From Rhodoferax bucti (GTDB lineage Bacteria > Pseudomonadota > Gammaproteobacteria > Burkholderiales > Burkholderiaceae_C), in NCBI RefSeq assembly GCF_005876985.1, contig NZ_VAHD01000002.1, positions 868,001 to 932,000 on the forward strand: a stretch of DNA of 64,000 nt. The letters run 5' to 3'. Both the position numbers and the translations under genes were made by a program. Positions 1-64,000 of the stretch are shown here, piece by piece. The notes under the pieces are model-generated. The model did not search any database. It saw only the letters and a list, made by a program, of their open reading frames with translations, and was not told the DNA's origin. Each line of letters begins with the position of its first letter. Position 1 is the stretch's first letter.

Positions 1-1036
1 TCTCGATGGCGGCATCTTCGATCAGTGGGCCTTGCACCACGCCGTCTTCAAAGCCGTTGCCGACCTTCATGGCTTTGACCTTGGCGCTGAATTTGGCGAC
101 GAACTGGTCGTACACGCCGGCCTGCACATAGAAGCGGTTGGCGCACACGCAGGTCTGGCCGGCGTTGCGGTACTTGCTGGCCAGAGCGCCTTCGACCGCA
201 GAGTCCACATCGGCGTCGTCGAACACGATGAAGGGCGCATTACCACCCAATTCCAGCGACAGCTTTTTGACCGTAGGCGCGCTTTGCGCCATCAGGATGC
301 GGCCGACTTCGGTGGAGCCGGTAAAGCTCAGGTGGCGCACCACATCGCTGGCGCAAATGACCTTGCCCACAGCGATGGACTGGTCGCTGTCGGCGGTGAT
401 CATGTTGAGCACACCGGCCGGAATGCCGGCGCGGATGGCCAACTCGGCGGCTGCCAGCGCCGTCAGGGGCGTCAGCTCAGCGGGCTTAATGATCACGGGG
501 CAACCGGCGGCAAGCGCAGGCGCCACCTTGCGGGTGATCATGGCTAGCGGGAAGTTCCAGGGCGTGATGGCTGCGCACACGCCGATGGGCTGCTTGATGA
601 CCATGAGGCGGCGGTTGTTGTCAAACTGGGGCAGGGTCTCGCCGTTGACGCGCTTTGCTTCTTCGGCAAACCACTCCACAAAGCTGGCGCCATAGGCAAT
701 TTCGCCTTTGGCCTCGGCAAAAGGCTTGCCTTGCTCGGCGGTCATGATGCGGGCCAGGTCTTCCTGGTTGGCCATCAGCAAATCAAACCACTTGCGCAGG
801 ATGATGCTGCGTTCTTTGGCGGTCTTGGCTTTCCACGCGGGCCAGGCGGCGTTGGCGGCGGCGATGGCGGCTTCTGCGTCTGCCGCCCCCAGGTTGGCCA
901 CATCGGCCAAGTGCTGGCCATTGGACGGATCGGTCACGGCAAAGCGGCTGGTACCTGCGACCCATTGGCCGTTGATGAGCGCATCGGTCTTGAGCAGGCT
1001 GGGGTCTTTCAAGAGGGAAAGCGGCGATGTGGACAT
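1..1036 (-). CDS. gabD: Succinate-semialdehyde dehydrogenase (3' end beyond window)
   Basis: NAD(P)-dependent oxidation of succinate semialdehyde to succinate, the last step of GABA breakdown, in the cytoplasm. The first 345 residues are present and the C-terminus lies outside the window. Aldehyde dehydrogenase marks are clear: ITPWNFP at about residue 157, the general-base Glu in LELGGN (about 262) and the nucleophilic Cys in GQTCVCANR (about 296), the latter typical of the GabD subgroup. The start ATG is preceded by AGGAG at good spacing. It is the last visible gene of the run gabT-ABC transporter-gbuA-gabD, which supplies its substrate. Exact aldehyde preference (succinate versus glutarate semialdehyde) cannot be read from sequence. 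Confidence 0.93.
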   Translation of the reverse strand, partial: MSTSPLSLLKDPSLLKTDALINGQWVAGTSRFAVTDPSNGQHLADVANLGAADAEAAIAAANAAWPAWKAKTAKERSIILRKWFDLLMANQEDLARIMTAEQGKPFAEAKGEIAYGASFVEWFAEEAKRVNGETLPQFDNNRRLMVIKQPIGVCAAITPWNFPLAMITRKVAPALAAGCPVIIKPAELTPLTALAAAELAIRAGIPAGVLNMITADSDQSIAVGKVICASDVVRHLSFTGSTEVGRILMAQSAPTVKKLSLELGGNAPFIVFDDADVDSAVEGALASKYRNAGQTCVCANRFYVQAGVYDQFVAKFSAKVKAMKVGNGFEDGVVQGPLIEDAAIE

Positions 1037-1065
1037 GGTGTCTCCTCAATATTCAAACAAAATGG

Positions 1066-1113
1066 GCTGCTAGCGCTCGTGGAATAAGCGCAAGCAGCTA
1101 TAAAAACAGTAGC
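1066..1113 (-). repeat. 48-bp hairpin repeat element, copy 1 (intergenic)
   Basis: Lies between gabD and gbuA. Read on the minus strand it starts GCTACTG, has the core TAGCTGCTTGCGC and ends GCGCTAGCAGC. The outer half can fold as a hairpin (GCTGC..GCGCT at 1066-1077 with AGCGC..GCAGC at 1087-1098). It has eight relatives in this window. Confidence 0.85.
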
Positions 1114-1136
1114 AGTTACGGGTGCGGCATTTGCAT

Positions 1137-2081
1137 TCAGCGCACCGGCACCCCGGGTAGCACACACAGCATCTCGTACAACAGGTTGGCCCCCAGCAGG
1201 GCGGTGTTGCCCGTGGTGTCATAAGGCGGTGATACCTCCACCAAGTCTGCCCCAACGATATTAAGCCCACGGCAACCCCGGATGATTTCCAGCGCTTGCG
1301 GCACGGTGAGCCCGCCGATTTCCGGCGTGCCGGTGCCGCCGGCGTAGGCAGGGTCGATACCGTCAATGTCAAAGCTCAGGTAGCAGGGAGTGTTGCCCAC
1401 CCGCTGGCGCACTTGCTCCATCACGGGGGCCAAGGACTGGTGCCACACCTCGTGGGCGGGTACCAGCGTAAAGCCTTGGCGGCACGGCCAATCGAAATCA
1501 TCGGCCGCGTAGCCGGTGCCGCGCAAGCCAATCTGGGTGACCTTGCTGCAATCGAGCAGGCCCTCTTCCACAGCGCGGCGGAAGGGAGTGCCGTGCGCAA
1601 TGCGCTCGCCGAACATGTCTTCATTCACGTCGGCATGCGCATCCACATGCACCATCGCCACCGGTCCGTGTTGGGCGGCCATGGCCCGCAGAATGGGTAG
1701 CGCAATGGTGTGGTCACCGCCCAGAGTAAGGGGTATGCAGCCGTGGCCCAGCACCTCGGCGTAATAGGCGGTGATGATGTCGACTGATTTCAACAACGAG
1801 TAGGTATTGATGGGCACATCGCCCAGATCCGCCACTTGCAGGGCATCAAACGGCGCAGCACCGGTGGCCATGTTGTAGGGGCGCAGCAGGCAGGATTCCG
1901 CGCGGATCTGGCGCGGGCCAAAGCGCGCACCCGGGCGGTGGCTGGTACCTATGTCCAGCGGCACACCGATGAAAGCAGCATCCAGCCCTCGGGCGGATGT
2001 GGCGACCGGCAGGCGCATCATGCTGGCGATGCCGCCGAAGCGCGGCATGGCGTTGCCGGAGAGAGGTTGGTTCAAATCCAT
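1137..2081 (-). CDS. gbuA: Guanidinobutyrase (arginase/agmatinase family)
   Basis: Ureohydrolase that most likely splits 4-guanidinobutyrate into GABA and urea. It is 314 residues, normal for the family. The binuclear Mn site is complete: GGDH (His124), DAHAD (Asp147, His149, Asp151) and SFDIDGID (Asp238, Asp240). The N-terminal MPRFGGIASMMRLP and C-terminal VSPPYDTTGNTALLGANLL stretches resemble what I remember of Pseudomonas GbuA rather than SpeB agmatinase. The neighbours GabT and GabD degrade GABA, which argues for guanidinobutyrate as substrate; agmatine or a related guanidine compound is the alternative. It lies 19 bp downstream of the permease genes in the same operon. Confidence 0.85.
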   Translation of the reverse strand: MDLNQPLSGNAMPRFGGIASMMRLPVATSARGLDAAFIGVPLDIGTSHRPGARFGPRQIRAESCLLRPYNMATGAAPFDALQVADLGDVPINTYSLLKSVDIITAYYAEVLGHGCIPLTLGGDHTIALPILRAMAAQHGPVAMVHVDAHADVNEDMFGERIAHGTPFRRAVEEGLLDCSKVTQIGLRGTGYAADDFDWPCRQGFTLVPAHEVWHQSLAPVMEQVRQRVGNTPCYLSFDIDGIDPAYAGGTGTPEIGGLTVPQALEIIRGCRGLNIVGADLVEVSPPYDTTGNTALLGANLLYEMLCVLPGVPVR

Positions 2082-2100
2082 AGGGGAGCGGGGTTCAGGG

Positions 2101-2919
2101 TCAGGCTTTGCGGCCGCGCAGCCATTCCAGCACCAGCAACATGGTGGTGGTGAACAGGATCAACAAGGTGGCCACCGCTGCAATCGTGGGCGAGATGTTT
2201 TCGCGGATGCCGGTGAACATCTGGCGCGGCAGGGTGGTCTGCTCGGCGCCAGCCAAGAAGAGAGTGACCACCACTTCGTCAAACGAAGTGGCAAAGGCGA
2301 ACAACGCACCCGAAATCACGCCAGGCGCAATCACCGGCAGGGTCACACGCATGAAGGTCCTAAAAGGCGTCTCGCCCAGGCTGAGCGAGGCGCGCACCAG
2401 GTTGTGGTTGAAGTTGGCCAGTGTGGCGAGCACGGTGGTCAGCACAAAGGGGGCGCCCATGGCAGCGTGCACGGCAATCAGGCCCACATAGCTGTCGCTC
2501 AGACCCAAGGGGGCGAAATACAAGTAGGTGGCTACGCCGATCACGATCACCGGCACCACCATGGGGGCGATCAGGAATGCCATCAGCAGGCCCTTGAAGC
2601 GAAATTCGGTGCGGGTCAGGCCCACGGCAGCCAAGGTGCCCAGGACCGTCGCAATCACCGTAGCGGCGGGCGCCACGATGAAACTGTTGCGCATGGCGTT
2701 GGACCACTCGGGCGCGGTGAACAAGTGGCTATACCACTTGGTCGACCAGCCGGGGATGGGGTAGGTCAGGAATGAGCTGCTGGAAAACGACAGCGGAATG
2801 ATGGCCAGGATGGGCGCAAGCAAGTAGCCCAGTACCAGCACACACACAATGCGCAGCAGCCACCAACCGGCCTTGTCGGCCAGCGTGAAGTAGAGGGGAA
2901 ATTCAGGCAGTTTGAACAT
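2101..2919 (-). CDS. ABC transporter permease, PotC-like
   Basis: Inner-membrane permease of a spermidine/putrescine-type (PotABCD) importer, 272 residues. Several hydrophobic segments span the chain (about residues 15-40, 75-100, 110-130, 140-160, 195-215 and 240-265). The cytoplasmic loop LSLGETPFRTFMRVTLPVIAPG is the EAA motif that docks on the ATPase. It follows the first permease by only 11 bp and precedes gbuA, so the transporter is tied to guanidinobutyrate/GABA catabolism. The transported substrate is inferred from this context only. Confidence 0.9.
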   Translation of the reverse strand: MFKLPEFPLYFTLADKAGWWLLRIVCVLVLGYLLAPILAIIPLSFSSSSFLTYPIPGWSTKWYSHLFTAPEWSNAMRNSFIVAPAATVIATVLGTLAAVGLTRTEFRFKGLLMAFLIAPMVVPVIVIGVATYLYFAPLGLSDSYVGLIAVHAAMGAPFVLTTVLATLANFNHNLVRASLSLGETPFRTFMRVTLPVIAPGVISGALFAFATSFDEVVVTLFLAGAEQTTLPRQMFTGIRENISPTIAAVATLLILFTTTMLLVLEWLRGRKA

Positions 2920-2930
2920 GGGTGTCTTTC

Positions 2931-4172
2931 TTATGCCAAGGCCAGGTCGGTCTTGCCGATGCGGCGGTACACGGCATACAGCACCAGGGTGGTGACCAGC
3001 AGCAAGGCACCCAGCGCGCAGGCCATGCCCCAGTTGACTTCGACGTTGGTGTAGCGGGCGATGTAGTAGCTCAGCATCTGGTCATCCGCGCCACCCAAGA
3101 GGGCTGGCGTGATGTAGTAGCCAATGGCCAGAATGAACACCAGCAGCGCGCCGGCACCCACACCCGGGAAGGTTTGCGGCACATACACCCGCACAAAGGC
3201 CGCCAGCGGGGCACTGCCCAGCGACACGGCAGCACGCACATAGGTGGGGGGTACGCTCTTCATGACGCTGTACAGCGGCAGGATCATGAAAGGCAGCAGG
3301 ATGTGCACCATGGAGATGATGACGCCAGTGCGGTTGAACAGCAGCGCCAGCGGTTCGCTGATGGCGCCTATGCCCAGCAGCGCGCCGTTGACCAGCCCTT
3401 CGGACTGCAGCAACACAATCCACGCCGCCACCCGAACCAGGATGGAGGTCCAAAAGGGCACCAGCACCAGAATCATCAGCACATTGGCTTTGCGCTCCGG
3501 CAAAGTGGAGAGCCAGTAGGCCAGCGGGTAGGCCAGCACCAGGCACAGCAGGGTGACCACAAAGCTGATCTGGAAGGTGCGCACCAGAATACCGCTATAG
3601 GCACGCTGCTCTTCGGGCATGCGCTCAATATGGCCATTGGCGTCGCGTTTCAGGTCCACCGAGGCCAGCAGGTAGTCCGGGGTCCAGCGCGAGCCATTCT
3701 TGGCGATCGCCTGCCAGAATTCGGGCTCCGCCCAGCGGGCATCTTTGTCCAGCAGCTGCTGGCGCACGGCTTCGGCATCGCCCTCGATGGGCAGGGCCTT
3801 GTAAGCGCCCATGATGAGCGAGCGGGCGCCTGGGGCTTCTGTGTTCAGGCGGCGTGCCAAGGCACCGGCATCGGCGGTGTCAGGCAGCTGCGACAAATCT
3901 TTGACCAAGGCGGCGTAGGCCGCAGCTTGGGGAGGGGATTGCCGGTCCCAGCCGGCCAAGGCGTCTACCGTGGTGGGCAGGGCCTTGGCGACTTCGGGGT
4001 TTTCCACTGCGCGCATCAACAGCGCAGCAATGGGAACCAGCAGAGTCAGGAGCAAAAACACCAGCAAGGGCAGTGTCAGGCTGAAAGCCCGCCATTTGCG
4101 GCGGGACTCCGCACGGGAGAGTGCCGCACGAAGATCGCCCGGGGGCTGGATGGCACTGGCTTGCATGGACAT
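2931..4172 (-). CDS. ABC transporter permease, PotB-like, with enlarged first loop
   Basis: Second inner-membrane permease of the importer, 413 residues against roughly 285 for E. coli PotB. The extra length is a hydrophilic stretch of about 140 residues between TM1 (about 30-52) and TM2 (about 195-215), predicted to be periplasmic. The rest is the usual permease fold with an EAA-type loop (RAAVSLGSAPLAAFVRVYVP, about 315-335). Long-loop PotB variants are common in proteobacterial paralogues of this family, so this is probably not a fusion error. Start ATG MSMQ was taken; a second ATG two codons later is equally possible. Confidence 0.9.
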   Translation of the reverse strand: MSMQASAIQPPGDLRAALSRAESRRKWRAFSLTLPLLVFLLLTLLVPIAALLMRAVENPEVAKALPTTVDALAGWDRQSPPQAAAYAALVKDLSQLPDTADAGALARRLNTEAPGARSLIMGAYKALPIEGDAEAVRQQLLDKDARWAEPEFWQAIAKNGSRWTPDYLLASVDLKRDANGHIERMPEEQRAYSGILVRTFQISFVVTLLCLVLAYPLAYWLSTLPERKANVLMILVLVPFWTSILVRVAAWIVLLQSEGLVNGALLGIGAISEPLALLFNRTGVIISMVHILLPFMILPLYSVMKSVPPTYVRAAVSLGSAPLAAFVRVYVPQTFPGVGAGALLVFILAIGYYITPALLGGADDQMLSYYIARYTNVEVNWGMACALGALLLVTTLVLYAVYRRIGKTDLALA

Positions 4173-4199
4173 GGGTTCAGGCTCCTGACGGTCTACGGA

Positions 4200-5231
4200 T
4201 TACTGGGTGGCCCAAGCAGCAAAGCGCTTTTCCAGAGCTTCGCCCTGGTCAGCCCAGAAAGTGGTGTTGAACTGCAAGGCTTCCTTGGCGTTCTTCTCGG
4301 AAGTGGGCAGGTCACCCAGCACCTTCTTGTCCAACTTGGCGAGGGCCTTCTTGTTGGTGGGGCCGTAGGCGATGTTTTGGGCGTACACGGCTTGGTTCTC
4401 AGGCTTCATGGCGAAGTTCAGGAACTTGTAGGCGGCGTCCTTCTTGGCGGTGCCTTTGGGGATGACCCAGTAGTCCAGGTCATAAATGCCACCGGGCCAG
4501 TAGATTTGCAGGTTGCGGCCTTCGCGGTTGGCGGCGTCAATGCGGCCGTTGTACACGGTGGACAAGACCACGTCACCAGCGACCAGGAACTGGGGCGCTT
4601 GGGCGCCGGCTTCCCACCATTGGATGTTGGGCTTGAGGGCGGTCAGTTTCTTGAAGGCGCGCTCGGCACCGTCTTTGGTGGCCAAGACTTTGTAAACGTC
4701 GGCGGGCTTCACACCGTCGGCCAGCAAGGCGAATTCGAGGTTGTAGCGGGCGCCCTTGCGCATGCCGCGCTTGCCGGGGATCTTGTTGGTGTCAAAGAAG
4801 TCGGCCCAGCTGGTGGGGGCTTTCTTCAGCTTGTCGCCGTTGTAGGCCATCACGGTGGACCACACAAACACGCCCACACCGCACTCATGCACGGCGGAAG
4901 GCAACAGGTCGGCCTTGGGGGCAATCTTGCTGTAGTCCAGCTTTTCAAACAGGCCTTCGTCGCAGCCACGGGCCACGTCGGGGGATTCGACTTCCACCAG
5001 GTCCCAGGTCACGTTCTTGGTTTCCACCATGGCCTTAATCTTGGCTTGCTCACCGTTGTATTCCACCGCAGTGACTTTGATGCCTTCTTTGGCGACCGGC
5101 TCGTAGTACGCAACCTTTTGGGCATTGGCATTGGCACCACCGAAGTTCACCACGGTGATGGCTTCTTGGGCGTGAACATTCATCGCAAAGCATGCAGCAA
5201 CAGATGCACAAGCGATCAGGCTTTTTTTCAT
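4200..5231 (-). CDS. Periplasmic substrate-binding protein, PotD/PotF-like
   Basis: Extracytoplasmic binding protein (343 residues) of the polyamine-type ABC importer. A Sec signal peptide is obvious: MKKSLIACASVAACFAMNVHA followed by QEAITVV. The mature part has the type-II binding-protein pattern of the PotD family, including WDLVEVESPDVARGCDEG and the C-terminal NFAMKPENQAVYAQNIAYGPTN segment that lines the ligand cleft. The gene lies between the ATPase and the permeases. Ligand is likely a cationic amino compound (4-guanidinobutyrate, GABA or putrescine) by context. Confidence 0.9.
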   Translation of the reverse strand: MKKSLIACASVAACFAMNVHAQEAITVVNFGGANANAQKVAYYEPVAKEGIKVTAVEYNGEQAKIKAMVETKNVTWDLVEVESPDVARGCDEGLFEKLDYSKIAPKADLLPSAVHECGVGVFVWSTVMAYNGDKLKKAPTSWADFFDTNKIPGKRGMRKGARYNLEFALLADGVKPADVYKVLATKDGAERAFKKLTALKPNIQWWEAGAQAPQFLVAGDVVLSTVYNGRIDAANREGRNLQIYWPGGIYDLDYWVIPKGTAKKDAAYKFLNFAMKPENQAVYAQNIAYGPTNKKALAKLDKKVLGDLPTSEKNAKEALQFNTTFWADQGEALEKRFAAWATQ

Positions 5232-5280
5232 GGAGAAATTTCCTTAAGTGGTTGAGGGAAGGACAGGGGAGAGAAAACGC

Positions 5281-6372
5281 TCACAACGCATAAATGCGCG
5301 TGAACGCAGGGGGGAATTCCAGATGCACGGTGGCGCCCATGGTGGGGGGCGTCAGTGCGCACGGGTGTGTCAGAGGCAGCTTCACAGTCGCTTGTGCTTG
5401 GCCTGCCCCCAGCTCGCATTGCAGGCGCACGTGGTCGCCGTAATACACAATGCCGGCCACTTGGGCAGGCACGGTGTTGGGCGCGCCTGGCTGCAGATGC
5501 AGTGCAATACGCTCGGGGCGTACACAGGCTTCTACCCGGGCGCCAAGGTCTCCGTCGTTGACGTTGATGCCCTGCAGCGTGATGCCGTTGCCGGTGGCAA
5601 TGCCGGGCGCGTCTGCCGTGCCACCCAGGGTGCCGCGCAGCACGGTGCTGTCGCCCACAAAACCGGCCACAAAGCGGTTGCTGGGAGTCTCGTACAGGCT
5701 TTGGGCATCGGCCAGCTGCTGAATCACGCCTTCGTTGAACACCGCCACCCGGTCGCTCATGGTCAGGGCTTCGCCCTGGTCGTGGGTCACGTACACAAAG
5801 GTCACGCCCAGTTGACGGTGCAACTCTTTGAGTTCGAGCTGCATATGTTCGCGCAGCTGTTTGTCCAGCGCGCCCAAGGGCTCGTCCATGAGCACCAGTT
5901 GGGGTTCGAACACCAGCGCACGCGCCAAAGCCACACGCTGCTGCTGGCCGCCCGAGAGGCGGGTGGGCAGGCGCTCGCCCATGCCGGTCAAGCGCACCAT
6001 GTCCAGCGCCTTTTGCACGCGCTTGGCTTGCTCGTCTTTGGGCACTTTGCGCACGGTGAGCGGGTAGGCCACGTTCTGTTCCACCGTCATGTGGGGGAAC
6101 AGCGCGTAGTTTTGGAACACCATGCCGAAGTTGCGCTTGTGGGGCGGGGTGCGGGTGATCTGCTTGCCGTCGAGCAGGATGTCGCCTGCCGTAGGGGACT
6201 CGAACCCGGCCAGCATCATCAGGGTGGTGGTTTTGCCCGAGCCCGAGGGTCCGAGCAGGCTGAGGAATTCACCGCGCTGGATATCGAGGTTCAGCTCCCG
6301 CACCACCAGCTGTTCGCCGTCGTACGTTTTTTGTACGCCGCTAAAGCGCACCAAGGGTTCAGTAGAGGACAT
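5281..6372 (-). CDS. ABC transporter ATPase, PotA-like
   Basis: Energises the polyamine-type importer. Walker A is GPSGSGKT (residues 41-48), the signature LSGGQQQR lies near 138, Walker B LVLMDEP near 158, and a C-terminal TOBE-like domain follows (about 280-363). I used the ATG at 6372 (MSSTEPLVRF) with GAAGAA just upstream; an in-frame TTG at 6396 would add eight residues. It is separated from gabT by 33 bp, consistent with one transcript reading gabT-ATPase-binding protein-permeases-gbuA-gabD. Confidence 0.92.
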   Translation of the reverse strand: MSSTEPLVRFSGVQKTYDGEQLVVRELNLDIQRGEFLSLLGPSGSGKTTTLMMLAGFESPTAGDILLDGKQITRTPPHKRNFGMVFQNYALFPHMTVEQNVAYPLTVRKVPKDEQAKRVQKALDMVRLTGMGERLPTRLSGGQQQRVALARALVFEPQLVLMDEPLGALDKQLREHMQLELKELHRQLGVTFVYVTHDQGEALTMSDRVAVFNEGVIQQLADAQSLYETPSNRFVAGFVGDSTVLRGTLGGTADAPGIATGNGITLQGINVNDGDLGARVEACVRPERIALHLQPGAPNTVPAQVAGIVYYGDHVRLQCELGAGQAQATVKLPLTHPCALTPPTMGATVHLEFPPAFTRIYAL

Positions 6373-6405
6373 GTGTTCTTCGAGAAGCAGATTCAAAAGA
6401 GGCGA

Positions 6406-7698
6406 TCAGGCCACGGCTGCGAAGCTGTCGGCCAGAATGGCCAAGCCTTCTTCCAGCAGCGCGTCGGGCGCGGTCAATGGCACCAGGATGCGGATCACGT
6501 TGCCGTAGGTACCGCAGGACAGCAGGATCAGTCCGCGGCGTGCAGCTTCTGTGACCACCTTCTTGGTCAATGCGGCGTCGGGGCGGTGCACATCGCCCCC
6601 TTCAAACAACTCAATGGCGACCATGGCGCCTAGGCCGCGCACATCACCGATGGCAGGCACTTTGGTGGCAATCGCCTTGAGCTTTTCAACCAGGAAGGCG
6701 CCCATGTCTTTGCTGCGCTGCAGGAGTTTTTCTTCTTCAAAGGCCTTGATCACGGCCAGGGCTGCGGCGCACGCTACCGGGCTGCCTGCATAAGTGCCGC
6801 CCAGGCCACCGGCCGCGGGGGCGTCAATCACGTCCGCACGGCCGACCACGCCGGAGAGGGGGAAGCCACCGGCCAAAGACTTGGCGGTGGTAATCAAATC
6901 AGGAGCCACGGGCCACTGCTCGCAAGCGAACCAGGTACCGGTGCGGCCTGCGCCGGTTTGCACTTCGTCGGCAATCAGCAAGATGCCATATTGGTCGGCC
7001 AGGGCTTTGAGGCCGGAGATGAATTCGGGTGGCGCCACATAGAAGCCGCCCTCACCTTGCACCGGCTCCACGATGAAGGCCGCCACACGCTCGGGCTCCA
7101 CGTCGTTCTTGAAAATCAGCTCCACCGAGTGCAGTGCATCTGCCACGCTCACGCCGTGCAATTCGTTGGGGAACAGGGCGTGAAACACTTCGCCGGGGAA
7201 GGGCCCGAAGCCCAGCTTGTAGGGCGCCACTTTGCCGGTCAGGCCCAGGGTGAAGTTGGTGCGGCCGTGGTAGCCGCCGGTGAAAGCGATCACACCGGGG
7301 CGCTTGGTGTAAGCGCGGGCGATCTTGATGGCGTTTTCCACGGCTTCGGCGCCGGTAGTCAGCAGCAGGCTCTTTTTGGCAAAGTTGCCGGGTGCCATGG
7401 CGTTGAGGCGCTCGCACACTTCCACATAGGGTTCATAGGCGATCACCTGGAAGCAGGTGTGTGTATACAGGTCGAGCTGGGCCTTGACGGCTTCAATCAC
7501 CTGGGGGTGCAGGTGGCCGGTGTTGAGCACGGCAATGCCGCCGGCGAAGTCGATGAAGCGGCGGCCTTCCACATCCCAGAACTCGGAGTTACGGGCGTTC
7601 TTGATGAAAATCTCGTGGGCCTGGCCGACGCCGCGTGCAACGGCAGATTGGCGGCGGGCGTACAGGGCGGCATTGAGAACTTGGCGGTCGGCTTGCAT
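6406..7698 (-). CDS. gabT: 4-aminobutyrate aminotransferase
   Basis: PLP enzyme transferring the amino group of GABA to 2-oxoglutarate, giving succinate semialdehyde for GabD. It has 430 residues. The class-III aminotransferase marks are GGYHGRT (about 141), the PLP-ring Asp in LIADEVQTGAGRTG (Asp244) and the Schiff-base Lys273 in TTAKSLAGGFP. I chose ATG MQADRQ at 7698 because the longer frame back to 7767 runs into the regulator-binding region. First gene of the catabolic operon, divergent from the MocR-type regulator. 5-Aminovalerate is a possible side substrate. Confidence 0.93.
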   Translation of the reverse strand: MQADRQVLNAALYARRQSAVARGVGQAHEIFIKNARNSEFWDVEGRRFIDFAGGIAVLNTGHLHPQVIEAVKAQLDLYTHTCFQVIAYEPYVEVCERLNAMAPGNFAKKSLLLTTGAEAVENAIKIARAYTKRPGVIAFTGGYHGRTNFTLGLTGKVAPYKLGFGPFPGEVFHALFPNELHGVSVADALHSVELIFKNDVEPERVAAFIVEPVQGEGGFYVAPPEFISGLKALADQYGILLIADEVQTGAGRTGTWFACEQWPVAPDLITTAKSLAGGFPLSGVVGRADVIDAPAAGGLGGTYAGSPVACAAALAVIKAFEEEKLLQRSKDMGAFLVEKLKAIATKVPAIGDVRGLGAMVAIELFEGGDVHRPDAALTKKVVTEAARRGLILLSCGTYGNVIRILVPLTAPDALLEEGLAILADSFAAVA

Positions 7699-7870
7699 AA
7701 GGTAGTCCGGTGTTGTTGAACGGGTGGCGGAACTATAGAAAGCGTGCACACAAACAACCATGTACACAATGATGAAAGTTTCGAGACACTGTGCAGGTCT
7801 AAAATCCTGTACACAGTTTCCCTAAATTGGTGCGTTTTCCGTACCCGTCTGCCCGGTTTATCCTCGTTCA
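7699..7870. promoter_or_regulatory. Divergent gabT / mocR control region with repeated TGTACACA
   Basis: This 172-bp gap carries the two outward promoters. The octamer TGTACACA occurs twice in the same orientation, at 7761-7768 and 7808-7815, 47 bp apart. A third related hexamer (TGCACA) lies at 7745-7750, and an inverted form (ACTGTGCAGG) at 7789-7798. MocR/GabR-type regulators bind spaced direct repeats in such divergent regions, so these are likely its operators; that assignment is inference. Confidence 0.6.
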
Positions 7871-9289
7871 ATGCTCACACTCAGCCCCGATATCGCCACC
7901 CCCCTGGTCAGCCAGATCGTGGACGGACTGCGCGGCCTGATTGCAGGGCAGGTGCTCAAGCCGGGCAGCAAGCTGCCCTCCATCCGCGCTTTTGCGGTGG
8001 CCCACAACGTCAGCGTCTTCACCGTGGTGGAGGCTTATGACCGTTTGGTGGCGCAGGGGTGGCTGGTGTCGCGGGCCCATTCCGGCTTTTTTGTGAAGCG
8101 GCGTGAGGAGGGGGGGAGCGCAGGCACGCCTGCCCGTGCGGTAGAAACGCCCCGTTTTGATGCAAGCTGGTACCTGAAGCAGATTTTCGAGAACCGCAAT
8201 CTGCCGCTCAAGCCCGGTTGCGGCTGGTTGCCGCATGACTGGTTGTTTGGCGATGCCGTGCGCCGCAGCATGCGCCAGCTCTCCAGCGATGGTTCCGAGC
8301 TCGATGGCTATGGCTTGCCTTATGGCCACATGGCGCTGCGCATGATCATTGCCGAGTCACTGGCTGAACACCAGATCAGCGCGGAGGCTGGGCAGGTGTT
8401 GCTCACCCACGGCTCCAGCCAGGGGCTGGATTTGGTGGCGCGCTGCCTGCTCAAGCCGGGTGACACGGTGTTGGTGGACGACCCCTCGTACCCCAACCTG
8501 CTCTTCATGCTGCGCTTTGCCGGTGTGGAGGTGATCGGTGTGCCCCGCACCGGCGTGGGGTATGACCTCGCCGCGCTGGAGAGCATTTTGCAAACCCGCA
8601 AGCCCAAGGTGTTTTTTACCCAGCCGCGTTTGCAAAGTCCGACCTGCTCGGTGGCTTCAGTGGCGCAGTTGCACCGATTATTGCAGCTGGCAGAAACGCA
8701 TGACTTTGTGCTGGTAGAGAACGATATTTACGCCGATATGGACGTGGCGTCCCGCACGACGCTGGCCAGCCTGGATCAGCTACGCCGTGTGGTGTACGTG
8801 GGCAGCTATTCCAAAACTATCTCGCCCAATTTGCGTGTGGGGTATCTGTTGGCGAGGCCGGATTTGTCGGCCCAGTTTGTCCAGCTCAAGATGATTGCGG
8901 GTCTTACCTCTTCCGATATCGCGGAGCGCATTACCTTCGGTGCGGTCACCGATGGCCGCTGGCGCAAGCACCTCAAGTCCTTGCGCGACCGTTTGGGTGA
9001 GGCCCACCGCCAAGTCAGCCGCCGCCTGCTGGGGCTGGGTTTTGAAATCTTTCATGAGCCGGAGGCCGGCATGTACCTGTGGGCCCGGCACCCGGACATT
9101 GCGGACAGTGCGGTGCTGTCGCAGGCGGGTACCCAGGAAGGCATCATGCTCGGGCCGGGCCAGTTGTTTCTGGTGGAGCCCCGGCCCACGGGGTGGCTGC
9201 GTTTCAACGTCGCGTTCAGCGCAGATGAGCGCTTGTGGCGCTTTCTGGATCAGCGCATTCTGGTGGGCCAGAGCACCGAGCACGCCTGA
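7871..9289 (+). CDS. MocR/GabR-type transcriptional regulator with aminotransferase domain
   Basis: Regulator of 472 residues: N-terminal GntR-type winged helix (residues about 10-77, with LPSIRAFAVAHNVSVFTVVEAYDRL), then a class-I aminotransferase-like domain (about 115-465). PLP-binding residues are kept: Asp285 (ENDIY) and Lys315 in SYSKTISPNLRVGYL. The asparagine of the usual NPTG loop is replaced (QSPTCS). Family members such as GabR sense GABA through PLP and switch the divergent gabT operon; the same is likely here because the gene faces gabT across a region with repeated TGTACACA. PdxR-like control of vitamin B6 genes is unlikely since no pdx gene is near. Confidence 0.88.
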   Translation: MLTLSPDIATPLVSQIVDGLRGLIAGQVLKPGSKLPSIRAFAVAHNVSVFTVVEAYDRLVAQGWLVSRAHSGFFVKRREEGGSAGTPARAVETPRFDASWYLKQIFENRNLPLKPGCGWLPHDWLFGDAVRRSMRQLSSDGSELDGYGLPYGHMALRMIIAESLAEHQISAEAGQVLLTHGSSQGLDLVARCLLKPGDTVLVDDPSYPNLLFMLRFAGVEVIGVPRTGVGYDLAALESILQTRKPKVFFTQPRLQSPTCSVASVAQLHRLLQLAETHDFVLVENDIYADMDVASRTTLASLDQLRRVVYVGSYSKTISPNLRVGYLLARPDLSAQFVQLKMIAGLTSSDIAERITFGAVTDGRWRKHLKSLRDRLGEAHRQVSRRLLGLGFEIFHEPEAGMYLWARHPDIADSAVLSQAGTQEGIMLGPGQLFLVEPRPTGWLRFNVAFSADERLWRFLDQRILVGQSTEHA

Positions 9290-9303
9290 GCGCAGCCCGC
9301 GGG

Positions 9304-10473
9304 TCAGAGCAAGCCGCGTTGTGCCAGGTTGCGCATCAGGTGGGATGCGCCAAACGTCCAAGGCGCGCACTGGTGGGTGTGCAACATGCGGTTGCGCAAG
9401 CTGCCCAAGCGGGGGCTGCTGATGGCGACAACATCGCCCAAGTGGTGGGTGAATCCGCTGCCCGGAGCGTCCCGGTCTTGCACTGGTGCGAACAAGGTTC
9501 CCAGAAATAGCATGGCCCCGTCCGGGTACTGGTGGTGGGGGCCCATGAGCTGGGCGGACAAGTCCAGCGGGTCCCGGCTGATGCGGGCCATGGAGGAGTA
9601 GCCATCCATCACGAATCCGTCGGTGCCTTCCACCCGGAGGGTGAGCTCGGCGTTACGCACATCGTTCAGGGTGAAATGCCCGTCAAACAGGCGGATGAAG
9701 GGCCCTATCGACGCCGAAGCATTGTTGTCTTTGGCTTTGCCCAGTAAGAGGGCCGAGCGGCCTTCCACATCACGCAGGTTTACATCGTTGCCCAGCGTGG
9801 CGCCCACGACCTCGCTGCGCGAGTTGATGGCCAGCACGACCTCGGGCTCCGGGTTGTTCCAGTGCGATGCCGGGTGCAGGCCTGCATCGTCGCCACAGCC
9901 CACAGCGGCCAGCACCGGAGCTTTGGTGAAGATTTCAGCATCTGGGCCAATACCCACCTCCAAGTATTGGCTCCAGGCACCTTGGGCGATCAAGACCTGT
10001 TTGAGTGCCATGGCCTGCTCTGAACCGGGCTTGAGTTTGGAGAGGTCGTCGCCGATCAGCGCCTGAATTTCAGTGCGTATGGCGGCGGCGGCAGCCGGGT
10101 TGCCCCGGGCTTTTTCTTCAATGACACGCTCCAGCATGGAAGTGGCAAACGTGACGCCGGCCGCTTTGATGGCCTGCAGATCGCAGGGCGCCAGTAGCCA
10201 GGGCAGCGCCGTGTTGCGTGTGGCCGCACTGCTATTGGACAGCAGGCTTTCCACGCTGCACACAGGCTCCCCTGGGGCGCTGCGCAGGGCGGCTGCGGGG
10301 TCATCGGCCTCGAATACGTCGCGCGTGGTCGGATAGCGGGCGCTGATGTCCAGCACCTGCCCATGGCGCACGGTGACGACGCTGGGCCCTCGCACTTCGG
10401 GCCGCCAGATGCGGCCCAGCAGGGCTGCCTGATCGGCGTCGGCTGGCAGGGTGTTGTGGGGCGTGAGTTGCAT
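9304..10473 (-). CDS. FAH-family hydrolase/dehydratase, XylX-like (2-keto-3-deoxy-pentonate dehydratase?)
   Basis: Fumarylacetoacetate-hydrolase-superfamily protein of 389 residues. The C-terminal catalytic domain holds the metal-binding pattern NNPEPEVVLAINSRSEVVGATLGNDVNLRDVEGRSA split around residues 205-240. Its length and its N-terminal half (LPWLLAPCDLQAIKAAGVTFA) fit the XylX-type subgroup that dehydrates 2-keto-3-deoxy-xylonate/arabinonate to 2-oxoglutarate semialdehyde. It is last in a minus-strand operon with a TRAP transporter, a DHDPS-type lyase and a GntR regulator, which supports a sugar-acid role. The exact substrate cannot be decided from sequence. Confidence 0.72.
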   Translation of the reverse strand: MQLTPHNTLPADADQAALLGRIWRPEVRGPSVVTVRHGQVLDISARYPTTRDVFEADDPAAALRSAPGEPVCSVESLLSNSSAATRNTALPWLLAPCDLQAIKAAGVTFATSMLERVIEEKARGNPAAAAAIRTEIQALIGDDLSKLKPGSEQAMALKQVLIAQGAWSQYLEVGIGPDAEIFTKAPVLAAVGCGDDAGLHPASHWNNPEPEVVLAINSRSEVVGATLGNDVNLRDVEGRSALLLGKAKDNNASASIGPFIRLFDGHFTLNDVRNAELTLRVEGTDGFVMDGYSSMARISRDPLDLSAQLMGPHHQYPDGAMLFLGTLFAPVQDRDAPGSGFTHHLGDVVAISSPRLGSLRNRMLHTHQCAPWTFGASHLMRNLAQRGLL

Positions 10474-10479
10474 GGTGGC

Positions 10480-11778
10480 TTAGGTAGTGACGTAGCCCAT
10501 GGTCTGTGGAAGCCACAGCACGATTTGGGGGAAGAAGGTCATGGCCAGCAACAGGCATAGCAGCATCACCAGGAAGGGCCAGCCCTCTTTCATCATCTCG
10601 CCGATAGGAATGCCGGTGAGCGCTTTGGTGACGAACAGCAACATGCCGAAGGGCGGGTGGATGAGGCCGATCATCATGTTGAGCACCACCAGCACACCGA
10701 AGTGCACCAGGTCCACGCCCAGCAACTTGGCGGCTGGCAGCAGCATGGGCACAAACACCAGCAGCAACACCGACACATCCAGAAAGCAACCTAGCACCAG
10801 GAACATGACGTTCACCAGCAGCAGGAACTGGATTTTGGAGAGGTGCATGCTGTCCACCCACATGGCCATGCTTTGCGGTACGCCTTCCGCGGTGAACGCG
10901 TAGTTCAGCATGAACGAACCGGCCAGAATCAGTGTAATGACGGCGCTGCCCCGGGTGGACTCCATGACCACGCCCCAGAAACTGCGCCAGGTGAGTGCAC
11001 GAAACACCACGGCCGCCAGAATCAGGGCGTGCAGGGCCGCCACGGCGGCCGCCTCGGTCGGTGTGAAAGCGCCGGAGTAAATGCCACCCAGCAGCACGAT
11101 GGGCATGGACAAGGGCAGGGCGCCCCGGAAGATCAGGCCGGCCCATTCGGAGCGGGGCACGGGCTCGTCCCGCGGCATGTTGCGCTTGACGGCAATGATG
11201 TGCACCACGCCCATCATGAGGCCTGCCATTAAAAAGCCCGGCACGACGCCGCCCAGAAACAGTGCACCGACGGAGGCGCCGGACACCAGGGCGTAAATCA
11301 CCATGGGAATGCTGGGCGGAATGATGGGGCCCAGCGTGGCGCTGGCGACCACCACGGCGCCGGCAAAGCCACGGGTGTATTCCGGCTTTTTAAGCATCTG
11401 GCGGATGGTGACCAGGCCCGGCCCGGCGGCATCGGCAATGGCACTGCCGCTCATGCCCGAGAAGATCACGCTTACCAAAATGTCCACCTGTGCCAGGCCA
11501 CCGCGCATGCGGCCCACCAGAATGCGGCAGAAATCAAAAATACGCTCGCTGACCGTGCCAGCGTTCATGATGTTGGCCGCGAACACAAAGAGGGGGACGG
11601 CCAGCAGCACATAGCTGTTGTAAAGCCCGTTGCCCACCTGCTCGGCGACCAGGCCCACGTCCTGCCCCTTGGCCAGCAGGTAGCCGATGCCCGCAGCCAG
11701 CATCGAAAAGCCGATGGGCATGCGCAAGAGCAAGCCGGCGAGAAGAACCGCCACCAAAATCCAAAGTCCCGATGTCAT
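10480..11778 (-). CDS. dctM: TRAP transporter large permease, DctM type
   Basis: Large integral-membrane subunit of a sodium-driven TRAP importer, 432 residues with about twelve hydrophobic segments. Family landmarks visible are the N-terminal LWILVAVLLAGLLLRMPIGF and the loop VIFSGMSGSAIADAAGPG near residue 115. The start ATG at 11778 overlaps the stop of the small permease by 4 bp (ATGA), indicating translational coupling. It precedes the FAH-family gene by 6 bp. Substrate is probably a sugar acid or similar carboxylate, by context. Confidence 0.92.
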   Translation of the reverse strand: MTSGLWILVAVLLAGLLLRMPIGFSMLAAGIGYLLAKGQDVGLVAEQVGNGLYNSYVLLAVPLFVFAANIMNAGTVSERIFDFCRILVGRMRGGLAQVDILVSVIFSGMSGSAIADAAGPGLVTIRQMLKKPEYTRGFAGAVVVASATLGPIIPPSIPMVIYALVSGASVGALFLGGVVPGFLMAGLMMGVVHIIAVKRNMPRDEPVPRSEWAGLIFRGALPLSMPIVLLGGIYSGAFTPTEAAAVAALHALILAAVVFRALTWRSFWGVVMESTRGSAVITLILAGSFMLNYAFTAEGVPQSMAMWVDSMHLSKIQFLLLVNVMFLVLGCFLDVSVLLLVFVPMLLPAAKLLGVDLVHFGVLVVLNMMIGLIHPPFGMLLFVTKALTGIPIGEMMKEGWPFLVMLLCLLLAMTFFPQIVLWLPQTMGYVTT

Positions 11779-12254
11779 ATGCGCAGCTCCGCTTCCAACC
11801 CGATGCCGCGCACCGCGTTCCAAATGGCCCAGGCGCTACGGATGACCAGTGCGATCAGCAGCAACACAAAGGGCAGAAAAATCCACATGAAAGAAACTCC
11901 CAGCACCGGCGAGCCTTCGCGCGCCATGAAGTGCACATAGTCCCAGCTGGCGGGAATGGCGGCTGCGGAGAGCCCGCCCAAGAGCAGATTGCCCACAATC
12001 CGCATGACCTGGCGGCTGCGGTAGTTCACGCTGTTCCACAGCAAATCAAACACCACGTGTTCGCGCTCGGGCACCACGGCCGCGGCACCCCAAAGAATCA
12101 CCCACACATACAGAATCACCGCGGCTTCATCGGTCCAGGGCAGGGGCTTGTTAAAGCCGAAACGCGCTGTAATCTGGATGATGAATACGATGAACAGGGT
12201 CAGGAAAAGGCCGCCGCCCAGAAGGTTGGCGGCCTGTTGCAATCGGCGCAACAT
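11775..12254 (-). CDS. dctQ: TRAP transporter small permease, DctQ type
   Basis: Four-TM small subunit of the TRAP transporter (159 residues), stabilising the large permease in the inner membrane. The typical pattern is seen: TM1 NLLGGGLFLTLFIVFIIQI, then RFGFNKPLPWTDEAAVILYVWVILWGAA, then a charged loop with REHVVFDLL and two more helices. It overlaps dctM by 4 bp and lies 14 bp after dctP. Confidence 0.9.
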   Translation of the reverse strand: MLRRLQQAANLLGGGLFLTLFIVFIIQITARFGFNKPLPWTDEAAVILYVWVILWGAAAVVPEREHVVFDLLWNSVNYRSRQVMRIVGNLLLGGLSAAAIPASWDYVHFMAREGSPVLGVSFMWIFLPFVLLLIALVIRSAWAIWNAVRGIGLEAELRI

Positions 12255-12268
12255 GGCGTGGCAGTCGC

Positions 12269-13279
12269 TTACTTGGTCGCGTTAATGCGATCCAGCAAGC
12301 CCTTGGGCCACACCTTGGCGTAGTCAGACGCCTGGTAGGTGGCTTGCACCGACTTGCGGAAAGCGTCCACATCAGGGGTCGTGACCTGCAGGCCTTCCTT
12401 CTTGAAGAATTCGACGAGCTGGCCTTCTTCCTTGATGCGGTTCTCGTTGTTGTAGGCGGCAGCGGCTTGGGCTGCTGCTGTCACCTTTTGCTTTTGCGCG
12501 GGCGTCAAGGCGTTGAAGCTCTTATTGGAGATGGCGATGAAGATGCTATCTACCAAGTGGCTGGTCAACACGATTTGTTTGGTGACTTCGTAAAACTTGG
12601 CAGCGCGTACCGAGGGCAGGGGGTTGTCCTGGCCGTCGATGGTGCCGGTCTTGAGGCCCATGTACACCTCGCCGAAGGCCAGCGGTGTGGCGGTGGCACC
12701 GAGTGCTTCGCCGAGGAACAACCACTCTTTGGAGCCGGGCATGCGCAGCTTCACGCCTTTCAGGTCGGCAGGTGTTTTGACCGGTTTGGCTTCGCGCAGA
12801 TTGACCTGTCGGGTTCCCAAATAGACGGTGGCCAGCGGTGTGACTTCCATTTTTTCAGACACGGCCTTGAACAGCTCCGCACCAATGGGGCCGTTGAATA
12901 TCTTTTGTTGCTGGTCCGGATCGCGCACCACGTAGCCGGCGGTGAAGATGGAGAACTCGGGTACGAGCTTGGCAATGTCAAAGGCCGAGATGCTGGACAG
13001 CTCCAGGTTGCCGCGGGCCATGGCGGCAGGCTCGGTGCCTTGCTTGAACAGCGTGGCATTCAGGTTGATCTGCACATCGAATTCGCCGGGGGCTGTTTTT
13101 TCGAGCTGCTCTTTGAACACGGTCCACATCTTGGCGTGCCAGTCGTCCGGCACGGCGGGGGTGGAAATGCGCAACACGGTTTTGGTTTGTGCCAAGGCAG
13201 GCAGTGCGGGCAAGGCGGTGGCGCCCAGTGCAGCGGCGGCACCCAGCAGGGTGCGGCGGTTCAGGTGGGATGTGGTCAT
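12269..13279 (-). CDS. dctP: TRAP transporter periplasmic binding protein, DctP type
   Basis: Solute receptor of the TRAP importer, 336 residues. The N-terminus is a twin-arginine-like or Sec signal (NRRTLLGAAAALGATALPALPALA, with RR at residues 8-9), cut near residue 30. The ligand carboxylate-binding Arg is probably in LKGVKLRMPGSKEW, and AFGEVYMGLKTGTIDGQDNP is the hallmark DctP segment. First transporter gene after the DHDPS-family lyase, 26 bp downstream. Ligand is likely the same acid degraded by the neighbouring enzymes. Confidence 0.9.
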   Translation of the reverse strand: MTTSHLNRRTLLGAAAALGATALPALPALAQTKTVLRISTPAVPDDWHAKMWTVFKEQLEKTAPGEFDVQINLNATLFKQGTEPAAMARGNLELSSISAFDIAKLVPEFSIFTAGYVVRDPDQQQKIFNGPIGAELFKAVSEKMEVTPLATVYLGTRQVNLREAKPVKTPADLKGVKLRMPGSKEWLFLGEALGATATPLAFGEVYMGLKTGTIDGQDNPLPSVRAAKFYEVTKQIVLTSHLVDSIFIAISNKSFNALTPAQKQKVTAAAQAAAAYNNENRIKEEGQLVEFFKKEGLQVTTPDVDAFRKSVQATYQASDYAKVWPKGLLDRINATK

Positions 13280-13305
13280 GGTGTGTCTCCTCGTGTTGTT
13301 GGTAT

Positions 13306-14220
13306 TTACAGGTGGCTCAATGCGGCACCCAGTGCACGATAACCGCTGCGCACGGTTTGTAACTCGGTGTTATCCAAGGGGCTCAAAGGGGCGCGCATGG
13401 TCAGCCATGCATCGTCTCCGGTTTGCTCTGCAAGCATGGCTTTGTAGACGCCCACAAAAGGCATGCCGGGCTTGATAGACAGTAACTTGAGCAAATCCAG
13501 AATGAGCTGCTCATCGGCCTGGCTGACCTTGTCCGGTGCGCTCATGACCCGCTTCATCAAGCGGGGGGCAATATTGGCCAGCCCGTTGATGGAGCCCGAG
13601 CCGCCTTCGCACATGACCGGGGCTACATGCGGCTCTGCGCCGACCAAGATGGAGAGTTGCGGGAACGCACGTGCCAGACCCAGAGAGTGCTCCAGATCTC
13701 CGCTGCTGTCTTTGATGCCCATGACCTGCCCGGGGTGGCGGCGTACCAGCTCGGCCACTGCCGCGTGCGAAAAGCCGAAGGTGCTCATGAAGGGGAAGTG
13801 GTAGAGCAACAGCTTCAAGCCATCGTCACCAATGCCCCGCACCACCTGGGACACGGCGTCGATGATGCCGGCGTCTTTGGGCTGGTTGAAGAAGAAGGGC
13901 GGCATCAGCATCTGGCGGTGGACCCCCAGACCACTGGCGTGGCGGCCCAACTCAATAGCGTCGCCCAAAGCCAGGGCCGTGGTGGTCACGATGACCTGAT
14001 CCGGGCGGATGCCGCTGGCCAGCATGGCTTCGAGCAAGCCTTTGCGCTCGGCGATGGTGAACGCCGGGCCCTCGCCGGTGGTGCCAAAAAGGGTGACGCC
14101 ATCGCAGCCCGCATCCAGCATGCGCCGGGCGTGCGCCAGTGCACGGGGGGTGTCGAGTGCGCCATCTGCCGCAACGGGCAACAAAAGCGCGGGCCAAAGG
14201 CCGTGGATGTCTGGGTTCAA
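13306..14220 (-). CDS. DHDPS/NAL-family lyase or dehydratase, TTG start
   Basis: Class-I aldolase fold protein of 304 residues. Conserved features: GTTGEGP (the GTTGE carboxylate-binding motif, about residues 45-51), the catalytic Tyr in LLYHFP, and the Schiff-base Lys in MGIKDSSGD. Family members include KDG aldolase, 5-keto-4-deoxy-glucarate dehydratase and N-acetylneuraminate lyase; the TRAP/FAH setting favours a sugar-acid intermediate over lysine biosynthesis. I start it at TTG 14220, with AGGAG seven bases upstream and overlapping the regulator stop as TTGA. The upstream ATG at 14271 lies well inside the regulator gene and has no better ribosome site. Confidence 0.82.
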   Translation of the reverse strand: MNPDIHGLWPALLLPVAADGALDTPRALAHARRMLDAGCDGVTLFGTTGEGPAFTIAERKGLLEAMLASGIRPDQVIVTTTALALGDAIELGRHASGLGVHRQMLMPPFFFNQPKDAGIIDAVSQVVRGIGDDGLKLLLYHFPFMSTFGFSHAAVAELVRRHPGQVMGIKDSSGDLEHSLGLARAFPQLSILVGAEPHVAPVMCEGGSGSINGLANIAPRLMKRVMSAPDKVSQADEQLILDLLKLLSIKPGMPFVGVYKAMLAEQTGDDAWLTMRAPLSPLDNTELQTVRSGYRALGAALSHL

Positions 14221-14984
14221 AGAGGTCTCCTGGTGGTGTCGGTGGTGAGAGGGCTGTTGCCGGTATTCCATTCATTGCGCACTTGCTCCAGCGGCGCGTG
14301 CATCACACGGTTGCGCGCACTGCTGATGTGCTCTTCCAGCAGGGCTGCGGCTTTGCCGGCGTCCCGCTGGCGCAGGGCTTCGATGAAACGCAAGTGTTCT
14401 TCCATGGCGGGGATCAAACGCCCCGGCGTGATCACGCTGTGCTCCAGCTTGATCAGACGCACCCGCAGGCTGTTGACGCGGTACTGGTCGGAAATGATGT
14501 CGTTGCCCAGCGCATCCACCATGCGGTCATGCAAGCCCCAGTCCACGGCCTGCGCATCGTCGAGCAGCGTGCTGTCTTGCAAGGCGTCAGGCGCTGCGGC
14601 ACGCGCGAGGATGGTGCGGTGGGTGCTTTCAATGGCTTCCAGCTCGGCATCGGTAGCGGTATGCACAAAGTGGAGCAGGGCTTCGCGCTCGATCATGGAG
14701 CGCACCTGGAATGCATTGCGGATCAGGCGCAAATCCACATGGGCGATTTGCAAGCCGCGCTGCGGCACTGTCTTGACCAGACCGGCGGCCTCCAGGCGGG
14801 GAATCATTTCCCGCACTGCGCCCAAAGGCATATCCAGCAAGGTCATCAGCTCGCGTTGCGAGATGAATTGCCCCGCACGGATGCCGCCCTCAAACACTTG
14901 CCGGGTAAAGCCCTGGTAAGCCTTGGCGCGCTGGCTCAAGGTGTCGTCGATAGGGCTGATAACCGGTTGATTCATGACTGACAT
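14217..14984 (-). CDS. GntR-family regulator (FadR/VanR type, FCD domain)
   Basis: DNA-binding repressor of 255 residues. The N-terminal winged helix (about residues 20-85) contains ISQRELMTLLDMPLGAVREMIPRLEAAGLV. The helical FCD effector domain (about 95-235) carries likely metal ligands in DWGLHDRMV and a later EEHLRFIEAL. First gene of the operon with the lyase, TRAP transporter and FAH enzyme, and translationally coupled to the lyase. Probably autoregulates through the inverted repeat just upstream of its start. Effector is presumably the sugar acid or a pathway intermediate (inference). Confidence 0.87.
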   Translation of the reverse strand: MSVMNQPVISPIDDTLSQRAKAYQGFTRQVFEGGIRAGQFISQRELMTLLDMPLGAVREMIPRLEAAGLVKTVPQRGLQIAHVDLRLIRNAFQVRSMIEREALLHFVHTATDAELEAIESTHRTILARAAAPDALQDSTLLDDAQAVDWGLHDRMVDALGNDIISDQYRVNSLRVRLIKLEHSVITPGRLIPAMEEHLRFIEALRQRDAGKAAALLEEHISSARNRVMHAPLEQVRNEWNTGNSPLTTDTTRRPL

Positions 14985-15001
14985 GTTAGTTGTCGGTCAG
15001 T
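14977..15001. promoter_or_regulatory. Inverted repeat at the start of the GntR gene
   Basis: ACTGAC at 14977-14982 and GTCAGT at 14996-15001 form a 6-bp inverted repeat with a 13-bp spacer. It sits on the start codon region of the GntR-type gene and upstream of alaS, a sensible place for an autoregulatory operator. Confidence 0.4.
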
Positions 15002-15118
15002 ATGGCTGGTATTGGTACAAACCCGCGCGCACAAGAACCCGGTGGCCGCCTGCGGGGCGATGGCGGGGGCGGCGATAATAGTGGGTCCTATTGATCCACC
15101 ACTCGAAGAAATTCCGTC

Positions 15119-17770
<2,652 letters not shown>

Positions 17771-17796
17771 TGACAGTGCTGTAAGTTACTGCGATT

Positions 17797-17844
17797 GCTA
17801 TAAAAACAGGAGCTGCTTGCGCATATTCCATAAGCGCTAGCAGC
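17797..17844 (+). repeat. 48-bp hairpin repeat element, copy 2 (intergenic)
   Basis: Between alaS and the TlpA-like gene. Begins GCTATAAAAACAGG, core AGCTGCTTGCGC, ends GCGCTAGCAGC; the last 33 bases can pair as GCTGC..GCAGC with a short loop. Confidence 0.85.
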
Positions 17845-17866
17845 ACTTTTTGTATCTAAATCAAGT

Positions 17867-18418
17867 ATGCAGCGCCGTGATGCATTGACTGCACTAGGGG
17901 CCCTCGGGGCCTCTGGCGTTTTTGCTGCATCTTCCGATGCCAGCGGCCGTGGCTATGACCTGCTGCCGTGGCCTGTCGGGCAGGGCGTGCCGCCCATTCC
18001 GGTGGGCGATGGTGGGGCTTCCGCCGGCTCCTTGCAGGCACTGCACGGCAAAGCGGTGCTGATCAACTTCTGGGCTAGTTGGTGTGAACCCTGCCGCGCG
18101 GAAATGCCCGCACTCCAAACGCTGGCGGAGCGGGAGTCCGCCCACTTGGCGGTGCTGACCATCAACCTGAAAGAGAGCCCGGAGGCCATTGCCCGCTTTG
18201 TGCAAGCCACGGGGCTGACCTTGCCCGTGCTGCGCGATCCGCAGGGCGAAGTCGCACGTGCTTGGGGTATCCGCATTTACCCGTCCACCGTGTTGCTGGA
18301 TCGCCAAGGCACGCCGCGTAGCACCGTGCGCGGGGCCTTGGACTGGGCAGGGCGCGACGGGGATGCCTTGTGGCGCCCCTTGCTGCAGTCCGCCCCTCAG
18401 CGCCCGCGCAAGCGTTGA
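17867..18418 (+). CDS. TlpA/ResA-like exported thioredoxin-fold protein
   Basis: Predicted periplasmic thiol-disulfide protein, 183 residues. N-terminus MQRRDALTALGALGASGVFA looks like a signal with a paired arginine. The thioredoxin fold starts with VLINFWASWCEPCRAEMPAL, giving the redox motif CEPC near residue 75, and the cis-Pro loop is RIYPSTVLLD. Such proteins reduce apocytochromes or other cell-envelope thiols. Its 3' end overlaps the convergent thioredoxin-like gene by 22 bp. Partner proteins are not encoded nearby. Confidence 0.88.
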   Translation: MQRRDALTALGALGASGVFAASSDASGRGYDLLPWPVGQGVPPIPVGDGGASAGSLQALHGKAVLINFWASWCEPCRAEMPALQTLAERESAHLAVLTINLKESPEAIARFVQATGLTLPVLRDPQGEVARAWGIRIYPSTVLLDRQGTPRSTVRGALDWAGRDGDALWRPLLQSAPQRPRKR

Positions 18419-18753
18419 GCCAGGGCTTGCACGTCGGTGTCTTGCACCGGGCGTGCATCGACCGCCGCGCTCGATTGAATCAGGCGGCGCAGTGTTTCCA
18501 GATGAGGCATGACGGTGCCGAAAAAACGGGCGCTGCCGCCTTGTTCGATCAGGATGGTGGGGAAGTTTTCCACCTCAATCGGGTCTACAAGGTCCGCCTC
18601 ATCTTCCACATCCACCCATAGAAAGCGAGCATCCGCAAACTCGGCTTGCAAGCTGGTGAAAAGGGGGTGGTACTCGGTGCAGGTGCCGCACCACTGGGCA
18701 CAGAGGCAGGTGATCAGCAATTCGGAGGGGGCGGATTCGGTGGTAGGGGGCAT
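18397..18753 (-). CDS. Thioredoxin-family protein (cytoplasmic)
   Basis: Small thioredoxin-like protein of 118 residues without signal peptide. The active site is CAQWCGTCTEYHP with motif CGTC near residue 22, and the cis-Pro is in VENFPTILIEQGG. The sequence differs from housekeeping TrxA (CGPC), so a specialised thiol reductant role is likely but unknown. It converges on the TlpA-like gene. Confidence 0.82.
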   Translation of the reverse strand: MPPTTESAPSELLITCLCAQWCGTCTEYHPLFTSLQAEFADARFLWVDVEDEADLVDPIEVENFPTILIEQGGSARFFGTVMPHLETLRRLIQSSAAVDARPVQDTDVQALAQRLRGR

Positions 18754-18776
18754 GCGCGGTCTAATGACTCAAATCA

Positions 18777-18786
18777 ATATCGATAT
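18777..18786. promoter_or_regulatory. Palindrome ATATCGATAT upstream of fpr
   Basis: Perfect 10-bp palindrome about 100 bp before the fpr start, between two divergent genes (trx-like and fpr). Could be an operator for a redox-responsive regulator; no experimental match is known to me. Confidence 0.3.
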
Positions 18787-18887
18787 AACGGGCTGCAGGG
18801 GTATGAAGTTTTACAATATAGGGTTTCGCCCTAGGCCATTGCTGGCCTGTGTGGTGCTCCACAGATTGACCCTGAAGCAAGGCCCCC

Positions 18888-19664
18888 ATGAGTGCATTTC
18901 TGGAAGAAACAGTTTTAAGCGTACACCACTGGACAGACCGTTTGTTCAGCTTCACCACCACGCGTGACCCTGCGCTGCGCTTTTCCAACGGCCATTTCAC
19001 CATGATCGGCCTGATGCAAGACAACGGCAAGCCGCTGCTGCGTGCTTATTCCATCGTCAGTGCTAACTACGAAGAGCACCTGGAATTTTTGAGCATCAAG
19101 GTGCAAGACGGTCCGTTGACCTCCAAGCTGCAACACATCAAGGTGGGCGACAAGATTGTGATCGGCCGCAAGCCCACTGGCACCTTGCTGATTGATTACC
19201 TCTTGCCTGGCAAAAACCTGTATCTCTTGGGCAGCGGCACCGGCTTGGCGCCGTTCTTGAGCGTGGCACGCGACCCCGAGACCTACGAGAAGTTTGAGAA
19301 GGTCATCGTGGTGCACGGCGTGCGCGAGGTCAAAGAGCTGGCGTATTACGACTACTTCAAAAACGAGCTGCCCAAGCACGAGTTCCTGGGCGAAATGGTC
19401 ACCAACCAGATGCTGTATTACCCCACCGTGACCCGTGAGGCGTTTGAGCACCAAGGCCGCATCACCACACTGATCGAGTCCAACAAGCTGCCCGCTGACT
19501 TGGGCTTGCCCCCGCTGGACCCCGCGACCGACCGCATCATGATTTGCGGCAGCCCCGGCCTGAACAAAGACATGCGCGAAATCCTGGACGCCAAAGGCTT
19601 CAAGGAAGGTAACACCACCACGCCGGGCGACTACGTGGTGGAGCGCGCATTCGTGGAGCAATAA
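18888..19664 (+). CDS. fpr: Ferredoxin/flavodoxin-NADP+ reductase
   Basis: FAD enzyme moving electrons between NADPH and ferredoxin or flavodoxin, 258 residues. The FAD-binding RAYSIVSA motif is near residue 52, the NADP pyrophosphate loop LGSGTGLAPFLSVARDP near 115, and the C-terminal tail ends VVERAFVEQ as in bacterial subclass-I Fpr. Supports oxidative-stress defence and radical enzymes. Monocistronic, closed by a strong terminator. Confidence 0.95.
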   Translation: MSAFLEETVLSVHHWTDRLFSFTTTRDPALRFSNGHFTMIGLMQDNGKPLLRAYSIVSANYEEHLEFLSIKVQDGPLTSKLQHIKVGDKIVIGRKPTGTLLIDYLLPGKNLYLLGSGTGLAPFLSVARDPETYEKFEKVIVVHGVREVKELAYYDYFKNELPKHEFLGEMVTNQMLYYPTVTREAFEHQGRITTLIESNKLPADLGLPPLDPATDRIMICGSPGLNKDMREILDAKGFKEGNTTTPGDYVVERAFVEQ

Positions 19665-19697
19665 ATACGGGGGCTCGCAAGAGCCTCGTTGTCGATC

Positions 19698-19723
19698 AAA
19701 GGCCTGCTTGCAGGCCTTTTTTT
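19698..19723 (+). terminator. Rho-independent terminator after fpr
   Basis: Hairpin AAGGCCTGC/GCAGGCCTT with a tiny loop, followed by seven T. It lies 34 bp after the fpr stop and also just past the 3' end of the opposing gene. Confidence 0.9.
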
Positions 19724-19970
19724 ACGCCTGTCGAGTGTGGCTGGCCCGGTGCCGCTGCACCTCGGGTGAGCGTAGGGCGCGGTGTTTGGTAACCCGTCCT
19801 GCCATGCGTTTGCGCCACATACGGAAGGAGCTGGCCTTCATGTGGGAGCGCATCAGCGCGATGACACCGGATTCATTCAAACCGAATTGCAGCTCGATGG
19901 ATTCAAATGGCGTACGGTCTTCCCAGGCCATTTCGACAATGCGCGACACATCAGCGTCTGTGAGCGTCAT
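19722..19970 (-). CDS. TIGR03643/DUF2805 family small protein
   Basis: Protein of 82 residues of unknown function. The conserved family pattern is visible: EMAWEDRTPFESIELQFGL, then IALMRSHMKASSFRMWRKR and GRVTKH near the end. The middle resembles a helix-turn-helix, so nucleic-acid binding is possible, but this is inference. The start ATG overlaps the stop of the DUF3429 gene by 4 bp (ATGA), so it is the third gene of a coupled cluster. Confidence 0.8.
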   Translation of the reverse strand: MTLTDADVSRIVEMAWEDRTPFESIELQFGLNESGVIALMRSHMKASSFRMWRKRMAGRVTKHRALRSPEVQRHRASHTRQA

Positions 19971-20425
19971 ACCGCCATACTCCCGGCCAACATGCACAGT
20001 GCCGCTACCACGGTGAGGTGCAAGCGCATGCCCAGCCAATCGCCCAAGCCGTAGGCCGGGTAGCTGCGCCGGTCTACCGCCAGGCAAATGCCCAGCAGCA
20101 GTGCCATGGTCACCAGCCCTTGGGACAGGGGCAGCAGCAAAGCGACCCAAGCCACCAGACTGGGAAACACGCCCCACACAAAGGGCCCGGGTTGCGGTGT
20201 GAGTGGCCCACGCATCGCCAGGCCCCAGTGGATAGCGCCCAGAAAGCTCGCGATAGTGGCGCCATAGGCCAGCAAGGCAAAAGCCGCTTGCGCACGATGC
20301 GTGGCCGGGGCCAGCCAAGCCGCTGCGGCCAATGCCACAAACGGAATCAGTCCGGCGTATCCCAGTCGGGCTGCCCAGCGGGGCAGGGGCGTGCCTGCGG
20401 ATGGTGAAGTGATTGGGGTGCTCAT
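19967..20425 (-). CDS. DUF3429 membrane protein
   Basis: Integral inner-membrane protein of 152 residues with about five hydrophobic helices (roughly 20-40, 47-68, 80-103, 107-117 and 130-150). The segment LGAIHWGLAMRG matches what I know of DUF3429, a family of unknown function. It overlaps the upstream Cys-rich ORF and the downstream TIGR03643 gene by 4 bp each, so the three are probably made together. Confidence 0.8.
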   Translation of the reverse strand: MSTPITSPSAGTPLPRWAARLGYAGLIPFVALAAAAWLAPATHRAQAAFALLAYGATIASFLGAIHWGLAMRGPLTPQPGPFVWGVFPSLVAWVALLLPLSQGLVTMALLLGICLAVDRRSYPAYGLGDWLGMRLHLTVVAALCMLAGSMAV

Positions 20426-20598
20426 GGTGCGTCTCCCGCCGCGTCTTCTGTATCGACTGGTTGGGCGGTCACAGCATTGCCAACCTCGGGTGTCGGGCGG
20501 CACATCATGGTGCCGTTCCATTGCTGGCCGCACCAGCACAGGCCTTCGGCGTTGATGATGCAGGTGCCGGTACCGCAGTAGCGTTCGTCTTCTTCCAT
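20422..20598 (-). CDS. Small cysteine-rich protein
   Basis: 58-residue protein rich in paired cysteines: ERYCGTGTC, then GLCWCGQQWNG and MMCRP. The five cysteines of the first 35 residues suggest metal or Fe-S binding, or a disulfide-stabilised fold. I start it at MEEDERYC (20598); a longer frame to 20694 is less likely because it crosses the region between divergent genes. The stop overlaps the DUF3429 start (ATGA). No function is known to me. Confidence 0.7.
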   Translation of the reverse strand: MEEDERYCGTGTCIINAEGLCWCGQQWNGTMMCRPTPEVGNAVTAQPVDTEDAAGDAP

Positions 20599-20730
20599 GG
20601 GGCATCCTGAATATCCGTGTGAAACAAAGGCGCTTGCCGCTGTGGCAGCATCCGTTGCATAGATTTTGCTGGAATCGGCCCCGCCCGTGTGCACGGGGGC
20701 CTTTTCCCGACCACAGAAAGCCCATTCACC

Positions 20731-21090
20731 ATGTCCGCACTGAATGTTTTAGGCACTGCACTGCAGGCCTGTTCCTACGACCCGCTTACCGGCTACTTCC
20801 GTGATGGCTGCTGCAATACCGATGCGCACGACCATGGCACCCATGTGGTGTGCGCCAAGGTCACGGCGGACTTTCTCGCTTATTCGCTAAAGCGTGGGAA
20901 CGACCTGGTCACTCCGCGGCCGGAGTATCGTTTTGTGGGTCTCCGTCCCGGTGATCGCTGGTGTCTTTGTGTGAACCGTTGGCTGGAAGCCTTGCAGGCC
21001 GGCGTGGCGCCGCCGGTGCACCTGGAGGCCACGCACGCCAAGGCGCTGGAGCGGGTGAGCCTGGAGCAGCTCAAGGAATACGCCTTGTAA
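20731..21090 (+). CDS. DUF2237 family protein
   Basis: 119-residue cytoplasmic protein. Conserved stretches of the family are clear: NVLGTALQACSYDPLTGYFRDGCCNT, THVVCAKVTADFLAYSLKRGNDL and LRPGDRWCLCVNRWLEA. Conserved Cys residues (in GCC, VVC and WCLC) hint at metal or thiol chemistry, but function is unknown. Divergent from the Cys-rich/DUF3429 cluster. Confidence 0.88.
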   Translation: MSALNVLGTALQACSYDPLTGYFRDGCCNTDAHDHGTHVVCAKVTADFLAYSLKRGNDLVTPRPEYRFVGLRPGDRWCLCVNRWLEALQAGVAPPVHLEATHAKALERVSLEQLKEYAL

Positions 21091-21141
21091 AGCCGTGCGC
21101 CACCGCACAACACAGGGTGTGGGCCGATGCATACTTCCGCC

Positions 21142-21696
21142 ATGAAAAACAAATTTTTCCTGCTGTTTTTGGGCGTGATGTGGGCCGCCATTGCGGTGGG
21201 GGTGCATGCCGAACAGCCCGCGCTACAAACCATCGCATCTCTCGACGTGCCTCGCTACATGGGCACCTGGTACGAGATTGCCAAGTACCCCAACAGCTTT
21301 CAAAAGAAGTGCGTGCGCAACACCCGTGCGGACTACCAAACCCAGCCGGACGGCACGGTCCAAGTGCGCAACCGCTGCGTGACGGCGGATGGGCAGACCA
21401 CCGAGGCGCTCGGCGCTGCCCGCCAAGTGGGGCCGGCCAAATCCCCCAAACTCCAGGTGCGGTTTGCGCCGGCATGGTTGTCTTTTTTGCCCATGGTGTG
21501 GGGCGACTATTGGGTGATTGATTTGGACCCGCAGTACCAATTGGTCGCGGTGAGTGAGCCGCAGCGCGAGTACCTGTGGGTGCTCTCCCGCATGCCTCAG
21601 GTCGACCCTGCGGCCTACCAGGCCCTGCTGGCACGACTGGCCCGGCAGGGTTTTGACTTGAAACGCTTGGAACCCAGCCCGCAGGAGCAGCCATGA
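21142..21696 (+). CDS. blc: Bacterial lipocalin
   Basis: Exported lipocalin, 184 residues, binding lysophospholipid- or fatty-acid-like ligands in the cell envelope. Signal peptide MKNKFFLLFLGVMWAAIAVGVHA; no lipobox, so likely periplasmic rather than a lipoprotein as in E. coli Blc. Lipocalin motif GTWYEIAKYPNSFQKKC near residue 40, and DYWVIDLDPQYQLVAVSEP and YLWVLSR later. An in-frame ATG 15 bp upstream exists. The stop overlaps the next start (ATGA). Confidence 0.9.
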   Translation: MKNKFFLLFLGVMWAAIAVGVHAEQPALQTIASLDVPRYMGTWYEIAKYPNSFQKKCVRNTRADYQTQPDGTVQVRNRCVTADGQTTEALGAARQVGPAKSPKLQVRFAPAWLSFLPMVWGDYWVIDLDPQYQLVAVSEPQREYLWVLSRMPQVDPAAYQALLARLARQGFDLKRLEPSPQEQP

Positions 21697-22013
21697 TCGA
21701 CGGACTGATTGCCGGCCACTTGGTGGGCCTGGCCGAAACCCGCCAAGGCAAAAATGGCAGCAATTTTGTGCTGGCCAAGGTCAAAGCCACGGCAGGCGAC
21801 GGCGAGAGCCTGATCGTGAACGTGATTGCCTTCGCCACCGAGGCGGGTGCCGCATTGATGGCTCTGGACGACGGCGATGCACTTACCCTGGCAGGAGCGC
21901 TCACCCCCAAGGTCTGGACCGACAAACAAGGCAATACCCGCCCGGCGCTGGACATGGTGGCCAGCCAGGTGCTCACCGCCTATCACGCAGCACGCAAACA
22001 GCAAGCCCCCTGA
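21693..22013 (+). CDS. SSB-like single OB-fold protein
   Basis: 106-residue protein resembling the OB-fold of single-stranded-DNA-binding proteins (KNGSNFVLAKVKATAGDGESLIVNVIAF, then LTLAGALTPKVWTDKQGNTRPALDMVASQVL). It lacks the acidic C-terminal tip of housekeeping SSB, so it probably does not recruit the SSB interactome. Translationally coupled to blc. Its DNA target and role are unknown. Confidence 0.75.
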   Translation: MIDGLIAGHLVGLAETRQGKNGSNFVLAKVKATAGDGESLIVNVIAFATEAGAALMALDDGDALTLAGALTPKVWTDKQGNTRPALDMVASQVLTAYHAARKQQAP

Positions 22014-22017
22014 GCGC

Positions 22018-22046
22018 AGCGGCCAGTAGCGGCCAGTAGCGGCCAT
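22018..22046. repeat. Short tandem repeat, 10-bp unit AGCGGCCAGT x ~2.9
   Basis: Almost three head-to-tail copies between the SSB-like gene and the convergent diguanylate cyclase gene. Possibly slippage-prone; no role evident. Confidence 0.8.
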
Positions 22047-22053
22047 CAGGGGC

Positions 22054-24996
22054 TCAGGCCTCGCGGTGCTCCAAGGCATAGCGGTCGCGCCCGGCCGCCT
22101 TGGCACGGTAGAGCGCCTTGTCTGCCCGGTTGATGAGGGCGTCGGAGTTGATGTCTTCTGCATCGTTCACCGCGATGCCTATGCTGGTGGTGACTGAAAC
22201 CTCGTGGCGGGAAAGCGTCATGGGCTGACGTACGTGGGCAATCACCTTGTGAGCCACCACCTCGATCTCTTCCACCGTGGCCACGCCCTCAATGAGGATC
22301 ACGAACTCGTCGCCCGCCAGTCGGGCCGCAAAGTCGTTGGTACGCACGGATGACCGCAGTCGGTGGGCAAATTCGCACAGCACCTGGTCACCCAGGCCGT
22401 GCCCCAGGGTGTCGTTGATGGACTTGAAGTGGTCCACGTCCAGAAACATCAAGGCCATGGTTTGCCGGGTGCGTTTGCTGCGTGCAATCGCTTCCTGCAG
22501 TTTTTCGTCGAAGTAACGGCGGTTCGGCAGGCCGGTGAGGGAGTCAATGCGCACCAGCCGGCGCAGCTCCAGCTCGGCGAGCTTCAGGGCGGTAACGTCG
22601 GTGCTCAAGGCGAAGACGCCGCGCACCTCTCCGTCCGGGCGAATATCGGGGATGTAGGTGGCCTGCAAATGCCGCGTGATGCCTTGGGTAGTGGACTCCA
22701 CCGCAAACTCGATCCGCTCCCCCCGCAACGCGTGTCTGAGGTAGTCGCCACGTTGGCCGTAGAGCGCGTCGCCAATCACCTCGCGCAGCTTGCGGCCTTG
22801 GGCCCACGCCAAATCCACGCCCAGCCAATCGCGAAAGGTTGCGTTGAGGAAGTGGACGCACTCGTCCTGGTCCACATAGGAAATCAACACCGGCAGGCTG
22901 TCGGTGACTGCCCTGAGCTGGCGTTCGCTGTCCTCCAGCCGTTCCCGGGCGAGGTGGGATTCGGTGCGGTCTTGCACCATGCCGAACACTCCGCGGATCA
23001 CACCGTCGGCGTCCTTGTCGGGCACGTAGTGCACTAGCAGGTGGCGGGGCGAGTTGGGCACTTCGCTGCGCAGTTCAAACGTGACGCTCTCGCCCGCCAG
23101 AGCCGCTGCAATGTGGGGCTTGACGCTTTGGAATATGGCGTCGCCGAAGACCTCCGCCACGGTTTTGCCGTCAATGGGGTCTTGAAGGGCGTACCAGTTT
23201 TGGTAGTTGTTGTTGGTAAAGGTGTAGCGGAAATCCGTGTCCATGTGCGAAATGAGCACCGGCAGGTTGTCGGCAATGGTGCGCAGGCGCTTCTCGCTGT
23301 ATTCCAGCGCGCTCTCAATCGCCTTGCGGTCGGTGACGTCGTAGTTGGTGCCCAAAACCCGGGTGGCCTTGCCCTCGGCGTCTTTGATGACCACGGCGCG
23401 CGCATTCACATAGCGGATACGGCCGCCCTCGCGCACCACGCGGAAGTCGAAGTCCATGGGCGCGTGGGTTTGCAGCGCCTTGGCAAAGGCTTGTTCGCTG
23501 CGAGCGATGTCCTCCGGGTAGACCTTGCTGGACCAGTCTTCGAGTTGCCCCTTGAAGGTGTTGCGCTCCCCGCCGAAGATGCGGAACATGGTGTCGCTCC
23601 ACTCCAGGCGCCCGGTGGTCAGGTCGATCTCCCAGATGCCGATTTCATTTACGCTGGTGGCAAGGTTCAGCCGCTCTTCCTGGGTGCGCAGCTCACGGGC
23701 GAGGGCATTTTTCTCGGTCACATCCTGCAACACCGCCAGGGAGTGGGCCGGGCGGTCCGGGGTCTCGTTCTCGAGCACGGCGGACAGCAATACGTCCAGA
23801 ATGCTCCCGTCTTTGCGCACCAGCTGGTAGGCAATGTCTTCACAGCGGCCGGACTCGAAAAAGGCCGGAATGACCACCGCCTGCGCATACGCTCGGGAGG
23901 CGGGGGTGAAAAAGTCGGTGGAGGGGCGGCCTATGACCTCCTCGCGCAGGTAGTCCATGGTCTGCAGCCACTTGTCGCTCACGAACAGGATGCGCCCCTG
24001 CGCGTCGATGGAGTGCATCATGGCGGGGGTGGATTCGTACAAGGCGCGGTAGCGCTCGTGACTGGCGCGCAGGGCCAGCTCCCCCCGTTTTTTGTCGGTG
24101 ATGTCGCGGCCCACGGAGTGCAGGCCGATCACGCGGCCCGCCTCATCGCCAATGGAGCGATTGGTCCATGCCACCCAGCGTGCATCGCCGCCGGTGGAGC
24201 GCATCTGGTTTTCCCCCATGGCCACACCGGGTGCCGCACACACGGTGCGCAGATGCGCGTTCACCGCGTCCTTGTCCTGCGGGGCTACAAAGTCCAGCAG
24301 GTTGTGCCCCACCATTTCTTGCGGTTTTTTGCCGAAGTGCGCGGCATACGCCTCGTTCACAAACGTCAACTCTCCGGTCGGCAGCGCCAGGGAGATCATG
24401 TCGGTCTGGTCTTCCACAATCGCCTGGTACAGCACTTCTTTGGCATGGAGCGCGTGGGCGCGTTGCAGCAGGTCGGTGTTGAAGTGGTCCAGCTCCAGGG
24501 CTTTTTTGCGCATGTCCAGAGCATGGGCGGCAACCTGGGCCAGGTTCTCCAGCACGGCCCGTTGGTGGGGGCTGAGTTCCTTCGGCTTTCTGTCGATCAC
24601 ACACAGGGTGCCGATGTTTTGCCCGCCCGGCATGACCACCGGTGCACCGGCATAAAACCGGATATCGGGCGCCGAAGTCACCAGAGGGTTGTCGTGAAAG
24701 CGGGCGTCCTGGCGGGCATCGGGCACTTCCATCACGTCGGTTTGCAGAATGGCGTGCGCACAAAAAGCCAGTTCGCGCGGGGTTTCGCTCACGCCCTCCA
24801 GTCCGACGCTGGACTTGAACCACTGCCGGTCCGCATCCACCAGGCTCAGCAGCGCAATCGGGGCGTCGCATATCAGCGAGGCGGTGCGGGTCAGAGCGTC
24901 AAAAATGGGCTCAGGCCCGGTATCCAGTACTTCCAGTAAACGCAAACGAGCCAGTCGTTCGGCTTCGTTGTGTGGAAATGGGGGGGGTGTTCTCAT
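22054..24996 (-). CDS. GAF/multi-PAS diguanylate cyclase (GGDEF)
   Basis: Soluble sensor of 980 residues making c-di-GMP. N-terminal GAF domain (about 20-160, FCAHAILQTDVMEVPDARQD region), then about five PAS/PAC units (roughly 185-310, 325-440, 445-570, 575-690, 695-810), then GGDEF (about 815-975). The active site reads AGDEF instead of GGDEF, a variant often still active, with substrate Asp in FLDVDHFKSIND. An RxxD inhibitory site (RTND) sits five residues before AGDEF. ATG 24996 (MRTPPPF) has AGGA upstream; a GTG at 25017 is possible. No membrane segment, so signals are cytoplasmic. Confidence 0.9.
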   Translation of the reverse strand: MRTPPPFPHNEAERLARLRLLEVLDTGPEPIFDALTRTASLICDAPIALLSLVDADRQWFKSSVGLEGVSETPRELAFCAHAILQTDVMEVPDARQDARFHDNPLVTSAPDIRFYAGAPVVMPGGQNIGTLCVIDRKPKELSPHQRAVLENLAQVAAHALDMRKKALELDHFNTDLLQRAHALHAKEVLYQAIVEDQTDMISLALPTGELTFVNEAYAAHFGKKPQEMVGHNLLDFVAPQDKDAVNAHLRTVCAAPGVAMGENQMRSTGGDARWVAWTNRSIGDEAGRVIGLHSVGRDITDKKRGELALRASHERYRALYESTPAMMHSIDAQGRILFVSDKWLQTMDYLREEVIGRPSTDFFTPASRAYAQAVVIPAFFESGRCEDIAYQLVRKDGSILDVLLSAVLENETPDRPAHSLAVLQDVTEKNALARELRTQEERLNLATSVNEIGIWEIDLTTGRLEWSDTMFRIFGGERNTFKGQLEDWSSKVYPEDIARSEQAFAKALQTHAPMDFDFRVVREGGRIRYVNARAVVIKDAEGKATRVLGTNYDVTDRKAIESALEYSEKRLRTIADNLPVLISHMDTDFRYTFTNNNYQNWYALQDPIDGKTVAEVFGDAIFQSVKPHIAAALAGESVTFELRSEVPNSPRHLLVHYVPDKDADGVIRGVFGMVQDRTESHLARERLEDSERQLRAVTDSLPVLISYVDQDECVHFLNATFRDWLGVDLAWAQGRKLREVIGDALYGQRGDYLRHALRGERIEFAVESTTQGITRHLQATYIPDIRPDGEVRGVFALSTDVTALKLAELELRRLVRIDSLTGLPNRRYFDEKLQEAIARSKRTRQTMALMFLDVDHFKSINDTLGHGLGDQVLCEFAHRLRSSVRTNDFAARLAGDEFVILIEGVATVEEIEVVAHKVIAHVRQPMTLSRHEVSVTTSIGIAVNDAEDINSDALINRADKALYRAKAAGRDRYALEHREA

Positions 24997-25110
24997 GCGT
25001 CCGTCCTGGATTTCCACGGTTTGGGGCTTGTTTCTGGTGGATTCTAGCCAGCCAATACCCTGACGAAATGGTCAGAAAAACCACGTCGCCGCCACCCGCA
25101 GCGTGCGGGC

Positions 25111-27270
25111 TCAGCCCAGGTTGCGGGTGCCCAGTTTGTAAGCCGGCAAGCCCGCCAGCATGCGCTTGCCGTAGCTGGTCTGGGTGAGTCGCTTGTCGTA
25201 GCAAATCACTTGCGCACGGTCTTCTTCGGTGCGGATGGCGCGGCCGGTCCATTGCAGCAGTTTGACGCCCGTGGCAGGAATCACCAGCTCATTGAACGGG
25301 TCGCGGCCCACGCTTTTGAGCCACTCGGCACGCGCCTCGTCCACCGGGTCGCTGGGAGGCGCGAAGGGCAGCTTGGCAATGAACACGGTTTCACACAGCG
25401 CACCGGGCAAATCCAGCCCCTCGCCAAAGCTCTGCAGGCCGAACAGTACCGAAGGCAAACCGCTCTCCACCCGCTCGGCGTGAGCTGCCAGCAGGCGGGT
25501 GCGCGACTGCGTGCCTTGCACCAGCACCATGTCCATCATGTGGCCGGGCACCGCGTCGGTGGCGGCGCGCATCTGGGCGCGGCTGGTGAAGAGCACCAGC
25601 GCGCCGCGCTGCACCTGCTCGATGTCCTCCATCAGCGCGCGAACCACTTCGGCGGTGTAGGCGTCCGCGTGCTTGGGGTCGGCACGGGTGTGTACCACCG
25701 TGAGGCTGCCTTGCTTGGCGTAGTTGAACGGGCTGGCGACTTCCAGCGCCGTCACATACGGCTTGTTCGACAGGCCGGCTTCTTTCAAAAAGTAGTCAAA
25801 ACTGCCGCAGCTGGTCAGCGACGCGCTGGTGACGACCGCACCACGCACCTGGCTCCACAAAAACTGGCGCAGTAAATCGCCCGGCACGATGGGGCAGGCG
25901 TGCGCCGTCATGGTTAGGTAGCCGTTTTCGCTCTCGGCTTGCAGCCACTTGGCCAGGGGCTGATCGCCATGCTCCAGCAGCAAATTGGCGGTGCTCACCA
26001 GGCTGCCCAGGCGGGGCGCCAAACCGCCCAGCTGGGCATAGAGCTGCGCGCACAGCACGGCCTGGCTGGGGTCGTCTTTGGCAATGGCTTTCACGTCCAC
26101 ACCCAAGGCTTCCAGTGCTTTGGACAGGCCGGTGGCCTGCGACTGGATCTGGCGCACCGGCTCGTGCAAGGCCTCCGGCAGCACGCCGTTGGCAAAGCGC
26201 AGGGTGCCGTCTTTGCCGCCACCGTGGGCGTCCTGGCCGGTGTGGGCCCACACCAGGTCCATGGCCATGCGGGCGACGGAGGTGAGAGCGCCTTTGAGCT
26301 GGCTGGTCACAGTCTGCACGTCTTCACCAAGGTGCAGGGCCAGCTTGCCGGCCACGTCATTCATGGTCTTGGGCAGTTTGTCCAGCCAGCGCAGGTTGGA
26401 GAGGTCCATGCTGTTGGAGAACTGGTCCAGCGCGACGGCGGGCAGGTGGTGGCCTTCATCGAACACGACCAGGCAGTTGTCCAGGTCCGGCAGGGTTTTC
26501 ATGCCCAGGCTGGCCAGTACCAGGTCGTGGTTGGCCACGATGACCTGGCTCTCCGCGAGTTTGGTGCGGGCGTTGTAGTAGCTGCACTCTTTGTAGCGCG
26601 GGCAGTGGCGGGCGGTGCAGGTGTGGCGCTCCGCCGCCACGGCGGACCAGTCGCGCGGGTCGGGTAGGTCGGGCAGGTTGTCGCGGTCACCGTCCCAGCT
26701 GGCGACTGCCAGCTTGTGGGCCATGCTCTCGAACAGGGCCTGGCGGCGTTCTTCGATCGCCTCTTGCGACAAGGCGCTGACCTTGGGCTGGGGCAGGTCG
26801 TCGTCAAACAGGTCGTCCTCGCTTGCGCCGCTGCCCACCAGTCGCTCCAGCTTCACCTTGCACACATAGCGCCCGCGGCCTTTGGCCAGTGCGTAGGCAA
26901 AGGGCTGTTCCATGCTGCGGGCCAGGGCGGGCAGGTCCTTGGTCATCAGCTGCTCTTGCAGGGCCACGGTGGCGGTGCTGATGATGACGCGCGTTTTGCG
27001 CTCCAGCGCCATGGCAATGGCGGTGCTGGCATAGGCCGCGCTCTTGCCCACGCCGGTGCCGGCCTGGATGACGGCAATCGCTTTGGTGGGGTTGGGGTGC
27101 TCGCCGATGTCGGCCTGGGCCAGGGTGGCGGCCACGGTTTCGGCCATTTGGTGCTGGCCGGGGCGGCGCCGGAAACCGCTGGTGCTGCCCACCACTTGCT
27201 CAAACGCGCGCAGGGCATGCTGGGCCAGGGCGGCGCTGGCAGGCGACAGGGAGGAAAAATCAGAGCTCAA
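25111..27270 (-). CDS. dinG: ATP-dependent DNA helicase, DinG type
   Basis: Iron-sulfur superfamily-2 helicase acting on damaged or R-loop-containing DNA, about 720 residues. Walker A is AGTGVGKS, the DEAH box is DEGH, and four cysteines that can hold a 4Fe-4S cluster lie between them (GRYVCKVKL, HTCTARHCPRYKECSYY). The C-terminal helicase motifs include SFGEGLDLPG and LLQWTGRAIRTEEDR. The start is uncertain: no ATG precedes the Q/Walker region without entering the divergent gene, so I used TTG at 27270 (LSSDFSSL), which gives the E. coli DinG length. It has no good ribosome site. Confidence 0.88.
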   Translation of the reverse strand: MSSDFSSLSPASAALAQHALRAFEQVVGSTSGFRRRPGQHQMAETVAATLAQADIGEHPNPTKAIAVIQAGTGVGKSAAYASTAIAMALERKTRVIISTATVALQEQLMTKDLPALARSMEQPFAYALAKGRGRYVCKVKLERLVGSGASEDDLFDDDLPQPKVSALSQEAIEERRQALFESMAHKLAVASWDGDRDNLPDLPDPRDWSAVAAERHTCTARHCPRYKECSYYNARTKLAESQVIVANHDLVLASLGMKTLPDLDNCLVVFDEGHHLPAVALDQFSNSMDLSNLRWLDKLPKTMNDVAGKLALHLGEDVQTVTSQLKGALTSVARMAMDLVWAHTGQDAHGGGKDGTLRFANGVLPEALHEPVRQIQSQATGLSKALEALGVDVKAIAKDDPSQAVLCAQLYAQLGGLAPRLGSLVSTANLLLEHGDQPLAKWLQAESENGYLTMTAHACPIVPGDLLRQFLWSQVRGAVVTSASLTSCGSFDYFLKEAGLSNKPYVTALEVASPFNYAKQGSLTVVHTRADPKHADAYTAEVVRALMEDIEQVQRGALVLFTSRAQMRAATDAVPGHMMDMVLVQGTQSRTRLLAAHAERVESGLPSVLFGLQSFGEGLDLPGALCETVFIAKLPFAPPSDPVDEARAEWLKSVGRDPFNELVIPATGVKLLQWTGRAIRTEEDRAQVICYDKRLTQTSYGKRMLAGLPAYKLGTRNLG

Positions 27271-27442
27271 GGGGAAGGGCAGCCAAGGGCCGTTGCAGGG
27301 GCAAGGAAAGGGGGAAAGAGGGCGGGGAGGGCTGAATATACAGGCAGCAGGGGATAATCGCGCCTTCGCCGCAGGGGCACGCCACGTGGTGCCACGTGGC
27401 GTGCAAGTCATGCGGCCCATCCACCCTCCGGGAGAATCCAGC

Positions 27443-28606
27443 ATGTCCATCCAACGCACCTTGACGCCCATCGCTACATCCGACGCCACACCCGCCGCTG
27501 CGCGCCGCCAATTTATGAAAAATTCGGCGCTAGCGCTCGCCGGCTGTGCGCTGCCTGCTATCAATTTTGCACAAACCGCGCCTGCGGCTGAGCGCCAGTT
27601 CAGCCCCAAACCCGCCGCCTGGCGCACGTTTGAGGTGACCACCCGGGTCGATATTGCCAAAGCCCAGGGGGCTACGCGCCTGTGGTTGCCGGTGCCCTCC
27701 ATCAACAGCGAGTGGCAGCAGTCGCTGGAGAGTAGCTACGCCAGCAACGGCAGCGCCCGCATGGAAGACGACAACGCCACTGGCGCCCGCATGCTGTTTG
27801 TGGACTTTGCCGCCGACCAGGTAAAGCCCTTTGTGGAGCTGACCAGCCGCATCCGCACCCGCAGCCGCGCCCAAGACTGGAGCCAGAAGACCGCCGTGGC
27901 GGAAGACGCCGCTACCCTGAAATACTGGACGCAGCCCACTGCCTTGTTGCCTTTGGACGGCATCGTGCGCACCACCGCGCAAGAGGCCACCCGTGGTGCC
28001 AAGACCGATGTGGAAAAGGTGCAAAAGATTTACGACTGGATCGTCACCAACACCTACCGTGAGCCCAAGGTGCGCGGCTGCGGGGAAGGTGACATCAAAA
28101 CCATGCTGGAGACCAACAACCTGGGCGGCAAGTGCGCCGATTTGAACGCCTTGTTTGTGGGCCTGTGCCGCGCCGCCGGCGTGCCCGCGCGCGATGTGTA
28201 CGGTTTGCGGGTGGCGCCCAGCGCTTTCGGCTACCGCGAGCTGGGCGGTAACTCCGCCAGCCTCAAAGGCGCGCAGCACTGCCGTGCCGAGGTCTACCTC
28301 AAAGGCTATGGCTGGGTGGGCATGGACCCCGCCGACGTGGCCAAGGTCATGCGCCAGGAAACCCCGGAGTGGATCAAGTCCGCCAGCAACCCGCTGGTCG
28401 CCCCCGTGAACAAGGGCTTGTTCGGTGGCTGGGAAGGCAACTGGATGGCCTACAACCTGGCGCACGATGTGGTACTGCCCCAGTCGCAAGGGCCCAAGCT
28501 GGGCTTCTTGATGTACCCGGTGGCCGAGACTGCCGCGGGCCGTTTGGATTCCTATGCGCCGGATGACTTCAAGTACCAGATCAGCGCCAAGGAACTGACG
28601 GTTTAA
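27443..28606 (+). CDS. Exported transglutaminase-like protein
   Basis: Transglutaminase-core cysteine peptidase homologue, 387 residues. A twin-arginine-like signal (RRQFMKN at 21, then hydrophobic ALALAGCALPAINFA) directs it to the periplasm. The catalytic triad is visible: Cys in LGGKCADLNALFVGLCRAAG, His in GAQHCRAEVYL and Asp in WVGMDPADV. Such proteins cleave or crosslink amide bonds; the substrate is unknown. SD GGAGA is 8 bp before ATG 27443. Oddly, the signal's hydrophobic core is encoded by a copy of the window's hairpin repeat element. Confidence 0.88.
   Translation: MSIQRTLTPIATSDATPAAARRQFMKNSALALAGCALPAINFAQTAPAAERQFSPKPAAWRTFEVTTRVDIAKAQGATRLWLPVPSINSEWQQSLESSYASNGSARMEDDNATGARMLFVDFAADQVKPFVELTSRIRTRSRAQDWSQKTAVAEDAATLKYWTQPTALLPLDGIVRTTAQEATRGAKTDVEKVQKIYDWIVTNTYREPKVRGCGEGDIKTMLETNNLGGKCADLNALFVGLCRAAGVPARDVYGLRVAPSAFGYRELGGNSASLKGAQHCRAEVYLKGYGWVGMDPADVAKVMRQETPEWIKSASNPLVAPVNKGLFGGWEGNWMAYNLAHDVVLPQSQGPKLGFLMYPVAETAAGRLDSYAPDDFKYQISAKELTV
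27527..27570 (-). repeat. Hairpin repeat element inside the transglutaminase signal peptide
   Basis: Starts GCGCTAGCGCTC and ends GCTATCAATTTTGC on the plus strand, the same end-to-end pattern as the intergenic copies but with a diverged middle. It encodes residues 29-43, ALALAGCALPAINFA, which form the signal's hydrophobic core. Confidence 0.65.
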
Positions 28607-28625
28607 GCGCGCCGCCCGATTGCCC

Positions 28626-30392
28626 ATGACGATGCCCCGCGCGCTGCTGGAGTTCGGCGACCCGTACCACGCAGACCAAGCCCCGGTGCGCCTCGCGTTT
28701 GGCGAGCCGCAGCAGGTGCTGGTGGCCCATACGCTGGACGAGGTGCGGCCGGTGCTCGAGCAGGTGGATGTGCTGAGTCGCCAGGGCCTGTGGTGCGTGG
28801 GCTATGTGCGTTATGAAGCGGCGCCTGCATTCGATGCTGCGTTGCAGGTGCATACGGCCGAGGGGCCGCTGGTATGGTTTGGCGTGCATGCGCGGCCTTT
28901 GGACAATGCGGATGCGCAGCGGCCCACAGGGCCCGAGCCGCATGTGCTCTGGACCCCGCGCATCAGCCGCGAGGCGTTTGATGCCAACATGGAGCGCATC
29001 CATGACGCGATTGCTGCGGGGGATTTTTACCAGCTGAACTACACCGCCCAATTGGAAGCGCCCTTTGCGGGGCCCACATCATCCACCGTTGCAGACAGCG
29101 CCTGGACCTACTTTGCGGCCCTGCGCCGCTCGCAGCCACGGGCCTACGGCGCCTTTATCGACACCGGCGACGAGCAGGTGCTCTCGGTGTCGCCGGAGTT
29201 GTTTTTTGACTGGGATGGCCAGCGCATTCTGAGCCGCCCCATGAAGGGCACCGCCGCCCGGGGCGCCACCCCGCAGGAGGACGCCGCCAATGCCGAGCGC
29301 CTGCGCAACACCCCCAAAGAGCAGGCCGAGAACGTGATGATTGTGGATTTGATCCGCAACGACCTTTCCCGCGTGGCCCAGCCTTTCAGCGTGAAGGTGC
29401 CGCGCCTGTTTCATCTGGAGGCGCTGCCCACCGTGTGGCAGATGACCTCGGACGTGGTGGCCACTACTCGCGCGGGTACGCGCCTTTGGGACGTGTTTGC
29501 GGCCCTGTTTCCTTGCGGCTCGGTCACCGGCGCACCCAAGGTGCAGGCCATGCGCCAGATCAAGGCCTTGGAGCCGGATGCGCGCGGGGTGTATTGCGGC
29601 GCGGTGGGGGTGGTGCGGCCGGGAGGCCACGCGACGTTCAATGTGCCTATCCGCACCGTCACCGTGCGTGGCGGGCAAGCCCGGTGTGGCATCGGCAGCG
29701 GCATTACCTTTGACGCCGAGGCGCAAGGCGAGTGGCAGGAGTGGCGCAACAAGCGCATGTTTCTGGAGCGGGCCAGCCAGCCTTTTGAGCTGCTCGAAAC
29801 CCTGGCCTTGCGCGATGGCGTGGTGCAGCACCAAGCCCTGCATCTGGAGCGCATGGCGGGCGCGGCGGCGCACTTCGGCTTGGTGTGGGATGTCGCCCAT
29901 GTCATGCAAGCATTGGCAGGCGTGGTGCAAGCGCACCCCACCGGTGCCTGGCGCGTGCGGCTGCTCATGCGGCCGGATGGCGGCTTCACGGCGCAGGCAT
30001 TCGCTTTGGCAGACACGCCGGTACCTGTAAAGCTGCAGCTGGCAGACTGCTCGTTGGACGAGGCGCATGGCGAGTTTGTGCGTTTTAAAACCACGCGCCG
30101 CGCCCATTACGACGCTTTCACGCCCACTGACCCGGCGGTGTTTGACACCATCCTCTTCAACTCGGCGGGCGAGGTCACCGAGTGCACCCGCGGCAACATC
30201 GCGGTGCTGCTGGATGGCCAGTGGGTCACGCCCCCCTTGTCGTGTGGCATGTTGCCCGGGATCGGTCGCCAGGTGTTGCTGGCGCAAGGCCGCATGCAAG
30301 AGCAGGTCGTGCGGGTGGAGCAACTGCGGCACGCGCAGGGCCTGGCGTTTATCAACAGTTTGCGGGGCTGGCTGGATGCCACGCTGGCATAG
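28626..30392 (+). CDS. pabB: Fused aminodeoxychorismate synthase I / ADC lyase (PabB-PabC)
   Basis: Makes 4-aminobenzoate for folate: chorismate plus ammonia to aminodeoxychorismate, then lyase to PABA. 588 residues. N-terminal PabB part (about 1-375) ends with the chorismate-binding block ENVMIVDLIRNDLSRVA, FPCGSVTGAPKVQAM and CGIGSGITFDAE; the Lys in RPMKGTAARG marks PabB rather than TrpE. The C-terminal class-IV PLP domain (about 390-588) has the Lys in VRFKTTRRAHYD and FNSAGEVTECTRGNIA. The glutamine-amidotransferase PabA is not in the window. ATG 28626 was chosen; 28632 is possible. Confidence 0.93.
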   Translation: MTMPRALLEFGDPYHADQAPVRLAFGEPQQVLVAHTLDEVRPVLEQVDVLSRQGLWCVGYVRYEAAPAFDAALQVHTAEGPLVWFGVHARPLDNADAQRPTGPEPHVLWTPRISREAFDANMERIHDAIAAGDFYQLNYTAQLEAPFAGPTSSTVADSAWTYFAALRRSQPRAYGAFIDTGDEQVLSVSPELFFDWDGQRILSRPMKGTAARGATPQEDAANAERLRNTPKEQAENVMIVDLIRNDLSRVAQPFSVKVPRLFHLEALPTVWQMTSDVVATTRAGTRLWDVFAALFPCGSVTGAPKVQAMRQIKALEPDARGVYCGAVGVVRPGGHATFNVPIRTVTVRGGQARCGIGSGITFDAEAQGEWQEWRNKRMFLERASQPFELLETLALRDGVVQHQALHLERMAGAAAHFGLVWDVAHVMQALAGVVQAHPTGAWRVRLLMRPDGGFTAQAFALADTPVPVKLQLADCSLDEAHGEFVRFKTTRRAHYDAFTPTDPAVFDTILFNSAGEVTECTRGNIAVLLDGQWVTPPLSCGMLPGIGRQVLLAQGRMQEQVVRVEQLRHAQGLAFINSLRGWLDATLA

Positions 30393-31476
30393 TGCCCTGC
30401 GCTGGCTGCTGGCGGGCTGGGCCGTATGGGCTGCGGCCACGGCGGGTGCGCAGCAAACGGTGCTGCCTGCCAAGCCGGTGTGGGTGAATGTGCCACGCAT
30501 TCAAGGCCACCTCAGTGCCGCCGATGTGGGGGTGGTGATCAACACCAGCGACCCGTATTCGGTGGCGGTAGGCGAGTATTACGTCCTGCAACGGGGCATT
30601 CCCGCCGAGCAAGTGCTGCGTACCTCACTGCCCGTGAAAGCCGCATTGACGGCTGCGGAGTTGGAGCTGCTCTCGCAGCAGGTGCAGGCTTTCATGGGCC
30701 CCAGCGTGCAGGCGCTGGCGCTGGCCTGGAGGCAGCCTTACGCGGTCGAGTGCAACAGCCTCACCGCCGCCTTGACGCTGGGATTTGCCCCCGAGGTGTG
30801 CAGCCAGACCTGCGCGCCCACCCGCCCCTCGGTGTTGTTTAACCACGCCAGCGCCCGCCCGTTTACCGACTTGGGGGTGCGCCCCAGCATGTTGCTGGCC
30901 GGCAAAACGGTGGCCAGCGCCATGGCGCTGATTGACCGGGGTGTAGCCGCAGACCGGCAACTGGGCAAACGCGGTGTGCCGCCTGCCAGCATGGTGCTGC
31001 TGCGCACCACCGATGCGGCCCGCAATGTGCGCTCGGCCTGGTACCCGCCTATTCCCGCCATGGGGCAGCCCGACCCATTGCAGCCACTGGGCGCACAACT
31101 GCGGGTGCAAGACAGCAGCACCGAGCTGCCGCCCCGCGTTCTGCTGTACCAAACCGGCGCGGTGCGGGTGGAGCATCCCACTGCCATCGATTGGCTGCCC
31201 GGTGCGCTCGCTGATCACCTGACTTCGTTTGGCGGCCAACTCAACAACACGGGTGGCCAGATGACCGCCCTGGAGTGGCTGGAGGCCGGCGCTACGGCCA
31301 GTTACGGCACCGTGAGCGAGCCCTGCAACCATTGGCAGAAGTTTCCACACCCCCAGGTCTTGCTGCTGCACTACCTGCAAGGCGCCACGGCGTTGGAAGC
31401 CTATTGGCGCAGCGTGGCCTGGCCTGCGCAGGGCGTGTTGGTGGGCGAACCTTTGGCTGCGCCATTCGGGCGCTGA
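30376..31476 (+). CDS. TIGR03790 family exported protein
   Basis: 366-residue protein of unknown function with a Sec-type signal (WHSALRWLLAGWAVWAAATAGAQQ). Family-typical regions: VINTSDPYSVAVGEYYVLQRGIP near the N-terminus, ALAWRQPYAVECNSLTAALTLGF, and the C-terminal WLEAGATASYGTVSEPCNHWQKFPHPQVLL. Conserved Cys and His hint at an enzyme. Its ATG lies 17 bp inside the 3' end of pabB-pabC, implying cotranscription. Confidence 0.85.
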   Translation: MPRWHSALRWLLAGWAVWAAATAGAQQTVLPAKPVWVNVPRIQGHLSAADVGVVINTSDPYSVAVGEYYVLQRGIPAEQVLRTSLPVKAALTAAELELLSQQVQAFMGPSVQALALAWRQPYAVECNSLTAALTLGFAPEVCSQTCAPTRPSVLFNHASARPFTDLGVRPSMLLAGKTVASAMALIDRGVAADRQLGKRGVPPASMVLLRTTDAARNVRSAWYPPIPAMGQPDPLQPLGAQLRVQDSSTELPPRVLLYQTGAVRVEHPTAIDWLPGALADHLTSFGGQLNNTGGQMTALEWLEAGATASYGTVSEPCNHWQKFPHPQVLLLHYLQGATALEAYWRSVAWPAQGVLVGEPLAAPFGR

Positions 31477-31513
31477 ACGCCTGGCGCACCGACACGACCC
31501 GTAGACTGCTCCC

Positions 31514-32590
31514 ATGTCCACCGCCTTCACGCCCCCCGCACTCACCGACTTGATGCGCACCCCCGCGCGGCAGGTGCCGGTGGTGCTGTGCCTGCTGTTG
31601 CTCAACGGGCTGGTTTTTGCCGCCTTGGCCGCCGCCGGGGGCGGCTGGTGGCACGCCACGCGGGGCGTGCAGCTGGATTGGGGCGCGAACTTTGCACCTG
31701 CCACGCAGGACGGGCAGTGGTGGCGGCTGGGCAGTGCCATGTTCATTCACTTCGGCATCTGGCACTTGCTGCTCAATATGTGGGCACTGTGGGACATCGG
31801 CCGCCTGTTGGAGCGGGTGATGGGCCGCTGGCGGTTTGCGCTTGTGTATCTGGGCGCGGGCGTGTGTGGCAACTTGCTGTCGCTGGTGGTGCAGGGCAAC
31901 CGCGCGGTGTCGGGTGGGGCATCGGGGGCCGTGTTTGGGCTGTATGGCGCATTGCTGGTGTTTTTGTGGACCGAGCGCCGGCAGGTGGAGGCCGGTGAAT
32001 TCCGCTGGTTGTTTGGCGGTGCGCTGGGCTTTTCAGTGTTGATGCTAGGGTTGGGCTGGGTCATGCCGGGTATCGACAACTCCGCCCATGGCGGCGGGCT
32101 GCTTGCCGGCATGTTGTGGGCGGGAGTGCTGTTGCGTCCCTGGACGCCTGCCAGCCCGGCCACGGGAGTGCGGCCCTGGTGTGCTGCATTCTTGTTGTCG
32201 GCCGCTGTGGCTGCGCTGTGCTGGGTGTTGCCTGCACCGGCGTACCGCTTGGGTGAAGAGATCAAGGCGCGCCAGAGTATCCAGCGCTTTTTGTCGGCGG
32301 ATGAGCAAATCAATGAGCGCTGGAGCTTGATTTTGAACGATGTTCAAAAAAACTCGGCATCGTTTGAATCGGTGGCCGGCCGTATCGATGCGGAAGTGGC
32401 GCAGCCCTACCGCCAGAGTTTTGAGCAGCTCATGCGCGCCACTCCCGGCGGTGCCGCGCCCTCGGCGGCCAATCTGGCGCAATTGCAAGCCTATGCGGCC
32501 CAGCAAGCCGAAGCAGCCCAAGCGCAGGCCGATGCCTTGCGGCACGGGCGTACACCCGCGCCACGCCCCGGTACGTCCGGCGCAAAGTAG
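31514..32590 (+). CDS. Rhomboid-family intramembrane serine protease
   Basis: Inner-membrane protease of 358 residues. Six helices lie in residues about 22-215. The catalytic Ser is in GGASGAVFGLYGALL (about residue 139) and the His in DNSAHGGGLLAG (about 194), with HFGIWHLLLNMWALW as the family L1/TM2 block. After a seventh hydrophobic stretch (about 217-238) comes a polar, Ala/Gln-rich C-terminal tail of about 120 residues that most rhomboids lack. Substrates are unknown. Downstream lies hairpin repeat copy 3. Confidence 0.9.
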   Translation: MSTAFTPPALTDLMRTPARQVPVVLCLLLLNGLVFAALAAAGGGWWHATRGVQLDWGANFAPATQDGQWWRLGSAMFIHFGIWHLLLNMWALWDIGRLLERVMGRWRFALVYLGAGVCGNLLSLVVQGNRAVSGGASGAVFGLYGALLVFLWTERRQVEAGEFRWLFGGALGFSVLMLGLGWVMPGIDNSAHGGGLLAGMLWAGVLLRPWTPASPATGVRPWCAAFLLSAAVAALCWVLPAPAYRLGEEIKARQSIQRFLSADEQINERWSLILNDVQKNSASFESVAGRIDAEVAQPYRQSFEQLMRATPGGAAPSAANLAQLQAYAAQQAEAAQAQADALRHGRTPAPRPGTSGAK

Positions 32591-32610
32591 TGCTTCGGGT
32601 AGCTTTTTTT

Positions 32611-32657
32611 GCTATGAATTCAGGAGCTGCTTGCGCATACGCTACAAGCGCTAGAGC
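32611..32657 (+). repeat. 48-bp hairpin repeat element, copy 3 (intergenic)
   Basis: Between the rhomboid and the convergent pseudouridine synthase gene. Begins GCTATGAATTCAGG, core AGCTGCTTGCGC, ends GCGCTAGAGC. Confidence 0.85.
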
Positions 32658-32674
32658 CCGAAATCGTTTGAAAT

Positions 32675-33589
32675 TTACAGGCTATTCAAGGGCAGCAGTG
32701 TGCGTTGGCTTTCAAACTGGCGCGGCGCGCCGGTGAGCGGGTCGGTGAACGCCAGACTGCGGGCGAGTAGCTGAAGGGGGCGGGCGTAGTCGTTGGCGCC
32801 CTCGGGGGTGAGCACGGGGTAGATGCCGTCGTGCAGCAGCGGCAGGCCCAGCGCGTGCATGTGCACCCGCAGCTGGTGGCGTTGGCCGGTGAGCGGGTGC
32901 AGCACATAGCGGGCCCAGGCGCCGAGCACCTCCAGGGGGGCGATGTCGGTAATGGCATTCACTTCGCCCGGCACCTCGGTTTGTTGCATGAAGTGGGCGG
33001 CGTCGCCGATGCGGCTTTCGCGGTGCAGGGGCCAGGGCAGTGCCGGGTTCCAAGGGGCAATGCACTCGTAGGTTTTGCGCACCTGCCGGTCGCGAAACAG
33101 GGCTTGGTAGGCATTGCGGCTGGCGGCTTGCACCGAAAACATCACCAACCCGGCGGTGTCCTTGTCGATACGGTGGATGGGCGAGAGCTCCGGCACATCC
33201 AGTTGCCGCTGCAGCCGGGCGAGCAGGGTTTCGCGCACATGCTTGCCGCTGGGCACCACCGCCAGAAAGTGCGGCTTGTCCACCACCAGCAGGTGCTCGT
33301 CGTGCCAGAGCACGTTTTCCTGAAAAGGAAGCACGGGCTCATCAGGCACCTCACGGTAGTAGTAGAGGCGCCGGCCCGGCGTGGCGGGGTCTTGCGCGTG
33401 CGCGGTGAGGCCATCGCTATCGCTGACATGGCCGGCATCCAGGCGGGTTTGCCAGGTCGTGGCGGGCACGCCTGCAAAGCGGTGGCTCAAAAATGCCAGC
33501 AGGTGGGGCCAGTTGCCGGTGGGGACGACCACGCAGCTCGGGCGCACGCCGTCACGCGGAGCCGGGGCCTGGGGTTTGAAGCGCGCCAT
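32675..33589 (-). CDS. RluA-family pseudouridine synthase
   Basis: Converts uridine to pseudouridine in rRNA or tRNA; 304 residues. The catalytic Asp is in SPIHRIDKDTAGLVMF (HRxD motif). The terminal part has HPLTGQRHQLRVHMHALGLPLLHDGIYP, the RNA-binding signature. The N-terminus carries a short S4-like part (GNWPHLLAFLSHRFAGV). I chose ATG MARFKPQ at 33589; upstream frame is not coding-like. Which site it modifies cannot be told; RluA/TruC relatives act on 23S rRNA or tRNA. Confidence 0.9.
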   Translation of the reverse strand: MARFKPQAPAPRDGVRPSCVVVPTGNWPHLLAFLSHRFAGVPATTWQTRLDAGHVSDSDGLTAHAQDPATPGRRLYYYREVPDEPVLPFQENVLWHDEHLLVVDKPHFLAVVPSGKHVRETLLARLQRQLDVPELSPIHRIDKDTAGLVMFSVQAASRNAYQALFRDRQVRKTYECIAPWNPALPWPLHRESRIGDAAHFMQQTEVPGEVNAITDIAPLEVLGAWARYVLHPLTGQRHQLRVHMHALGLPLLHDGIYPVLTPEGANDYARPLQLLARSLAFTDPLTGAPRQFESQRTLLPLNSL

Positions 33590-33641
33590 GCGTGCGGGGC
33601 TTGGGCGAGCGTGTGCGTTGGCGCTGTGGCTGGAAGCTGGC

Positions 33642-34430
33642 TTAGATGCGCTCGAACACCACGTCCCACACGCCGTGGCCCAGCTTGATGCCACGATTCT
33701 CAAACTTGGTGAGCGGGCGGTAGTGGGGCTTGGGGGCGTAGCCGGCCAACTCGGGGTGGGTGGCCAGGGCGCGGTTTTTGAGCTTGGGCTCGGCGGTGAG
33801 CACTTCCAGAATTTGCTCGGCATAGGGCTGCCAGTCGGTGGCCGCGTGCAGGTAGCCGCCGGGCTTCAAGCGAGCCGCCAGCTTGGCCACCAGCGGGCTT
33901 TGGATCAGGCGGCGCTTGTTGTGCTTGGTCTTGTGCCAGGGGTCGGGGAAGAAGATGTGCACACCATCCAGGCAGGCCAGCGGCAGCATGTGGTCAATCA
34001 CCTCGACGGCATCGTGGTTGCAGATGCGGATGTTGGGGATGCTGTGCTCGCCAATGCGCTTCAAGAGCGCGCCCACGCCGGGCTCGTGCACCTCGCAGCA
34101 CAAGAAGTTGGTGCCGGGCAGGGTGAGGGCGATCTGAGCCGTGGCCTCGCCCATGCCGAAGCCGATTTCCAGCACCACCGGGCGTTGGGCATCGTTGGTG
34201 CCGCTAGCGCCCGCTGCGCCTGCGAAAGTTGCTTCGAAATTGATAGCGCTGGGTTGGTAGGGCACGAGAAACTGCGGGCCCAGCTCGGCCATGGCGCGCT
34301 CCTGCCCGCTGCCCATGCGGCCTGCGCGCTTCACAAAACTCTTGATGGTGCGCATGAAGGGCTTGGCGGCCTCCTGGGGCGCGGCGTCGGCATCGACAGA
34401 GTCAGTGGGGGCGGGATTCGGGTTCGTCAT
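33642..34430 (-). CDS. trmB: tRNA (guanine46-N7)-methyltransferase
   Basis: SAM-dependent enzyme forming m7G46 in tRNA, 262 residues. SAM site [16 protein letters not shown] (about residue 86), then [17 protein letters not shown] (active-site PDPW), and C-terminal [19 protein letters not shown] at 34430 is preceded by a weak site. Residues 62-77 ([16 protein letters not shown]) between RAMAEL..PY and the SAM motif are encoded by a hairpin-repeat copy, an unusual insertion. Confidence 0.95.
34201..34247 (-). repeat. Hairpin repeat element inside trmB
   Basis: On the minus strand it reads GCTATCAATTTCG, a diverged core, then GGGCGCTAGCGG, matching the other copies at both ends. It encodes TrmB residues 62-77. 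Confidence 0.65.
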
Positions 34431-34627
34431 GGTGAGGGGGCATGAAAGGGGAGCAGGGCCTGCATTGTAGGCAGTTGGGCACAGTGGCCGTAGAGCAAAA
34501 AATGCGCATTCGAACAATTTATCGTGCAAAATATAAAAAGTGTTAAATATTTGTTTTGTCAAAACTCACAGAGTGATTTACTCTGGGAGGACATACAACA
34601 CGGGGCGCTGCCCCATGGAGGTCGGTA

Positions 34628-36196
34628 ATGTTCAAATCGTTGCGCTGGGTGATGGCCCTATTGGGCACGATTGGTGTGGCGGCTGCGCTGGCCGTGGCCG
34701 CTCAGGGGTACCACTTCATTAACAAATTGGATGCGTCGGCCACCAAGGCCTACGTTGCCAAAGACGTGGTGGCCGACATCCTGCCGCCGCCCATGTACCT
34801 GATTGAAATGCGGCTGGTGCTGTCCATGATGCTGGACGGCAGCCTCAGCCCCGCAGAGGGCAAAAAGCGGTTTGACGAGTTGGCGGCCGAATACGCCCAG
34901 CGCGTGGACTACTGGAGCAAGAACCCGCCTTATGGCTTGGAGGCCAAATTGTTGGGGGCGCAGCACACGGCGGCGCAGGCCTTCATGGCCGCTGCGCGCT
35001 CGCAAATTGTGGAGCCGCTGGCGGCAGGTCAGGGGGATGTGGCCAAAACCCATTTGGCGGCGGTGCACGCGCTCTACTTGCAGCACCGCGCTGGGGTGGA
35101 TGCCACCGTCACCGATGGCAACGCCTTTGTCGCGGCCTCCATCAAATAGTTTGACGATGTCCACGCCCTCAGTGTGACGGCCATGCTGATCACCGCCTTG
35201 CTGGCGGCCGGCGTGGTGCTGTTGGTGTACCGCGCGGTGCTCAACAGCATTCAAAAACCCGTGCGCGCCAGCACCCAAGCGGCCAAGCTCATTGCCGCCG
35301 GCGACTTGGCGACCCATACGGTCATGGACGATGGCCGCAGCGACAGCCTGGGTGTGCTGCAAGAGGCCTTGCAGACCATGCGCGCTGGGTTGAATCAAAC
35401 GGTGAGCTCGGTGCGCGAGGTGGCGGAGAGTGTGTCCACCGCAAGTGCAGAAATTGCACAAGGCAACCACGACCTGTCTGCCCGCACCGAGAGCCAGGCC
35501 AGCGCCCTGGAGCAAACGGCCGCCTCCATGGAGCAGCTCACCGCTGTGGTGAACCAAAACGCCGAGTCCGCCCGCGAGGCCAATCTGCTGGCCAAGCAGG
35601 CTGCCGACGTGGCCCAACGTGGTGGTGAGGCCGTGGCCCAGGTGGTCGAGACCATGAAAGGCATCAACGACTCCTCGCGCCATATCGCGGGCATTGTGAG
35701 CGTCATTGAAGGCATTGCCTTCCAAACCAACATCCTGGCGTTGAATGCCGCGGTGGAAGCGGCTCGCGCGGGCGAGCAGGGGCGCGGGTTTGCGGTGGTG
35801 GCCAGCGAGGTGCGGTCGCTCGCCGGCCGCAGCTCCGAGGCAGCCAAGGAAATCAAAGCCTTGATTGATGCGAGCGTGGAGCGCGTGGCCCATGGGTCGT
35901 CCCTGGCCGACAACGCGGGGGCCACCATGGGCGACATGCTGCAAGCGACGCAGCGGGTGAGCAACATCCTGGGTGAAATCAGCTCTGCGAGCCGGGAGCA
36001 GTCCAGCGGCATCACGCAAGTGGGCGAGGCGGTCATGCAGATGGACCAGGTCACGCAGCAAAACGCCGCTCTGGTGGAAGAGATTGCCGCCGCCGCCAGT
36101 AGCTTGAAGATGCAGGCCAGTGAACTGGTGCGGCAGATGGCGCAATTCACGGTGGAGCAGGCCCGGGGCCATGCCCAGCCGCTGCGGCTGACCTGA
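34628..36196 (+). pseudogene. Methyl-accepting chemotaxis protein gene interrupted by in-frame TAG
   Basis: Two same-frame reading frames (34628-35149 and from 35150 on) are separated only by an amber codon at 35147-35149, after ATC AAA and before TTT GAC GAT. Joined, they make a 522-codon chemoreceptor: TM1 (residues about 8-27), a periplasmic sensor, TM2 ([19 protein letters not shown]), a HAMP-like part and an MA signalling domain with [35 protein letters not shown]. No C-terminal NWETF-like pentapeptide. SD GGAGG precedes ATG 34628. Nonsense mutation (such as CAG to TAG), suppression, or a sequencing error are all possible. The second half could restart at GTG 35174 and keep TM2 plus the signalling domain. 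Confidence 0.85.
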
Positions 36197-36423
36197 GGGG
36201 GCACGACACGGGCGGCGCCAGTATGTCCGGATAGACATACTGTGTCGGATATATGGATTTGCTGCCCGATTATTGTTTCTTGTTTTTCTTGAAAATATAG
36301 CCGTGGTGAATGCCATATATCCAGAGAAATAATAACTCTGTGTTTCCCGGTTTCTATCGGTATTTATAACCGGCGCTGAAAACTATTATTTACACATCCC
36401 TTAACCCTTTCAAGGAGTGTGTG
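36197..36423. promoter_or_regulatory. AT-rich control region with two inverted repeats
   Basis: Intergenic stretch of 227 bp, clearly more AT-rich than its surroundings. GTATGTC (36221-36227) and GACATAC (36234-36240) form a hairpin with a 6-bp loop. GGATATATGG (36247-36256) and CCATATATCC (36313-36322) are perfect 10-bp inverted arms 56 bp apart. Probably the promoter/operator of the following four-gene cassette; AAGGAG at 36412-36417 is the ribosome site of the first gene. Confidence 0.6.
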
Positions 36424-36828
36424 ATGAGTAATATCAATTCAGTATCCGGTTATGTGCCACCCGCACCGGCAGCCAAAACCAATTTTGAAACCAACAGCCA
36501 GGCCTACGGCCCGGTGGTTGCCAGCGTGCAGGGGGTGGGCGATGCCGTGGTCGATGCCGCCAGCGCGGTGGTCAACTTCAGTGCGGAGAGCCTGCAAAAG
36601 CTGGGCGACTCCATCAGCGCAGGCGTTGATTCGGTAGAAAACGCGTTCTCAGACGCCGGCACCGACGTCAGCGAGGCGGTGGACAGCGTGGAAAACTCCG
36701 CGGTGAGCCTCTACAACCAGGTGGCACAAATGGCGGAGGACGGCTGGAATTCGGTCAAATCCGCCGCCCACGATGCCGCCGCCTACGTCGGGCTGGCGGA
36801 CGAGAGCGATTCCAACACCGCAGGCTGA
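36424..36828 (+). CDS. Small acidic helical protein, unknown function
   Basis: 134 residues, no signal peptide and no Cys. A proline-rich N-terminus (VPPAPAAK) is followed by an Ala/Val/Ser/Asp-rich helical body. VDSVEN recurs at 68-73 and 86-91, exactly 18 residues (five helical turns) apart, suggesting an amphipathic or coiled-coil helix. Strong AAGGAG supports ATG 36424 rather than GTG 36421. It ends 2 bp before the lipoprotein gene. I recognise no family; it could be a secreted or surface protein of the cassette. Confidence 0.75.
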   Translation: MSNINSVSGYVPPAPAAKTNFETNSQAYGPVVASVQGVGDAVVDAASAVVNFSAESLQKLGDSISAGVDSVENAFSDAGTDVSEAVDSVENSAVSLYNQVAQMAEDGWNSVKSAAHDAAAYVGLADESDSNTAG

Positions 36829-36830
36829 GC

Positions 36831-37412
36831 ATGTCTGCCCGGCACAGTTGGGCCCTGGCAGTGGCCGGCAGCATGACGCTGTCGGGCTGCTCCATCCTCA
36901 GCCCCATCCCCTTGTGGGAAATGACCAAAGCCGCTGGCAGCGGCGCTGCCTTGGGGATGCAGAGCGCTGCCGGCGAGGCGGTGGACACGGTGTACCACCT
37001 GCACGCCCCTTTCAAGTCCGTGTGCATCGAATTCAATCCCGGCACCCAGGTCTCTGATGTGCTGCCTGCTTTGCAACGGGCGTTGAAGCTGCATGCGATA
37101 GACAGCCGGGTGTACGAGGCGACAGGGCCCGTGGCAGCCTGCCCGGTGTGGCTGCGCTACACCACCCTCATGGAGTGGGACAAAGCGCCCATGAGCGAGC
37201 GTTACCAGAGCTATGTGAGCGAAGCGTCGCTCACCCTGCAAAGCGCCCAGGGCGCGGTGCTGTCCAGCAGCCGCTACATGGTGGACCCGGTGTTTGCCAC
37301 CAGCAAGTGGGCGTCCACCTTTGACAAGTTGGCGCCGGTTGTGTCCGCACTGATTACCGGCTTCGCTACCGAGAAGCGCAGCACCTATCTCAGCAACAAG
37401 GGGGCCACATGA
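36831..37412 (+). CDS. Predicted outer-membrane lipoprotein
   Basis: 193 residues with a lipoprotein signal ending LSGC (Cys20). After the signal the mature chain has a fold-like region with VCIEFNPGTQVSDVLPALQRAL and CPVWLRYTTLMEWD, faintly like Sbal_3080-type lipoproteins, which I offer tentatively. The stop overlaps the flgH ATG by 4 bp (ATGA). Mid-gene Cys residues beyond Cys20 (in VCIEF and ACPVW) may form a disulfide. Confidence 0.78.
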   Translation: MSARHSWALAVAGSMTLSGCSILSPIPLWEMTKAAGSGAALGMQSAAGEAVDTVYHLHAPFKSVCIEFNPGTQVSDVLPALQRALKLHAIDSRVYEATGPVAACPVWLRYTTLMEWDKAPMSERYQSYVSEASLTLQSAQGAVLSSSRYMVDPVFATSKWASTFDKLAPVVSALITGFATEKRSTYLSNKGAT

Positions 37413-38098
37413 GCACGCATTGTTTTCAATTCCCGGCGGTCATCTTTGCTTTCAGCAGTTTGCTGAGCGCTTGCAGCACCCCACCGCCTGTGGTGCCCGG
37501 CCCGCTGCTTGCCGCACCGGTGGCCCTGCCTACGAACCTGGAGCGGGTCAACACCGGCTCGCTCTACAAACTCTCTGCCGGCTCCCTCTACAACGGCCGG
37601 CGCAAACCCCGGGCCGTAGGCGACACGCTGAAGGTGGAAATCGCCGAAACCCTGAGTGCGAGCAATACCGTCAAAACCGATGTGAGTCGGGACAGCGCCT
37701 TCACCTCCAAAGGCACGGGCAATGCCGCGCAGGGCTCGCTGCTGGCGCCGTGGTTCAACCAGAACGACAGCGCCTCCGGCAACAGTAGCTTCAAGGGCAA
37801 CGGCACCTCCAAAAACGACAGCAACTTCAATGGCCAGCTGGCAGCCTCGGTCATCAATGTGCTGGCCAATGGCAATCTGGTGATTGCGGGGGAACGCACC
37901 ATCGCCATGCAGGGCAATGGCAGCACGCTGCGCTTCTCCGGGGTGGTGGACCCCAAAGACATCAAGGATGGCAACGTAGTCCAGTCCGCCGATGTGGTGA
38001 ACGCCCGGCTGGAGATGGTGGGGCAGGGCGATGTGTCAGACGCCTCCTCCCGCAGCTGGCTGCAGAGGGTGCTGACCAACTCGCTCGCCATCTGGTGA
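37409..38098 (+). CDS. flgH: Orphan FlgH-like L-ring lipoprotein
   Basis: 229-residue homologue of the flagellar outer-membrane L-ring protein. Lipobox LSAC at 18-21 or so. FlgH hallmarks: LYNGRRKPRAVGDTLKVEIAETLSASN, SVINVLANGNLVIAGER, STLRFSGVVDPKDI and VNARLEMVGQGDVSDA with a terminal SWLQRVL. Full length and intact. Flagellar FlgH is made with FlgI (P-ring) and other rod/hook genes; none lies in the window. It is coupled to a lipoprotein gene, so it may build an outer-membrane ring in another structure. It could also be a displaced flagellar gene. Confidence 0.85.
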   Translation: MSTHCFQFPAVIFAFSSLLSACSTPPPVVPGPLLAAPVALPTNLERVNTGSLYKLSAGSLYNGRRKPRAVGDTLKVEIAETLSASNTVKTDVSRDSAFTSKGTGNAAQGSLLAPWFNQNDSASGNSSFKGNGTSKNDSNFNGQLAASVINVLANGNLVIAGERTIAMQGNGSTLRFSGVVDPKDIKDGNVVQSADVVNARLEMVGQGDVSDASSRSWLQRVLTNSLAIW

Positions 38099-38116
38099 GC
38101 CGCGAAGGAGAACGCA

Positions 38117-38728
38117 ATGCAACACCTTATTCGTTGCTGGCTGGCGGCCGCTTTGTGTGTCCTGGCGTGCTGGCCTGCCTGGCCGGCCGTGGAGATGGAC
38201 GGCATCGTGCTGGAGGACTGTGTGCAGGTGGGCGGCAAAAGCCTCAAGCTCAATGGCGCAGGCATCAGCATGCGGCTGATGTTCAAGGTGTACGCCATGG
38301 GCTTGTACCTGCCGGCCCAGCGGGCCACCCCGCAGGATGTGCTGGCCACCGACGGGCCGCGCCGGCTCAGTATCACCATGCTGCGCAACGTGCGCAGCGA
38401 GGACTTCCAGCGGGGGCTGACCTCCTATGTGAGTGCCGAGGGGGCCGCCTTGCCCGAAGCGGCGGCAGCCGGCATCCTGCATCTCAGCCGCTCCCTGGCG
38501 GAGCAAACCGCCGGGCTCAGCAAAGGCGATGTGCTCACCCTGGACTGGTTGCCCGGCACCGGCACGGTGGTGGAGCTCAACAAGCGCCCGGTGTCCGCCC
38601 CGCTGCGCGACATTGCGGTCTACAACGCGCTGCTCAACATCTGGCTGGGCGAGCGGCCGGCCGATCCGACCCTGAAGGACAAACTCCTGGGCCGCGCCAC
38701 GGTGATGCGGGCGGCTTGGAGTTATTAA
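38117..38728 (+). CDS. Exported chalcone-isomerase-like protein
   Basis: 203 residues with a Sec signal (MQHLIRCWLAAALCVLACWPAWPA). The mature part has the chalcone-isomerase-like pattern of bacterial periplasmic members: GIVLEDCVQVGGKSLKLNGAGISMRLMFKVYAMGLYLP, then RNVRSEDFQRGL and DWLPGTGTVVELN. Bacterial homologues usually lack the plant active site and function is unknown. It follows flgH by 18 bp with GAAGGAG upstream, so it belongs to the same cassette. Confidence 0.87.
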   Translation: MQHLIRCWLAAALCVLACWPAWPAVEMDGIVLEDCVQVGGKSLKLNGAGISMRLMFKVYAMGLYLPAQRATPQDVLATDGPRRLSITMLRNVRSEDFQRGLTSYVSAEGAALPEAAAAGILHLSRSLAEQTAGLSKGDVLTLDWLPGTGTVVELNKRPVSAPLRDIAVYNALLNIWLGERPADPTLKDKLLGRATVMRAAWSY

Positions 38729-38736
38729 TAAGGGTT

Positions 38737-38800
38737 TTGTAAAGCTTGTGTATCTCGCATATTTCTATATGGATTCAAAACTTGTAAAGAGTTTGCAAAG
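38737..38800. promoter_or_regulatory. Repeated TTGTAAAG boxes upstream of the response-regulator gene
   Basis: TTGTAAAG at 38737-38744 and 38782-38789, plus TTGCAAAG at 38793-38800. The last two are spaced 11 bp start to start, the usual tandem-site layout of OmpR-family regulators; the first lies 45 bp away (about four turns). A -10-like TATACT lies at 38848-38853. Likely autoregulatory sites. Confidence 0.5.
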
Positions 38801-38874
38801 TTTCTGATTCGGCTGGATTTATCCGGAAACCCGCTATTTACAAAATCTATACTGAATTTTTCTTCTGCACGTAT

Positions 38875-39591
38875 ATGGCCCAAGTACTCATAGTGGACGA
38901 TGACGAGGAAATTAACCAACTCCTCGGTAATTACCTCAAACCCTACGGATTTGAAACCCATGTGGCCCTGAATGGCCATGAAATGAAAGACAAGCTGCAG
39001 GCCCACGCCATCGATCTGGTGGTAATGGATGTCATGCTGCCCGAGACCGATGGCCTCAAGCTCACCCGCGACATCCGCCGCCACTCGCGCATGCCCGTCA
39101 TCATGCTCACCGCCCGGTCCGACCATTTCGACCGGGTGCTGGGCCTGGAAAACGGCGCGGATGACTACATGACCAAGCCCTTTGAGCCCCGCGAACTGGT
39201 GGCACGCATCCAGGCGGTGTTGCGCCGCGTGGCGGCCAAAGAGGAGAGCTACGCCACCGTGGCCAACCTGATGAACTTCAACGGCTGGCAGCTCGACCGC
39301 GAGAGCCGCCAACTGCTGGCTCCCAGCGGCTTGACGGTGGCGCTCTCCAACGCCGAATACCGGCTGCTGTGCAGCTTTTTGCAGGCCCCCCGCAAATTGC
39401 TGAGCCGCGAGCAACTGCTGAGCCTGGCCGGCGGAGAGCAGGTAGGCGCCGGCGAGCGCAGCATCGATTTGCTGGTGTCCCGCTTGCGGCAAAAACTGGC
39501 GCGCGCGGCCGATGGCCTGGACTTGATCCGCACCATTCGCGGCAAGGGCTATTTGTTTGACATTGCCGGCGTGCAGCCGCTGACCGCGTGA
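38875..39591 (+). CDS. OmpR-family response regulator
   Basis: 238 residues. Receiver domain (1-120) with acidic DDDEE at 8-12, phospho-acceptor Asp in VVMDVMLPETDG and switch Lys in YMTKPFEPRE. C-terminal winged helix (about 135-230) with LSNAEYRLLCSFLQAPRKLLSREQLL and RLRQKLARAADGLDLIRTIRGKGYLF. No clear ribosome site before ATG 38875. The stop overlaps the kinase start (ATGA). Likely controls the preceding FlgH cassette, itself, or both; target not proven. Confidence 0.93.
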   Translation: MAQVLIVDDDEEINQLLGNYLKPYGFETHVALNGHEMKDKLQAHAIDLVVMDVMLPETDGLKLTRDIRRHSRMPVIMLTARSDHFDRVLGLENGADDYMTKPFEPRELVARIQAVLRRVAAKEESYATVANLMNFNGWQLDRESRQLLAPSGLTVALSNAEYRLLCSFLQAPRKLLSREQLLSLAGGEQVGAGERSIDLLVSRLRQKLARAADGLDLIRTIRGKGYLFDIAGVQPLTA

Positions 39592-40685
39592 TGCGCTGGC
39601 GGGCGGCGTGGCTGCGCCGTCTGGTGCCGCGCACCTTGTACGGGCGCCTGGCCTGCTTGGTGGCCGTGGCGGTGGTGATCAGCCATTTTCTGGCGATCAA
39701 ACTCATGTTCGAAATGGGGCCCCACCTGTTTGGCCCGCCACCCGGGCCGGGGCCGCGCCCGCCGCCGGGCGGCCTGGACCTGTTGACGCACTGGAACCTG
39801 TGGCTGGACGTGGCCTTCCGCCTGAGCGCCTTGCTTTTGGTGACCTGGGTCGGGGTACGCTGGCTGGCCCAGCCGGTGCAAGGACTGGCCGATGCCGCGC
39901 GCGGCCTGGGGCAGGATGTGCGCAGCCCGCCGCTGGTGGAGAGTGGCACGGTGGAGTGCCGGGAGGCCATCCGCGTGTTCAACCAGATGCAGGCCCGCAT
40001 CTGCCGCCAGCTCGATGAGCGCGATAACTTTGTGGCCGCGGTATCGCACGACCTGCGTACCCCCTTGACCCGCCTGGCCTTGCGAGTGGAAGCCCTGCCC
40101 GATGGGCAACACCGGGCGCAGTTCGGCCGCGATATTGCGGAGATGAACAACATGATCACCATAACGCTGGACTACATGCGCAATGTGGCGGCGGTGGAGC
40201 CTTTTGTGCTGCTGGACGTGGAGTCCATGCTGGCCAGTCTGGCGGACGACTATGCCGCCACCGGGGCCGATGTGGTCTTGCAAGACTGCCCTGCCGGTCA
40301 GGGCTGCGCGCCCTTGCACACCCAGCCGCAGGCGCTGCGCCGTTGTGTGGCCAATCTGGTGGACAACGCGGTGCGCTACGGGGGGCGGGCCCTGCTGGCC
40401 TGCTACACCCTGGACGGGGTGGTGTGCCTGGAGGTGGCCGACGACGGTGCCGGCGTGAGCGAGTCTGAGCTGCAAAAAATTGTGCAGCCCTTTTACCGCA
40501 GCGAGGGCTCGCGCAACCGGCACAGCGGCGGGGTGGGGCTGGGGCTGTCGATTGCCAGTGACATCGCCCAGCGCCTCAAGGGCCGCTTGACTCTCAGCAA
40601 CCGCCCGGAGGGCGGGTTGTTGGCGACGCTGCTATTTCCACTACCTGGGCTTTCCACTGCGTCGCCCAGCAGGCCAAGGCGCTAG
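39588..40685 (+). CDS. Membrane histidine kinase with minimal proline-rich sensor loop
   Basis: EnvZ/RstB-like kinase, 365 residues. TM1 (about 20-40), then a very short periplasmic loop rich in Pro and Gly ([14 protein letters not shown], about 48-61), then TM2 (about 75-95), HAMP, the phospho-His in [14 protein letters not shown], and a catalytic domain with [16 protein letters not shown] and [12 protein letters not shown]. The tiny loop suggests sensing within the membrane or through a partner protein. The 3' end overlaps convergent gluQ by 92 bp. Confidence 0.92.
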
Positions 40686-41589
40686 CCACCTCGTCGCCGG
40701 GTGCCGCAGCCGGCAAGCCCAGCGCCACAGCCGCGTGGTTCAGCGTAGCCAGCGGGTTGCTCACGTCGAGGGCGGCAGCGCCGTTTTGTTTGCTCAGCTT
40801 TTCGCCATTGGCGCCCAGCACCAAGGGGGTGTGCAGGTACTGCACAGGGGGTGCGCCCAAGGACGCTTGCAGGGCGAGTTGGCGCACGGTGTTGTCGGCC
40901 AGGTCTTCACCGCGCACGATGTGGGTGATGCCTTGGGCCGCATCGTCCACCACCACCGCCAGCTGGTAGGCCCAGAGCCCGTCGGCGCGCAGTAACACAA
41001 AGTCGCCCACCTCACGGGTCAGGTGCTGGCTCTGGGGGCCCAGGCGCCGGTCCGTCCAATGCCATTCGCCCGTGGTGTTTGCTATGGTTTTGGTAGCTGC
41101 TTGCGCTTGTTCCGCCTGCGCTAGAGGCCTGTTTGGCTCTCGGTGTGCAAGATCGGTGCGAAAGCGCCATGCCCGGCCGGTGCGGCCGTTCAGCCCGTGG
41201 CGGCAGGTGCCCGGGTAGACCAGTTCGCCGTGGCGGGGTTTGCCGGTACCCTGGGCAGCCAGTGCATCGGCAATGTCTTTGCGCGAGCAGGCGCAGGGGT
41301 AGGCCATGCCGGTGTGGATCAGCCGGTCCAGCGCCGCCTGGTACAGCGCACTGCGCTGGCTCTGCCAGACCGGCGGCTTATCGGGCACGAGGCCGCAGGC
41401 CGCGAGCTGTTGCAGGATGAATGTGCCGCCCTCCGGCACGCAGCGTGGTGTGTCCACGTCTTCGATGCGGACCAGCCAGCTGCCGCTGTGCGCACGGGCA
41501 TCCAGCCAGCTGGCCAGCGCCGCAAGCAAAGAGCCCGCATGCAGCGGGCCCGTGGGGGAGGGGGCAAAGCGCCCGATGTACTCAGGCAA
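40594..41589 (-). CDS. gluQ: Glutamyl-Q tRNA(Asp) synthetase
   Basis: Truncated GluRS-like enzyme attaching glutamate to queuosine in tRNA-Asp; 331 residues. Class-I signature [15 protein letters not shown] (HAGS in place of HIGH), KMSKS-like KLSKQN, and zinc ligands in YPCACSRK and YPGTCRHG. No anticodon-binding domain, as expected. Residues 154-170 ([17 protein letters not shown]) are an extra loop encoded by a hairpin repeat. Overlaps the histidine kinase gene tail to tail. Confidence 0.93.
41081..41128 (+). repeat. 48-bp hairpin repeat element inside gluQ
   Basis: On the plus strand GCTATGGTTTTGG, core TAGCTGCTTGCGC, then TGCGCTAGAGGC, a near-consensus copy read antisense by gluQ as [17 protein letters not shown]. 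Confidence 0.85.
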
Positions 41590-42625
41590 TTTTCAGCGCA
41601 AGCTCCAGGCCCGACACAAAGGCATCTTCCACCCGGTGGCCGATGCACCAGTCGCCGCACAGCCCGAGGCCGGCCTTGCTGTCCCACAGGTAGCTCTCGC
41701 CCAGCGGGGCTTCGGTCTTGGCATACAGCCAGCGGTGCATTTGGGCGTGGGCCGGTTCGGCGCGGATGCCGGTGATCTCAGCAAACGCCTTGATGAGTTT
41801 GGCCTGCACCCGGTCGGGGCTGTCTTTCAGGTGTTCTTGCGACCAGGCTGCGCTGGCTTGCACTGTCCAGCGTTCTACCTTGCCGCGGCCGGGTTTGCTG
41901 GACTCGCGCGACAGCCAGGCCACGCGGTGGTGGGTGCTGCGTGCGGCATTCCATTGGGGGCCGAGGGTGGTCAGGCCGGGCTGCACGGCCTGGGGGTAGG
42001 CCAGCATCAGCGTCCAGCACGGGGCCACCGACACCTTGGCGGTTTTTTTGGCCAGCGCAGCACCCTTGGGGGTGGAGGCCAGCAGCTCTTGGGCTTGGGG
42101 GTGGGGGATGGCCAGCACGACCTCGTCAAAGCCGCCGTACACATGGGTGCTGCCGTCATCGCCGGCGGTGCGGAGCTGCCATTTTTTCTTGTGCAGGGAG
42201 TCTTGCTCCAGGGCGGTCACGCGGGTGTTCACCAGCAGTTGGCCCGCATCCAGCAGCGGTTTGGCCCAAGCACGCAACAAGGCATTCATGCCGGGGGTGG
42301 GCACCCAGTGGGCGTCGCGGCCGGGCAGCGCGGCGGCTGCCACGCGGCCGTGCGAGTCCAGCACGCGCACGGTGTTGGCGCTCCAGGGGCGGCACAGGCC
42401 GGGCGTGGTTTGCAGGGCTTGGGTGAAACGTGCGTCGCGCACGGTGAAGTACTGCGCGCCGTGGTCGAAGGTGCCGAACGCACTTTCGCGGGTGGACATG
42501 CGCCCGCCGGGGCCGCGGCTTTTTTCAAACACGGTGACGGTGTGGCCGGCCTGAACCAGGGTGCGGGCACAGGCAATGGCTGCCATGCCGGCGCCCACGA
42601 TGGCGATGTGTCGGGATGTTGTCAT
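41582..42625 (-). CDS. FAD-dependent amine-oxidase-like (renalase-like) oxidoreductase
   Basis: Flavoprotein of 347 residues. Rossmann FAD site [15 protein letters not shown] near the N-terminus, [14 protein letters not shown] ring region, and C-terminal [21 protein letters not shown] contacting the flavin. The pattern resembles bacterial renalase, which oxidises misformed dihydro-NAD(P) isomers. Start ATG 42625 with TGGAG upstream. The stop overlaps the gluQ start by 8 bp, so the two are probably cotranscribed. Confidence 0.82.
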
Positions 42626-42688
42626 GGGCGCAGTCTCCAGTGGTTGTAATGACCTCTTTATACACGCTGGGCTGCGGGGGAAAACCGT

Positions 42689-43630
42689 TTACGCGGTGCG
42701 GTGTTCCTCTACCAGTGCGGTGCGCGTGGTTTCGCTCTCCAGCTGGCTGAGCCACCACTGCAGGGCACGCCCCTGGTTCACCGATTTTGCCAAACGCCAG
42801 GCGTAGTGCAGGGGAACGGTGCGTTGCGGGCGTTCGGTTTTTTTCACCACCAAGCGGCCTGTCGTGATGTAGCTGTCGGCCATGCAGCGCGGCAGGTTGC
42901 CGCCACCCAGGCCGCGTAACTGGGCATCTAACTTGGCGTGCATGGTGGGCACGGTGAACACGTCTTGCCCGTTGAGCAGGCCGTAGGTCATGCCCATCCC
43001 ACGCTGGGTGGAGTCCGCCACGGCGACCGCACGGTGCTTTTGAATCACCTCATCACTCAAGGGCTCGGGCGCGTTCGCCAGCGGGTGGTGCGGGGCCACG
43101 GCGTACACAAAATGCAAGCTGCCCAAGGGTTTGCTGTGCACGCCCGCGGTGCGGGCCGAGTCGGCGCCCACGCCCAGCGCCAGATCGGCTTGGCCGCTGG
43201 TAAGGGCCTCCAGCGTGCCGGAGAGGGTTTCTTCCCGCAGGCGGATGCGGGTGGGCGGCGACAGGCTGAAAAAGCTTTCGCACAACTCCATCATCACCGG
43301 CTTGGAGATGACGGTGTCGATGGCGATGGTGAGCTGCGGTTCCCAGCCGGTGGCCACGCGTTTGACGCGGTTGGCCACGGCGTCAATCTCTTCCAGCAGG
43401 CGGGCCCCTTCGCGCAGCAACTCGGCGCCGGCGGCGGTGAGCTTGGCCTGGCGGGAGCTGCGGTCGTAGAGCAGCACGTCCAGCGCATCCTCGATCTGGC
43501 GCACCCGGTAGGTGAGGGCGCTGGGCACCATGCCCATCTCGCGGGCCGCGGCTGCAAAGCTGCCCGCCTCGGCGATGGATTGCAGCATGGAGAGGGCGTC
43601 GGGGGTCAAAAAATCGCGCGCAGTTTGCAT
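42689..43630 (-). CDS. LysR-family transcriptional regulator
   Basis: 313 residues; N-terminal winged helix (ALSMLQSIAEAGSFAAAAREMGMVPSALTYRVRQIEDALDVLLYDR) and a C-terminal periplasmic-binding-protein-like effector domain (about 95-300). Divergent from the pirin gene, whose expression it probably controls through the 110-bp gap holding a 12-bp palindrome. Its effector is unknown. Confidence 0.92.
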   Translation of the reverse strand: MQTARDFLTPDALSMLQSIAEAGSFAAAAREMGMVPSALTYRVRQIEDALDVLLYDRSSRQAKLTAAGAELLREGARLLEEIDAVANRVKRVATGWEPQLTIAIDTVISKPVMMELCESFFSLSPPTRIRLREETLSGTLEALTSGQADLALGVGADSARTAGVHSKPLGSLHFVYAVAPHHPLANAPEPLSDEVIQKHRAVAVADSTQRGMGMTYGLLNGQDVFTVPTMHAKLDAQLRGLGGGNLPRCMADSYITTGRLVVKKTERPQRTVPLHYAWRLAKSVNQGRALQWWLSQLESETTRTALVEEHRTA

Positions 43631-43693
43631 GATCGATGCCGTTAAGTTGAGTTTTTTTGAATGATGCCATCAAACGCGATGGATGGAAATGCG

Positions 43694-43705
43694 GGCCTGC
43701 AGGCC
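43694..43705. promoter_or_regulatory. Perfect palindrome GGCCTGCAGGCC in the LysR-pirin gap
   Basis: 12-bp palindrome 35 bp before the pirin start. A possible regulator site; it is very GC-rich, unlike the usual T-N11-A LysR box, so the link to the LysR protein is weak. Confidence 0.3.
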
Positions 43706-43740
43706 TAAAGTTCTACCCATACCAAACCAGAGGCACTTCC

Positions 43741-44442
43741 ATGTTGACCGTACGCAAATCGCAAGACCGGGGCTATGCCGACCATGGCTGGCTCAAGTCG
43801 TTCCACAGCTTTTCGTTCGCCGGGTATTACGACCCCGCGCACATGGGCTGGGGGAATTTGCGCGTCATCAATGAAGACCGCATTGCGCCCGGCACCGGCT
43901 TCGGCACCCATGGCCACCGCGACATGGAAATCATCAGCTATGTGATGTCCGGCAACCTGGCGCACAAAGACAGCATGGGCAACGTCAAAGGCATTCCACC
44001 CGGCGACGTGCAGCGCATGAGTGCGGGGAGTGGCGTGATGCACAGCGAGTTCAACCACGCGCCCAACGACACGACCCATTTCTTCCAGATCTGGATCGAG
44101 CCCAACGTGACCGGCATTCCGCCGAGCTACGAGCAAAAAACCTTTGCCGTCGCCGACAAGCAAGGCGCCCTGAAGCTCGTGGCCTCGCCGGACGGTACGG
44201 ACGGCAGTGTGCTGATCCATGCCGATGCCAAGCTCTACAGCGGTCTGCTGGATGGTGCAGATGCCATCACCCTGCCGCTGGACCCCGCCCGCAAATGCTA
44301 TGTGCAGGTGCTGCGGGGGGCGGTGTCGGTCAACGGCACGCCTTTGCACACCGGCGATGCTGCCCTGTTGAGCGGTGAGTCCGCATGTGTCATCGATGCC
44401 GCCCACGATGCAGAGGTGCTGGTCTTCGATCTGGCGGCCTGA
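43741..44442 (+). CDS. Pirin-family protein
   Basis: Bicupin metalloprotein of 233 residues. Metal ligands of the pirin site are present: THGHRDMEI (His58 and His60 region) and the later HSEFNH (about residue 101). Some pirins have quercetin 2,3-dioxygenase activity; others act as redox cofactors. ATG 43741 has AGAGG upstream. Divergent from a LysR regulator and followed by a terminator and a flavodoxin-like gene. Confidence 0.9.
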   Translation: MLTVRKSQDRGYADHGWLKSFHSFSFAGYYDPAHMGWGNLRVINEDRIAPGTGFGTHGHRDMEIISYVMSGNLAHKDSMGNVKGIPPGDVQRMSAGSGVMHSEFNHAPNDTTHFFQIWIEPNVTGIPPSYEQKTFAVADKQGALKLVASPDGTDGSVLIHADAKLYSGLLDGADAITLPLDPARKCYVQVLRGAVSVNGTPLHTGDAALLSGESACVIDAAHDAEVLVFDLAA

Positions 44443-44450
44443 TTTTTCCC

Positions 44451-44480
44451 GGCGCTTGCAGTGGTGCAAGTGCCTTTTTT
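44451..44480 (+). terminator. Rho-independent terminator after pirin gene
   Basis: Ten-bp stem GGCGCTTGCA/TGCAAGTGCC with one G-U pair, GTGG loop and six T. It lies between pirin and the flavodoxin-like gene. Confidence 0.85.
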
Positions 44481-44504
44481 GAGTCTTTACCTAGGAGTTT
44501 TCAA

Positions 44505-45038
44505 ATGGCAAAAGTAGCAGTTGTTTTCCATTCCGGTTACGGTCACACCCAGCGCGTGGCGCAATTCGTGGCAGAAGGTGCCGGCGCTGAGCTGATCACC
44601 ATCGACGCCAACGGCGACATCACCGACGCCCAGTGGGCCACTCTGGATGCCGCAGATGCCGTGATCTTCGGCTCCCCCACGTACATGGGCATGGCTTCCT
44701 GGCAGTTCAAGAAGTTTGCTGATGCATCCAGCAAGCGTTGGTTCACCGCTGCCTGGAAAGACAAGGTTGCCGGCGGCTTCACCATTTCCGCCAGCCCTAG
44801 CGGTGACAAGCTATCCACTATCCAGTACTTCATTACCTTGTCTCAGCAGCACGGCATGATCTGGGTCGGCCAGCCCGCCATGAACGACGGCACCATCAAC
44901 CGCATCGGCTCCAACTCCGGCGTGATGGCCCAAGTCGGCCCCACCAGCCCTGCGGAAGACATTCCCCAAGGCGACCTGGACACCGCCAAAGCCTACGGTG
45001 CACGCGTGGCATCCATTACGGCCAAGCTGAAAGCCTAA
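44505..45038 (+). CDS. Flavodoxin-fold NAD(P)H:quinone oxidoreductase-like protein
   Basis: FMN protein of 177 residues, WrbA/flavodoxin family. Phosphate loop VVFHSGYGHTQRVAQFVAEG, and the ring-binding SPTYMGMASWQFKKFADASS and FTISASPSGDKLSTI stretches. Probably reduces quinones by two electrons. SD TAGGAG fits ATG 44505. Flanked by terminators on both sides, so likely transcribed on its own, though close to pirin. Confidence 0.88.
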   Translation: MAKVAVVFHSGYGHTQRVAQFVAEGAGAELITIDANGDITDAQWATLDAADAVIFGSPTYMGMASWQFKKFADASSKRWFTAAWKDKVAGGFTISASPSGDKLSTIQYFITLSQQHGMIWVGQPAMNDGTINRIGSNSGVMAQVGPTSPAEDIPQGDLDTAKAYGARVASITAKLKA

Positions 45039-45072
45039 GCGTCCTTCAGACCTCTCTGGTCTGACATGCTTG

Positions 45073-45096
45073 AGCCCGCTTCGGCGGGCTTTTTTG
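45073..45096 (+). terminator. Rho-independent terminator after flavodoxin-like gene
   Basis: AGCCCGC/GCGGGCT stem with a TTCG tetraloop followed by six T, 35 bp after the stop. Confidence 0.92.
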
Positions 45097-45150
45097 TGTC
45101 TGCCAGAAAATTGCGTAAGCTGTGGTCTTTCAGACAACTGGAGTTCCGTT

Positions 45151-45600
45151 TTGAAGATCCGCTTTGCTACCAAAGTTATAGCTGCTTGCGCAATTCTGGC
45201 GGGCGCTAGCGCCCCTTTTTATGCCTATTCACAGACGGACGCTTCTGCGTTCAGTGCCATCAGTGCCATGCCTGTGGCTTCTGTGGTCGGGGCCAGTGCG
45301 GGTGCGGTAGTCGCCATTCCCGTCGCGTTTTCTACGGCGGGAGCAGTGTTGGTGGTGAAGGGCGTGGAGGCCTCTGCCAAGGGCACGGTCTATGTGCTGG
45401 AGCGCATGTCTGATGGCGCGCGGGCCAGCGTGGAGGTCTCGGGCAAAGCAGCCTCCGGTGCCTCTGCAGCCGTGGGCACCGTGGTGTTTGTCAGCGTGAT
45501 CAGCACCGGCGTGGTGTTGTCCGTTGCGGGCAAGGTGATCGCCTTTATCCCCAACGAAATCGGCAAGGCCCTGTTGCACAACGAACGCGTCAGCCAGTGA
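45151..45600 (+). CDS. Exported small membrane-like protein, TTG start
   Basis: 149 residues, starting at TTG 45151 with CTGGAG seven bases before. A signal peptide (KIRFATKVIAACAILAGASAPFYA) is followed by two hydrophobic, Ala/Val-rich spans (about 43-72 and 103-130). No family recognised. Signal residues 6-21 are encoded by a near-perfect hairpin-repeat copy. The stop overlaps the GTG of the DUF2145 gene (GTGA), so the two are probably made together. Confidence 0.75.
   Translation: MKIRFATKVIAACAILAGASAPFYAYSQTDASAFSAISAMPVASVVGASAGAVVAIPVAFSTAGAVLVVKGVEASAKGTVYVLERMSDGARASVEVSGKAASGASAAVGTVVFVSVISTGVVLSVAGKVIAFIPNEIGKALLHNERVSQ
45166..45213 (+). repeat. 48-bp hairpin repeat element forming a signal peptide
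   Basis: GCTACCAAAGT, core TATAGCTGCTTGCGC, then GGGCGCTAGCGCC, in sense with the gene. It encodes ATKVIAACAILAGASA. Confidence 0.85.
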
Positions 45601-46421
45601 GCCGCTTTACCTCCATGCAGCGTTGCTTAGCTGTCAGCCTGCTGGTTTTTGCGTGTGCGGGTCAAGTGCACGCCGGCCGTGCTTGTAATGAGCCGCAGGA
45701 CCTGAAGCCTGAGACCGTGGAGAAGTCCATGACCTTGGCCTGGAGGACGCTACAGGCGCTGGATGCCAGCGGCGCCAAGGTGGTGGTCATGGCACGTGCA
45801 GGGCAGGACCTGAGCAAATACGGTGTGCGTTACTCGCACCTGGGTTTTGTGTACCGGCAAGACGCCCCGGATGGTGGGCATGCATGGCGCGTGCTGCACA
45901 AGCTCAATCTGTGCGGCACCGCGGAATCCGCCATCTACCGGCAGGGACTTGGCGAGTTCTTTCTGGATGACCTCTGGCAATACGAAGCGGCCTGGGTCGC
46001 ACTCAGCCCGCAAGCCCAATCTGCGATGCTGAGAGTGCTACTGGATGCACAGCAATCCCTGGTGCTCCACCAGCCCCGCTACAACATGGTGGCGTATCCG
46101 TGGGCAGAAAAGTACCAGCAAAGCAACCAGTGGGCGATCGAAACACTGGCCTTTGCGATGACGGCCGGCACTGCAGAGCCAGTGACCAATCGCACTCAGG
46201 CGCAGAGCTGGTTACATCGCGCCGCTTACCAGCCTACGACCCTAACGATCACCCCTTTGGTGCGCCTCGGAGCGCGCATGACCAAGGCGAACGTGGCGTT
46301 TGATGACCACCCGGATGAGAAGCGCTATTCCGACCGGATTGAGACGGTGACGGTGGACTCCGTATTCGCCTGGCTCAAGCGCGCCAACCTGTCCGCTGGC
46401 GACCCAGTGGTCCTGCGCTAG
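45597..46421 (+). CDS. DUF2145 family exported protein
   Basis: 274 residues, starting at GTG 45597. Sec signal (MQRCLAVSLLVFACAGQVHAGRA). The mature region shows GVRYSHLGFVYRQD, then WRVLHKLNLCG, YNMVAYPWAEKYQQSNQWAIETLA; this is the DUF2145 pattern, perhaps an NlpC/P60-like fold given the Cys/His spread. Function is unknown. Coupled to the preceding small membrane-like gene by a 4-bp overlap. Confidence 0.82.
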   Translation: MSRFTSMQRCLAVSLLVFACAGQVHAGRACNEPQDLKPETVEKSMTLAWRTLQALDASGAKVVVMARAGQDLSKYGVRYSHLGFVYRQDAPDGGHAWRVLHKLNLCGTAESAIYRQGLGEFFLDDLWQYEAAWVALSPQAQSAMLRVLLDAQQSLVLHQPRYNMVAYPWAEKYQQSNQWAIETLAFAMTAGTAEPVTNRTQAQSWLHRAAYQPTTLTITPLVRLGARMTKANVAFDDHPDEKRYSDRIETVTVDSVFAWLKRANLSAGDPVVLR

Positions 46422-46425
46422 CCGC

Positions 46426-47181
46426 TTAGGCTTCGCTGCTGTGCTGCAGGCCGGTCGCCTGCAGATCTGCCCCGAGTGCCCGGCGCTCGTCGAACACAAA
46501 GCAGCCGCCTTGGTAGTGGCTGCCGTCGGTTTCCTCGAAGTATTTGAGGATGCCGCCTTCGAGCTGGTAGACGTGCTCCAGGCCTTCTTCCCGCATCAGG
46601 ATGGCGGCCTTTTCGCAGCGGATGCCGCCGGTGCAGAAACTCACCACGGTTTTGTCTTGCAGCTCGCTCAGGTGGCTGCGCAGGGCATCAGGGAACTCAG
46701 TGAACTTGGTGATGCGCCAGTCAATCGCACCTTCAAAAGTGCCTTCATCCACCTCAAAATCATTGCGCGTGTCCAAGGTAACCACTGGCCGACCTTCGTC
46801 GTCATGCCCCTGATCCAGCCAGCGCTTCACCGTGGCGGGTGCCACCGAGGGCGCACGGCCATCGGCGGGTTTGATGGTGGGGTGGTTCATACGGATGATC
46901 TCGCCCTTGACCTTGACCAGCATTTTTTTGAAGGGCTGTGTGTCCGACCAGCTTTCTTTGGGGGCAATGTCCGCAAAGCGCGCGTCTTGCTGCAACTGGC
47001 GCACAAATCCACGCACATCGTCTGCCGGGCCGGCCAGAAACATGTTGATGCCTTCTTCCGCCAGCAGGATGGTGCCTTTGAGCTGCAGAGCTTGGGCGCG
47101 GGCGAGCAACACGTCGCGCAGGGCGGGGGCGTCCGGAATCGGGACGAACTTGTAGGTGGAAATATTGAGTACGGTGTTCAC
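46426..47181 (-). CDS. trhO: tRNA uridine(34) 5-hydroxylase, rhodanese type
   Basis: Oxygen-dependent formation of 5-hydroxyuridine at tRNA position 34; 251 residues. N-terminal acylphosphatase-like part (ALQLKGTILLAEEGINMFLAG) and a rhodanese domain with catalytic Cys in VVSFCTGGIRCEKAA. C-terminal GGCFVFDERRAL as in the YceA family. Convergent with the DUF2145 gene with 4 bp between stops. Confidence 0.93.
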   Translation of the reverse strand: MNTVLNISTYKFVPIPDAPALRDVLLARAQALQLKGTILLAEEGINMFLAGPADDVRGFVRQLQQDARFADIAPKESWSDTQPFKKMLVKVKGEIIRMNHPTIKPADGRAPSVAPATVKRWLDQGHDDEGRPVVTLDTRNDFEVDEGTFEGAIDWRITKFTEFPDALRSHLSELQDKTVVSFCTGGIRCEKAAILMREEGLEHVYQLEGGILKYFEETDGSHYQGGCFVFDERRALGADLQATGLQHSSEA

Positions 47182-47190
47182 CCGCCGATT

Positions 47191-47634
47191 TTAATTGCCG
47201 GCGTCTTGCGCTTCTGCCGGGGGGCCTAGCAGCTGCGCTTGTGCCCAGGCTCTGGCGCTGCCTGCATCGGCAAATACCCGGGAGGTGATGATGCCGTCCA
47301 GCAGCGTTTCAAACCGGCTGCGCAACAGGGATGCGCCTTCCACATGTGGAGCGATCACAAAGGCCACCGCCCGCAATAGCGAGCCTGCCGGTCGACTGGC
47401 GTAGTCGGCACGGGTCTGGGCATAAATGTCCGGGCCGTAGACCAGGGTGTCGTGCATGTGGTTGATGATGCACCAAGGGCCGGCCGCATTCAGGGCGGGC
47501 ACATGGGCTTTCATTTGCTCGGCGATCAGGCTGCGCATCTCGGCGTTCCAATCGCCATGCATGTGGGCGATCAGCAGGCCCGGGGCGCGCTCTACCAGCG
47601 CTGAGCCATGAGGGTTAAAAAGGCGGTGCGGCAT
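47191..47634 (-). CDS. SpoIIAA/STAS-like domain protein, unknown function
   Basis: 147 residues (start MPHRLFNP). An alternating strand/helix pattern (GLLIAHMHGDWNAEMRSLIAEQMKAHVPALNAAGPWCIINHMHDT, then LLRAVAFVIAP and ARAWAQAQL) resembles SpoIIAA-like/STAS folds. I know no characterised relative. It is 9 bp upstream of trhO in the same direction, so probably cotranscribed. Confidence 0.65.
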   Translation of the reverse strand: MPHRLFNPHGSALVERAPGLLIAHMHGDWNAEMRSLIAEQMKAHVPALNAAGPWCIINHMHDTLVYGPDIYAQTRADYASRPAGSLLRAVAFVIAPHVEGASLLRSRFETLLDGIITSRVFADAGSARAWAQAQLLGPPAEAQDAGN

Positions 47635-47740
47635 AGTTATTTTGAAGTGTCTCCAACGCACGGTGTCCGTGAGTGCATTGTGGTGTACCCCTCACCCGCT
47701 GCGAATACGGTAAACCCCTTAAGAAACCTACAATGACCGC

Positions 47741-50700
47741 ATGTTTGTACACCTGCGCCTTCACACCGAGTTTTCTGTCGTTGACGGAACCACCCGCATC
47801 GACGATGTCATCAAAATGGCCGCCAAAGACGGTCAACCGGCATTGGCCATTACCGACCTGAACAACCTGTTCGGGGCCATCAAGTTTTACAAGGGCGGGC
47901 GGGGCAAGGGAGTCAAACCGGTCATAGGCGCAGAAATCATTTTGGAAGGCCTGGGCGGCGACGCTACCGCAGTGACGCGCATCATTTTGCTGGTGCAAAA
48001 CAAGCAGGGTTATCTCAACATCTCCGAGCTGATTGCCCGCGCCTTCACCCAGAACGTGGTGAAAAACCAGGCGGTGATCAAGCTGGCTTGGCTTAAAGAG
48101 CTGAATGAAGGCCTGATTGCGCTCTCCGGCGCACAAGCCGGGCCGGTGGGGCAGGCGCTGGTGCAGGGTGACACCGCCCGGGCGCACGATGTAGCGCTGC
48201 AATTGGCGGGTGTGTTTCCGCACCGTTTTTATATCGAGCTGCAGCGCGCCGGCCGGGCCGATGACGAGGCCCATGTGGTTGCTGCGGTGAAGCTGGCCGC
48301 CCGCATGAAACTCCCGGTAGTGGCCACTCACCCCATCCAGTTCGCCGAGCAGGACGACTTTGAGGCGCATGAAGCCCGCATCTGTATTGCCGATGGGGAG
48401 ATTCTGAGCAACCCCAAACGGGTGCGTCGCTTCACCCGCGAGCAGTATTTCAAGACTTCCGAGCAAATGGAGGCCTTGTTTGCCGACATTCCTTCTGCCA
48501 TTGCCAACACGATCGAGATTGCCAAACGCTGCAGCCTGACGCTGGTGCTGGGCAAACCGCAGCTGCCCGCCTTCCCCACGCCCTTGGTGAACGGCCAGCG
48601 CATGACGCCCGAGGAGTATTTCCGCTACGCGTCGTTCGAGGGGCTGAACGAGCGCATGGTGCACCTCTATCCCAACGAGCAAGAGCGCGCGGCCGAGATG
48701 CCGCGCTACGTGGATCGGCTGGAGTTTGAGTTGGGCACCATTTTGAAGATGGGTTTCCCGGGCTACTTTTTGATCGTGGGTGACTTCATCAACTGGGCCA
48801 AAAACAATGGCTGTCCGGTGGGTCCCGGCCGCGGCTCCGGTGCCGGCTCGCTGGTGGCGTATGCGCTCAAGATTACCGACCTGGACCCCCTGCGCTACAA
48901 CCTGCTGTTTGAGCGGTTTTTGAATCCTGAGCGGGTCTCCATGCCCGACTTCGACATCGACTTTTGCCAGACCAACCGGAACCTGGTGATCGACTATGTG
49001 AAAGACAAGTACGGCAAAGACGCCGTGAGCCAGATTGCCACCTTCGGTACCATGGCCGCCCGCGGTGTGGTGCGCGATGTGGGCCGTGTGCTGGACATGA
49101 GCTACACCTTCTGTGATGGCATCAGCAAGCTCATTCCCAACAAGCCGGGCACCAACGTGACCTTGCAGTTGCCACCCACCGATGGCAAAAAGAGCGACAA
49201 ATACGTTTACGCCACCGAGGCCGAGCCCATTCTGGCGGAGCGCGAAGCCAAGGAAGAAGACGTCAAAACCCTGCTGGAGATGGCCCGCAAGCTCGAGGGC
49301 ATGACCCGCAACATCGGCATGCACGCCGGGGGCGTGTTGATTGCGCCGGGCAAGCTCACCGACTTCTGCCCGCTCTATCAGCAGCCCGGCAGCGAGTCCG
49401 CCGTCAGCCAGTACGACAAGGACGATGTGGAAGCCATCGGCCTGGTGAAGTTCGACTTTTTGGGCCTGGCCACACTCACCATTCTGGAAATTGCAGCCGA
49501 GTTCATCCGCAAGCGCCATCCGGGGCAAGAAAAGTTTGCGTATGAGAACCTGCCGCTGGACGACCCCAAGGTCTACAAGCTGTTCAGCGAAGGCAAAACG
49601 GAGGCGGTGTTCCAGTTTGAAAGTCGCGGCATGCAGGGCATGTTGCGCGACGCCAAGCCCAGCCGCCTGGAAGATCTGATTGCCCTGAACGCCTTGTACC
49701 GCCCCGGCCCTATGGACCTGATTCCGAGCTTCGTGGCACGTAAGCACGGGCGCGAGCAGGTGGAGTACCCGCACCCTGCGGTGGCCGAGATGCTCTCCGA
49801 GACCTACGGGATCATGGTGTACCAGGAGCAGGTGATGCAGACGGCCCAGATTCTGGGTGGCTACTCACTGGGCGGCGCCGACTTGCTGCGCCGCGCCATG
49901 GGCAAGAAGAAGAAAGAGGAGATGGACGAGCACCGGGGCATTTTCCGCGCCGGTGCGTTCAAGACCCACGGAATCCCCGAAGAGAAGGCCGATGAGGTGT
50001 TCGACTTGATGGAGAAGTTCGCGGGCTACGGCTTCAACAAGTCGCACGCGGCTGCTTACTCCTTGCTGGCGTACCACACCGGCTGGATCAAGGTGCACTA
50101 CACCGCCGAGTTCTTCTGCGCCAACATGACGGTGGAAATGGACGACACCGACAAGCTCAAGGTGCTGTTTGAAGACGCCGAGAAAATGGGCCTGAGCTTT
50201 GAGCCGCCCAATATCAACCGCGGCTTCTACCGCTTTGAGCCGATTTCCAACAAAGAGATTCGCTACGGCCTGGGTGCCATCAAAGGCACCGGCGAGCAAG
50301 CGATTCTGGCCATCGTGGCTGCGCGCGAGGGCCGAGGCCCGACTGAAGAGGCCGGCCCGTTCAAGAGCCTGTTTGACTTCGCCCGCCGGGTAGACCGCAC
50401 CCGCCTGAACAAGCGCTGCGTGGAAGCACTCATCAAGGCCGGCGCCTTTGATACCTTGCACCTGAACCGGGCCGAGTTGGTCGCCTCCATGGATCGCGCG
50501 TTTGAGTTTGCGGCTGCGTCTGCGGCCAATGCCAACCAGGTAGGTTTGTTTGACATGGGGGGCGAGGATGACCATGGTTCCAGCACCCAAGAGCCCGATT
50601 TGGTGGAGGTGATGCCCTGGGGCGTCAAAGAGCGGCTGACGCAAGAGAAGACCGCCGTGGGCTTCTACCTGTCAGGCCATTTGTTTGACGAAGTCGCCAC

Positions 50701-51310
50701 CGAAGTCCGCAAGTTTGCCCGGCGCCCGATTGAGGAGTTGCAGGATTCCCGCGAGCCGCAGCTGTTAGCCGGCATCGTGACGGATTTGCGCGTCATCAAC
50801 GGGCAGCGGGGCAAGCTGGCGCTGTTCAAGCTGGACGACAAGTCTGCCATGATCGAAGCCCGCGCTAGCGAAGCCTTGCTCAACACCTACAAAGACTTGC
50901 TCAAGGACGACGAACTCATCATTGTCGAGGGCAAGGCTATGCCGGACCGGTTCTCAGGCGGCATGCAACTCACCGTGCAACAAATCTGGAGCCTGGAGCA
51001 GGCGCGTTGCCGCTTCGGCAAGTACCTGCGGGTGCCGGTGCTGCTCAGCGGCAGCACCCGTACGCCGGATGTGGCGGCGCTGGTGCGCGAGTTTCCGGCA
51101 GTGCGCGAACAGTCGGAACACGGTGAGTTGGTGCGTGGCCTGTCGGTACGGCTGCAACTGGTATGCGACGCCCCGGAGGATGCGCTCGTTCAGCAAGCCA
51201 GCGCCGAGCTGCACTTGGGCGAAGATGCCAAGTTCTACCCGAGTGATGCCGCTTTGGCCAGCTGGCGTGCCCATGCAGCCGGCGGTGCGGCGGCCATTGC
51301 CTACGACTGA
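47741..51310 (+). CDS. dnaE: DNA polymerase III subunit alpha
   Basis: Replicative polymerase catalytic subunit, 1189 residues. PHP domain at the N-terminus (HLRLHTEFSVVDG, with the metal site partly altered from the canonical HVHS form), then the polymerase core with PGRGSGAGSLVAYAL and the catalytic Asp pair in PDFDIDF (about 400-415), IGMHAGGVLIAPG, helix-hairpin-helix and OB-fold regions towards the end. Full length, and intact. The terminal PAIAYD tail is unremarkable. Confidence 0.98.
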   Translation: MFVHLRLHTEFSVVDGTTRIDDVIKMAAKDGQPALAITDLNNLFGAIKFYKGGRGKGVKPVIGAEIILEGLGGDATAVTRIILLVQNKQGYLNISELIARAFTQNVVKNQAVIKLAWLKELNEGLIALSGAQAGPVGQALVQGDTARAHDVALQLAGVFPHRFYIELQRAGRADDEAHVVAAVKLAARMKLPVVATHPIQFAEQDDFEAHEARICIADGEILSNPKRVRRFTREQYFKTSEQMEALFADIPSAIANTIEIAKRCSLTLVLGKPQLPAFPTPLVNGQRMTPEEYFRYASFEGLNERMVHLYPNEQERAAEMPRYVDRLEFELGTILKMGFPGYFLIVGDFINWAKNNGCPVGPGRGSGAGSLVAYALKITDLDPLRYNLLFERFLNPERVSMPDFDIDFCQTNRNLVIDYVKDKYGKDAVSQIATFGTMAARGVVRDVGRVLDMSYTFCDGISKLIPNKPGTNVTLQLPPTDGKKSDKYVYATEAEPILAEREAKEEDVKTLLEMARKLEGMTRNIGMHAGGVLIAPGKLTDFCPLYQQPGSESAVSQYDKDDVEAIGLVKFDFLGLATLTILEIAAEFIRKRHPGQEKFAYENLPLDDPKVYKLFSEGKTEAVFQFESRGMQGMLRDAKPSRLEDLIALNALYRPGPMDLIPSFVARKHGREQVEYPHPAVAEMLSETYGIMVYQEQVMQTAQILGGYSLGGADLLRRAMGKKKKEEMDEHRGIFRAGAFKTHGIPEEKADEVFDLMEKFAGYGFNKSHAAAYSLLAYHTGWIKVHYTAEFFCANMTVEMDDTDKLKVLFEDAEKMGLSFEPPNINRGFYRFEPISNKEIRYGLGAIKGTGEQAILAIVAAREGRGPTEEAGPFKSLFDFARRVDRTRLNKRCVEALIKAGAFDTLHLNRAELVASMDRAFEFAAASAANANQVGLFDMGGEDDHGSSTQEPDLVEVMPWGVKERLTQEKTAVGFYLSGHLFDEVATEVRKFARRPIEELQDSREPQLLAGIVTDLRVINGQRGKLALFKLDDKSAMIEARASEALLNTYKDLLKDDELIIVEGKAMPDRFSGGMQLTVQQIWSLEQARCRFGKYLRVPVLLSGSTRTPDVAALVREFPAVREQSEHGELVRGLSVRLQLVCDAPEDALVQQASAELHLGEDAKFYPSDAALASWRAHAAGGAAAIAYD

Positions 51311-51328
51311 TTTAGGGGTGAAATAGAC

Positions 51329-51378
51329 CTCTAGCGCACATGGAATGTGCGCGAGCAGCTATCGAAATGATAGCTGCT
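51329..51378 (-). repeat. 48-bp hairpin repeat element between dnaE and tolA
   Basis: On the plus strand CTCTAGCGCACATGG, then GCGAGCAGCTATC and GATAGC. A perfect 10-bp stem (51354-51363 with 51369-51378) sits in its AT side. It lies between two convergent genes and could end transcripts from both, but lacks a long T run. Confidence 0.8.
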
Positions 51379-51387
51379 TGTGATCGC

Positions 51388-52377
51388 TCAAGGGCCGACC
51401 AGGGTCTGCGGCGAGATGACGATGATCATAGGCGACCAGACTTTGCCATCGTCCAGCGGCAGCTTGCGGGTTTTGTCGATCGCGTTTTCGGCTGCATCGT
51501 CCCACGCCTTGTTGCCACTGCGCTTGATGATGCGCTTGCTCAAAATTTCGCCGCTGGCACTCAGGCTCACCTCGATCTCCGTTTTTGGGTTGCCCACAAT
51601 CGTGTCGGTGAAGGTGATATTGGGTTTCACGGCGGCTTGAATGCGCCCGCTGTAGTTGGCCCCCGGGCCGGAGCTCTTAGCGGCGGTGCCTGTGGAGTTC
51701 GCCGACCCACTGCCGGAGGCTCCAGCCAGTCCGGTCAACCGGTTGAGCTGCTGCTGGCGTAGTTCTTCGGAGCGCTTGGCTTCTTCTTTGGCGGCGCGCT
51801 CGGCTTTTTGCTTGGCTGCGTCGGTGGCCTTGGTTTTGTCCGCTTTTTCTTTGGCTTCGCGGGCCGCTTTGTCTTTGGCGAGCTTCTCTTTGTCTTGCTG
51901 CTCTTTCAGGCGCGCCTGGGCCGCACGGTCTTTCTCGAGCTTGTCTTTGGCGGCTTGTTCTTGCTGCCGCTTTTCGCGGGCTTTGCGTTCTTGCGCCAGC
52001 TTGGCTTCCAGCTCTTGGGCTTTCTGCTCTTCAATACGCCGCTCTTTTTCCTTGGCCAGCGCAATATCCGCTTTGCTGGGTGTGTCCGGCGGGGCTTGCT
52101 TTTCTACGGGGGGAGGGGACGGTTTCACCTCGGGGGCGGCTTCGGGTTCCGCCTCGGGGGGCTGCTCTTCAGGCGGCGGCGGAGGCGCGGCTTCCTGGGG
52201 GATGGCCGACCACAACTCGGCTTCGACGGTGGCCGGCGGCAGCTCCCGCTTCCATGCCACGCCGACGGCCAGTACGGCCACCAGCGCTGCGTGGGCGATG
52301 AGTGCCATCACCACGGCACGCAGCATGCCGGGCGTGTGGGGAGGGGCAAACTCTTGGCGAGTATCGGCTGCGGGCAT
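51388..52377 (-). CDS. tolA: TolA, cell envelope integrity protein
   Basis: 329 residues linking inner and outer membranes in the Tol-Pal system. TM near residues 20-42 (MLRAVVMALIAHAALVAVLAVGV), a Pro/Glu-rich part, a long Lys/Ala/Glu coiled helix (about 105-215) and a C-terminal domain (about 245-329) with SGRIQAAVKPNITF and PLDDGKVWSPM. Last of tolQRA; tolB and pal do not follow, since dnaE runs toward it. Confidence 0.93.
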   Translation of the reverse strand: MPAADTRQEFAPPHTPGMLRAVVMALIAHAALVAVLAVGVAWKRELPPATVEAELWSAIPQEAAPPPPPEEQPPEAEPEAAPEVKPSPPPVEKQAPPDTPSKADIALAKEKERRIEEQKAQELEAKLAQERKAREKRQQEQAAKDKLEKDRAAQARLKEQQDKEKLAKDKAAREAKEKADKTKATDAAKQKAERAAKEEAKRSEELRQQQLNRLTGLAGASGSGSANSTGTAAKSSGPGANYSGRIQAAVKPNITFTDTIVGNPKTEIEVSLSASGEILSKRIIKRSGNKAWDDAAENAIDKTRKLPLDDGKVWSPMIIVISPQTLVGP

Positions 52378-52392
52378 ATCCAGAGGTCAGGC

Positions 52393-52827
52393 TCAGTTCG
52401 CCAGCTGGACCGACAGGCCCACGCGCTGGATACCGGCACGCTGTAGCGTGTCCATGACCTTGACCACGCTCTCGTACTTCACATTTTTATCCGCACTGAT
52501 GACGACGGCAGAGTTGGTGAGCGCCGCGCCGTCTTTGCCGGTTTGGGCTTTTTGCACGGTAGCCGCCAAGTCCTTGATTTGCACTGCCGTGGTTTGCTCT
52601 TTCACCTTCACCTCCAATGCGTCATTTTTGTTAAGCACCACCTGGATGATCTGGTCCGGCTGGCGCGCAGCTTTGCCCACGCTGGGCAGGTCGATCATGC
52701 TGGGGGTAATCAGCGGAGCGGTCACCATGAAAATGATCAGCAGCACCAACATCACATCGATGAAGGGCACCATATTGATCTCGTTGATGGTGCGGCGACC
52801 CCGGCCACGACCTGCGACTGCTGGCAT
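52393..52827 (-). CDS. tolR: TolR/ExbD-type protein
   Basis: 144-residue stator protein of the Tol motor. Single TM at about residues 17-40 (INEINMVPFIDVMLVLLIIFMVTAPLI) with the proton-channel Asp in PFIDVML. The periplasmic part ends IQRVGLSVQLAN. Lies between tolQ (18 bp) and tolA (15 bp). Confidence 0.95.
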   Translation of the reverse strand: MPAVAGRGRGRRTINEINMVPFIDVMLVLLIIFMVTAPLITPSMIDLPSVGKAARQPDQIIQVVLNKNDALEVKVKEQTTAVQIKDLAATVQKAQTGKDGAALTNSAVVISADKNVKYESVVKVMDTLQRAGIQRVGLSVQLAN

Positions 52828-52845
52828 GTTGCTTCCTCGGTCTGC

Positions 52846-53541
52846 TTAGCGGGCCGCAGGTGCGGGTTGGGCGCTGACGTTGCGCTGCAGGATGTTGGAG
52901 AACTCTTCGATGAAGGTTTCCTGCTGGATGGCAATGCGGTCCAAGTCGCGCGCAAACCGGTTGTACGCCACCACGGCAGGAATGGCCGCAAACAGGCCAA
53001 TGGCGGTGGCCACCAGGGCTTCTGCAATGCCGGGGGCCACAGTGGACAAGGTCACCTGCTGCAGCGATGCGAGGCCGGTAAAGGCGTGCATGATGCCCCA
53101 CACCGTGCCGAACAAGCCCACATAGGGTGACACAGAACCGACGGATGCGAGGAAGGACAGGTTGCTCTCCACCTCGTCCATTTCGCGCTGAAAGCTGGCG
53201 CGCATGGCGCGGCGGGCACCGTCCATCAGGGTGCCCACGTCGCTCACGCGGCGCTCGCGAAGTTTTTGGAACTCGCGCATGCCGCTGGCAAAAATGCGTT
53301 CCATCGGACCACAGGTCTGAGCGTTGCGGCTGGCGGCGTTAAACAAGTCATTGAGGCTGGAGCCAGACCAGAAGTCGCGCTCGAACGCTTCGTTCTGGGT
53401 CTTGACCCGCTTGAGCGAAAACAGCTTGCGGAAGATGGCCGCCCAGCTGGCGATGGACACCAGCATCAGCAGGCACATCACGGCTTGCACCACGATGCTT
53501 GCATTCAGAACCAGGTGCAGGATGGAGAGGTCTTGATTCAT
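52846..53541 (-). CDS. tolQ: TolQ/ExbB-type protein
   Basis: 231-residue proton-channel protein with three TM helices (about 10-35, 135-158 and 170-195). Family marks are SVSPYVGLFGTVWGIMHAF and PGIAEALVATAIGLFAAIPAVVAYNRF. First gene of tolQRA, 19 bp after the aminotransferase gene. Confidence 0.95.
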   Translation of the reverse strand: MNQDLSILHLVLNASIVVQAVMCLLMLVSIASWAAIFRKLFSLKRVKTQNEAFERDFWSGSSLNDLFNAASRNAQTCGPMERIFASGMREFQKLRERRVSDVGTLMDGARRAMRASFQREMDEVESNLSFLASVGSVSPYVGLFGTVWGIMHAFTGLASLQQVTLSTVAPGIAEALVATAIGLFAAIPAVVAYNRFARDLDRIAIQQETFIEEFSNILQRNVSAQPAPAAR

Positions 53542-53560
53542 GGTGATTCAGGTAAACGGT

Positions 53561-54742
53561 TCACAGCATCGCACGCAAACGCTGCACGGCTGTTTCTAAT
53601 TGTTTCATGGAGCTGGCAGTGGAGAAACGCACAAACTGTGCCGTTTGCGCAGTACCGAAGTCGCGCCCCGGGGTGATGGCCACATGCGCGCGGTGCATCA
53701 CCTCGAATGCAAACTCCCAGCTACTCTTGAGCCCCAGTTTGGCACAAAGTTCCGAGCAATCGGCCCAGGCGTAGAAAGCGCCATCGGGTTGCACCGGCAC
53801 ACCAAAACCCAGGTCACGCAGCGCGGGGATGAAGTAATCCCGCCGTGCCTTGAACTCAGCGCGCCTTGCCTCGTACAGCGCAATGCTCTCGGGCTCAAAG
53901 CAGGCCAGCGCTGCATGCTGCGCAATCGTGCTGGGGCAGATGAAGAGGTTTTGCGCCAGGCGTTCAATCACTGGCACCAGCGATGGGGGCACCACCATCC
54001 AGCCCAGGCGCCAGCCGGTCATGTTGAAGTACTTGCTGAAGCTGTTGATGCTGATGATGTGCTCATCAATGGCCAACGCAGTGTGGCCGAACTGGTCGTC
54101 GTGGCTGAGCGCGAGGTAAATCTCATCGATCAGCGTGATGCCGCCCTTGGCCTGCACCACCGCATGGATGCGGCGCAGCTCGTCCGGATGGATGGAGGTG
54201 CCGGTGGGGTTGGAGGGAGATGCCAGCAGCACACCCCGTGTGCGCGGGCCCCAGGCACTTTCCACTTTGGCGGCGCTGAGCTGGAAGCGCTCGTCCGCGC
54301 TGGTTTCCAGCAACACCGCCTTGCCCTCTGCAGCGCTCACAAAGTGGCGGTTGCAGGGATAGCTGGGGTCCGGCATCAACACCTCGTCGCCCGGCTCGAT
54401 CAGCGCCATGCAGGCGAGGTGCAAGGCGGCAGAGGCACCGGCAGTGACCACGATGCGCTCTGCGGCCACGTGCACGCCAAAGCGGCTGGCGTACCAGGCA
54501 CTGATGCGTTCGCGCAAGGCGGGCAGGCCGGTGGCCGCGGTGTATTGGGTCACACCGTCGCGGATGGCCTTTTCAGCTGCTGCTTGCACCAGCGGGGGCG
54601 CGGTGAAGTCGGGCTCGCCGATATTGAGAAACACCATGGGCGCATCGGTGTGCGCCACTTGTGCGGCCAGGGCAGAAGCTGCCTTGGCAACCTCCATCAC
54701 ATAAAACGGCTCAATGTTCTGTGCGCGTGAGGAAATGTGCAT
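53561..54742 (-). CDS. Class-I/II PLP aminotransferase
   Basis: 393 residues. Family marks: NIGEPDF near residue 41, ASPSNPTGT with the NPTG loop, DEIYLALSHDDQ (PLP-ring Asp), the Schiff-base Lys in SFSKYFNMTGWRLGW and the carboxylate-binding Arg in FVRFSTASS. Substrate is not deducible; aspartate/alanine-type transaminases look similar. It is 18 bp from nusB and tolQ and may be in one transcript with them. Confidence 0.85.
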   Translation of the reverse strand: MHISSRAQNIEPFYVMEVAKAASALAAQVAHTDAPMVFLNIGEPDFTAPPLVQAAAEKAIRDGVTQYTAATGLPALRERISAWYASRFGVHVAAERIVVTAGASAALHLACMALIEPGDEVLMPDPSYPCNRHFVSAAEGKAVLLETSADERFQLSAAKVESAWGPRTRGVLLASPSNPTGTSIHPDELRRIHAVVQAKGGITLIDEIYLALSHDDQFGHTALAIDEHIISINSFSKYFNMTGWRLGWMVVPPSLVPVIERLAQNLFICPSTIAQHAALACFEPESIALYEARRAEFKARRDYFIPALRDLGFGVPVQPDGAFYAWADCSELCAKLGLKSSWEFAFEVMHRAHVAITPGRDFGTAQTAQFVRFSTASSMKQLETAVQRLRAML

Positions 54743-54760
54743 GCGGGGTGTTCTGCGGTG

Positions 54761-55297
54761 TCAGGCAGCGGATTTCTTGTTGCGCTCTGCTTCAATTTCA
54801 ATAGCGCGCAGCTGAGGTGCAATGCCGTTCAGCACGCCATTGACGTATTTGTGGCCATCCGTGCCACCGAACTCTTTGGCGAGTTCGATGCATTCGTTGA
54901 GCACCACACGCCATGGCACATCCAGGCAGTGCTTCATTTCGTAAGCACCGATCCACATCACTGCATGCTCGACGGGGGAAATTTCCGTCATGGGGCGGTC
55001 CAGCTTGGGAACGATGAGCGCATCCAGCTCTTCAGCCTCTGCAATGCAACCATGCAGTAGCGCATCAAAATGGACGGCATCGGCCTTGTTGAAGCCGGCC
55101 AGGTCCCGGGTGAACGGATCGATATCGTCCACTGCATTGCGGCCCACGATGCTCTGGTACAGGCCCTGCAGCGCAAACTCGCGCGCACGGGTGCGGTTGG
55201 ATTTGCTGGCCGCTTTGCGGGCGCCGGTGGCGGTCAGGCCGGTGCGGCTCTGGCGTGGGGGGCGCTTGGTGCCGGAGGTGTTGGGGGTGTCGCTCAT
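54761..55297 (-). CDS. nusB: Transcription antitermination factor NusB
   Basis: 178-residue RNA-binding antitermination protein acting on rrn boxA RNA with NusE. NusB fold marks: [13 protein letters not shown]-like [14 protein letters not shown] near residue 39, and the C-terminal [32 protein letters not shown]. An Arg/Lys-rich N-terminal extension ([13 protein letters not shown]) may add RNA affinity. Start ATG 55297 overlaps the ribH stop by one base (TGATG). Confidence 0.95.
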
Positions 55298-55764
55298 CAA
55301 ATGCTCTCCAGCAGGTTGGCCATTTCCACCGCGACTTGGGCTGCATCGCGGCCCTTGTCGGTTTGGCGGGCAATGGCCTGTTCCAGGTTTTCGGTCGTGA
55401 GGATGGCATTGGCCACCGGCAGTTGGTAGTCCAGCGAAATGCGGGTCACACCAGCGCCGGACTCATTGGCTACCAGCTCAAAGTGGTAGGTCTCGCCGCG
55501 GATGATGCAGCCCAGCGCGATCAAGGCGTCGTACTTGCCTTTTTCTGCCATTGCTTGCAGTGCCACGGGCACCTCCAGTGCGCCCGGTACGGTCACGTGG
55601 TCGATGTCTTTCTCCGCCACGCCCAAGGCCAGCAATTCGGTTTTGCAGGCGTTGGCCAGTGCGTTGGTAATGTCCGCATTGAAGCGGGCTTGCACGATGC
55701 CGATGTTGAGTTTTTTACCGTTCAAACGGTCGGAGGCTGCGGTGCCTTTGTCTGCGCCAAACAT
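55297..55764 (-). CDS. ribH: 6,7-dimethyl-8-ribityllumazine synthase
   Basis: Riboflavin synthesis: condenses the pyrimidine amine with 3,4-dihydroxybutanone phosphate. 155 residues. Signatures: [24 protein letters not shown] and [20 protein letters not shown] start at MFGADKG (55764); the longer frame has no support. Cotranscribed with ribBX (20 bp) and nusB. Confidence 0.95.
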
Positions 55765-55784
55765 GGGTGGTTCCTTGGTTTGAA

Positions 55785-56900
55785 TTATTTGGTGATGTAG
55801 CCGGTAATTTCCAGGCCGTAGCCGGTCATGCTGGGCATGCGGCGGGGGCTGCCCATCAATTGCATTTTGTGCACGCCGCACTTCAGCAGAATCTGGGCGC
55901 CGATACCGTAGGTGCGCAGGTCCATGCGACCCCGCTCCGGGGCCTGGGATGGGCGGGCGGTGCCCTCAAACTGCTCGAGCAACTGTGCGCCACTCTCGCC
56001 GCAATTGAGCAGCACGACCACGCCTTTGCCTTCAGCGGCAATGTGGGCGAGGGCGGTATCCAGGCTCCAGGAGTGCATGCTGCGGTTGACTTCGAGGGCG
56101 TCCAGCACCGAGAGTGGCTCATGCACACGGGCCGGTACCACGGTGCCGGCATCCCACTGGCCTTTGACCAGCGCCAAGTGCACGCCGTGGCCGGTGCTGT
56201 CTTTGAACGCATGGGCGGTGAACTCGCCATAGGCGGTTTTCATGGTGCGGGTGCCGACCTGCTCGATCAGCGATTCCATCTGGCTGCGATGCTGGATCAG
56301 GTCAGCGATGGTGCCGATTTTCAAACCGTGCTCGGCCGCGAAAAGTTGCAAGTCGGGCAGGCGGGCCATGGTGCCGTCGTCTTTCATGATCTCGCAGATC
56401 ACGGCAGCGGGGCTGCAGCCGGCCATGGCAGAGAGGTCACATCCGGCTTCGGTGTGGCCTGCACGCATGAGCACACCGCCATCCACCGCCTGTAGCGGGA
56501 AAATGTGGCCGGGCTGCACCAGATCGGCGGCCACTGCGTTTTTCGCCACAGCGGCTTGTACTGTTTTGGCGCGGTCGGCAGCGGAAATGCCGGTGGTGAC
56601 GCCTTCGGCCGCTTCAATGGAAACGGTGAAGGCGGTGCTGTACACGGTGCCGTTGCGCGCTGCCATAGGAGGCAGTTTCAGGTGCTCGCAACGCTCCCGG
56701 GTCAGGGTCAGGCAGATCAGTCCGCGGCCGAATTTGGCCATGAAGTTGATGGCTTCGGGGGTCACGTGGTCGGCAGCGAGTACCAGATCGCCTTCGTTTT
56801 CACGGTCTTCTTCATCGACCAGAATCACCATCTTGCCCGCGCGCATGTCGGCGACGATGTCTTCAACGGGGGAAATGGGCACGGGAGTGAGGGTGGTCAT
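55785..56900 (-). CDS. ribBX: 3,4-dihydroxy-2-butanone-4-phosphate synthase with degenerate RibA domain (RibBX)
   Basis: First committed step of the xylulose side of riboflavin synthesis. N-terminal RibB domain (about 1-205) is complete: [30 protein letters not shown]. The C-terminal part (about 210-371) resembles GTP cyclohydrolase II, but the zinc-Cys motif is absent: where CxxxxxxxxCxC is expected it reads [19 protein letters not shown], and RQEGRGIG is missing. So the second half is probably RibX, not an active RibA, and a separate RibA must exist elsewhere. No FMN riboswitch motif was seen upstream. Confidence 0.9.
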
Positions 56901-57053
56901 GCAGAAGGGCTTTCCAAAACTCGTTTGATAGCGGGGCCTTGAGGGTGCTGCATTCCAGTCGGATGCGCGGTGCCTCAGTAGTAACCCCCGATTATCGCCG
57001 CTTTCAACAGGGGCTCCGGTGCGGGCGGCCCGCAAAGCGCCTTAGTAGGGGGC

Positions 57054-57455
57054 TCAGTCCAGCGAGGCGCTCCAGCGCTCATTCCAGCCGGTTTGCAGAG
57101 CGCGGCGGTCCCGCTTGGTGGGGCGGCCACCTGCAATGGAATGGGCCGGTTCGGGGCTCAGGCGCTGCTGCTCGGCAGCCGCCAGGCGCTCGCGGATGCT
57201 GTCTTCGGTTTCGGCATACAGTTTTTGGGCCACAGGTGCCGGGCCGCGCTGTTCGCTGATTTGCAGAATTTCTACCGTGCGTTTGACTTTGCCCTGCCAG
57301 ATGGTGAGGGTGTCACCTATCTTCACATCTTTCGCGGGTTTGACATCGCGGCCCTCCCACTGCACCCGGCCCAGGTTCACCTCGTCCGTGGCCAGCGAGC
57401 GGGTTTTAAAAAACCGGGCGGCCCACAGCCATTTGTCGATCCGGGTGCTTTGCAT
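57054..57455 (-). CDS. hslR: S4-domain RNA-binding protein, Hsp15 type
   Basis: 133-residue ribosome-rescue factor: S4 fold at the N-terminus (RIDKWLWAARFFKTRSLATDEVNLGRVQWEG) recognising 50S subunits with stalled tRNA. The Arg/Lys-rich C-terminal tail ends TKRDRRALQTGWNERW as in heat-shock protein 15. Start MQSTRIDK, 14 bp from the kinase gene. Confidence 0.9.
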   Translation of the reverse strand: MQSTRIDKWLWAARFFKTRSLATDEVNLGRVQWEGRDVKPAKDVKIGDTLTIWQGKVKRTVEILQISEQRGPAPVAQKLYAETEDSIRERLAAAEQQRLSPEPAHSIAGGRPTKRDRRALQTGWNERWSASLD

Positions 57456-57469
57456 GCGTGGGGTAGGTG

Positions 57470-58897
57470 TCAGTTGGGGTGGGCGGGGTGGAGTGGCAAT
57501 CGTACACAAGCATCCAGGCCGGTGCAGGCGCCATGTTCCATCCGGTTGGTGAGCGCAATGCTGCCGCCCAGGGCGAGCACCATTTCGCGGGTGATCGTCA
57601 GACCCAATCCCGAGCCCGAGTGCCCGCTGCCGGCCGCAAACGGTTGGAACAGGCGCATGCGCAGTGCCTCTGAGATACCGGGGCCGCTGTCTGCAATCGT
57701 GAGCTGGGCCTGCCCGTCTGCGGCATGCAGATGAATGTGCAGGCGGCCACCGTCAGGCGTTTGCCGGATGGCGTTATGGATCAGGTTGCGGGCCATTTCG
57801 CGCAGCATCCATTCATGAGCGAGCACGTTGCAAGGCTCGGTCGCCAGCTCAAAGTCGAGGTTTTTTTCGGCAATCAGGGCGGACAAGTCCAGGGCAATGG
57901 TGCGCACCGGCTCAGCCCAGTCCATGGCGTCAAAGTCTTGCTGCTGGCGCACTTGCTCGACCTTGGCCAAGGACAGCATTTGGTTGGCGAGCTGGGTGGC
58001 GCGGTCCACGGTGGATTCGATTTCTTCCAGCCCTTGCTGCGCTGACACATCGCCCCGTAGTGCGGACTGCACCTGCACCTTGAGCACTGCCAGCGGGGTG
58101 CGCAGCTGATGGGCGGCATCCCGCACAAAGCGTTTCTGGTGGTCCAGCAGGTGTTGCAGTTTGTGCATGACATGGTTGGTCGCAACCGCCATGGGCTGAA
58201 TCTCCAGTGGGAGCTCGGCAGCGGGCAGTGGGGTGAGGTCGTCTTCGCTGCGCTGTTCGAGGTCGTTGCTCAGTCGGCGCACCGGCCGGGTGGCCCGGTC
58301 TACCACCAGCAGCACCACGCCGGTGATCACGGTTATCAGAATCAGTTGGCGCTGCAAGGTGTCTACCAGAATCTGGCGGGCCAGCGTGTGGCGCAGTTGC
58401 AAGGTCTCTGCCACCTGCACCATGGCCATGGTGCGTTCGCGGCCGCTGGCCACCGGTTGCAGCAGCACGGCTACGCGCACCGCATCGCCGCGGAATGTCG
58501 CGTCATAAAAATCCACCAAGGCCGCGTAGGGACCTTGTTGGGGAATCTTGCCGGTCCAGACCTCCAAGTCCTGTTCGCCGTCCACCCAGTTACCTCGGGC
58601 GTCAGATACGCGGTAGCTCATGCGGCTGCGGTTGTCGGCTTCAAAGGCTTCCAAGGCAGAGTAAGGCACCTGTGCGCGCAGACGGGCTTGTGCGCCATGG
58701 CCTTCAATATCCAGCAATTCGCCGATGGCTTTGGCCGATGCGAGCAAGGTCCGGTCATACGCCGTATTCACTGCGGCCAGGGCTTGGCGGTACAGGCTGA
58801 AGGTGTCCACCGCAACAAATAGCAAGATGGGGATCAGGATGCCCAGCAGCAGGCTCTTGCGCAGGGACGGCATGGCGCTGCGGCGTGGTGTGCTCAT
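57470..58897 (-). CDS. tctE: TctE-type histidine kinase
   Basis: Tricarboxylate-uptake sensor, 475 residues. TM1 (about 12-35), a periplasmic domain (about 36-180) containing WVDGEQDLEVW, TM2 (about 182-200), HAMP, phospho-His in RDAAHQLRTPLAVL and catalytic domain (NLIHNAIRQTP, DSGPGIS, GSGLGLTI). Its start overlaps the regulator stop (ATGA). Divergent from tctCBA. Confidence 0.9.
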   Translation of the reverse strand: MSTPRRSAMPSLRKSLLLGILIPILLFVAVDTFSLYRQALAAVNTAYDRTLLASAKAIGELLDIEGHGAQARLRAQVPYSALEAFEADNRSRMSYRVSDARGNWVDGEQDLEVWTGKIPQQGPYAALVDFYDATFRGDAVRVAVLLQPVASGRERTMAMVQVAETLQLRHTLARQILVDTLQRQLILITVITGVVLLVVDRATRPVRRLSNDLEQRSEDDLTPLPAAELPLEIQPMAVATNHVMHKLQHLLDHQKRFVRDAAHQLRTPLAVLKVQVQSALRGDVSAQQGLEEIESTVDRATQLANQMLSLAKVEQVRQQQDFDAMDWAEPVRTIALDLSALIAEKNLDFELATEPCNVLAHEWMLREMARNLIHNAIRQTPDGGRLHIHLHAADGQAQLTIADSGPGISEALRMRLFQPFAAGSGHSGSGLGLTITREMVLALGGSIALTNRMEHGACTGLDACVRLPLHPAHPN

Positions 58898-59568
58898 GCA
58901 GCTTTGAGCAGGTAGCCCAGGCCCCGCAGGGTGACCAGACTGACATGGGTGGCGCTGAGTTTTTTGCGCAGGCGGTACACCACCACTTCAATCGCTTCAA
59001 ATTGCACATCGGCCTGACCGGGAAACACCACTTCAAACAGCCGCTCTTTGCTCACTGCATGGCCGGGGCGTGACATCAGGGCTCCCATCAGCGCCAGCTC
59101 TTTGGGCGTGAGGTCCAGCACCTGGTGGCGGTGGTAGATAGCGCCGCTGTTGCGGTCCAGTCGTAACTCGCCAACCTGCAGATCGTTGCTTTGCACCACC
59201 GGGTTGTCTGCGTTGCGGCGGTGCAGGGCCCGCACACGTGCTTCCAGTTCATCCAGGTCAAAGGGCTTGGGCAGGTAGTCGTCTGCGCCGGCATTGAGGC
59301 CCAGCACCTTGTCGCCCACGGTACCGCGTGCGGTGAGGATGAGCACCGGGGTGCGCAGGCCGCTGCGTCTGGCTTGTTTGAGCACGTCCAAGCCGTCCAC
59401 CCCGGGCAGGCTCAGGTCCAGCACCACTACATCGGGTTGCAGGTCGGTCCAGTGCTGCAGGGCCAAGGCTCCGTCACTGCACACATCCACCCGCATTTGC
59501 GCGCGCACCAAGCTGCGTTGCAGGGTAGTGTGCAGGGCCGGATCGTCTTCAATGAGGAGCAGATGCAT
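58894..59568 (-). CDS. tctD: TctD-type response regulator
   Basis: 224 residues. Receiver with IEDDPALH, phospho-Asp in VVLDLSLPGVDG, and switch Lys in LPKPFDLDE. C-terminal OmpR-like winged helix (LTPKELALMGALMSRPGHAVSKERLFE, then VVVYRLRKKL). I took ATG 59568 (MHLLLIEDD); a TTG two codons earlier exists. Activates the divergent tctCBA genes by analogy with Salmonella. Confidence 0.9.
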   Translation of the reverse strand: MHLLLIEDDPALHTTLQRSLVRAQMRVDVCSDGALALQHWTDLQPDVVVLDLSLPGVDGLDVLKQARRSGLRTPVLILTARGTVGDKVLGLNAGADDYLPKPFDLDELEARVRALHRRNADNPVVQSNDLQVGELRLDRNSGAIYHRHQVLDLTPKELALMGALMSRPGHAVSKERLFEVVFPGQADVQFEAIEVVVYRLRKKLSATHVSLVTLRGLGYLLKAA

Positions 59569-59597
59569 GGGCAACAGGCCAGAAATTTTGCGGGTTT

Positions 59598-59630
59598 TCC
59601 CTAGGGATTTTGGACAGCCGAATGACAGCC
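59598..59630. promoter_or_regulatory. Candidate TctD sites in the tctD-tctC gap
   Basis: GACAGCC occurs at 59613-59619 and 59624-59630, an 11-bp period as expected for OmpR-type dimers. Just upstream lies palindrome TCCCTAGGGA (59598-59607). The 105-bp gap carries both divergent promoters. Confidence 0.5.
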
Positions 59631-59673
59631 ACGGCCCGCATCATAGGGCCACCAACAACCATAGGAGACCCCC

Positions 59674-60639
59674 ATGCGTCGCGATACCTTCCTCAAATCC
59701 ATGGCAGTGATGGCCGCTGCCGGTGCATTGCCTTTGTCGGCCCGCGCAGCCACCAACCTGAAGATGATGCTGCCCGCCAACCCCGGCGGCGGCTGGGACG
59801 GCACCGGCCGCGCGCTGGGCAAAGCCCTGATTGATGCCAAGCTGGCAGACACCGTGCAGTACGAAAACAAGGGCGGTGCCGCCGGCGTGATCGGCTTGGC
59901 CCAGTTTGTGAACTCCGCCAAGGGCGACCCGAACTCTCTGATGGTGATGGGCGCGGTCATGCTGGGCGGCATCATCACCGGCAAGCCTGCCGTGTCTCTG
60001 GACAAGCTCACACCGATCGCCCGCTTGACTAGCGAGTACAACGTGTTTGTAGTGCCGGCGGACTCCCCCCTTAAGACCATGAAAGACGTGGTCACCCAGA
60101 TGCAAAAAGATCCCGGCAGCGTGAAGTGGGGCGGTGGCTCCCGCGGCTCCACGGAGCACATCTGCGCTTCCATGCTGGCCACCAAGGTCAATGTGGACCC
60201 CAAGAAGGTCAACTACGTGGCCTTCCGTGGCGGCGGCGAAGCTACTGCGGCCATTTTGGGTGGCAACGTCACCGTGGGCGGCAGCGGTTACAGCGAGTTT
60301 GCGGAGTACATCACCGCTGGCAAGATGCGCGCGATTGGCGTGACCTCGGAAAAACGCCTGCCCGGTCTGGCCAATGTGCCCACCATGCGTGAGCAAGGCT
60401 ATGACGTGGTCCTGGGCAACTGGCGTGGCGTGTATGGCGCAGCCGGCATCACCCCTGAGCAACGTGCGGCCTTGACCGACATGATTACCAAGGTCTCCAA
60501 GTCCAAGGGCTGGGCCGAGGCGCTGGAGAAGAATGCCTGGACCCCCGCCGTGTTGACCGGCAAGGCGTTTGACGACTTTGTGGATGCCGAGTTCGCCAGC
60601 CTGCGCGGCATCATGCACCTCTCTGGAATGCTGTCATGA
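59674..60639 (+). CDS. tctC: Tripartite tricarboxylate transporter binding protein
   Basis: Periplasmic receptor of the Bug family, 321 residues. Signal with RR (MRRDTFLKSMAVMAAAGALPLSARA). Bug marks: PANPGGGWDGTGR, NKGGAAGVIG and GVTSEKRLPGLANVPTMREQGYDV. AGGAG precedes the ATG. The 3' end overlaps tctB by 4 bp (ATGA). Ligand is probably citrate or another tricarboxylate. Confidence 0.93.
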   Translation: MRRDTFLKSMAVMAAAGALPLSARAATNLKMMLPANPGGGWDGTGRALGKALIDAKLADTVQYENKGGAAGVIGLAQFVNSAKGDPNSLMVMGAVMLGGIITGKPAVSLDKLTPIARLTSEYNVFVVPADSPLKTMKDVVTQMQKDPGSVKWGGGSRGSTEHICASMLATKVNVDPKKVNYVAFRGGGEATAAILGGNVTVGGSGYSEFAEYITAGKMRAIGVTSEKRLPGLANVPTMREQGYDVVLGNWRGVYGAAGITPEQRAALTDMITKVSKSKGWAEALEKNAWTPAVLTGKAFDDFVDAEFASLRGIMHLSGMLS

Positions 60640-61145
60640 CCCCTGCGCTGAAAGCGCGGCAGGAAGCTGCCGTTGCCATCGGCGTGCTGCTCCTGGCCCT
60701 CGGGCTGGGGGCGGGCGCGTGGATCATTCCGTCAGAAGCCGGATATGCGGGGGTCGGCCCCGACTTCTTGCCCTGGGTGGTCTCGGTGGCCTTGTTTTTG
60801 TGTGGTGCCTTTCTGCTCTGGGAAGTGCGCCGGGGAGGCTTCAAGGATCTGGAAGTCGGTGACGACGGTGAGCAACCTTACTGGCCCGGTTTTGTCTGGA
60901 TGTCGGTAGGCCTGCTAGTGAATGCCGCGCTCATTACCACCATTGGCTTCATTTTGAGCTGTGCCGTGTGTTTTGTGCTGGCATCGCGGGGCGCTCGGCT
61001 CTCCCAAGGGCAACCCTCCGGCACCGCCCGGACCTGGGCTACGGATGCAGTGGTCGGCTTGCTGATCTCGGCGCCGGTGTACTGGATGTTTACCAAGTTT
61101 CTGGCTATCAGCTTGCCAGGTTTGACCCAAAGCGGATGGCTGTAA
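60636..61145 (+). CDS. tctB: Tripartite tricarboxylate transporter small membrane protein
   Basis: 169-residue, four-TM small subunit (hydrophobic at about 10-32, 45-65, 88-115 and 128-155). The sequence AGYAGVGPDFLPWVVSVALFLCGAFLLW is family-typical. Starts inside the tctC stop (ATGA); its TAA overlaps the tctA ATG by one base. Confidence 0.9.
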   Translation: MTPALKARQEAAVAIGVLLLALGLGAGAWIIPSEAGYAGVGPDFLPWVVSVALFLCGAFLLWEVRRGGFKDLEVGDDGEQPYWPGFVWMSVGLLVNAALITTIGFILSCAVCFVLASRGARLSQGQPSGTARTWATDAVVGLLISAPVYWMFTKFLAISLPGLTQSGWL

Positions 61146-62653
61146 TGGATATTTGGAACCAACTGATTCAAGGCTTCATGACCGCCGGCACGCCGGTGAA
61201 CCTGTTGTGGGCCTTTGTGGGCTGTGCATTGGGCACGGCAGTGGGCGTGTTGCCCGGCATCGGACCCGCCACGGCAGTGGCGATGCTGTTGCCCATCACC
61301 ACCCAGGTGGAAGCAACCGCTTCCATGATCTTTTTTGCCGGTATTTACTACGGCGCGATGTACGGTGGCTCCACCACCTCCATCTTGCTCAACACGCCGG
61401 GCGAAACCTCCAGCATGGTCACGGCCATGGAGGGCAACAAAATGGCCAAGAGCGGCCGGGCTGGTGCCGCACTGGCGACCGCCGCTATCGGCTCTTTCGT
61501 GGCGGGCAGCATTGCCACCGTGGTGGTGACCCTGTTTGCCCCGCTGGTGGCGGAGTACGCGGTCAAACTCGGCCCACCGGAATACTTTTGCCTGATGCTG
61601 CTGGCATTTACCACGGTGAGCGCGGTATTGGGGCAAAGCACCTTGCGCGGCCTGACCGCCTTGTTTCTGGGCTTGGCCATCGGCCTGATCGGTATGGACC
61701 AGATCACCGGCCAGGCCCGTTACACCGGCAACATGCCGGAGTTGCTGGACGGCATTGAAATCGTGCTGGTTGCGGTCGGTTTGTTTGCGGTGGCAGAGGC
61801 GCTGCACTTTGTGCTGTTCGAAGGCAAGGTGGTGGAAACCGAAAACAAGCTCAGCCGTGTCACCATGACGGCGCGTGACTGGAAGCGCTCAATTCCCGCC
61901 TGGATCCGGGGCGCTGCCATCGGGGCACCTTTTGGTTGCATTCCTGCGGGCGGTACCGAGATACCTACCTTCTTGAGCTACGCGGCGGAGAAGAAGCTGG
62001 CCAAAGGTGACAACCTGGCTGAATTCGGCACCACAGGCGCGATCGAAGGTGTGGCGGGGCCGGAAGCGGCCAACAACGCTACGGTGACTACTGCGCTGAT
62101 TCCCTTGCTGACGCTGGGTATTCCGGTGTCCAACACCACGGCGGTGTTGCTGGGAGCCTTCCAGAACTACGGCATTCAGCCTGGCCCGCAGCTGTTCACC
62201 ACATCGTCCGCGCTGGTGTGGGCCTTGATTGCTTCGCTGTTCATTGGCAACGTCATGCTGTTGGTGCTGAACCTGCCCATGGTGGGCTTGTGGGTGAAGT
62301 TGCTCAAAGTGCCCAAGGCACAGCTGTACGCTGGCATTTTGATCTTCGCCACCGTCGGCACTTACGGCATGCGCCAAAGTGCGTTTGACTTGGTGCTGCT
62401 GTATGCCGTGGGTGTGTTGGGCTTGGTGATGCGCCGCTTCAGCTTCCCGACGGCACCGGTGATCGTCGGCATGATTCTCGGGCCCTTGGCCGAGGCCCAG
62501 TTGCGCAATGCCATGTCCATCGGGGAAGGCAGTGCGATGATCTTCTTGCAGCGACCCATGTCGGTCTTCCTGTTGGTGGTGGTGCTGTCGGTGCTGGTGT
62601 TGCCCCGGGTACTCAAGCGCTTTCAGGCCAAAGCGGTAGAACAGCTGGTTTGA
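61145..62653 (+). CDS. tctA: Tripartite tricarboxylate transporter large permease
   Basis: 502-residue, ~twelve-helix sodium-coupled permease. The N-terminal [20 protein letters not shown] and [18 protein letters not shown] repeat-like motifs recur in the second half ([20 protein letters not shown] and [19 protein letters not shown]), which reflects the internal duplication of the family. Start ATG overlaps tctB. Followed by a hairpin repeat and a terminator. Confidence 0.95.
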
Positions 62654-62663
62654 TGCTCAAATA

Positions 62664-62712
62664 GGCCTCTAGCGCACGCTGAATATGCGCAAGCAGCTAT
62701 TAAATTTATAGC
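62664..62712 (-). repeat. 48-bp hairpin repeat element after tctA
   Basis: On the plus strand GGCCTCTAGCGCAC, then GCGCAAGCAGCTA and TTATAGC. Lies between tctA and modA, just before the terminator. Confidence 0.85.
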
Positions 62713-62732
62713 GTTTGCAGGCGGTAGAAAGA

Positions 62733-62761
62733 CGGGGCACTCTGGTGCCCCGTTTCCTTTT
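62733..62761 (+). terminator. Terminator after tctCBA
   Basis: CGGGGCAC/GTGCCCCG stem with TCTG loop, then an interrupted T run (TTTCCTTTT). Separates tctA from modA. Confidence 0.8.
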
Positions 62762-62816
62762 CTGCTGCCGGGGCGGTGGCGAGCGAGCCCGCACTGGCGG
62801 GTGCTAATCTCGGGTT

Positions 62817-63596
62817 ATGGCAAATTTTTGGAAAACTGCGGTGCTGCGTGGGGTGTTGACCGTGGCCGGGTGGGCCTGCGGTGTAGCGGGCGCGCAGGCC
62901 GACACAGCGTTGGTGGCGGTAGCGGCCAACTTCAGCGGCACTGCGCAGCAGCTCGCGGCAGACTTTGCGCGCAGCAGCGGCCACCGTATTCAACTGGTGC
63001 CCGGCGCCACCGGAAAGCTGTATGCGCAAATCCGCAACGGCGCTCCCTTTGATTTGTTGTTGTCAGCGGATCACGCCACGCCCGCGCGCTTGGTGAAAGA
63101 GGGTGCAGCGGTGCAGGGCAGCCAGTTCACCTACGCCACAGGCCGGCTGGTGCTGTGGAGCAAACAGCCCGGGCTGGTGGACGCCCACGGCGAGGTGCTG
63201 CGCAGCCGCTTTGAGCGCCTCGCTATCGCCGACCCCAAAGTAGCTCCCTATGGTGCAGCGGCCCTGGAAGTGCTGGACCAACTGCAACTGCGCAGCCAGG
63301 TGCAGGCGCGCCTGGTGCAGGGTGAGAGCATTGCGCAGACCTACCAATTTGTGTTTAGCGGCAATGCGCCCTTGGGCTTTGTGGCGCTATCTCAGGTCAT
63401 GGCGGATGGCCGCATTACAGAGGGCTCCGCCTGGGTGGTGCCCGCCCGCCTGCACACCGCGCTGCAGCACGATGCGGTGCAGCTCCAGCGCGGCAAAAGC
63501 AATGCGGCCGCGCAGGCCTTTTGGAGTTACCTGGCCTCAGAACCCGCCCGCGCGGTAATCCGTAGCCACGGCTATGAAGACGGTCCGGGCCGGTGA
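62817..63596 (+). CDS. modA: Molybdate ABC transporter binding protein
   Basis: Periplasmic molybdate receptor of 259 residues. Signal [28 protein letters not shown]. Mature part starts [22 protein letters not shown] and has [24 protein letters not shown], where backbone and Ser/Thr residues hold the oxyanion. C-terminus [11 protein letters not shown] typical. Followed by modB 10 bp later. Confidence 0.92.
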
Positions 63597-63606
63597 AGCG
63601 GGAGCC

Positions 63607-64000
63607 ATGAGCGTGATTCCTATCAGCGCGGAAGACTGGGGGGCGATCCGCCTTACCTTGCGGCTGGCCGGCACCACCACGCTGGTATTGCTGTGCTTGG
63701 CGACCCCTTTGGCGTGGTGGCTGGCGCGTTCGGGGTCACGCTGGTGCGGGGTGGTGGCTGCGGTCGTGGCCCTGCCGCTGGTGTTGCCACCCACGGTGCT
63801 GGGCTTTTACTTGCTGGTGAGCATGGGGCCGCAAGGGTGGCTGGGGCACATCACGCAGTGGTTGGGCGTGGGGCTGTTGCCGTTCACGTTCACCGGTTTG
63901 GTGGTGGGCTCGGTGCTGTTCTCTCTCCCGTTTGCGGTGCAGCCCTTGCAGCACGCTTTTGAAAATCTGGGCGACCGTCCGCTGGAAGTGGCCGCGACCT
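63607..64000 (+). CDS. modB: Molybdate ABC transporter permease (3' end beyond window)
   Basis: First 131 residues of the permease: TM1 [29 protein letters not shown]2 [27 protein letters not shown] (the [12 protein letters not shown] block is a ModB mark), TM3 [20 protein letters not shown], then the EAA-loop start ALEVAAT-like RPLEVAAT. Cut by the window end. Confidence 0.92.

Follow-up and report, generated by a model that had tools for sequence, protein, structure and literature searches.

The 64-kb stretch of DNA analysed here (the window) carries a second flgH gene within a compact cassette, directly next to a lipoprotein gene. A flagellar system usually has one L-ring protein, whose gene lies between flgG and flgI. 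We see roughly an even chance that the cassette specifies an alternative L-ring, an outer-membrane bushing of the flagellum under regulation of its own, together with a lipoprotein partner. This reading is favored by the FlgH–lipoprotein pairing, the co-occurrence of the cassette with FlgI, the situation in genus g139, retained docking residues, profile matches in the PDB and the cassette of Sphaerotilus hippei (G230).

Organization of the cassette

The cassette consists of four close-set genes (36421–38728), followed by two regulator genes that extend to 40685. Inspection of the open reading frames bears out the gene order proposed in an earlier sequence-only reading, including the junctions (2 bp, a 4-bp overlap and 18 bp):

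36197..36423, + strand: AT-rich upstream intergenic region, probable promoter site, with AAGGAG at 36412–36417
36424..36828 (longer ORF 36421–36828), + strand: gene for a small acidic, putatively helical protein, 134 aa with the ATG start (135 aa in the longer ORF)
36831..37412, + strand: lipoprotein of the distant Sbal_3080 family, predicted PelC-like fold, 193 aa
37409..38098, + strand: orphan FlgH paralogue, a lipoprotein of the cassette clade, 229 aa (PF02107)
38117..38728, + strand: exported chalcone-isomerase-like protein (Chalcone_3, PF16036), optional member, 203 aa
38875..39591, + strand: OmpR-type response regulator, 238 aa (Pfam Response_reg and Trans_reg_C)
39588..40685, + strand: EnvZ-type sensor kinase whose periplasmic part is short, 365 aa (Pfam HisKA and HATPase_c)

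The small protein likely starts at ATG 36424, 6 nt past AAGGAG, rather than at 36421, and the two regulator genes overlap by 4 bp. Directly upstream of the cassette, a gene for a methyl-accepting chemotaxis protein contains an in-frame stop.

The same reading had called the FlgH complete, set apart from flagellar genes and followed by an OmpR/EnvZ-type pair, all of which holds. The FlgH product matches PF02107 at 152.7 bits (cut-off 27) over positions 3–169 of 172, and is thus full-length, while reaching none of the listed NCBIfam equivalog cut-offs for FlgH (best 144.1 bits versus 280). No other flgA–flgL gene was found by tblastn across the whole 64 kb, in a search that left fli, flh and mot aside. 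The regulators are supported by their Pfam domains, the kinase HAMP match (20.7 bits) lying under its own Pfam cut-off of 25, and score below the NCBIfam OmpR (200.6 versus 331) and EnvZ (179.1 versus 415) equivalog cut-offs; the pair is best described as OmpR/EnvZ-like, unplaced as orthologues. A further FlgH, which had been suggested as something to look for, is encoded in the flagellar cluster of this genome between flgG and flgI, so the cassette FlgH is a paralogue. The presence of this canonical gene argues against the view that the cassette copy is just the ordinary flagellar flgH, displaced or duplicated (an L-ring gene among unrelated neighbors), an explanation to which we give little weight.

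Conservation of the FlgH–lipoprotein pair

The family set comprised 43 cassette loci read, from 42 cassette genomes in 21 genera, with presence counted by profile searches because gene callers (shadow frames; GC-frame) missed cassette genes. Another 22 named loci were found with the lipoprotein alignment (FlgH alone as query gave no named loci), of which five duplicate the family set by contig coordinates (L110, L113, L117, L118 and L120 are G242, G311, G282, G351 and G099, respectively), leaving 17 further loci. An Sbal_3080-like lipoprotein adjoins FlgH in 43/43 family loci and in 16/17 further loci, where the sole miss (L109) stops at a contig edge; in G046, a run of N hides the cassette FlgH. 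Outside the family, the lipoprotein adjoins FlgH in all seven cases, five of these pairs being on opposite strands; L224 and L225 fell under the profile-search threshold, and their pairs come from separate locus reading. Such a constant partner means that the neighborhood is no product of chance, which again speaks against a merely displaced flgH.

Co-occurrence of all four genes, as the sequence-only reading had envisaged, stood only in part: besides the invariant pair, the small helical protein recurs in 37/43 family loci, whereas the chalcone-isomerase-like gene was found in at least 9/43 and the two-component pair is inconstant. Since nine of the 43 loci span only ~3.5 kb, the chalcone, CRP-like and regulator counts are lower bounds. 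Recurrence across all 43 family loci nevertheless rules out a chance grouping; the cassette is a conserved unit, often beside a regulator. Literature searches, which covered open-licence papers, listed no description of the cassette.

The cassette FlgH mostly travels with its lipoprotein partner away from flagellar genes: in 58/59 distinct cassette loci read, no other flgA–flgL gene was found. In G230, 4.4 kb separate the cassette from a complete flgBCDEFGHIJKL cluster downstream of it. This position could suggest a displaced gene, although canonical flgH is present there too. The general separation counts against an alternative L-ring and in favor of an outer-membrane ring independent of the flagellum, in which FlgH and the PelC-like lipoprotein would form a stacked, regulator-switched pore or collar that exports or holds the helical protein or other cargo. 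The constant pairing also fits such a ring, which we consider rather unlikely; while pairing and FlgH divergence (see below) are observed, everything about a pore would follow by inference. Against it, no constant export or inner-membrane partner was recognized in the loci read, whose neighbors were annotated non-exhaustively.

The partner lipoprotein

The lipobox cysteine is invariant in the aligned cassette lipoproteins, which presumably sit in the outer membrane. No Pfam family matches the window lipoprotein at E ≤ 1; NCBIfam Sbal_3080_fam (NF040519) scores 37.1 bits, under its curated cut-off of 80, and matches 16/16 aligned members at E ≤ 0.01. The best structural match of the predicted model (pLDDT 82) is PelC, both in Foldseek (value 1.8e-4) and in VIA-align, where PelC entries take the first four ranks (Z 10.1–11.0; the alignment at Z 11.0 gives 3.9 Å over 124 residues). 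The lipoprotein is thereby predicted to have a PelC fold, and it may be ring-forming like PelC. Weak Sbal_3080 relatives without an adjoining FlgH occur in seven order- or class-level genomes (L188–L194), and G078 and G125, genomes without any FlgH, also contain weak family matches.

A separate FlgH clade

In the tree, the cassette FlgHs form a single clade, distinct from polar and lateral flagellar FlgH (branch 2.72, support 100/100), a divergence at odds with a displaced ordinary gene. They may represent a further subfamily of L-ring proteins that separated long ago and is accompanied by a lipoprotein and regulators of its own. The megaplasmid FlgH of C. metallidurans CH34 clusters with E. 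coli FlgH, away from the cassettes. A lateral flagellar remnant was considered as the origin of the cassette and is ruled out by the tree and by the lack of an adjoining flgI. Related orphan FlgHs are found with response-regulator genes on Caballeronia plasmids, consistent with a ring independent of the flagellum.

Cassette FlgHs retain an invariant lipidation cysteine (Cys22, assigned from sequence with no predictor; 18 aligned members) and the core motifs GD...NGNL.(V)AGE..RFSG. Searching the PDB with their profile retrieved flagellar L-ring chains only (four distinct sequences); the AlphaFold monomer model (pLDDT 58) was too poor for use. Agreement with polar FlgH is partial: 34 of its 64 conserved positions are not kept, and the rod-facing lysine, K in 29/31 polar rows, is present in 6/55 cassette FlgHs. 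Both differences weigh against an alternative L-ring, and the former, together with 26 cassette-specific conserved positions that include an invariant C-terminal Trp, is in line with an independent function. The residues for docking onto FlgI point the other way. In mature Salmonella FlgH these are I30/F31 and L44/F45 (PMC8298488, in excerpt), and the outer-pocket positions are I/L in 55/55 and Y/F/W in 55/55 cassette FlgHs. The inner-pocket site is likewise aromatic in 55/55, shifted by one residue, but since lateral FlgHs lack this aromatic, the site is no strict test of FlgI docking.

Co-occurrence with FlgI and the fate of canonical flgH

Among the genomes tested, the cassette occurs only in those with FlgI. 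Within the family, FlgI is present in 42/42 genomes with a cassette versus 278/357 without (Fisher test, p 1e-4 by genome and 0.007 by genus), an association in which kinship, and perhaps genome size, are confounders; outside the family, FlgI is present in 7/7 cassette genomes. In genus g139 (G199, G411, G282 and G351), flgG is directly followed by flgI, with no flgH between them; three of these genomes are metagenome-assembled, G199 being the sole isolate. Scleromatobacter humisilvae BS-T2-15 belongs to this genus. In G199 and G411, which have flagellins and FlgI, no FlgH was found besides that of the cassette, whereas FlgI-positive, cassette-free controls have FlgH in 80/80 cases. Non-cassette FlgHs are fewer than FlgIs in 5/42 cassette genomes versus 1/80 controls (G063; p 0.018 by genome), and by genus in 2/21 versus 1/74 (p 0.12). 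In g139, the cassette FlgH seems to have replaced the canonical protein as the L-ring of the flagellum.

These observations go against the earlier suggestion of work in a non-flagellar structure, as do the docking residues and the position of the S. hippei cassette near flg genes. That reading had also allowed for a displaced flagellar gene if the genome held no other flgH and swimming required the protein. The window genome does not show this pattern; G199 and G411 do, as far as gene content is concerned, and they speak for displacement. In 37/42 cassette genomes, by contrast, there are as many FlgHs besides the cassette as FlgIs, so the canonical gene is kept there, a count that weighs against an alternative L-ring and for an independent ring. 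Both genes are also expected in Roseateles depolymerans DSM 11813 and Curvibacter delicatus.

The restriction to FlgI genomes, combined with an envelope-type OmpR/EnvZ-like pair, would also fit a sealing or repair collar that, on flagellar damage or shedding, caps or reinforces the outer membrane where it surrounds the L/P-ring hole. There are precedents: when flagella are shed, an unidentified plug closes the L/P-ring relics that stay behind (PMC6424402, in excerpt), and in H. pylori a ring of lipoprotein at the flagellum protects the outer membrane (PMC11756786, in excerpt). However, these come from other bacterial groups and other proteins, and a collar alone leaves the loss of canonical flgH in g139 unexplained; we regard this explanation as improbable.

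Accessory genes and regulation

The small protein is acidic (pI 4.05 from ATG 36424) and shows no signal peptide by eye and no hydrophobic stretch of transmembrane strength (best 19-residue hydropathy 1.34). Pfam gives weak matches only, of the amphipathic-helix kind, and the protein is probably helical. Twelve aligned homologs range from 122 to 244 aa and typically carry an N-terminal (F/Y)ExN...YGPV and a C-terminal YxxLG. The chalcone-isomerase-like product matches PF16036 at 128.1 bits (cut-off 27).

Relatives of the window response regulator (52–55% identity) and sensor kinase (43–53%) adjoin the cassette in L063/L103, L066, L137 and L138, while response-regulator matches of 33–39% identity near cassettes are probably unrelated neighbors. 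The kind of regulator beside the cassette varies among loci, which would suit an independent ring. By its position, the OmpR-type regulator probably controls the cassette; no operator common to cassette and regulator promoters was recognized by eye in five two-component loci. The best sigma-28-like match within the window still has four mismatches. Across loci, sites with at most three mismatches occur in 18/70 cassette upstream regions (duplicates included) versus ~11 in block-shuffled sequences. The excess is slight, and the lack of a clear signal again counts for an independent ring and against an alternative L-ring.

Proposed function

For an alternative L-ring, the orphan FlgH would assemble in the outer membrane into a ring resembling the L-ring, which docks on the FlgI P-ring and either replaces the canonical L-ring or sits beside it. 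A second ring around it would be formed or stabilized by the PelC-like lipoprotein. The small acidic helical protein would be a putative accessory, as would the chalcone-isomerase-like protein in loci that have it, and the neighboring regulator would control the cassette. More broadly, and tentatively, the cassette could be an undescribed, inducible machine of a duplicated L-ring protein and a PelC-like lipoprotein that stands in for the L-ring in g139. In other genomes it would seal, reinforce or replace the flagellar pore, or else make a pore of its own that is plugged by the helical protein or carries it as cargo. If an alternative L-ring is indeed encoded, the outer-membrane bushing would be exchangeable, with an L-ring subfamily able to become a genome's sole FlgH. 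The cassette genes would also be named candidates for protecting the outer membrane around a turning flagellum and for closing the hole after flagella are shed.

Comparison with known systems

Flagellar FlgH (PF02107) and the cassette copy share a full-length family match, the N-terminal lipidation cysteine, core motifs and FlgI outer-pocket residues; they differ in that the cassette copy lies away from flgG/flgI, in a separate clade and with a constant lipoprotein partner. Second FlgHs are also found in dual flagellar systems; flgH2 of Shewanella piezotolerans WP3, a strain with both a polar and a lateral system, is one example (PMC5178100, in excerpt). Lateral-type second FlgHs in the sampled genomes, however, adjoin their own FlgI, unlike cassette FlgHs, which belong to a different clade.

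PelC, the ring lipoprotein of Pel polysaccharide export, resembles the cassette lipoprotein in predicted fold, both being lipoproteins, yet identity over the alignment is 10–15%. PelC forms a dodecameric ring on PelB and is encoded in the pel operon, whereas the cassette lipoprotein would be a putative ring former; among the neighbors annotated in the cassette loci read, no Pel gene was recognized. Of the H-ring group (FlgO/FlgP/FlgT), FlgT (Z 7.1) and an LPHT-ring chain (Z 7.3) turned up as structural matches to the cassette lipoprotein, at a level that is background for commonly shared arrangements. Other flagellar outer-membrane accessory lipoproteins are FapH of Helicobacter pylori and YecR of Salmonella (PMC11756786, in excerpt). 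Like the putative cassette ring, FlgO/FlgP/FlgT, FapH and YecR are located at an L-ring, but they work with the canonical one, whereas the cassette lipoprotein travels with a FlgH paralogue of its own.

An orphan FlgH cassette and its surroundings

The best-supported reading of the cassette is an alternative L-ring for the flagellum: its FlgH would build the ring, the lipoprotein would form an accompanying ring, and both would be under control separate from that of the canonical L-ring. The Rhodoferax bucti locus is arranged as follows:

34628-36196, methyl-accepting chemotaxis protein gene directly 5′ of the cassette, where one in-frame stop splits two same-phase open frames
36421-38728, cassette: genes for a small helical protein, an Sbal_3080-like lipoprotein, an FlgH paralogue (37409-38098) and a Chalcone_3 protein
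38729-38874, interval 5′ of the response regulator gene with TTGTAAAG/TTGCAAAG direct repeats, 11 bp apart
38875-39591, OmpR-type response regulator gene
39588-40685, EnvZ-type sensor kinase gene

On re-reading the sequence, the positions and junctions claimed for the four open reading frames and the downstream two-component pair hold; for the small protein, which is acidic and amphipathic, ATG 36424 is a likelier start than GTG 36421. Pfam confirms FlgH (152.7 bits) and Chalcone_3 (128.1 bits) and identifies the pair as an OmpR-type regulator and a histidine kinase. The lipoprotein matches no Pfam family and scores 37.1 bits against NCBIfam Sbal_3080, below the cut-off of 80.

The sequence-only reading had taken this FlgH for an orphan, and the window genome does carry a second FlgH gene (G000:C1:1287046-1287582), flanked by flgG and flgI in the usual cluster. 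The window FlgH is thus a paralogue and not a displaced single copy. Among the other genomes of a 61-genome genus sample, no full-length FlgH exceeds 37% identity to it; one fragment of 98 residues reaches 39%, and all nine of these matches placed in a tree group with canonical FlgHs.

Conservation of the lipoprotein-FlgH pair

Among 399 family genomes, 44 have the lipoprotein, at 47 places in total. Setting aside weak partial matches in two genomes without FlgH (G078 and G125) and one gene that runs into N (G046), FlgH adjoins the lipoprotein at 43/43 family places read, on the same strand in 42, so the pair at the core of the proposed cassette does recur in related genomes. Coordinates place FlgH beside the lipoprotein in the second G096 copy as well. 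The pair is also present at 16 of 17 further named loci (22 named rows minus five that duplicate family-locus records), the single miss being a locus that ends at a contig edge. Outside the family, FlgH adjoins the lipoprotein in 7 of 250 order-sample genomes, on opposite strands in five of these, and seven weaker lipoprotein relatives have no adjacent FlgH (three in the order sample, four in the class sample). Among the named genera that carry the lipoprotein, several as MAGs, are Curvibacter, Roseateles, Mitsuaria, Paucibacter, Pelomonas, Sphaerotilus, Rubrivivax, Ideonella, Methylibium, Comamonas, Rhodoferax and Scleromatobacter. Three genomes (G096, G346 and G408) hold two lipoprotein-FlgH cassettes each.

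Ties to the flagellum

The P-ring protein FlgI is encoded in all 42 cassette genomes of the family (G046 counted through its lipoprotein) and in 278 of the 357 without a cassette, an association with a Fisher p of 1e-4 by genome and 0.007 by genus, with kinship and genome size uncontrolled. Outside the family, 7/7 cassette genomes have FlgI. The number of FlgHs equals that of FlgIs plus cassettes in 37 of the 42 family genomes and in all seven outside it.

The five remaining family genomes, all of which encode flagellins, have no flgH between flgG and flgI. Four belong to one genus, g139: the isolate Scleromatobacter humisilvae BS-T2-15 (G199) and the MAGs G411 (93% complete), G282 and G351 (88% complete). 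In these four, flgI has an in-frame ATG that overlaps the stop codon of flgG, leaving no space for flgH. The cassette FlgH is the sole FlgH found in G199 and G411; in G282 and G351, a second FlgH, a flagellar one, is present. The fifth, G046, is of the window genus; about 185 bp separate its flgG from the FlgI match, and its cassette FlgH is unreadable, as the lipoprotein gene runs into a 5-kb run of N (L084; also L078).

As a control, we searched 80 of the 278 cassette-free, FlgI-positive genomes; the selection followed list order among genomes of 99% completeness or more, plus four chosen because cassettes occur in their genera. FlgH is present in 80/80, and one (G063) has two FlgIs and one FlgH. 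Compared like for like, non-cassette FlgHs are fewer than FlgIs in 5/42 cassette genomes versus 1/80 controls (p 0.018), or 2/21 versus 1/74 by genus (p 0.12). On these figures, G199, a clean case, carries more of the argument for replacement than the statistics do.

A tblastn search covering flgA-flgL detected none of these genes besides FlgH at 58 of 59 distinct cassette loci, across the whole 64-kb window and mostly 5-10 kb on each side elsewhere. The sole exception is Sphaerotilus hippei (G230:C18, L230), where an entire flgBCDEFGHIJKL cluster, its own flgH included, has the lipoprotein and cassette FlgH genes 4.4 kb upstream of its flgB. These two cassette genes are on opposite strands, facing each other. 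For the flagellar reading, the Sphaerotilus link (for) and the control comparison (against) weigh about equally.

An alternative L-ring explains why the cassette occurs only alongside FlgI, why g139 lacks canonical flgH and why the lipoprotein partner is conserved. The main rival, a separate outer-membrane ring, better explains why most genomes retain canonical flgH.

A divergent FlgH subfamily

A tree of 107 FlgH proteins separates all 55 cassette copies from polar and lateral flagellar FlgHs by a branch of length 2.72 with 100/100 support. In a second tree (87 rows), which also includes the seven copies from outside the family and four from plasmids, one clade (97/96) unites 41 cassette rows with three Caballeronia plasmid rows. 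Rooting is by midpoint only, and some branches are long. A separate outer-membrane ring would explain this divergence better than an alternative L-ring does.

The Caballeronia plasmids (L226, L227 and L228) carry orphan FlgHs of the wider clade. An Sbal_3080-like lipoprotein lies ~8 kb from the orphan on NK8 and ~2.3 kb on SBC2, and genes for response regulators, a tyrosine phosphatase and DUF6726 are nearby on the NK8 and C. grimmiae plasmids. On the latter, flhD and flhC are about 5.6 kb from the orphan.

According to PMC8298488, mature FlgH docks onto FlgI through I30/F31 and L44/F45. All 55 cassette FlgHs have I/L and Y/F/W at the first pair and an aromatic residue at the second site (F in 50, Y in 5), moved one residue by an insertion. 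The rod-facing K114 is K in 29/31 polar FlgHs versus 6/55 cassette FlgHs. Among the 31 polar FlgHs, 64 positions reach at least 90% conservation; 30 of them are shared by 80% or more of cassette FlgHs, and the other 34 fall below that level (one solely because of the same one-residue shift). A set of 26 positions is cassette-specific, including a C-terminal Trp in every copy. From these counts, the P-ring dock and ring core look kept and the rod-facing side altered.

Variable members and regulators

The small protein, encoded at 37/43 family loci, may act as a plug, as cargo or as a cytoplasmic factor. The other counts are lower bounds because nine loci are short: Chalcone_3 at at least 9/43, a CRP-like regulator 3′ of flgH at at least 13/43 and a window-like regulator-kinase pair at at least 3/43, window counted (on the other strand in L066). 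The pair is also found in Comamonas composti and a Hylemonella MAG. All four g139 loci have an OmpR-type regulator (44-47% identity) 3′ of flgH, and none has a match to the window kinase. At loci of the Roseateles/Mitsuaria type (L074, L076, L077, L079, L095, L110, L136 and others), a CRP/FNR-like regulator gene lies directly 3′ of cassette flgH, overlapping its stop at some.

By its position, the two-component pair is a candidate controller of the cassette. No operator common to cassette and regulator promoters was recognised by eye at five two-component loci. The spacing of the TTGTAAAG/TTGCAAAG repeats is that usual for OmpR-type sites; no repeats of this type were seen at the other two-component loci.

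Comparison with known ring-forming lipoproteins

We found no description of the cassette in the open-licence literature searched, a scope that most subscription journals fall outside. The families of its parts are known; in that literature, neither their combination nor the FlgH subfamily is described. The predicted structure of the lipoprotein (pLDDT 82) has PelC, the ring lipoprotein of Pel polysaccharide export, as its top Foldseek match (E 1.8e-4). VIA-align likewise ranks four PelC entries first (Z 10.1-11.0), followed by entries at Z 8.7 including CsgG, then TraT, TolB and others. A fold match alone is no demonstration, but since PelC, CsgG and TraT are ring formers, we infer by analogy that the cassette lipoprotein may form a ring as well.
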